From a virus: a DNA stretch of 21,464 nt. The notes beneath the pieces were generated by a model. It was given only the letters and a program-made list of their open reading frames with translations. It was not told where the DNA came from and made no database searches. Shown in pieces: positions 1-21,464 of this stretch (position 1 is its first letter; the number at the start of each line of letters is the position of its first letter). Made by a program: the position numbers and the translations under genes. The DNA is taken from IMG/VR virus record IMGVR_UViG_3300046535_001143, positions 1-21,464 of that record. The stretch is one strand, 5' to 3'.

Positions 1-1
1 G

Positions 2-649
2 TTCGATTGCGACGAGAGCGGAATGATCGTCTTCCGTCACAACGCCGTGACTGATTCGTATCCAGAAACCCACCCGGCGCGCGGCGGGGCACGAGCGTGC
101 CGCAAATGGGAGATCTATTCCAACACGTTCACGTCGACGAATGCCATCCCTATGAACACGAACCAAGCCTTTTTGATCAGGGGCGGCACTGGAGTGATGT
201 TTGGGAACCGCTATTCCGGCACGTGGGGCAGCAACAATGGCACGATCCAGGTCTTGCGCGGCACCGAGAATCTTGGCCCTGGGACGTGGTTGGGGTGTGA
301 CGGCACCTCGCCGTGGGACGGTAATCAAGATGCGACGGGGTGGCCGTGCCTCGACGCGATCGGCCGCGGCGGCGATGCGACGGGGCCGTTCAACGCCTCG
401 CCTCCGCCATACACGCCGCAACCGCAACCCTTGGAGGCCGCCTACTGGTGGGATAACCAGATCAACGGAAGTCAACTGGGCGTCAATCCCTTCGATCCTC
501 AGACGGTCGCACGCCTCGTGCTCAATCGCGACTACTACGTGAGCGCGTCGACGGCGAAACCAGGATATACGCCGTACACGTATCCCCACCCTCTGCAAGG
601 GGTGGGCACCTTGCCGCGCCCGGCCACTGGCGTCATCGTGACGCCGTAG
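2..649 (+). CDS. Beta-helix protein, C-terminal part (5' end outside window)
   Basis: The reading frame is open from base 2, so the gene starts upstream; the first ATG at 23 is probably internal. The visible 215 residues include strand-turn motifs such as VFRHN near the start and EIYSNTF about 30 residues later. These Asn-ended rungs are typical of right-handed parallel beta-helix (pectate-lyase-like) proteins. The last 90 residues are Pro/Gly/Tyr-rich and look like a non-helical C-terminal cap. No catalytic motif is visible in the part present. The stop codon overlaps the ribosome-binding site of the next gene (AGGAG at 648-652). Its place before the neck genes suggests a virion surface, head-fibre or decoration role, but that is inference from position. 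The fold call is reasonable; the function is unknown. Confidence 0.6.
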   Translation, partial: FDCDESGMIVFRHNAVTDSYPETHPARGGARACRKWEIYSNTFTSTNAIPMNTNQAFLIRGGTGVMFGNRYSGTWGSNNGTIQVLRGTENLGPGTWLGCDGTSPWDGNQDATGWPCLDAIGRGGDATGPFNASPPPYTPQPQPLEAAYWWDNQINGSQLGVNPFDPQTVARLVLNRDYYVSASTAKPGYTPYTYPHPLQGVGTLPRPATGVIVTP

Positions 650-652
650 GAG
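648..652 (+). promoter_or_regulatory. Shine-Dalgarno AGGAG deciding the start at 660
   Basis: AGGAG lies 7 bases upstream of the ATG at 660 and overlaps the TAG stop of the preceding gene. This spacing favours ATG 660 over the in-frame ATG at 669. Confidence 0.6.
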
Positions 653-659
653 CCTTTAT

Positions 660-917
660 ATGATCGTGATGTCGACAGGAATTTCCATCAATACCTCGTA
701 CGGGGAAGTGGCCAAGCGGCGCCTCGAAGCCGCGGCGCAACAGGCCATCGACCAGGCTCATGCGGACGGGATGAACGACACCGATCACGGGACGATCATC
801 CGTCACATGTGGCTGATGGCGCACGACTTGGAGCTCGAAAAGATCAAAAGCGAGGAATACCTCGCCCAGATCAACGAACTGAAGAACAAGCTGCAGTTGA
901 TCAAGAACATCCTATGA
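660..917 (+). CDS. Small coiled-coil protein of unknown function
   Basis: This 85-residue protein is soluble-looking, with no signal peptide or membrane segment. It is mostly alpha-helical. The C-terminal third (about residues 54-85, rich in Leu, Ile, Glu and Lys) has a heptad-like spacing of Leu/Ile and is likely a coiled coil. The start at 660 is supported by AGGAG seven bases upstream. The end overlaps the next start as ATGA (914-917), suggesting translational coupling. I do not recognise the family. Its position between a beta-helix gene and a beta-sandwich-like gene suggests a small structural or chaperone partner of one of those products, which is inference only. Confidence 0.65.
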   Translation: MIVMSTGISINTSYGEVAKRRLEAAAQQAIDQAHADGMNDTDHGTIIRHMWLMAHDLELEKIKSEEYLAQINELKNKLQLIKNIL

Positions 918-1663
918 GCATCGCGTTCGACGCCATCACGAACAATACTGGCCGTTCGTCGGTCGCGTCGAAGACGTTCGCGCACACGGTCGCGGCAGGA
1001 ACGAGTTCCCTTCTGCTCGTGGGCATCCTGCATGCGTCTGGACAATCGGTGTCTGGGATCACGTACGGCGGCGTGGCGATGGCGGTGGCGGATTCGCAGG
1101 TCAATCACAGCGGCGCGTTTACCCTCGACCTCTGGTATCTCTATAGCGCCCAGGGCCTGCCGACGGGCGCGAACAACGTCATCATTACGTACAGCGCAGC
1201 GACCGACCAGATGCCGATCGCGATCTCGTACACAGGGGTCAAGCAGGCGAACTTCGATGCGTACGCCTACTCGTCGACGACCGGCAACTCGACGCGCACA
1301 GAGACGTTGACGTCTATCGCTGACAACTGTTGGATGCTCTGGCTCGGTGTCGACGAATATGCTGGCCCTCCGGTAGCAGGTTCTGGAACCACCCTTCGCG
1401 GGTACCACGACGGGTTTACAGGTCTTTTCTTCGCCGACGGCAATGCTGCCATTCATCCGGCTGGGCCAAACAGTTTACACATCCTTCCACAGAATACCAG
1501 CGATTACATGGATGACATGGTCTTTACGCTAGCCCCTGCTCTGGCCGGCGGCTCGGCGACGATCGCGGCGGGCGGCGGCAACACGTCGATTTCGGAGGCG
1601 AACGTGCTCGGCGGTGGACAGACGTTGACGATCACGCTGACGGGCGACACGTTTCTCACGTAG
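914..1663 (+). CDS. Probable beta-sandwich virion accessory protein
   Basis: The product is 249 residues. The frame is open further upstream (from 809), but that extension lies over the preceding gene and the ATG at 914 forms a coupled ATGA overlap, so 914 is the likely start. Its beginning alternates hydrophobic and Ser/Thr/Gly residues (for example SLLLVGILHASGQSVSGITYGG), a pattern I associate with lectin- or LamG-like beta-sandwich domains in phage and secreted bacterial proteins. The C-terminus is Gly/Ala/Thr-rich. There are no cysteine clusters, catalytic motifs or membrane segments. It sits just upstream of the neck genes, so it could be a capsid decoration or glycan-binding protein. 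The fold is a pattern-based guess and the function is unknown. Confidence 0.6.
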   Translation: MSIAFDAITNNTGRSSVASKTFAHTVAAGTSSLLLVGILHASGQSVSGITYGGVAMAVADSQVNHSGAFTLDLWYLYSAQGLPTGANNVIITYSAATDQMPIAISYTGVKQANFDAYAYSSTTGNSTRTETLTSIADNCWMLWLGVDEYAGPPVAGSGTTLRGYHDGFTGLFFADGNAAIHPAGPNSLHILPQNTSDYMDDMVFTLAPALAGGSATIAAGGGNTSISEANVLGGGQTLTITLTGDTFLT

Positions 1664-1667
1664 GGAG
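1663..1667 (+). promoter_or_regulatory. Shine-Dalgarno GGGAG for the gene at 1673
   Basis: GGGAG follows the TAG of the previous gene directly (sharing its last G) and lies 5 bases before the ATG at 1673. Confidence 0.55.
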
Positions 1668-1672
1668 CAGAT

Positions 1673-2263
1673 ATGCCGACGATTGACGCGACTGTCGGTG
1701 GGCCGAACGCCAACTCGTACCTCACGCAGGCCGAGGCGAATGCGTACTTCGATACGCGCCCTCCTCTGCCGACGCCGTGGCAGACGACCGGCGATCCGGC
1801 CATCCGGCTGATCATCCAGGCGACGCGGGTCTTCGACGCCTTGGCACAGCCGTTCAAGACGCTCTTCGTCGATACCGGGCGCGTCTACTATCGCGTGCGC
1901 CCGATGTGGACGGGCGTTGCGGCCGGCGGGACGCAGCGACTGGCGTGGCCGCGTGCTGGGATGTTCGACCAGAACGGATATGCCATCAGTCCGGCGATCA
2001 TCCCGCAGACGCTGAAGGATGCGACTGCCGAACTGGCTGGGCAACTCGGGATCACTGACCGCACGTTGGACAACGACGTCATCATTCAGGGCATCAAGTC
2101 GGTGCGCGCCGGCAGCGTCGCCGTGAGCTTCGGCGACAACATCATGGCGCAGGTGATTCCCGACTTCGTGTACAACATGATTCCGATCGGTTGGCTGACC
2201 GAAGAGACATACGAGCCGGCGATGCCAGGCATCTTCGAGGTTGTTGGCGGAGATATGTCATGA
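1673..2263 (+). CDS. DnaT-like/head-tail connector (neck) protein
   Basis: The product is 196 residues. The N-terminus (GGPNANSYLTQAEANAYF) matches the opening of a phage family usually named putative DnaT-like ssDNA-binding protein, typically G-x-x-x-A-N-S-Y-x-(S/T)-x-x-E-A-x-x-Y. A helical part follows (IRLIIQATRVFDAL), then RLAWPRAG and a helix beginning IPQTLKDATAELAGQL, also typical of this family and of gp6-type connector subunits. In phage genomes this family sits between the capsid and tail genes, as here, so a structural connector role is more likely than replication. GGGAG at 1663-1667 supports the start. Its stop overlaps the next gene's ATG as ATGA. The DnaT name comes from family annotation, not from evidence of replication activity. 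Confidence 0.7.
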   Translation: MPTIDATVGGPNANSYLTQAEANAYFDTRPPLPTPWQTTGDPAIRLIIQATRVFDALAQPFKTLFVDTGRVYYRVRPMWTGVAAGGTQRLAWPRAGMFDQNGYAISPAIIPQTLKDATAELAGQLGITDRTLDNDVIIQGIKSVRAGSVAVSFGDNIMAQVIPDFVYNMIPIGWLTEETYEPAMPGIFEVVGGDMS

Positions 2264-2643
2264 GCATTCGAGATGCGTTGGTGGCGGGAGTGAAGGCTGT
2301 CGACAAAGTGACGAAGTCCGTGCAGCCGATCGTCGCCTACGAGCAAGTCATCGCCACCGACGAATTCGGCGCCTTCATGTACTCAGCGCCGATCATGATG
2401 CATGCGGTCGTGGATGACAAAGAGGTGCCTGTACGCACGCGTGAAGGCGTGCTGACGTCGGCGCGCGCCACGCTGACGTTGCTCAGCGTGCTGGAGGTCG
2501 TCATGTCGACGGGCGGCGAGGGCGTCAAGGCGAACGACCGGTTTACGTTGTCGAACGGCTATACGGGCCTCGTGCTCGACGTCAACGGAACGGTGGACCC
2601 AGGCACGGGGCATCCGTTCGCCACGACCGTCATGTTGGGATAA
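2260..2643 (+). CDS. Probable head-closure / head-tail joining protein
   Basis: The product is 127 residues. The open frame extends upstream to 2191, but the ATG at 2260 overlaps the preceding stop (ATGA) and gives a protein of the usual size for neck proteins. After a short N-terminal helix, the sequence is beta-rich (FMYSAPIMMHAVVDDKEVPV, then a T-rich strand pair and a C-terminal strand), consistent with the small beta-barrel head-closure proteins that cap the connector in siphoviruses. No enzyme motif is seen. It directly follows the connector-type gene. In the usual order it would be followed by a gp10-like gene, but that gene lies 6.2 kb downstream, beyond the sugar cassette. The assignment rests mainly on size, predicted strand content and context. 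Confidence 0.55.
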   Translation: MSIRDALVAGVKAVDKVTKSVQPIVAYEQVIATDEFGAFMYSAPIMMHAVVDDKEVPVRTREGVLTSARATLTLLSVLEVVMSTGGEGVKANDRFTLSNGYTGLVLDVNGTVDPGTGHPFATTVMLG

Positions 2644-3402
2644 ATGATCACTATCGCCTTGACGTACTTCAAGAGTCTGACTCTCGTCAACCTGATGGCG
2701 GCGCTCTATTCGGTGCGTCGGCAGGACTTCTCGCAGGTTGAAGAACTGGTCGTCGTCGACAACGATACGTCGGACGACCCTGAGCAGATTCGGTACCTCG
2801 TCGCGTCGTTCAACTTTCCCGTGCACGTGCGCGTCGTGTCGCACAAGCACGGCGACCGGACGCTCGCGCAGGCGTGGTCGACGAACCAGACCGTGCGGCT
2901 GGCGGATACCGAATGGGTCTTCTATACGCGGGCCGACTATTTACTGGACTTCAGCATCGTCTCGAAGTTTGCGGCCGTCGTCGCCAGCAAGCCGATCGGG
3001 TGGGATGGGTTCATCGTCAGCCACGGGTGCCATCTCGGCGAGGACATCACCGGGGTTGAGCAATATCCGTGGCGGGACCAGGGGACACGCGTCCTGCAGG
3101 GCATCGTCTACGACTATACGGAGATCGACTCCGGCGTCTGGATGGCACGACGCGGCACCTACGACCGCATCGGTGGATTCGACGAGCGGCTGTCGGCATG
3201 GGGACACGCGCAGACCGAGTTCCAATACCGGATGCATCGTGGTGGCGTTGAGTTCGTTCGCCTCCCAGAAACATTGTTCTACCACCCTGGTCACGGCGGC
3301 GACAAGGACATGGGATTGGCTAACCAACAGCTGGCAGAGGTAGGCACGGATCTCAAGGTCATGTGGGCGCGCTACCACGGCGAGTCGCCCTATGGACGCT
3401 AG
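2644..3402 (+). CDS. GT-A fold glycosyltransferase (family 2-like)
   Basis: The product is 252 residues and starts directly after the previous TAA (TAAATG). The first 45 residues give the beta1-alpha-beta2 core of a nucleotide-sugar transferase, ending in VVVDNDTSDD. The C-terminal half carries GGFDERLSAWGHAQTEFQYR, which resembles the acceptor-side motif GGFDE...(E/D)D..L..R of family 2/7-type glycosyltransferases. A clean DxD metal-binding motif is not obvious; TRADYLLD at about residues 96-103 occupies the expected place. There is no membrane segment, so the enzyme is likely cytoplasmic. It opens the sugar cassette and overlaps the following methyltransferase by 11 bases. Donor and acceptor cannot be read from the sequence. 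Confidence 0.75.
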   Translation: MITIALTYFKSLTLVNLMAALYSVRRQDFSQVEELVVVDNDTSDDPEQIRYLVASFNFPVHVRVVSHKHGDRTLAQAWSTNQTVRLADTEWVFYTRADYLLDFSIVSKFAAVVASKPIGWDGFIVSHGCHLGEDITGVEQYPWRDQGTRVLQGIVYDYTEIDSGVWMARRGTYDRIGGFDERLSAWGHAQTEFQYRMHRGGVEFVRLPETLFYHPGHGGDKDMGLANQQLAEVGTDLKVMWARYHGESPYGR

Positions 3403-4090
3403 ACCCTATACACGGTCGCTGCACCCGGATGACTATCTGTTCCTGTTGCGTGCGCAGCACCTACGACAGTTCGAGCAGAGCATGACGGCATTTGGCGTGC
3501 CGCATCGCGAGTGGCACGAGCATCGCCTATGGGAGTACGCGTCGATCCTGCAGCAACTCGAAGAACTCAAGGTCCCGGAGAACGCCGAGATGGTCGACGT
3601 GGGATCTGGCGCCAGCTTCTTCGACCCCTATTGCGCCATCAACTACTCGGAACTGTGCTGCGTCGACAACATGCAGTATGGCGACATCACCGACATGGTC
3701 TCGGCGCAACGCGCTCGCTACGGCGTCAAGCTGCCACTCTACGATATGCCGCTCGAGAACATGGCGGCGTTCAAGGACGGCACGTTCGACGTGACGATGT
3801 GCATCAGCACGATCGAGCATGCAAGCGACCATGAGGCGGCGTTCAGTGAGCTGGTGCGGATTACGAAGCCTGGCGGCTACTTGTTTATCACGTCAGACTA
3901 CTTCCGAGACTTGGTGCACTTCGAGCAGTCGGCGTCGCGCGTCTATCAAGTGACGCCGTATATGCAGGCGTTCGTGCTCGCCCTGCCGACGCGGTTTCCA
4001 GTGGCGTTCGTCGGCGGGACAGACCTCGACTACCGCGGAGATTTCGTGCACAACTATTCGTTCTGCAACATCTGTCTGAGGAAGCTATGA
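3392..4090 (+). CDS. Class I SAM-dependent methyltransferase
   Basis: The product is 232 residues. It has the Rossmann-type methyltransferase signatures in order: motif I VDVGSGASFF (about 68-77), an acidic residue after the second strand (CCVDNM), and the FDVTMCISTIEH segment followed by LVRITKPGGYLFIT. That arrangement is typical of the Methyltransf_11/25-like group. The N-terminal 60 residues are helical and charged. It overlaps the upstream glycosyltransferase by 11 bases, and its stop overlaps the next start (ATGA), so the three enzymes are probably translationally coupled. The likely substrate is a sugar, nucleotide-sugar or glycan, judged by neighbours only. A DNA or protein substrate cannot be excluded, though no DNA-methyltransferase (D/N)PP(Y/F) motif is seen. 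Confidence 0.8.
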   Translation: MDARPYTRSLHPDDYLFLLRAQHLRQFEQSMTAFGVPHREWHEHRLWEYASILQQLEELKVPENAEMVDVGSGASFFDPYCAINYSELCCVDNMQYGDITDMVSAQRARYGVKLPLYDMPLENMAAFKDGTFDVTMCISTIEHASDHEAAFSELVRITKPGGYLFITSDYFRDLVHFEQSASRVYQVTPYMQAFVLALPTRFPVAFVGGTDLDYRGDFVHNYSFCNICLRKL

Positions 4091-5310
4091 CTGAACGGAT
4101 GTGCCGCGCCTGCGGGTTGTCGCTCATCTCGGTGCTCGACCTTGGCAACCTGGCCTTGTCCGGATTCCCGATAGGTGACGAAGCACCGGACTTCTCGCCA
4201 CTTGACCTCTGTCGCTGCTCGGCGTGTGGGCTCGTGCAGTTGCGGCACACGGTCGAGCCCGACGTTCTGTTCAAGCAGTACTGGTACAAGAGCGGCGTCA
4301 ACGAGACGATGCGCGCGGAGCTGCAGGACGTGATGTACGACGCGCTGGTGCAACTGGGATACCTCCTTGCCGGTGACGTCATCGTGGACGTGGGAGCGAA
4401 CGACGGCACGCTGCTCGCCTGGGCGCCGCGAGGCGTGACGCGCATCGCGTATGAGCCGGCAGAGAACCTGCAGGAGAGCCTACGCAAGCACTGCGACGTA
4501 CTCTATGCGGAATACTTTCCAGGCAAGCAACCGCTTGAACCTGGCAGCGTGTCGTTGCTCACGTCGATCGCCTGCTTCTATGCGGTCGACGACCCCATCA
4601 AATTCGTCAGTGCCGTGAACGAGGCGCTGTCGGCACGCGGCATTTGGGTCCTGCAGTTTCAGGACCTGCACCAGATGCTGATGGCGACGGCGTTCGACGA
4701 CATCTGCCACGAGCACCTGTTCTACCCGAGCCTCGCGTCGATCATGCGCATGCTTGAACCATTCGACTTGGAAGTCATCGACGCTGAGCGACGGGAGATC
4801 AACGGCGGGAGCCTGCGCGTAACGGTAGGTCGTCGGTGGCGACACGTCTCGCCGAACGTCAAGGCGATGACGATCGCAGAATATCGATGCGAGCACTTCA
4901 TGACGCTGCGGGACTTCGCGCAGCGCGTCATGAAGACGCGCGAGAAGATCTACCAGGCGCTCGACACGCACCGTGGTCCGATCGACCTCTACGGTGCGTC
5001 GACGAAAGGCAACACGCTGCTGCAGGTCTGCGACCTCGGGCCGAAGGACATTCGTCAGGCCTGGGAGCGGTCGCCGGAGAAGTGGGGCCGCAAGACGGTC
5101 ACCGGCATTCCGATCGTCAGCGAGGAGTCGGGACGTGCCAATCCGCCGGCCATGCTCTTCGTCGGCATCTGGCAGTTTCGCGACGCGATCATCCGGCGTG
5201 AGGCGGCGTATCTAGCGCAGGGCGGCAAGCTGCTGTTCCCGCTCCCGAGAGTTGAGGTTATTGATGTTCACAAAGGTGTCGGTGCTCATTCCCACTCGGC
5301 ATCGGCTTGA
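4087..5310 (+). CDS. NovU/TylCIII-type sugar C-methyltransferase
   Basis: The product is 407 residues, the full length usual for this three-domain family. The N-terminal zinc-binding domain has C6-x2-C9 and C44-x2-C47 pairs with the usual DLG and FP neighbours. The central SAM domain has motif I VDVGANDGTLL at about 100-110, and FDDICHEHLFY around residues 203-213 matches the conserved FDxIYHEH block that holds the catalytic-base His. The C-terminal domain carries YGASTKGNTLL (302-312), the hallmark GA(S/T)xKGNT motif. Known relatives C-methylate NDP-deoxysugars (for example novobiocin and tylosin sugar pathways). No NDP-sugar dehydratase or epimerase is visible here, so the substrate would have to come from the host or from genes outside the window. 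The 3' end overlaps the next gene by 47 bases. Confidence 0.88.
   Translation: MTERMCRACGLSLISVLDLGNLALSGFPIGDEAPDFSPLDLCRCSACGLVQLRHTVEPDVLFKQYWYKSGVNETMRAELQDVMYDALVQLGYLLAGDVIVDVGANDGTLLAWAPRGVTRIAYEPAENLQESLRKHCDVLYAEYFPGKQPLEPGSVSLLTSIACFYAVDDPIKFVSAVNEALSARGIWVLQFQDLHQMLMATAFDDICHEHLFYPSLASIMRMLEPFDLEVIDAERREINGGSLRVTVGRRWRHVSPNVKAMTIAEYRCEHFMTLRDFAQRVMKTREKIYQALDTHRGPIDLYGASTKGNTLLQVCDLGPKDIRQAWERSPEKWGRKTVTGIPIVSEESGRANPPAMLFVGIWQFRDAIIRREAAYLAQGGKLLFPLPRVEVIDVHKGVGAHSHSASA
5254..5257 (+). promoter_or_regulatory. Shine-Dalgarno GAGG deciding the start at 5264
   Basis: GAGG lies 6 bases before the ATG at 5264, inside the end of the upstream gene. An in-frame TTG at 5252 could also start the protein but has no comparable signal. 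Confidence 0.5.
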
Positions 5311-5917
5311 ACGGTTGGGTCAGATGATGATGTCCTACTGCGAAACAGCGGGCGAGTGCTCTGAACTAGTGTTCCGCGTCGATGACGATGATACGGACAC
5401 GCAGCGCTACCTGAAAGATATCAGCGACATGGCGCCGTGCCGCGTCGTCGTCGGTCCACGCAAGAAGGGCTATGCGAGCCTCGGTGACTTCTTTAACGAG
5501 TTGTATGCGGCATCGACCGGCGACGTGCTGATGTGCGGCAACGATGACATGGTCTTTCAGACGTCCGGCTGGGATGCGAAGATCCTGGAGGAAGCCAACC
5601 GCTACCCCGATGGGATCTTCGACTTCGGCGTCGAGACGCACAACGCCGCGAACTTCCCCTTTGCCACGGTCTCGCGCAGCATGTGCGACCGGCTGGGGTT
5701 CTTCTTCGACCCCCGCATGTTCTGGGGCGACATCTTTTGGCGCGACGTGACGTCCCGCTTCGACCGAGCCATTCGACTGCCAGACATCCACATCGAGCAC
5801 GATTGGGCGGGGTTTCGTCCCGACGAGGTGTTCCTGGAAGGGGAGTCGACGCGCCGGGCAGACCACCTGGCCTTCCACGCGCAGGCGGTGAACGAGGCCG
5901 TGGAGAAGCTGAAATGA
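5264..5917 (+). CDS. GT-A fold glycosyltransferase-like protein
   Basis: The product is 217 residues from ATG 5264 (221 from the alternative TTG 5252); GAGG six bases upstream favours the ATG. The N-terminus VSVLIPTRHRLERL is the classic first strand and turn of GT-A enzymes. FRVDDDDTDT follows as the second strand with an acidic cluster, then MCGNDDMVF fills the DxD-like metal and nucleotide-binding position. The region around WGDIFWRDVTSRF corresponds to the acceptor-side acidic (E/D)D...R motif. It is shorter than typical family 2 enzymes and lacks membrane segments. It is embedded in the cassette with a 47-base overlap upstream and a 4-base overlap downstream. Specificity is unknown. Confidence 0.72.
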   Translation: MFTKVSVLIPTRHRLERLGQMMMSYCETAGECSELVFRVDDDDTDTQRYLKDISDMAPCRVVVGPRKKGYASLGDFFNELYAASTGDVLMCGNDDMVFQTSGWDAKILEEANRYPDGIFDFGVETHNAANFPFATVSRSMCDRLGFFFDPRMFWGDIFWRDVTSRFDRAIRLPDIHIEHDWAGFRPDEVFLEGESTRRADHLAFHAQAVNEAVEKLK

Positions 5918-6564
5918 AACCGATCTACGTCTGCGTGCCGGTGCTGCGACGGTACGACTTGCTCCGTCAGATGCTCGTGTCGCTGGAGCCGAGCACCGTC
6001 GAACCCTCTGGCATCTACGTCATCGACAACGGGCGCGACGCCGAGCGGGTGAAGGCGGCGACCGACAGGTGTCCGTTCCCCGTCGTCATCTGGACGCCAG
6101 AGGAGTCGATGGGCATCGCCGAGTCGTGGAATTGGTTCATCGACCACGCGCCAGAGGAGCGTCTCATCACGAACGATGACATCGTCTTCGCGCCCGAGTC
6201 GCTCGAAGCCTTCGGCAAGACGACGACCGACATCTGCTGGTCGCGCGAGGCGGGCTTCTCGTGCTTCATCATCCGCGACAGCTGCGTGAAGAAGATCGGC
6301 TACTTCGACGAGTCGATCTCTCCGGGCTATGCCTACTTCGAGGACGAGGACTACGCGCAGCGGATCAACCGCAAGGGCAAGGGGCCTGAGTTCGCGACCT
6401 CAGGCGACTGCGCCTCTGGCCTGGAGCACTTGCACAGCCAGACGATCTCGGTGGCGTCGCCCGAGGAGCTCGAGGACCACCATCGTCGGTTCTGGGTCGC
6501 GCGCTACAACTATGTCATGAAGTGGGACCTGCAGAAGGAGTTCAACATGGACAAGAACCTATGA
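5914..6564 (+). CDS. GT-A fold glycosyltransferase (family 2-like)
   Basis: The product is 216 residues. The frame stays open upstream to 5683 over the preceding gene, but ATG 5914 overlaps the previous stop as ATGA and begins at the expected first strand (MKPIYVCVPVLRRYDLL). The core shows IYVIDNG, then SMGIAESWNWFI, the segment before the metal site that is typical of family 2 enzymes. LITNDDIVF is the DxD-equivalent, and IGYFDES...YFEDEDYAQRI is the C-terminal acceptor and catalytic-base block. All elements are intact, making this one of the best-supported transferases of the cassette. It is probably cytoplasmic, as no membrane helix is visible. Acceptor and sugar are unknown. Confidence 0.8.
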   Translation: MKPIYVCVPVLRRYDLLRQMLVSLEPSTVEPSGIYVIDNGRDAERVKAATDRCPFPVVIWTPEESMGIAESWNWFIDHAPEERLITNDDIVFAPESLEAFGKTTTDICWSREAGFSCFIIRDSCVKKIGYFDESISPGYAYFEDEDYAQRINRKGKGPEFATSGDCASGLEHLHSQTISVASPEELEDHHRRFWVARYNYVMKWDLQKEFNMDKNL

Positions 6565-7091
6565 TCACGTTTCTCGTCCCGACCATCGGTCGTCCCTCGC
6601 TGCTGCACACGCTGCGGTCGATCGAGACGTTGCCTGGCGACGAAATACTGGTCGTCGGCGGCGTCAACCCGATGTGCACCGATCCGCGCGTGCGGTGCAT
6701 CCCGTGCAAACCAGGCGGCGACTGGGGACACGCCGAGCGCAACTACGCGTCACCAATGGCTAAGGGGCAATACATCGCGCACATTGACGATGACGACGTC
6801 TTTGCGCCGGGACACCGCGTGTTGATGCAGGACGCGATCGAGAAGACGCCTGGCTTGCCCATCTTGTTTCGCATGCAGTATCCGAACGGGTATCGGCTCT
6901 GGCAAGAGGAGAAAGTCTATTGTGGGAATGTTGGGACGCCGATGTTCTTGATCCCGAACCAACCCGAGAAGTGTGGGACGTGGGGATCGTTCGTCGGCGG
7001 GGACTGTTCGTTCCTTGAGACGAGCAAGTGGGCGGCGGAGGACTACGTGTGGCGGCCGGAGGTCACGGTGCTGTTGGGGCACAACGTTTAA
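6561..7091 (+). CDS. Short GT-A fold glycosyltransferase
   Basis: The product is 176 residues, small for the family. The start at 6561 overlaps the previous stop (ATGA); the longer frame from 6522 only shadows the upstream gene. The N-terminus ITFLVPTIGRPSLLHTLRSI is a textbook family 2 opening. NYASPMAKGQYIAHIDDDDV gives the helix plus the DxD-type metal site (about residues 61-80). The C-terminal third contains GTWGSFVGGDCSFLE, where GGDCSFLE may play the role of the catalytic-base region. It ends 18-25 bases before the acquired HNH gene. Whether the 3' end was trimmed when that segment arrived cannot be judged from this sequence alone. Confidence 0.75.
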   Translation: MITFLVPTIGRPSLLHTLRSIETLPGDEILVVGGVNPMCTDPRVRCIPCKPGGDWGHAERNYASPMAKGQYIAHIDDDDVFAPGHRVLMQDAIEKTPGLPILFRMQYPNGYRLWQEEKVYCGNVGTPMFLIPNQPEKCGTWGSFVGGDCSFLETSKWAAEDYVWRPEVTVLLGHNV

Positions 7092-7109
7092 CCAATTAGC
7101 GTGGGGCTA

Positions 7110-7616
7110 ATGACTATGAGAGATGTGTATCATCGTCGATTTTTATCACTTGAAGAAAAGATTGCTACGTTACTGGCTCCGCCAAACGAACGCGGGTGCC
7201 GACTGTGGCTGGGGCGAAAGAACCTTCAAGGTCAGACACACCCGAATGGCTACGCAACTATCAAGATTGATGGAAAGTTCAGACGCGTGTCTCGAGTGCT
7301 TTGGGAATTGCGGAATGGACCAATTCCTGAAGGAATGTTTGTCCTTCATTCATGTGATTGTCCTCCATGCTGCGAAGAGTCGCATTTGTTTATTGGCAGT
7401 CATCAAACCAATAGCGATGACAAAGTTTTTAAAAATAGGCAAGCACGCGGCCACCGGATGCTAGATGAATCTGGTGCGCGAAGAGTTCTTCTACTGCACG
7501 ATGAAGGCTGGACACTTAAAGCGATAGGTAATGATGTCGGTGTTTCTGCGCAAGCTGTTTGGCTGATTGTCCATAGGATTAATTGGGCGCATCTGCAAGA
7601 GGGAGTTGGGCTATGA
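7110..7616 (+). CDS. HNH homing-type endonuclease with HTH tail
   Basis: The product is about 168 residues from ATG 7110. GTG 7101 and ATG 7116 are alternatives; GGGG at 7103-7106 fits ATG 7116 best by spacing, so the exact start is open. The central domain matches phage free-standing HNH nucleases: RGCRLWLG, NGYATIKIDG, LWELRNGPIPEG, then VLHSCDCPPCCEESHLFIGS and TNSDD, giving the His, second-His and Asn positions of the beta-beta-alpha-metal site. The C-terminal 45 residues (ARRVLLLHDEGWTLKAIGND and following VSAQAVW) look like a helix-turn-helix. G+C is much lower than its surroundings: bases 7141-7200 contain 29 G/C of 60 and 7381-7440 only 21 of 60. It is probably a selfish mobile gene rather than part of the sugar pathway. 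Confidence 0.85.
   Translation: MTMRDVYHRRFLSLEEKIATLLAPPNERGCRLWLGRKNLQGQTHPNGYATIKIDGKFRRVSRVLWELRNGPIPEGMFVLHSCDCPPCCEESHLFIGSHQTNSDDKVFKNRQARGHRMLDESGARRVLLLHDEGWTLKAIGNDVGVSAQAVWLIVHRINWAHLQEGVGL
7601..7605 (+). promoter_or_regulatory. Shine-Dalgarno GGGAG for the GT4 gene
   Basis: GGGAG lies 7 bases before ATG 7613, inside the end of the HNH gene. It supports 7613 over the upstream in-frame start at 7583. Confidence 0.5.
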
Positions 7617-8836
7617 ACAAAAAACTCTTGTGGGTCGGTGACGGCCCAGATACTCCAAGCGGGTTCGGATTGGCCACTCGAAAGACCATAGAATCTTTAG
7701 ACTCGCATTTTGGCGGTCCTTATGACGTTACGGTGCTTGGAATAAATTTCAGAGGCGATCCTGGAACCGTTCCATACCATGTCTATGCCGCCGCAGCCGG
7801 TGGGGACATGCTCGGCATCAACCGCCTAATCTGGATGTGCGCGAACTTCGAGCCCGACCTCATCGTGCTGCAGAACGACCCGTGGCAGATTCCGCTTTAC
7901 CTGCGGCAGTTGCAGCAGTATCCCGAGCATCGGCACATTCCGGTCATCGCGTCGCTGGCCGTCGACGGCAAGAACCAACAGGGCATGAACCACCTCAATG
8001 GCTTGGCGCTGGCCGTCTTCTGGTCCGAGTTCGGGCAGCGCGAGGCGCGCAAGGCCGGGTATACGGGGCCGAGCACGGTCATCCCGTTGGGCGTCGACCT
8101 TGACACCTACTACCCGATCGATAAGACCCAGGCGCGGCTGAACCGCAAGCTCGACTTCGTCAAGGACAAGTTCATCGTCGGCAACGTCAACCGCAACCAG
8201 CCGCGCAAGCGGTGGGACTTGACGATCGAGTACTTCGCCGAGTGGGTCAAGGCCGAGAAGATCAAGGACGCGCGGCTCTACTTCCACACGGCGCCGACGG
8301 GCGACGTCGGCTGCGACGTCAAGCAGTTGGTCAAGTATTACGGCATCCTCGACATGCTGCTGCTGCGCGAGCCGCAGGTTTGGTACGGCGACTCCGACGA
8401 GGCGATGCGCGAGACCTACAACTGCTTCGACGTGCAGGTCAGCACGACGCAGGGCGAGGGGTTCGGCCTGACGACGTTCGAGGGGATGGCGTGCGGCGTG
8501 CCGCAGATCGTGCCTGATTGGGCGGCCCTCGGTGAGTTAGTCAAAGGTGCCGCGACGCTGATACCTTGCACGACGACGGCCATTGGGTGGCCGTACCTGA
8601 ACATCATCGGCGGCATCGCCGATAAGGGAGAGTTCATCAAGTCGCTGTCTCACCTGTATCACGATCGCAACGCCCGCGAGGACTCTTCGTTGCTCGGGTT
8701 GGCTCGCGCCTCGGAAGATAAGTATCGCTGGTCGACCATCGGCGAGCGGTGGGTGAAGGAACTGGCGCAGATCGAAGCCAAGCACACCGAGATCGAGTGG
8801 AAGGACCTGGGACGTCCAGAAGAGGTGACCACGTGA
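7613..8836 (+). CDS. GT4-type glycosyltransferase (GT-B fold)
   Basis: The product is 407 residues, the normal length for family 4. The start at 7613 has GGGAG seven bases upstream and overlaps the HNH stop (ATGA). The N-terminal Rossmann domain opens LLWVGDGPDTPSGFGLATR, the Gly-rich loop region. VIPLGVDLDTYYP (156-168) is the inter-domain signature P-x-G-V-D. GNVNRNQPRKRWD (190-202) carries the Arg/Lys pair that binds the donor diphosphate. EGFGLTTFE (282-290) is the E-x7-E motif, followed by GMACGVPQIV. It is probably a retaining cytoplasmic transferase using a nucleotide-sugar donor. The first 55-60 codons are A+T-rich like the adjacent HNH gene, while the rest matches the phage, so the gene is a composition mosaic. 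It is the last enzyme of the cassette. Confidence 0.9.
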   Translation: MNKKLLWVGDGPDTPSGFGLATRKTIESLDSHFGGPYDVTVLGINFRGDPGTVPYHVYAAAAGGDMLGINRLIWMCANFEPDLIVLQNDPWQIPLYLRQLQQYPEHRHIPVIASLAVDGKNQQGMNHLNGLALAVFWSEFGQREARKAGYTGPSTVIPLGVDLDTYYPIDKTQARLNRKLDFVKDKFIVGNVNRNQPRKRWDLTIEYFAEWVKAEKIKDARLYFHTAPTGDVGCDVKQLVKYYGILDMLLLREPQVWYGDSDEAMRETYNCFDVQVSTTQGEGFGLTTFEGMACGVPQIVPDWAALGELVKGAATLIPCTTTAIGWPYLNIIGGIADKGEFIKSLSHLYHDRNAREDSSLLGLARASEDKYRWSTIGERWVKELAQIEAKHTEIEWKDLGRPEEVTT

Positions 8837-9267
8837 AGCCGGACGCCGCCGCGATGATCGCGAAGCTGCAGAAGGTCCTGAAGATCTGGCCGACGCGCGT
8901 CGGCGCGGCCCTCTACCAAGAAGGGCAGATCATCATGACCGAATCGAAGAAGCGCTGCCCGGTGGCACCCGACGGAGGAACGCTGCGGGCGAGCGGGCAG
9001 GTGCATCCGCCTGAGTACGCCGGGCCGCACATCTCGGTGACGCTGTCCTACGGCGGCGCGGCCGAAGCCTACGCCATCGCCGTGCACGAGCACCTGTCGG
9101 AGCACTCGCCGCCCTCGTGGAAGGCGGCCGAGGCGGCTGGACGGGGCATCCATTGGAACGTGCCAGGCACGGGGCCGAAGTTCCTCGAAGGGCCGATCAA
9201 CGAAGCGCAGCCGACATTGGCGGCTCGAATCGCACAGCGGATCAACTTGAACGAGGTGCAGGTCTAA
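8833..9267 (+). CDS. HK97 gp10-like neck/tail-completion protein
   Basis: The product is 144 residues. The GTG at 8833 overlaps the previous stop (GTGA); the longer frame from 8749 shadows the upstream gene. The pattern is that of the HK97-gp10/minor structural family: an N-terminal helix pair, then KKRCPVAPDGGTLRASGQVH (family consensus PVdTG.LR.S), a YGGAAEAYAIAVHEHL strand-turn (consensus Y...vE.G), and a C-terminal GPKFLEGPINEAQPTLAARI helix (consensus P.Fl..a......). Such proteins sit at the head-tail interface in siphoviruses. It is where the conserved neck order resumes after the sugar cassette. The next ATG overlaps its stop by one base (TAATG). Confidence 0.8.
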   Translation: MKPDAAAMIAKLQKVLKIWPTRVGAALYQEGQIIMTESKKRCPVAPDGGTLRASGQVHPPEYAGPHISVTLSYGGAAEAYAIAVHEHLSEHSPPSWKAAEAAGRGIHWNVPGTGPKFLEGPINEAQPTLAARIAQRINLNEVQV

Positions 9268-9671
9268 TGCCCTTCCTCGATGAACTCGCAGATCGGCTTG
9301 TCGCCGCAGGCGTCGGCACGCGCAGTGCCAACATCTTCCTCGGGGCTAATGCGCTTATCCCGCAGGGCGACGGGCCGTTCTTGACGGTCATCGAGACGGG
9401 CGGCATGGCGCCGACGCGCATCCAGAACAAGGCGAGCGTGCATACGCAGCAGCCGACGGCGCAGATCGCCGTGCGCGCCGCCCGTTATAACGTGGCGCGG
9501 ACGATGAGCAAGGCGGCGTATGACGCGCTCGACGGCGTCTTCAACACGACCCTCAGCGGCACGTTCTATCAGCGCATGGTCGCACGACAAGAACCGACGG
9601 ACATCGGATTGGACAGCGTGGGGCGTCCCGTCATTGTCTTCAACGTTGAAGCACAAAAGGAGCCCTCGTAG
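9267..9671 (+). CDS. Tail terminator / minor capsid-type protein
   Basis: The product is 134 residues. ATG 9267 shares one base with the previous TAA; the longer frame from 9117 is a shadow. The sequence MPFLDELADRLVAAGVG, then IFLGANALIPQGDGPFLTVI and PTAQIAVRAARYNVARTMSKA, then a C-terminal region with YQRMVARQEPTDIGLDSVGR, matches the small family found just before tail tube genes and annotated as minor capsid or tail terminator. These proteins form the hexameric ring ending tube growth. No enzyme motif is visible. After it comes a 57-base untranslated gap with a good ribosome site for the tube gene. Context and pattern agree; the exact family name is from memory. Confidence 0.7.
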   Translation: MPFLDELADRLVAAGVGTRSANIFLGANALIPQGDGPFLTVIETGGMAPTRIQNKASVHTQQPTAQIAVRAARYNVARTMSKAAYDALDGVFNTTLSGTFYQRMVARQEPTDIGLDSVGRPVIVFNVEAQKEPS

Positions 9672-9715
9672 TAGGTAGCTGTTCACCGCACGTTCGAGCC
9701 TCGGCCCTCTTATAC

Positions 9716-9720
9716 AGGAG
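9716..9720 (+). promoter_or_regulatory. Strong Shine-Dalgarno AGGAG for the tail tube gene
   Basis: AGGAG lies 8 bases before ATG 9729 in one of the few real intergenic gaps of the window. It fits the high expression needed for a tube subunit. Confidence 0.65.
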
Positions 9721-9728
9721 TGTGACAC

Positions 9729-10163
9729 ATGGCGATCTCAGGACACGGAACAAAAGTCGCGCGCGCGCCCGCCGCCACGCCGACGGTCTTCACCGACATC
9801 GCGGAGATGAAGGACGTCACCCCGCCAGAGTTTTCCCGCAACGAGTTCGACGCGACGACGCAGAACCTCAACATCGACACCTACGTGGTCGGTGTGCTGC
9901 GTCGCAGCGGATTCACGATGTCGCTGAACTTCCTCGACACCGACGGATCGCACGACCACCTGACCGGTTTGCTCAAGGCGATGATCACGGAACCGCCGCC
10001 GGTGGACGGCTACCGGATCACGTTCCCGAGCGGCGTCATCTGGGTGATGAGCGGTCAGGTGTCGAAGTTTGCGCCGAAGTATCCGGTGGACGGCCTGCAG
10101 GAAGCCGCGGTCACGATTCGACCGACGGGCCGCATGACCATCAACGGGATCGTCATCGGCTAG
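9729..10163 (+). CDS. Major tail tube protein
   Basis: The product is 144 residues. Its place between a terminator-type gene and the G/G-T chaperones is the standard slot for the tail tube subunit. The sequence is beta-rich with a long loop, as expected for the tube beta-sandwich: TVFTDIAEMKDVTPPEFSRN at the start, then NLNIDTYVVGVLRRSGFTMS, then HLTGLLKAMITEPPPVDGYR as the helix-strand core, and VDGLQEAAVTIRPTGRM near the end. DGLQEAAVTIRPTG resembles the final strand of lambda-gpV-like tube proteins. It has its own AGGAG site in a 57-base gap, and a structured 98-base spacer follows it; these are the only two sizeable gaps in the window, which fits independent high expression. A 307-residue overlapping frame (9722-10645) is a shadow over this gene. 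Confidence 0.8.
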   Translation: MAISGHGTKVARAPAATPTVFTDIAEMKDVTPPEFSRNEFDATTQNLNIDTYVVGVLRRSGFTMSLNFLDTDGSHDHLTGLLKAMITEPPPVDGYRITFPSGVIWVMSGQVSKFAPKYPVDGLQEAAVTIRPTGRMTINGIVIG

Positions 10164-10169
10164 GTCTGC

Positions 10170-10250
10170 CCCACGCAGCGTTTGCTTCTCCCTTGCCGGT
10201 TCAGGGGACCAAGCGTAGTAGGAACCGGCACTTACCTCGGCATGCGTGGG
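10170..10250 (+). promoter_or_regulatory. Nested stem-loop before the tail chaperone gene
   Basis: The 98-base gap between tube and chaperone genes holds two nested perfect inverted repeats. The outer pair is 10170-10177 with 10243-10250 (CCCACGCA/TGCGTGGG, 8 bp); the inner pair is 10194-10202 with 10222-10230 (TGCCGGTTC/GAACCGGCA, 9 bp, 19-base loop). The 3' outer arm contains the first G residues of the purine-rich GGGAAGAG (10248-10254), the only visible ribosome site for ATG 10262, so folding could partly mask it. There is no T-run, so this is not a typical intrinsic terminator. Regulation is inferred. Confidence 0.45.
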
Positions 10251-10261
10251 AAGAGCAGATT

Positions 10262-10645
10262 ATGAGCGAACAGAACGGACATCAGCGGATCTTGAGCGTC
10301 GATGAAATGCTCGGGGCGGACGACGTCGAATACGCGACGATCCCGAGCTGGAAAATCAAGGACAAGACCGGCGAACTGGTGCAGGGCTACGTGCGCATCG
10401 CGTCGCTGAACGCCGAGGATCTCATCGAGTGGCGTGAGGCGAACGAGGGGCCGGCGAAGCGCACGATGGGCATCCGGTTGCTCGTCAGCAGCCTCGTCGA
10501 CGAGCACGGCAATCGTATCGGCAACGCCAAGCACTACGAACTGTTCAAGAAGAAGTCGAACGCGGTAATGGAGAAGATCCTGGCCGAGATCATCAAGCTG
10601 AATGGCATGACGCAGAAGGCGGAGACGACGGCAAAAAACGACTGA
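10262..10645 (+). CDS. Tail assembly chaperone, G-type (pre-frameshift product)
   Basis: The product is 127 residues when read to the TGA at 10643-10645. The start ATG 10262 is preceded by GGGAAGAG at 10248-10254; the frame is open much further upstream, but only over the tube gene in another phase. The sequence WKIKDKTGELVQGYVRIASL, then LIEWREANEGPAKRTMGIRL and ELFKKKSNAVMEKILAEIIK, is typical of siphovirus G-type chaperones that coat the tape measure protein and recruit tube subunits. Near the 3' end the ribosome meets the slippery heptamer A AAA AAC (10633-10639) two codons before the stop. A minority of ribosomes should shift to -1 and make a 241-residue G-T fusion. Both products are transient assembly factors not usually kept in the virion. 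Confidence 0.85.
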   Translation: MSEQNGHQRILSVDEMLGADDVEYATIPSWKIKDKTGELVQGYVRIASLNAEDLIEWREANEGPAKRTMGIRLLVSSLVDEHGNRIGNAKHYELFKKKSNAVMEKILAEIIKLNGMTQKAETTAKND

Positions 10646-10670
10646 AGCGAAGCCCGAGCCGGCGCTTCGC
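10633..10670 (+). promoter_or_regulatory. Programmed -1 ribosomal frameshift site with hairpin
   Basis: In the G frame the codons are GCA AAA AAC GAC TGA, so bases 10633-10639 form A AAA AAC, a canonical X XXY YYZ slippery heptamer. After a 7-base spacer, 10647-10653 (GCGAAGC) pairs perfectly with 10664-10670 (GCTTCGC). Inside, CCG 10654-10656 can also pair with CGG 10660-10662. A -1 slip leads directly into a frame open to the TAG at 10984-10986. Heptamer phase, spacer, hairpin and downstream frame all agree. Confidence 0.88.
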
Positions 10671-10986
10671 CTATCAGTTGGCCGTCAAGCTCGGGCATGC
10701 GAACGTCGACGGCATGCTCCGGGCGATGTCGGCCAAGCAGTTTCGCGACTGGGAGACGTATGCGCAAATCGAGCCGTTCGGAGAGATGCGCCAGGACTAC
10801 CGCATCGCGAGCGTGGTGGCGATGATCTTCAACATGGCGGTCAAGTCGGAGGACCGCAAGCCGATCAAGGAGTTCCTCTTGCCCTTCGGCGAAGACGTTG
10901 AGAAGTCACGGCAGACGCCCGAGCAGATGGAGCGCATGGCCAAGTGGATCGCCCTCTGCTATTCGGTCGGCGCAAAGGATCTGTAG
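10639..10986 (+). CDS. Tail assembly chaperone T part, expressed as G-T fusion
   Basis: This frame is open from the slippery site to TAG 10984-10986 and adds 115 residues after codon 126 of G, giving a 241-residue fusion. It lacks a convincing start of its own: the first initiator-like codon is TTG 10678 without a Shine-Dalgarno, so translation by frameshift is far more likely. The sequence AKQFRDWETYAQIEPFGEMR, followed by a hydrophobic stretch ending in MIFN, matches the T-domain consensus (m s..e..eW..y...ePfGe.r.D.r...i). In lambda the T domain binds the tape measure protein and brings tail tube subunits to it; the tape measure gene starts one base after this stop, fitting that role. Confidence 0.85.
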   Translation, partial: RLKRSPSRRFAYQLAVKLGHANVDGMLRAMSAKQFRDWETYAQIEPFGEMRQDYRIASVVAMIFNMAVKSEDRKPIKEFLLPFGEDVEKSRQTPEQMERMAKWIALCYSVGAKDL

Positions 10987-13900
10987 ATGGACATCGGGTC
11001 ACTCACTGGCGAAATCACCCTCGAAGATAAGCTCTCTGGCGCCCTCGACAGCGTCACCGAGAAGATCAAGGACTTCGCCGGAGAGCTGGAAGGCTTGACG
11101 GGCATCGCGGCCATCGGCTTCGGCGTGCTGACGGCCGCGGTGCTCGCGACGACGGCGAGCATCGTGAAGCTCGGCGAAGAAGGGTCGACGCTTCTAGGGG
11201 TGGAGACGGCCTTCGATCATCTGGCCGAGGCGGCCGGCACGACGGGGGATTCGCTACGCGAGCGTCTCACGACGGGGCTCAAGGGAACGGTAGACGAGAT
11301 GGATCAAATGCAGGCCACGCAGCGCCTGCTCGTCTCGGGCTTCAAGCTCACAAATGATCAAGCGCAGTTACTGGCCGAAACGGCACGCGAGTTGGGCAAG
11401 GCGTTCGGCGTCGACGCAGCCTCTGAACTGGAGACGATGAGCACGGCGTTGGCGACCGGCCGCACGCGGACGCTGGCTCTACAGGGCGTCGTCGTCGACG
11501 TCAAGAAAGGCGAGGAAGAGTTCGCCAAGTCAATCGGCACGACGGTCGACCAACTGAACGCCGAAGGGCTCCTCGAGGGCAAGCGCATTGCCATCATGGA
11601 GGGCGTCAAGGCGAAGCGCGACGCGCTCGGCGTCTCAGAACTGAGCTTCAAGGAGATGGTCCAGCAGACGAACACCGCCATCAAGGATTGGGGCGAAAGC
11701 CTCGCCAAGTCCGTCGCCTCGTCACCCGACGTACTGCAGGCGTATCAGGCGATGAAGCAGGCGTTCGTCAATACGTTCGGCGGCGACTCGCAGGACATGC
11801 TCAAGACGATCACCGGGTGGATCAACACCTTCGCCAAGGGCGTGACTGAGAACGGCCCGACGGTCGTCAAGGTGCTCGGAGACGTGCTCAGCGGCATCAA
11901 GAGCGTCTTCGATTTCCTCGCCGCGCACGAGACGGCGATCAAGAACCTCGCCGTCGGCGTCGCGGCCTACGCGGCGGCGTGGGAACTGCTGACCTTTGGC
12001 GGGACGATCGTCACCGGCGTCATCGCAGGCCTCAAGGCCATCCAAGTCTCGGCCACGCTGCTCGAAGCCAGCTCGCTCATCGGCCTCATCACGCCCATCG
12101 GCCTCGTCGCGGCCGCGGTCGCAGGGCTCGCCGTCGCGGTCTACAACTTCAACAAGCAGATTGCCGACATGCAGAAGCCCAGCACGACGGGCGACCTGCT
12201 CGACAGCCTGAAGACGAAGGCCAACGGCGCCGGCCTGACCATCGACGACCTGAACAAGAAGATGGCGGCATTGGGCAAAGGGCCGCTGGAAGGCACGACG
12301 CTCAACATCCCAGGCATCGGAGCCAAAGGCGCCGCGCCGACCGACAACTCGAAGTTCATCAAGGACCAGTCCGACAAGATCGAGGCCGCGACGTCGGCGA
12401 GCATCGCCAAGACGCAGGAACTCTGGGACCAATACTTCACGACGCTCGACAAGATGAACCTCGACTCTGTCGGCGCGCAGGTCCTGGCCATCGACCGCAA
12501 GGAGACGGCCGAGGTCGCCGCCCTCGACAAGAGCAAGAAGTACAACCAGGATTACCAAAACCAGCTGCAGGCGATCGAGGCCGTGGCCGCGGTCAACCGC
12601 GCGGCGATCTTCGAGGACCTGCGCAAGAAGAACGTCGCAGCCGACGAGAAGGCGCTGGCCGAGAGCCAGGTGGCGTTGGTCGCCGACGGCGAGAAGCGCC
12701 TCGCCTTGAGCACGTCGACGTTCGACAAGCTCACGGCGGCGGCCGAGAAGGAGCAGCGCGCGCTCGAGGACGTCACGACGACGGGCCTCGACCGTCAACT
12801 GCTCGACATCCAGCGCTCGGCCGAGGACCAGATTGCCGCGCTCGGCGCCGTGCCGCAGGACGAAGCCCTGGCGTCGCTCTGGCAGGCGAACGTTGACAAG
12901 ATCCACGCCATCCAGCAGCAGCAGGTCGACAACCTCTACGTCGACAACGCCGCGATGGTGAAGAACTCCTACGATGCGCTGCAGGCCATCGCCGACAAGA
13001 ACTACACGACGTGGATGAAGATGGCGGCTGATCCGGACATCTATTCCAAGCAGGCCGTCCAGGACATGAAGGACATCGCCGACGCCTCGCAGCGTGCGGC
13101 GTTGGGCATCCAGAAGAGCCTCGGGGATGACCTCTTCACCGCGTTGAAAGGCGTCCCGAACACGATCGCGGACGCCTTCAAGAGCGGCGGCAGCCTGCTG
13201 AGTGCGGCCGAATCGCTCGGCAGTCAGTTCGGGGCCATCTTCGGCAAGCACATCGGCACGTCGATCTCCGACGCCGTCTCTGGCCTCGGGTCGCTGGCTG
13301 GCCCGATCGGCGCGGCCATTGGCGCGCTCGCCGGTCCGCTCATCGGCCTGCTGGCCAAGATCGGCGGACCCTCGCAGAACGAGCTGGCCGCGCGCTCGAC
13401 GTTCGCCGACTTCCAGAAGCAGTTCGGCACGCTCCCCCAGACGATCGACGCCGTGGGCGCCGCGTACGCCCGCATGGGGCTGACAGGTACCGAGGCCCAG
13501 CGCGACATCCAGCGCGCCCTCGACGCGACGCACGTCAGCGCCGCGGCTGAGGCCTCGGCCCTCGACACGATCAACCTCGTGCTCGACGCCGACAAGCAGC
13601 GCACGCAGGACCTCACCGACGCCACGAACGCCGTCATCACGGCGGGCAAAGGCTACTCTGGGCCGCTCCCGGCGGCCCTTCAGGTGACCATCGATCAGAT
13701 CATGAACGCCTCGGGCGCGACCGACGCCATGAAGACGGCGCTGCAGGGCGTGCTCGACCAGGCTGAGCCAGACTACAAGAAGCTCACCGCGCTGGCTGGC
13801 ACCTACGGCCTCTCGCTGGCGGACCTCGGGCCGAAGTTCGAGCAGGCGGACCTCGAAGGACGTTCGAAGCAGATCTTCGACGACTTCACGGCCCTCACGC

Positions 13901-14523
13901 AGGCCGGCGGCGACGTCGGCGGCGTCCTCAGCCACATGCGCGACCAGATCAGCGCCTTGGTCGACGATTCGCTGAAGTTCGGCACGGCGATCCCCGAGAA
14001 CATGAAGCCGCTGATCGACGAACTGGCGAAGAGCGGGCAGCTGACCGACGACCAAGGCAACAAGATCGAGGACACCAGCAAGCTGACGTTCGAGGACACG
14101 CCGCTCGACAAGAGCTTGAAGGGGTTGAACGACGCCATCGATCACCTCTCAGAAGTGCTGGGCCTCGTGCCAGGTCAGCTTGACAAGATCGGCACGGCCG
14201 CGAACAACCTACCGAAGGATCCCTTCGCCAACTATAACCCTCCGGCACCGCCCGTTGAGCAACCGCAAGGCTATGCATCAGGCGGCACGGTCTACGCTGC
14301 ATCAGGGATGACTTCCGGCCCCCGCGGCACGGACACCGTGCCGGCGTGGCTGACGCCGGGCGAAGACGTCACGTCGGTCCAGCAGAAGCAGGACAACGCC
14401 GAGGCGTTCGGCGCGCTGCAGACGGAAGTGATGGGACTGCGCGCCGACATGAGGAACCAATTCCCACGCGCGATTGGCAGGGCGATCGGCACCGCCCTCG
14501 TCGGCGTCAGGACGACGTCCTAA
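10987..14523 (+). CDS. Tape measure protein
   Basis: The product is 1178 residues. It starts right after the T stop, with AAGG about 8-9 bases upstream. Long helical, Ala/Lys/Asp/Gln-rich stretches (about 430-730) are broken by hydrophobic segments near 38-60, 320-388 and 762-795, which fit the membrane-active parts that help DNA cross the host membrane. The C-terminus has GPRGTDTVPAWLTPGEDV near residue 1115, the PRGTDTVPAxLTPGE signature of siphovirus tape measure proteins, after Gly-rich YASGGTVYAASG. With the usual 1.5 Angstrom per residue this predicts a tail of roughly 175 nm if unprocessed. No muramidase, transglycosylase or peptidase motif was recognised. A long minus-strand frame beneath it is a G+C-driven shadow. 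Confidence 0.93.
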   Translation: MDIGSLTGEITLEDKLSGALDSVTEKIKDFAGELEGLTGIAAIGFGVLTAAVLATTASIVKLGEEGSTLLGVETAFDHLAEAAGTTGDSLRERLTTGLKGTVDEMDQMQATQRLLVSGFKLTNDQAQLLAETARELGKAFGVDAASELETMSTALATGRTRTLALQGVVVDVKKGEEEFAKSIGTTVDQLNAEGLLEGKRIAIMEGVKAKRDALGVSELSFKEMVQQTNTAIKDWGESLAKSVASSPDVLQAYQAMKQAFVNTFGGDSQDMLKTITGWINTFAKGVTENGPTVVKVLGDVLSGIKSVFDFLAAHETAIKNLAVGVAAYAAAWELLTFGGTIVTGVIAGLKAIQVSATLLEASSLIGLITPIGLVAAAVAGLAVAVYNFNKQIADMQKPSTTGDLLDSLKTKANGAGLTIDDLNKKMAALGKGPLEGTTLNIPGIGAKGAAPTDNSKFIKDQSDKIEAATSASIAKTQELWDQYFTTLDKMNLDSVGAQVLAIDRKETAEVAALDKSKKYNQDYQNQLQAIEAVAAVNRAAIFEDLRKKNVAADEKALAESQVALVADGEKRLALSTSTFDKLTAAAEKEQRALEDVTTTGLDRQLLDIQRSAEDQIAALGAVPQDEALASLWQANVDKIHAIQQQQVDNLYVDNAAMVKNSYDALQAIADKNYTTWMKMAADPDIYSKQAVQDMKDIADASQRAALGIQKSLGDDLFTALKGVPNTIADAFKSGGSLLSAAESLGSQFGAIFGKHIGTSISDAVSGLGSLAGPIGAAIGALAGPLIGLLAKIGGPSQNELAARSTFADFQKQFGTLPQTIDAVGAAYARMGLTGTEAQRDIQRALDATHVSAAAEASALDTINLVLDADKQRTQDLTDATNAVITAGKGYSGPLPAALQVTIDQIMNASGATDAMKTALQGVLDQAEPDYKKLTALAGTYGLSLADLGPKFEQADLEGRSKQIFDDFTALTQAGGDVGGVLSHMRDQISALVDDSLKFGTAIPENMKPLIDELAKSGQLTDDQGNKIEDTSKLTFEDTPLDKSLKGLNDAIDHLSEVLGLVPGQLDKIGTAANNLPKDPFANYNPPAPPVEQPQGYASGGTVYAASGMTSGPRGTDTVPAWLTPGEDVTSVQQKQDNAEAFGALQTEVMGLRADMRNQFPRAIGRAIGTALVGVRTTS

Positions 14524-14524
14524 G

Positions 14525-17500
14525 GTGGCCACGTATTATCTCGCGACGACAGGTAGCGATAGCGGCAGTGGCGCGATCGGCGATCCATGGTTGACGTTCC
14601 ACGCGACAGGCTCGAAGCTCTCTGCAGGCGATACGCTCACCGTGCGCGGCGGCACGTACGACGAGGCGCAGATCGGAGATACGTTCCCAAACGGATCAGA
14701 CTGGACGACGGGCGCCGTCACCATCTCCGCGTATCCAGGCGAGACGGTCTGGGTGTATCCGACGAGCGTTCCGCTTAATGCGGTACTGCTGCTGCAGGGG
14801 AAATCTTTTCACATCTGGGACGGCATCTCCTTGCGCGGCGACTCGATGCCGCCTGATACGCCGAATGCGCAGATCGACAACTCGAACCATATTCGCATCA
14901 AGAACAGCAGCAACTATCGCGCGGCGTGCGCCGGCATCCTCGTCAAGCAGTCCATCGGCCAAGCGACGGCTATCGAGCTAATCAACCTCACGGTGACGAA
15001 TGGCGACTTCAACAGCTCGTCGACGCAGCCTGGTCACGGCATCTACTTCTCATCTGTCCTTGGCAATACGACGGGGGCGAATCAGGCGAACATCATCGAT
15101 AGCTGCCGCATTAGTGGCTTTACGCGCTCGGTGAATGACGCCGGCGTGGTCATCTTCGGCAGCCCCAATACACTCGGAGGTTTCACCGTCCGCAACAACG
15201 TCATCACGGGTAACTACGTCGGCGCGTTCCTCGGGTCGGCTACGACCGTCTCGAATCTCTTTGCCAACAATACGGTGGCCGGGAATACGAGCCACGGCGT
15301 ATGGATCCTTGGCGATGATACCGGTACGCGCGTCTTCAACAATACCATCCACGGAAACGGTGGATGGGGTATCCAAAGCGGCGACTTCAGCAACGTCCGC
15401 ACGACGGCGATCACGAACAATTCCATCTCTAGCAACACGAATGGCCCGATTCGCATCTCGACGGCTGACGCCGGCAACTCGGCCGTCATCTCGTACAACA
15501 ACTTCAACGGCAACGGCAACGGCAACGCGATCAGCGACGGCAACGGTCTCTCGACGCCAACCAACGCGACGACGGTCGCGCCCGCGTATGTCAACGCGAG
15601 CACGGGGGACTTCTCGCTGCAGGGCAGCAGCGGACTGATCGATGCCGGGGTCTTCGTCAGCGGTGTCCCGACCGACCAAGTCGGCACGACCAGGCCGCAA
15701 GGAGCGGCGTTCGACATCGGCGCGTTCGAGTTCAGTACCTTCTCTAGCTTCCGGCAGAACATCCTCGATGGCCTCGTATCGGCGCAGTCGGAAACGAACG
15801 GCTTCAACGCCAAGCATTCGCAGATCTCCGCCTCGGCAGTCACGCGCGTCAGCAATACGGTCGTCACGATCTTCCTGCCGCCGCTCGTCGGCTACGACAT
15901 CACGGTACTGGAGCAGCTGACCGAGACGATCCCCGCGTCGGCGCTAGCCGGCGGCGTGGCGATCGTTGCGACGCCGGTCATCACCATCCTGCCGAGCGGC
16001 GCCGTCACCAGTACGACCGGCACGGCCGCTGGTTTGGCCACGGTCATAGGCGTCGGACGCACGCTCGCGACGAGCGTTGGCGTCGCGGCTGGCGTAGCAG
16101 GCGTGACGGCAGTATCCACGGCGTCGGTGCCACGAGGGTTATCCTTTCCATCCTCGACGGCGACGGCCGTGGGCCGCGCCGCGGCACGTTCGACTGGCGT
16201 GGCGGCAGGACTTGCGATCGTGTCTGGCATCCTTAATCAGACTTCTGGGCACATCGGCACGGTAGCGGGCAGCTCGACCGCGGCCGCCGTTGGGTTGGCT
16301 GCCGCAAGGGGCACGGGGAACGCCGCGGGCACGTCATTCGCGACGACCACTCCGAAGACGTTGACAAGCGGCACGATCGAGATGGAGTTCAACGGCGTCG
16401 GCAATGGTTGGACCGCCGTCACCGACTGGCGGAGGAATCCGGGCATTCAGTGGCATCGGGGCTTCCCCGGCACTGGTGTCCTCGATCTTGTGGCCGACAT
16501 CGGAACGCTGAACATGACACTGGATAATAGCGAGCAGAACAGCATCCAGACCCCCGGATACTACAGTCCTGATAACGTTAACTGTCGTCCAGGGTTTGGC
16601 CTCAATGCACGCGTGCGATATTCTCTCGGCGGCGTGGTCCGCTTCGTCGGGTACATCGCAGCCATCGACCCGGTACCCGGCCTGAAAGGGCCGCGCTACG
16701 TGAACGTCGAAGTCGAGAGCTGGATGGCCGTCGCCGCACGTACGCGCTGCGCACCGAACCTTCAAGTGCAACTCAATAAGCGCGGCGACGAGATATTCCA
16801 GTTGTTGATCGACAACATGGTGCCTGGCACGGGACCGCCAGTCGTCGAGCGCCACGGCACGCTCGACGTCTACCCCTACACGCTCGACCGGCTGCGCGAC
16901 GAGCAGACGCTGGTTCGTGACGAGATCTACCGCGTCTGCACGAGCGGCCTCGACCGCTGCTGGGAACGCGGCGACGGGACGGTGGTCTTCGAGAGTCGCG
17001 CGCAACGTGCCTCGGTGGTCGCCAGCACCGACACGTTTGACGACAATTCAGGGTTCATGCCGACACGCGACCGCTTTGGTATCGTTAACAGCGTGCAGAC
17101 GACCGTCCATCCACGGCTGCCTGGCACCTCTTATGTCGTGATGTACAGCTTGAATGCGCCCATCACGTTGACACCTGGGCAACCGGTGTCGATCACCGGC
17201 ACGTGGACGGATCCCGAGAATCCGAACGTGCGCGTCGGGGCCATCGACCTCTTGCCGCTCGTCGCAAGCGTCGACTACATCGTCACCGGACCATCGGGTG
17301 ACATCACGCCATACGTGACGGTGGCAACAAGCCTCTCTGGCAACGCGACGACGTTCACGGTGACCCTCGGCGGCTCGGTCACCGGGCAGTTAACACGGCT
17401 GCAGCAGCGTGGGAAGCCGCTGTACGACTACGGGCCGATCGTCCTCACGTGGGCTAACCAGGCGAGCATGCTGCAGAACGGCGTGCAGCAGCAGAGCGTC

Positions 17501-17872
17501 GACATGGCGTACCAGGCGGATCAGCGCTTCGGTCTAGAGGCCGCACAGTACATCGTTTCGACTGCGTCAGTTTTACAGACGCGCGTTGAAGGGTTTCGGC
17601 GTGTGTATGGCCTCAGTAACACCGTAGAGCTGCAGCGCACGGTGGCTCGCGAAATTGGCGACCGTATCGCGATCACCGACCCGTTGACGGGCATCAACCG
17701 GACGTTCTTCATCAACGCAATTTCTGAGACCGAAGTCGAAGGGCTATTGACGACTGAGTGGTCCCTGGCGCCTGCGGACATTACGACATTCTGGATGCTT
17801 GACGTGCCTGGGCGCGGCGAACTAGATATCACTGCACGACTCGCCTTCGGCTTGATCGTAGGGAATCCCTAA
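14525..17872 (+). CDS. Beta-helix / tail-hub fusion protein
   Basis: The product is 1115 residues from GTG 14525, one base after the tape measure stop; the frame is open from 14474 but that part lies over the tape measure gene. Residues 1-405 form a right-handed beta-helix: ATYYLATTGSDSGSG is the usual entry, rungs repeat N-N-x-(I/V) patterns (VRNNVITGNYVGAF, VFNNTIHGNGGWGI), and DIGAFEF (397-403) is the closing motif common in this class. Residues about 490-610 are a low-complexity Gly/Ala/Val/Thr linker with imperfect repeats. Residues about 614-1115 look like a tail hub or minor tail protein: RYSLGGVVRFVGYI, YVNVEVESWMAVAARTR and YTLDRLRDEQTLVRDEIYRV, then FESR and a C-terminal beta domain. 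It is likely a baseplate component that carries a glycan-contact domain. Catalysis is not shown. Confidence 0.75.
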   Translation: MATYYLATTGSDSGSGAIGDPWLTFHATGSKLSAGDTLTVRGGTYDEAQIGDTFPNGSDWTTGAVTISAYPGETVWVYPTSVPLNAVLLLQGKSFHIWDGISLRGDSMPPDTPNAQIDNSNHIRIKNSSNYRAACAGILVKQSIGQATAIELINLTVTNGDFNSSSTQPGHGIYFSSVLGNTTGANQANIIDSCRISGFTRSVNDAGVVIFGSPNTLGGFTVRNNVITGNYVGAFLGSATTVSNLFANNTVAGNTSHGVWILGDDTGTRVFNNTIHGNGGWGIQSGDFSNVRTTAITNNSISSNTNGPIRISTADAGNSAVISYNNFNGNGNGNAISDGNGLSTPTNATTVAPAYVNASTGDFSLQGSSGLIDAGVFVSGVPTDQVGTTRPQGAAFDIGAFEFSTFSSFRQNILDGLVSAQSETNGFNAKHSQISASAVTRVSNTVVTIFLPPLVGYDITVLEQLTETIPASALAGGVAIVATPVITILPSGAVTSTTGTAAGLATVIGVGRTLATSVGVAAGVAGVTAVSTASVPRGLSFPSSTATAVGRAAARSTGVAAGLAIVSGILNQTSGHIGTVAGSSTAAAVGLAAARGTGNAAGTSFATTTPKTLTSGTIEMEFNGVGNGWTAVTDWRRNPGIQWHRGFPGTGVLDLVADIGTLNMTLDNSEQNSIQTPGYYSPDNVNCRPGFGLNARVRYSLGGVVRFVGYIAAIDPVPGLKGPRYVNVEVESWMAVAARTRCAPNLQVQLNKRGDEIFQLLIDNMVPGTGPPVVERHGTLDVYPYTLDRLRDEQTLVRDEIYRVCTSGLDRCWERGDGTVVFESRAQRASVVASTDTFDDNSGFMPTRDRFGIVNSVQTTVHPRLPGTSYVVMYSLNAPITLTPGQPVSITGTWTDPENPNVRVGAIDLLPLVASVDYIVTGPSGDITPYVTVATSLSGNATTFTVTLGGSVTGQLTRLQQRGKPLYDYGPIVLTWANQASMLQNGVQQQSVDMAYQADQRFGLEAAQYIVSTASVLQTRVEGFRRVYGLSNTVELQRTVAREIGDRIAITDPLTGINRTFFINAISETEVEGLLTTEWSLAPADITTFWMLDVPGRGELDITARLAFGLIVGNP
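15505..15527 (+). repeat. CAACGG hexamer tandem repeat inside the beta-helix
   Basis: CAACGG occurs at 15505, 15511 and 15517, followed by a partial CAACG at 15523. It encodes alternating Asn-Gly in a beta-helix turn. Such in-frame hexamers can change copy number by slippage without breaking the gene. Confidence 0.7.
16000..16345 (+). repeat. Imperfect Gly/Ala/Val coding repeats (linker)
   Basis: This part of the fusion gene encodes repeated units resembling (S/T)-G-x-A-A-G-x-A-x-V followed by x-V-G-x-A/T, for example GTAAGLATVIGVGRT, VGVAAGVAGVTAV, STGVAAGLAIVSG and GTGNAAGTSFATT. The units are degenerate at DNA level. It separates the beta-helix from the tail-hub part and is best read as a flexible or fibrous linker; no independent function is visible. 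Confidence 0.55.
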
Positions 17873-18271
17873 ATGCCTTTTATCGCGATTGAAACGGCCG
17901 CGATGCTGCGCTTCCCAGACGGGACGCACGTGCAGACGCCCGAGGCGTATCTTGGTTGGCACCGCTTGCACGTGGACAGCTGCGCCGTGGCGGTCGTCTT
18001 CGGCAGCGAGGCTTCGGTTATCGCACGCATCGACCATGGGCGGTGGATCGCCGACTGCGTGTGCCGCACAGGCATGTATACGCACCCGCTGTGGAAGATG
18101 GCCTGCTGCGGCGAGTGCGGCGCGGTCTACCGGGACGTGGTCTTCCCTATGGATTGGCCGTTCATCGAGCGCGAGCTATTGAAGCGCCCAGTCAGAGCGA
18201 ATCAGAATTGGTTTCCGACCGAAACGCTCGACATGCTGCAGCGCGAGTCTGCAGCGCATGGAGTGACGTAG
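17873..18271 (+). CDS. Small cysteine-rich protein with zinc-ribbon-like motif
   Basis: The product is 132 residues and starts right after the previous TAA (TAAATG). The first 60 residues are beta-rich (AMLRFPDGTHV, DSCAVAVVFG, SVIARIDHGRWIADC). A cysteine cluster follows: C62-x-C64, then C78, C79-x2-C82-G, with His71 between, which could bind one zinc as a C-x-C/C-x2-C knuckle. The C-terminal third is helical and ends with charged residues. I do not recognise the family. It sits between the tail-hub fusion and the three tandem tail proteins, so a tail-tip assembly or metal-stabilised structural role is possible, while a regulator is less likely. Its stop shares a base with the next GTG (TAGTG). 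Confidence 0.65.
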   Translation: MPFIAIETAAMLRFPDGTHVQTPEAYLGWHRLHVDSCAVAVVFGSEASVIARIDHGRWIADCVCRTGMYTHPLWKMACCGECGAVYRDVVFPMDWPFIERELLKRPVRANQNWFPTETLDMLQRESAAHGVT

Positions 18272-18768
18272 TGGCGTGGACGACACCTCGCACGTGGATC
18301 TTCAGCGAGCGGCCTAGCGCCGCCACGATGAACGTCTATATCCGCGACAACATGAACTATCTGCACGACCAGTTCGGGCAGTGGCTCCCGATGCCCTTCG
18401 ATGCAGGCAATTTTGGCACGGACGGGCCTCAGTGGATTGTCGCCGTTGGAAACGTGCAGCAAAATCAATTTCAACTATTCAACGGCGCGCTCGTACTGTG
18501 GTCATTCTCTGTGGGCGGCACGAGGCTCGTGGCCCCGTGCACGTACCTCTACATTCGATCGCCGGTCGCTGGAGGCCTCCATCCGTTTCGTACGACCGAG
18601 CAGATTGACCGCACCGCCTACGTCGATAGCTTCCCGGCCCCGGCGATCGAATGTCTCTGTGGTCCGTTGAGCATCGACATCTTTCGCATCTGGCGGATTG
18701 ACGGGCTGCAGTTCACCGCTGGCACGGCGCTCGGCGTGTACTTCAACGTCTTCATGAGGATCGGCTGA
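18271..18768 (+). CDS. Small tail-tip/fibre protein, paralog 1 of 3
   Basis: The product is 165 residues from GTG 18271, which shares its first base with the preceding TAG; the longer frame from 17956 is a shadow. It begins (M/V)AWTTPRTWIFSERPSAATM and continues NVYIRDNMNYL. This signature, AW(T/S)xPRxW...xxMNxxxRDNxNxL, is seen in many small phage tail proteins and recurs in the next two genes. The rest is beta-strand-rich and aromatic, with VWRxDG- and LxxYFNxFMxI-type ends shared by the paralogs. It has no membrane segment or enzyme motif. A receptor-binding or tail-tip adhesin role is inferred from position and repeat. Confidence 0.7.
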   Translation: MAWTTPRTWIFSERPSAATMNVYIRDNMNYLHDQFGQWLPMPFDAGNFGTDGPQWIVAVGNVQQNQFQLFNGALVLWSFSVGGTRLVAPCTYLYIRSPVAGGLHPFRTTEQIDRTAYVDSFPAPAIECLCGPLSIDIFRIWRIDGLQFTAGTALGVYFNVFMRIG

Positions 18769-19268
18769 TGGCGTGGACCGTGCCTCGCACGTGGGTCACC
18801 GGCGAGTTGGTCTCGTCGTCGATGTTCAACACCAACGTCCGAGACAACTCGAATTTCCTCTTTACGAACTTCGGCGTGTGGGCGCAGGTTCCGTTCAATG
18901 CGGCGAACTTTACTGGTGACTCAGGTGGGTGGACAGTCCATGCCGGTAACGTCACGGCAAACTTCTTCGAGGTCGTCAACCAAACGCTGTACTGGATTTT
19001 TGCCGTTAGCGCTACGACCCTCGTCGCGCAGGCAACATTTCTGGAGATTGTTTCTCCTGTCCTGGGAGCCTATCACCTGACGGGGAGTGCTTCGCAGGCC
19101 AAGCGCGTCTCCATCCTTGGCGATGCTGGCGGTCAATATGCTTGTGTTACAGGGCCTCTGAACTCGACGACGATGGGCGTCTGGCGCGTCGACGGACAAT
19201 TCTTTCAACCCAACGGGGCCTCGCTGTCTCTATGGTTTAACACCTTCTGCCAGGTGCTGGCCACCTAA
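18768..19268 (+). CDS. Small tail-tip/fibre protein, paralog 2 of 3
   Basis: The product is 166 residues. ATG 18768 shares one base with the previous TGA (TGATG). It begins MAWTVPRTWVTGELVSSSMF and continues NTNVRDNSNFL, clearly homologous to the genes on both sides. Other aligned blocks are the PF(D/N)AxNF strand, GNVxxNxF, GVWRVDGQFF and the C-terminal LWFNTF. Overall identity to the neighbours looks modest outside the N-terminal 35 residues, which fits an old duplication with a conserved attachment part and a diverged exposed part. The function is likely the same type of tail-tip or receptor-contact role, by inference. Confidence 0.7.
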   Translation: MAWTVPRTWVTGELVSSSMFNTNVRDNSNFLFTNFGVWAQVPFNAANFTGDSGGWTVHAGNVTANFFEVVNQTLYWIFAVSATTLVAQATFLEIVSPVLGAYHLTGSASQAKRVSILGDAGGQYACVTGPLNSTTMGVWRVDGQFFQPNGASLSLWFNTFCQVLAT

Positions 19269-19816
19269 TGGCTTGGTCAACGCCCCGCTCGTGGATCCCA
19301 GGCGAGATCGCGACGGCTGCGATGATGAATGCCAACGTGCGCGACAATCAGAACGCGCTGCTGGCCCTCTTCACATCGTGGGTGGACGTGCCATTCGACC
19401 CGCTGGACTTCACGGCTGACGATGGGTTGGGCGGCGGTGGAGCCTCGTGGACGCAGTCGACGTTAAGCATCACGCACAATGCGTACCTCGTCGTGCAGAA
19501 CACGTTGTTCTGGTCGTTCGGCTGCAACGGATCGTTCTGCTCGGGCGGGTCCGGAAACGACCAAATCCAATTCTTGTTCATTCGGCAACCGACGCGGCTG
19601 ACACGCAATTTTGCGACCAGCGAGGAAATTGGTTTAGTCAGTTACTTGAATTGTCAAGGGCAGATTGCTGGCGTCAACATGACCGAGTGGCTCTGCCGCC
19701 CGATTTCTGGCGCGCAGTTGCGTATGGAGCCGGGTAACAGCGTTCCGTTCACGGCGACGCACGGCTTCAACAACCCGCTGACGCTGTACTTCAATATCTT
19801 TATGTGGATTACATGA
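19268..19816 (+). CDS. Small tail-tip/fibre protein, paralog 3 of 3
   Basis: The product is 182 residues. ATG 19268 shares one base with the previous TAA (TAATG). It begins MAWSTPRSWIPGEIATAAMM and continues NANVRDNQNALL, matching the two upstream genes. It is longer because of a Gly-rich insertion (DDGLGGGGASW) and a GCNGSFCSGGSGND loop in the middle, in the part expected to be exposed. The C-terminus LTLYFNIFMWIT aligns with the end of paralog 1. Its stop overlaps the next ATG (ATGA). It is probably a variant adhesin or tail-tip subunit; target and stoichiometry are unknown. Confidence 0.7.
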   Translation: MAWSTPRSWIPGEIATAAMMNANVRDNQNALLALFTSWVDVPFDPLDFTADDGLGGGGASWTQSTLSITHNAYLVVQNTLFWSFGCNGSFCSGGSGNDQIQFLFIRQPTRLTRNFATSEEIGLVSYLNCQGQIAGVNMTEWLCRPISGAQLRMEPGNSVPFTATHGFNNPLTLYFNIFMWIT

Positions 19817-21464
19817 AACAACTATTTCTCCTGGCTTTCCTCACATCCGCGTGCGCGACATTGCCGCCAGGCCCCGTCGTGCCGGCTCCGACGCCGACGA
19901 ATCCGGCGCTCGGCGTCGTGGGATCATACCGAGGCCCGCTGGACGCGGCGACGTTGTCCACCCTCGCGACGACGAACCTCACGCTGCGCGCAGGCGTGGC
20001 AACCGCTCAGCAGGCGCAGCAGATCGTCGATTCCGTGAAGCCTTACCCCTCGCTGCACGTCCTCTGGCTCGTGGAGGCGGCAGACGACAGCATCGTCAAA
20101 GCCATCGAGCCGATTGCGCAAGCGTCGCTGCAGACGTGGGGCATCGAACTGGGGAACGAACTGGACCTCGGAGGACTGTCCTCGAAGCAATTCGGCGACT
20201 GGGTCCTGCGCAACCACACGTGGCTGCGAGCGGCTGGTTACACCGGGCGCGTCGTCAGCGGCGGGATCTTCGCCGTGCAGCCCGAGACGCTGAAATGGCT
20301 GACGGACGCAGGTTCTCAGAACTGGCCGGCGGACATCATCATCGCCGTGCACCGCTACGGCGACCCTGACAGCAGCGACAAGTACACGAGCCGCGACGCC
20401 GAGAACCAAGCGATCCTCCAAGCCACGCGCGGGCATCAGGTGGTCGTCACCGAGTTCGGCTACCCGACGCACACCAGTGCTGATGAGGCGTGGGCGGCGG
20501 AAGCAGTCAAGAGGGACATCAGCTGGTTTGGCAAGCTCGCCGCGCCACTCATCACGCAGTATCAGTTGCTCGACGGGCCTGGCACCGGGAACATCGACCA
20601 CTTCGGCATCAAGACCGTCGACGGGCGGTGGAAGCCGGGCGCGGCGACCCTCGGGATCATGCCGCGGCCGCCGCCCTCGACGTTGTCTTTTGATCTGGTG
20701 GCATGTAAAGACGCGTTCGTCAACAATTACTGCAATGGTCCTGCTGGGTCGGTCTTCTCCATCGAAGTTGCCACCGAAGTCTGGAAGACGTTCAACGGCG
20801 ACGGAAACGGGTATGCGTGGGCCTCTGGCATTCCTGATATCACGGCTTCGCGCATTCGCATCCAGACGCCTGGATACCAAGATTTTGAAGAGCACATCAA
20901 TCCACGAGGGTTAAGCGACACGAACGCTGCAGGCACTCATAACCACTGGGATGTGGTTCCAATCGCGCCACCCCATGTCGACCCGACGCAGTTCTCGCTG
21001 AACGACAACGCTGCCATTCGTGGGGCCATGTGGACGGTTCGAGGACCGTGGCCATACGGCCCTCGACCGGGACAGGCTGACAACATCACTGCGCTGGAGT
21101 TCATCTACTCGTACGGCGATCCGAATCAACCTTTCGTGCTGAACGAAACGCAGCGCCAAATGATCGCGACCTACAAATCGCACGGCTATACGCACAATGC
21201 ATTTGGTCCACCGAATGCCCAGAGCTACCACGGGCAGTACCCGGACACCGACTTCACGACGTCGCCTCAGGCGTTCGACAAGTGGCTCGACTGGGTCCAG
21301 ATGTTCTGGGACGTCGGGCTCAAGCCGGTCGTCTTCCTGCACCCCGATGGCGCGACGCTCGACCAGACGAAGGCGCTGCTTGAGCCGCTCATCCGCGCGA
21401 ACCTCGCAAAGTCGCAGCACATCCTGCGCATCGTCGTGCCGACTGGGTGGGAGCCGACGAAGTA
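19813..21464 (+). CDS. Lipobox-bearing clan GH-A-like glycosidase (3' end outside window)
   Basis: The frame runs from ATG 19813 (ATGA overlap) off the window end; 550 codons are visible. Residues 1-19, MKQLFLLAFLTSACATLPP, form a lipoprotein signal with LTSAC lipobox (Cys14), followed by a Pro-rich linker. Residues about 33-285 resemble a clan GH-A TIM barrel: GIELGNELDL places Glu116 after Asn as acid/base, HRY at 180-182, and VVVTEFGYPT places Glu214 as nucleophile, 98 residues apart. A beta-rich linker region (about 290-400) follows, then a second barrel-like domain (RGAMWTVRGPWPYG from about 404, later IVVPTGWEP). It probably cuts or binds a surface glycan. A lipoprotein signal is unusual for a virion protein, so it may instead be host-envelope-anchored. 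Activity and location are inferred. Confidence 0.72.
   Translation, partial: MKQLFLLAFLTSACATLPPGPVVPAPTPTNPALGVVGSYRGPLDAATLSTLATTNLTLRAGVATAQQAQQIVDSVKPYPSLHVLWLVEAADDSIVKAIEPIAQASLQTWGIELGNELDLGGLSSKQFGDWVLRNHTWLRAAGYTGRVVSGGIFAVQPETLKWLTDAGSQNWPADIIIAVHRYGDPDSSDKYTSRDAENQAILQATRGHQVVVTEFGYPTHTSADEAWAAEAVKRDISWFGKLAAPLITQYQLLDGPGTGNIDHFGIKTVDGRWKPGAATLGIMPRPPPSTLSFDLVACKDAFVNNYCNGPAGSVFSIEVATEVWKTFNGDGNGYAWASGIPDITASRIRIQTPGYQDFEEHINPRGLSDTNAAGTHNHWDVVPIAPPHVDPTQFSLNDNAAIRGAMWTVRGPWPYGPRPGQADNITALEFIYSYGDPNQPFVLNETQRQMIATYKSHGYTHNAFGPPNAQSYHGQYPDTDFTTSPQAFDKWLDWVQMFWDVGLKPVVFLHPDGATLDQTKALLEPLIRANLAKSQHILRIVVPTGWEPTK

Follow-up and report, generated by a model that had tools for sequence, protein, structure and literature searches.

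A neck-module slot with a conserved GT4 glycosyltransferase as a candidate virion glycosylation locus in uncultivated phages

That phages can glycosylate their own particles is already known in principle from Corndog and Che8. Corndog, Che8, and Myrna are reported to modify the capsid and tail tube proteins of their own virions in this way, and mycobacteriophages of cluster O carry three tandem glycosyltransferase genes downstream of an O-methyltransferase gene (Freeman 2023, through PMC12363180, PMC11600133, and PMC12619734). As far as the literature that we found shows, proven virion glycosylation is limited to a few actinobacteriophages. The locus described here shares with the mycobacteriophage systems the presence of phage-encoded glycosyltransferases beside a methyltransferase in the structural block. 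It lies in a 21.5-kb virus record from IMG/VR (the whole stretch of DNA that was analyzed, referred to below as the window), in a slot at positions 2644 to 8836, and comprises five glycosyltransferases (four GT2 and one GT4), two methyltransferases, and one HNH endonuclease, in the order GT2a, MT1, C-methyltransferase, GT2b, GT2c, GT2d, HNH endonuclease, GT4 (Table 1). A previous sequence-only reading had counted six glycosyltransferase genes, where domain searches gave five, and its gene list lacked the HNH endonuclease; the two methyltransferases that it reported were identified as MT1 and a sugar 3-C-methyltransferase-like gene, and every cassette gene does lie on the plus strand, as it had stated.

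Table 1. Features of the slot and of the flanking neck and tail genes in the window
Feature	Position	Strand	Basis of assignment
Head-tail adaptor (Ad1), left neck flank	1673..2263	+	phrog_477 head-tail adaptor Ad1, E 2e-21
Head-closure-like protein (HCP), left of slot	2260..2643	+	Position and synteny only
GT2a glycosyltransferase	2644..3402	+	PF02709, E 7e-8; PF00535, E 5.5e-5
MT1, class I SAM methyltransferase, O-methyltransferase-like	3392..4090	+	PF08241, E 1.9e-13
Sugar 3-C-methyltransferase-like protein	4087..5310	+	PF08484, E 5e-28; PF08421, E 4e-11
GT2b glycosyltransferase	5264..5917	+	PF00535, E 1.5e-7; phrog_14945, E 8e-18
GT2c glycosyltransferase	5914..6564	+	phrog_29879, E 9e-22
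GT2d glycosyltransferase, short (176 aa)	6561..7091	+	PF00535, E 1.7e-5
HNH endonuclease	7101..7616	+	HNH_3, E 2e-8; phrog_1872, E 6e-21
GT4 glycosyltransferase, adjoins gp10	7613..8836	+	phrog_2170, E 3e-35; motifs; model
gp10-like neck protein, right of slot	8833..9267	+	Synteny with Arthrobacter phage Edmundo gene 32; predicted fold
Tail terminator	9267..9671	+	PF12691, E 2.5e-10
Tail tube protein, possible glycan acceptor	9729..10163	+	PF16461, E 6e-8

Of the two genes that border the slot, HCP had no Pfam or PHROG match; in relatives with an empty site, its profile recovers the gene immediately preceding gp10. For the gp10-like protein, a Foldseek search with the predicted model gave no match at an E value of 0.001, and only a second aligner picked out a neck protein, that of SaPI1 (9mu2_P; Z score of 8.0 versus 3.0 for the next entry); the gp10 label is therefore based on synteny together with the fold prediction. 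Between these flanks, the genes are tightly packed. The HCP stop codon (TAA, 2641 to 2643) abuts the ATG of GT2a at 2644, and the coupling by 4-base overlaps noted previously was located at five places (4087 to 4090, 5914 to 5917, 6561 to 6564, 7613 to 7616, and 8833 to 8836), in addition to one 11-base overlap (GT2a/MT1) and one 47-base overlap within the cassette. Together, these overlaps and the direct HCP-GT2a junction suggest a single operon. Promoter- and terminator-like sites inside the cassette did not exceed those in shuffled sequences, which makes cotranscription with the structural genes likely; of the earlier proposal that the set is made together with the virion proteins, this part stood, whereas late expression is something that we infer.

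Relatives were fetched with GT4, with the gp10-like protein, and from bacterial genomes, and their genes were named by means of profiles built from the window and a few annotated relatives. In the gp10-based sample, which is independent of GT4 (dereplicated, at least 40% gp10 identity, upstream DNA visible; n = 36), GT4 was found directly upstream of gp10 in 28 cases, HCP in 7 (i.e., an empty slot), and something else in 1. A second, partly GT4-selected set consisted of all dereplicated slots with both flanks visible (n = 50): 37 contained GT4, 11 were empty, with HCP and gp10 touching, and 2 held one short unknown ORF. Of the GT4-bearing slots in that same, partly GT4-selected set, all but one (36 of 37) have GT4 as the gene that immediately precedes gp10. 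Junction sequences of occupied and empty sites were read directly, and the gaps between HCP and gp10 amounted to about -33 to 0 nt in seven empty sites. Similarly, genes 31, 32, and 33 of Arthrobacter phage Edmundo form an uninterrupted series of stopper, gp10, and terminator. The empty sites therefore show directly that a conserved neck order is interrupted, as the sequence-only reading had proposed, and the comparison of neck orders with and without the cassette, junctions included, supports insertion. The best explanation is that the slot is an inherited site between head closure and gp10.

A GT4 relative was encoded in 239 candidate stretches, of which the best 80 were examined, and the occupied slots fell into several types. 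Type A, represented by the window and four relatives, has the order GT2a-MT1-C-methyltransferase-GT2b-GT2c-GT2d-GT4, with small differences. In type A' (10 loci), the order is similar, except that a B12-binding radical SAM protein (PF02310 plus PF04055), the nearest solved relative of which is an AprD4-type enzyme, stands in for the C-methyltransferase. Type B (four loci) consists of a cupin, a DegT aminotransferase, a glycosyltransferase, an unknown gene, a methyltransferase, and GT4. Perosamine synthase is the nearest relative of this aminotransferase (E 1e-83), and a PDB search with the cupin gave no match. Type C (five loci) consists of a DegT protein, a hexapeptide acyltransferase, an unknown gene, a GT4-like gene, and GT4, with the acyltransferase being closest to PDB entry 3vbp (E 1e-15), which belongs to the series of the anthrose N-acyltransferase AntD. 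Three small slots hold only a methyltransferase and GT4, and the smallest two contain GT4 alone. What is constant across these types is GT4 and its place; what varies is the sugar chemistry.

By prediction, GT4 itself is an intact enzyme of the GT-B type. Residues E282 and E290 (the EX7E motif) and the phosphate-binding pair R198-K199 are invariant in 19 sequences, and the AlphaFold model (pLDDT of 88) has a GT-B fold, a predicted architecture that, with the EX7E and R/K residues, places the protein in glycosyltransferase family 4 (GT-B, retaining). The best PDB match was 3oy2, B736L of chlorovirus NY-2A, both by structure (TM scores of 0.79/0.82) and by sequence (E 1e-8), and NCBIfam offered no equivalog-level name for GT4, MT1, or the C-methyltransferase. 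Distances between GT4 sequences correlated modestly with those of the terminator (Spearman coefficient of 0.29) and the tail tube protein (0.39), compared to 0.39 to 0.56 for pairs of structural genes, which fits coinheritance plus some exchange; the weak correlation with gp10 (Pearson coefficient of 0.20) is probably due to the shortness of gp10. The GT4 family also occurs among the head genes of the cultured or named phages phiPsal1, S-CBS4, and Mae-JY09 and, outside the structural block, in phages TJE1 (upstream of terminase) and S-EIVl. S-CBS4 and Mae-JY09 have named hosts, whereas phiPsal1 has reportedly been lost. GT4 homologues in Verrucomicrobiaceae (38 to 42%) were considered for the assignment of a host via prophages, but no phage neck genes adjoin them (in one case, the neighbor is a Ser/Thr kinase gene), and, lying away from neck genes, they give no host. 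The single match with a full neck in a metagenome-assembled genome, a type A' locus in a Sulfuricaulis bin, is weak evidence of a host.

The remaining glycosyltransferases all retain conserved acidic motifs: N93-D94-D95 in GT2b, N87-D88-D89 in GT2c (homologues of which lie near the GT4 gene in S-CBS4 and phiPsal1), D76-D79 in GT2d, and, in 15 homologues of GT2a, R96-A97-D98, an R-A-D stretch that stands where D-x-D would be expected. MT1 would O-methylate a sugar. The third gene product carries a zinc-binding N-terminal domain, a SAM domain, and a C-terminal Methyltransf_14 domain (PF08421, PF13489, and PF08484), matches the D-mycarose 3-C-methyltransferase 4rv9 (E 4e-38 over residues 5 to 393) and TcaB9 (E 5e-34), and aligns over its full length with MtmC-type and TcaB9-type enzymes. 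Its E209-H210 pair, conserved in nine homologues, lines up with the Glu-His residues in both 4rv9 and 5t64/TcaB9, a pair that we take to be catalytic on the basis of TcaB9. Since the NDP-hexose 3-C-methyltransferase family (TylC3/TcaB9/MtmC) acts on NDP-4-keto-6-deoxysugars, the cassette, judged by its sequence, probably tailors a sugar nucleotide. It had been proposed that the set contains no flippase, polymerase, or sugar-nucleotide gene and relies on host donors. While the cassette indeed encodes neither flippase nor polymerase, membership of the 4087-to-5310 product in this family contradicts the remainder: the set includes a sugar-tailoring enzyme and not only users of ready host donors. 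As no epimerase-family gene (PF01370) was found in 17 large viral relatives, the initial sugar-nucleotide steps would be the host's.

Given the fixed attachment of these genes to the neck module and the precedents among mycobacteriophages, virion glycosylation is the best-supported role; the earlier alternatives of virion or host surface glycosylation remain the best account of what the set does. We consider it reasonably probable that the slot is a late-made virion glycosylation module in which GT4 is conserved and probably initiating while the other genes vary the glycan. The module would be made late, together with the virion, and GT4, as a soluble cytoplasmic GT-B enzyme, would most likely add the first or common sugar to a virion protein during assembly, a role suggested by its being the sole constant member and its ability to stand alone. 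By analogy, the tail tube protein may be the acceptor. The GT2 enzymes would then lengthen the glycan, MT1 would cap or O-methylate it, and the C-methyltransferase would turn a host NDP-4-keto-6-deoxyhexose into a branched deoxysugar nucleotide. Relatives would swap the outer part for a B12-radical-SAM enzyme or 4-aminosugar genes, such that the particle surface varies, presumably to the benefit of the phage. The filling of one and the same slot by interchangeable sugar-chemistry sets, nearly all of which end in GT4, suggests that these phages put tailor-made sugars on their own particles. The slot statistics, the tracking of structural genes by GT4, and the translational coupling all argue for this reading, as do the absence of membrane segments from every cassette protein in a simple hydropathy scan, the nearness of GT4 to B736L, the phages with GT4 among their head genes, and the sugar-tailoring enzymes in the slots of relatives. 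Against it count the GT4 genes outside the structural block (TJE1 and S-EIVl) and the modest correlations. More tentatively, and at somewhat less than even chances, we speculate that a widespread uncultivated phage clade has an inherited virion-glycan locus in its neck module, with a core glycosyltransferase priming a structural protein and exchangeable outer modules (including those for C-branched and 4-amino deoxysugars) diversifying the particle surface, much like O-antigen loci on bacteria.

The main rival to virion glycosylation is that the enzymes alter a host surface polysaccharide (O-antigen or capsule) late in infection, thereby excluding other phages or freeing particles from debris. 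O-antigen pathways characteristically employ enzymes of the GT2, DegT, cupin, and hexapeptide families, and the pelagimyophage host recognition cluster, likewise a variable, glycosyltransferase-rich island in the structural region beside a neck gene (gp14), has been interpreted as modifying the host O-chain, which also counts against a virion target here (PMC7029224). That cluster differs, however, in belonging to T4-like myoviruses and in measuring about 45 kb with tail fibers included (PMC7029224). The window cassette has no Pfam match to the GtrA flippase, GtrB, or a membrane-spanning Gtr protein of serotype-conversion gtr cassettes, no polymerase, and no membrane segments; it is tightly linked to virion genes, and expression along with the virion would come late for superinfection exclusion. 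We regard host surface modification as fairly unlikely.

A weaker reading, which we hold to be quite improbable, is that the acceptors are modified bases in the phage DNA, to which the glycosyltransferases would add sugars. Viral glycosyltransferases that hypermodify DNA are known (Pyle 2024, cited in PMC12619734), and thymidylate-synthase homologues (338 to 373 aa), which might provide a hydroxymethyl handle, were found in 6 of 18 records, namely, 5 of the 17 large cassette-bearing viral contigs plus the phage contig from the Sulfuricaulis bin. Neither of the two closest large relatives (58 and 49 kb) has such a homologue, however, nor do 12 of the 18 records, bearing in mind that records may be incomplete and that the window is a fragment, and a C5-cytosine methylase homologue was found in just 1 of the 17 viral records. 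The distribution of the cassette does not follow that of the thymidylate-synthase and methylase genes, and the cassette genes sit with neck genes rather than replication genes.

The HNH endonuclease gene entered the beginning of the GT4 gene recently, as a mobile insertion. It is present in the window, at the GT4 start codon, and in the near-identical contig L005 but absent from close relatives L006 and L008, the latter of which has kept the flanking 25 bases; the first ~180 bases of GT4 are ~60% identical to those of L006 and L008, while most of the rest is ~90 to 97% identical. The gene thus illustrates one exchange route for the slot. That the slot is a mere HNH-driven insertion hotspot for passenger metabolism genes without a common function is nonetheless highly improbable, since, even though this insertion goes with an altered GT4 5' end and HNH-profile genes occur in or near the cassettes of two further relatives (L174 and L218) and S-CBS4, the recognizable content of independent cassettes is overwhelmingly glycan related, GT4 is fixed in place with catalytic residues invariant in 19 sequences, and HNH is absent from most slots.

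Because the slot is fixed and alignable, exists in occupied, minimal, and empty forms, and has a single core enzyme, the prediction of glycosylated virions from sequence becomes possible for many uncultivated phages; the slot also indicates which gene to delete and which chemistry to expect.

Among known systems, Pontimonas phage phiPsal1 and Synechococcus phage S-CBS4 carry homologous GT4, GT2c, and methyltransferase genes inside the head gene block, and the S-CBS4 set, like that of the window, also holds an HNH gene. Those sets are smaller, show 25 to 33% identity, and lie elsewhere, behind either the major capsid gene or the portal gene, and their records and published description give no function beyond family names. 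Chlorovirus NY-2A B736L (PDB 3oy2), the closest solved structure to GT4, is likewise a virus-encoded glycan enzyme, but it comes from a eukaryotic virus, shares only 19% identity with GT4, and has no proven acceptor (PMC9614988). A tblastn search with GT4 and GT2c (E 1e-5) against 50,697 phage records, Corndog's not among them, gave no mycobacteriophage match. The idea that the set represents an undescribed system must be qualified, as structural-block glycosyltransferases that glycosylate the virion have already been described for mycobacteriophages; no paper that we found, however, describes a GT4-cored slot at a fixed place in the neck module, its spread in uncultivated phages, or its exchangeable C-methyl or aminosugar modules. 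What distinguishes the window genes from those of mycobacteriophages is their place in a fixed neck slot that has a conserved GT4; the sets in such slots also contain aminosugar genes, a B12-radical-SAM enzyme, or, as in the window, a sugar C-methyltransferase.

In the stretch at window 7093-7790, the HNH endonuclease gene has its insertion point at the start of GT4, the conserved glycosyltransferase gene that lies last in the cassette, and the first 180 bases or so of GT4 form a divergent allele within a low-GC tract. This divergent end resembles a co-conversion tract. The encoded N-terminus seems closer to that of the GT4 of the relative L013. Two other relatives carry GT4 with a long N-terminal extension (see table); in L036, visual inspection of the extension suggests a SAM methyltransferase domain, and the product is possibly a fused methyltransferase-glycosyltransferase.

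The GT4-gp10-terminator block is intact in relatives L026, L029, L030, and L032, in which two tail-tube-like genes lie 5' of the head-closure gene and not 3' of the terminator. In the bacterial (Verrucomicrobiaceae) loci L066 to L075, a gene of 529 to 564 aa adjoins the chromosomal GT4 homologue; in L067, the one locus where this neighbor was identified, it encodes a Ser/Thr kinase.

Elsewhere in the window, the gene at 2-649, 5' of the neck, appears from sequence comparison to be a fast-changing virion gene, since its identity to the counterparts in L005 and L006, both near relatives, is 44 to 58%, far below that of neighboring genes (79 to 100%). A tandem of three similar genes (18274-19816; N-termini MAWT/S-PR-W...) follows the tail genes, and a long-bodied protein with a lipoprotein-like signal (LTSAC; 19804-21462), for which a Pfam search returned no match, closes the structural block.

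Thymidylate-synthase homologues (338 to 373 aa), possibly serving base hypermodification, occur in some cassette-bearing phages (contigs G017, G018, G019, G022, and G025 and the L065 contig).

GT4 variants and MptE-like proteins in relatives
Feature	Source	Positions	Location
GT4 with long N-terminal extension	L036	4422-6470	
GT4 with long N-terminal extension	L018	778-2973	
MptE-like (PF01973) protein	L006 contig (G001)	12596-13120	outside neck slot
MptE-like (PF01973) protein	L011 contig (G002)	4160-4618	outside neck slot

The MptE-like domain found in two of the relatives is also part of Maf flagellin glycosyltransferases.
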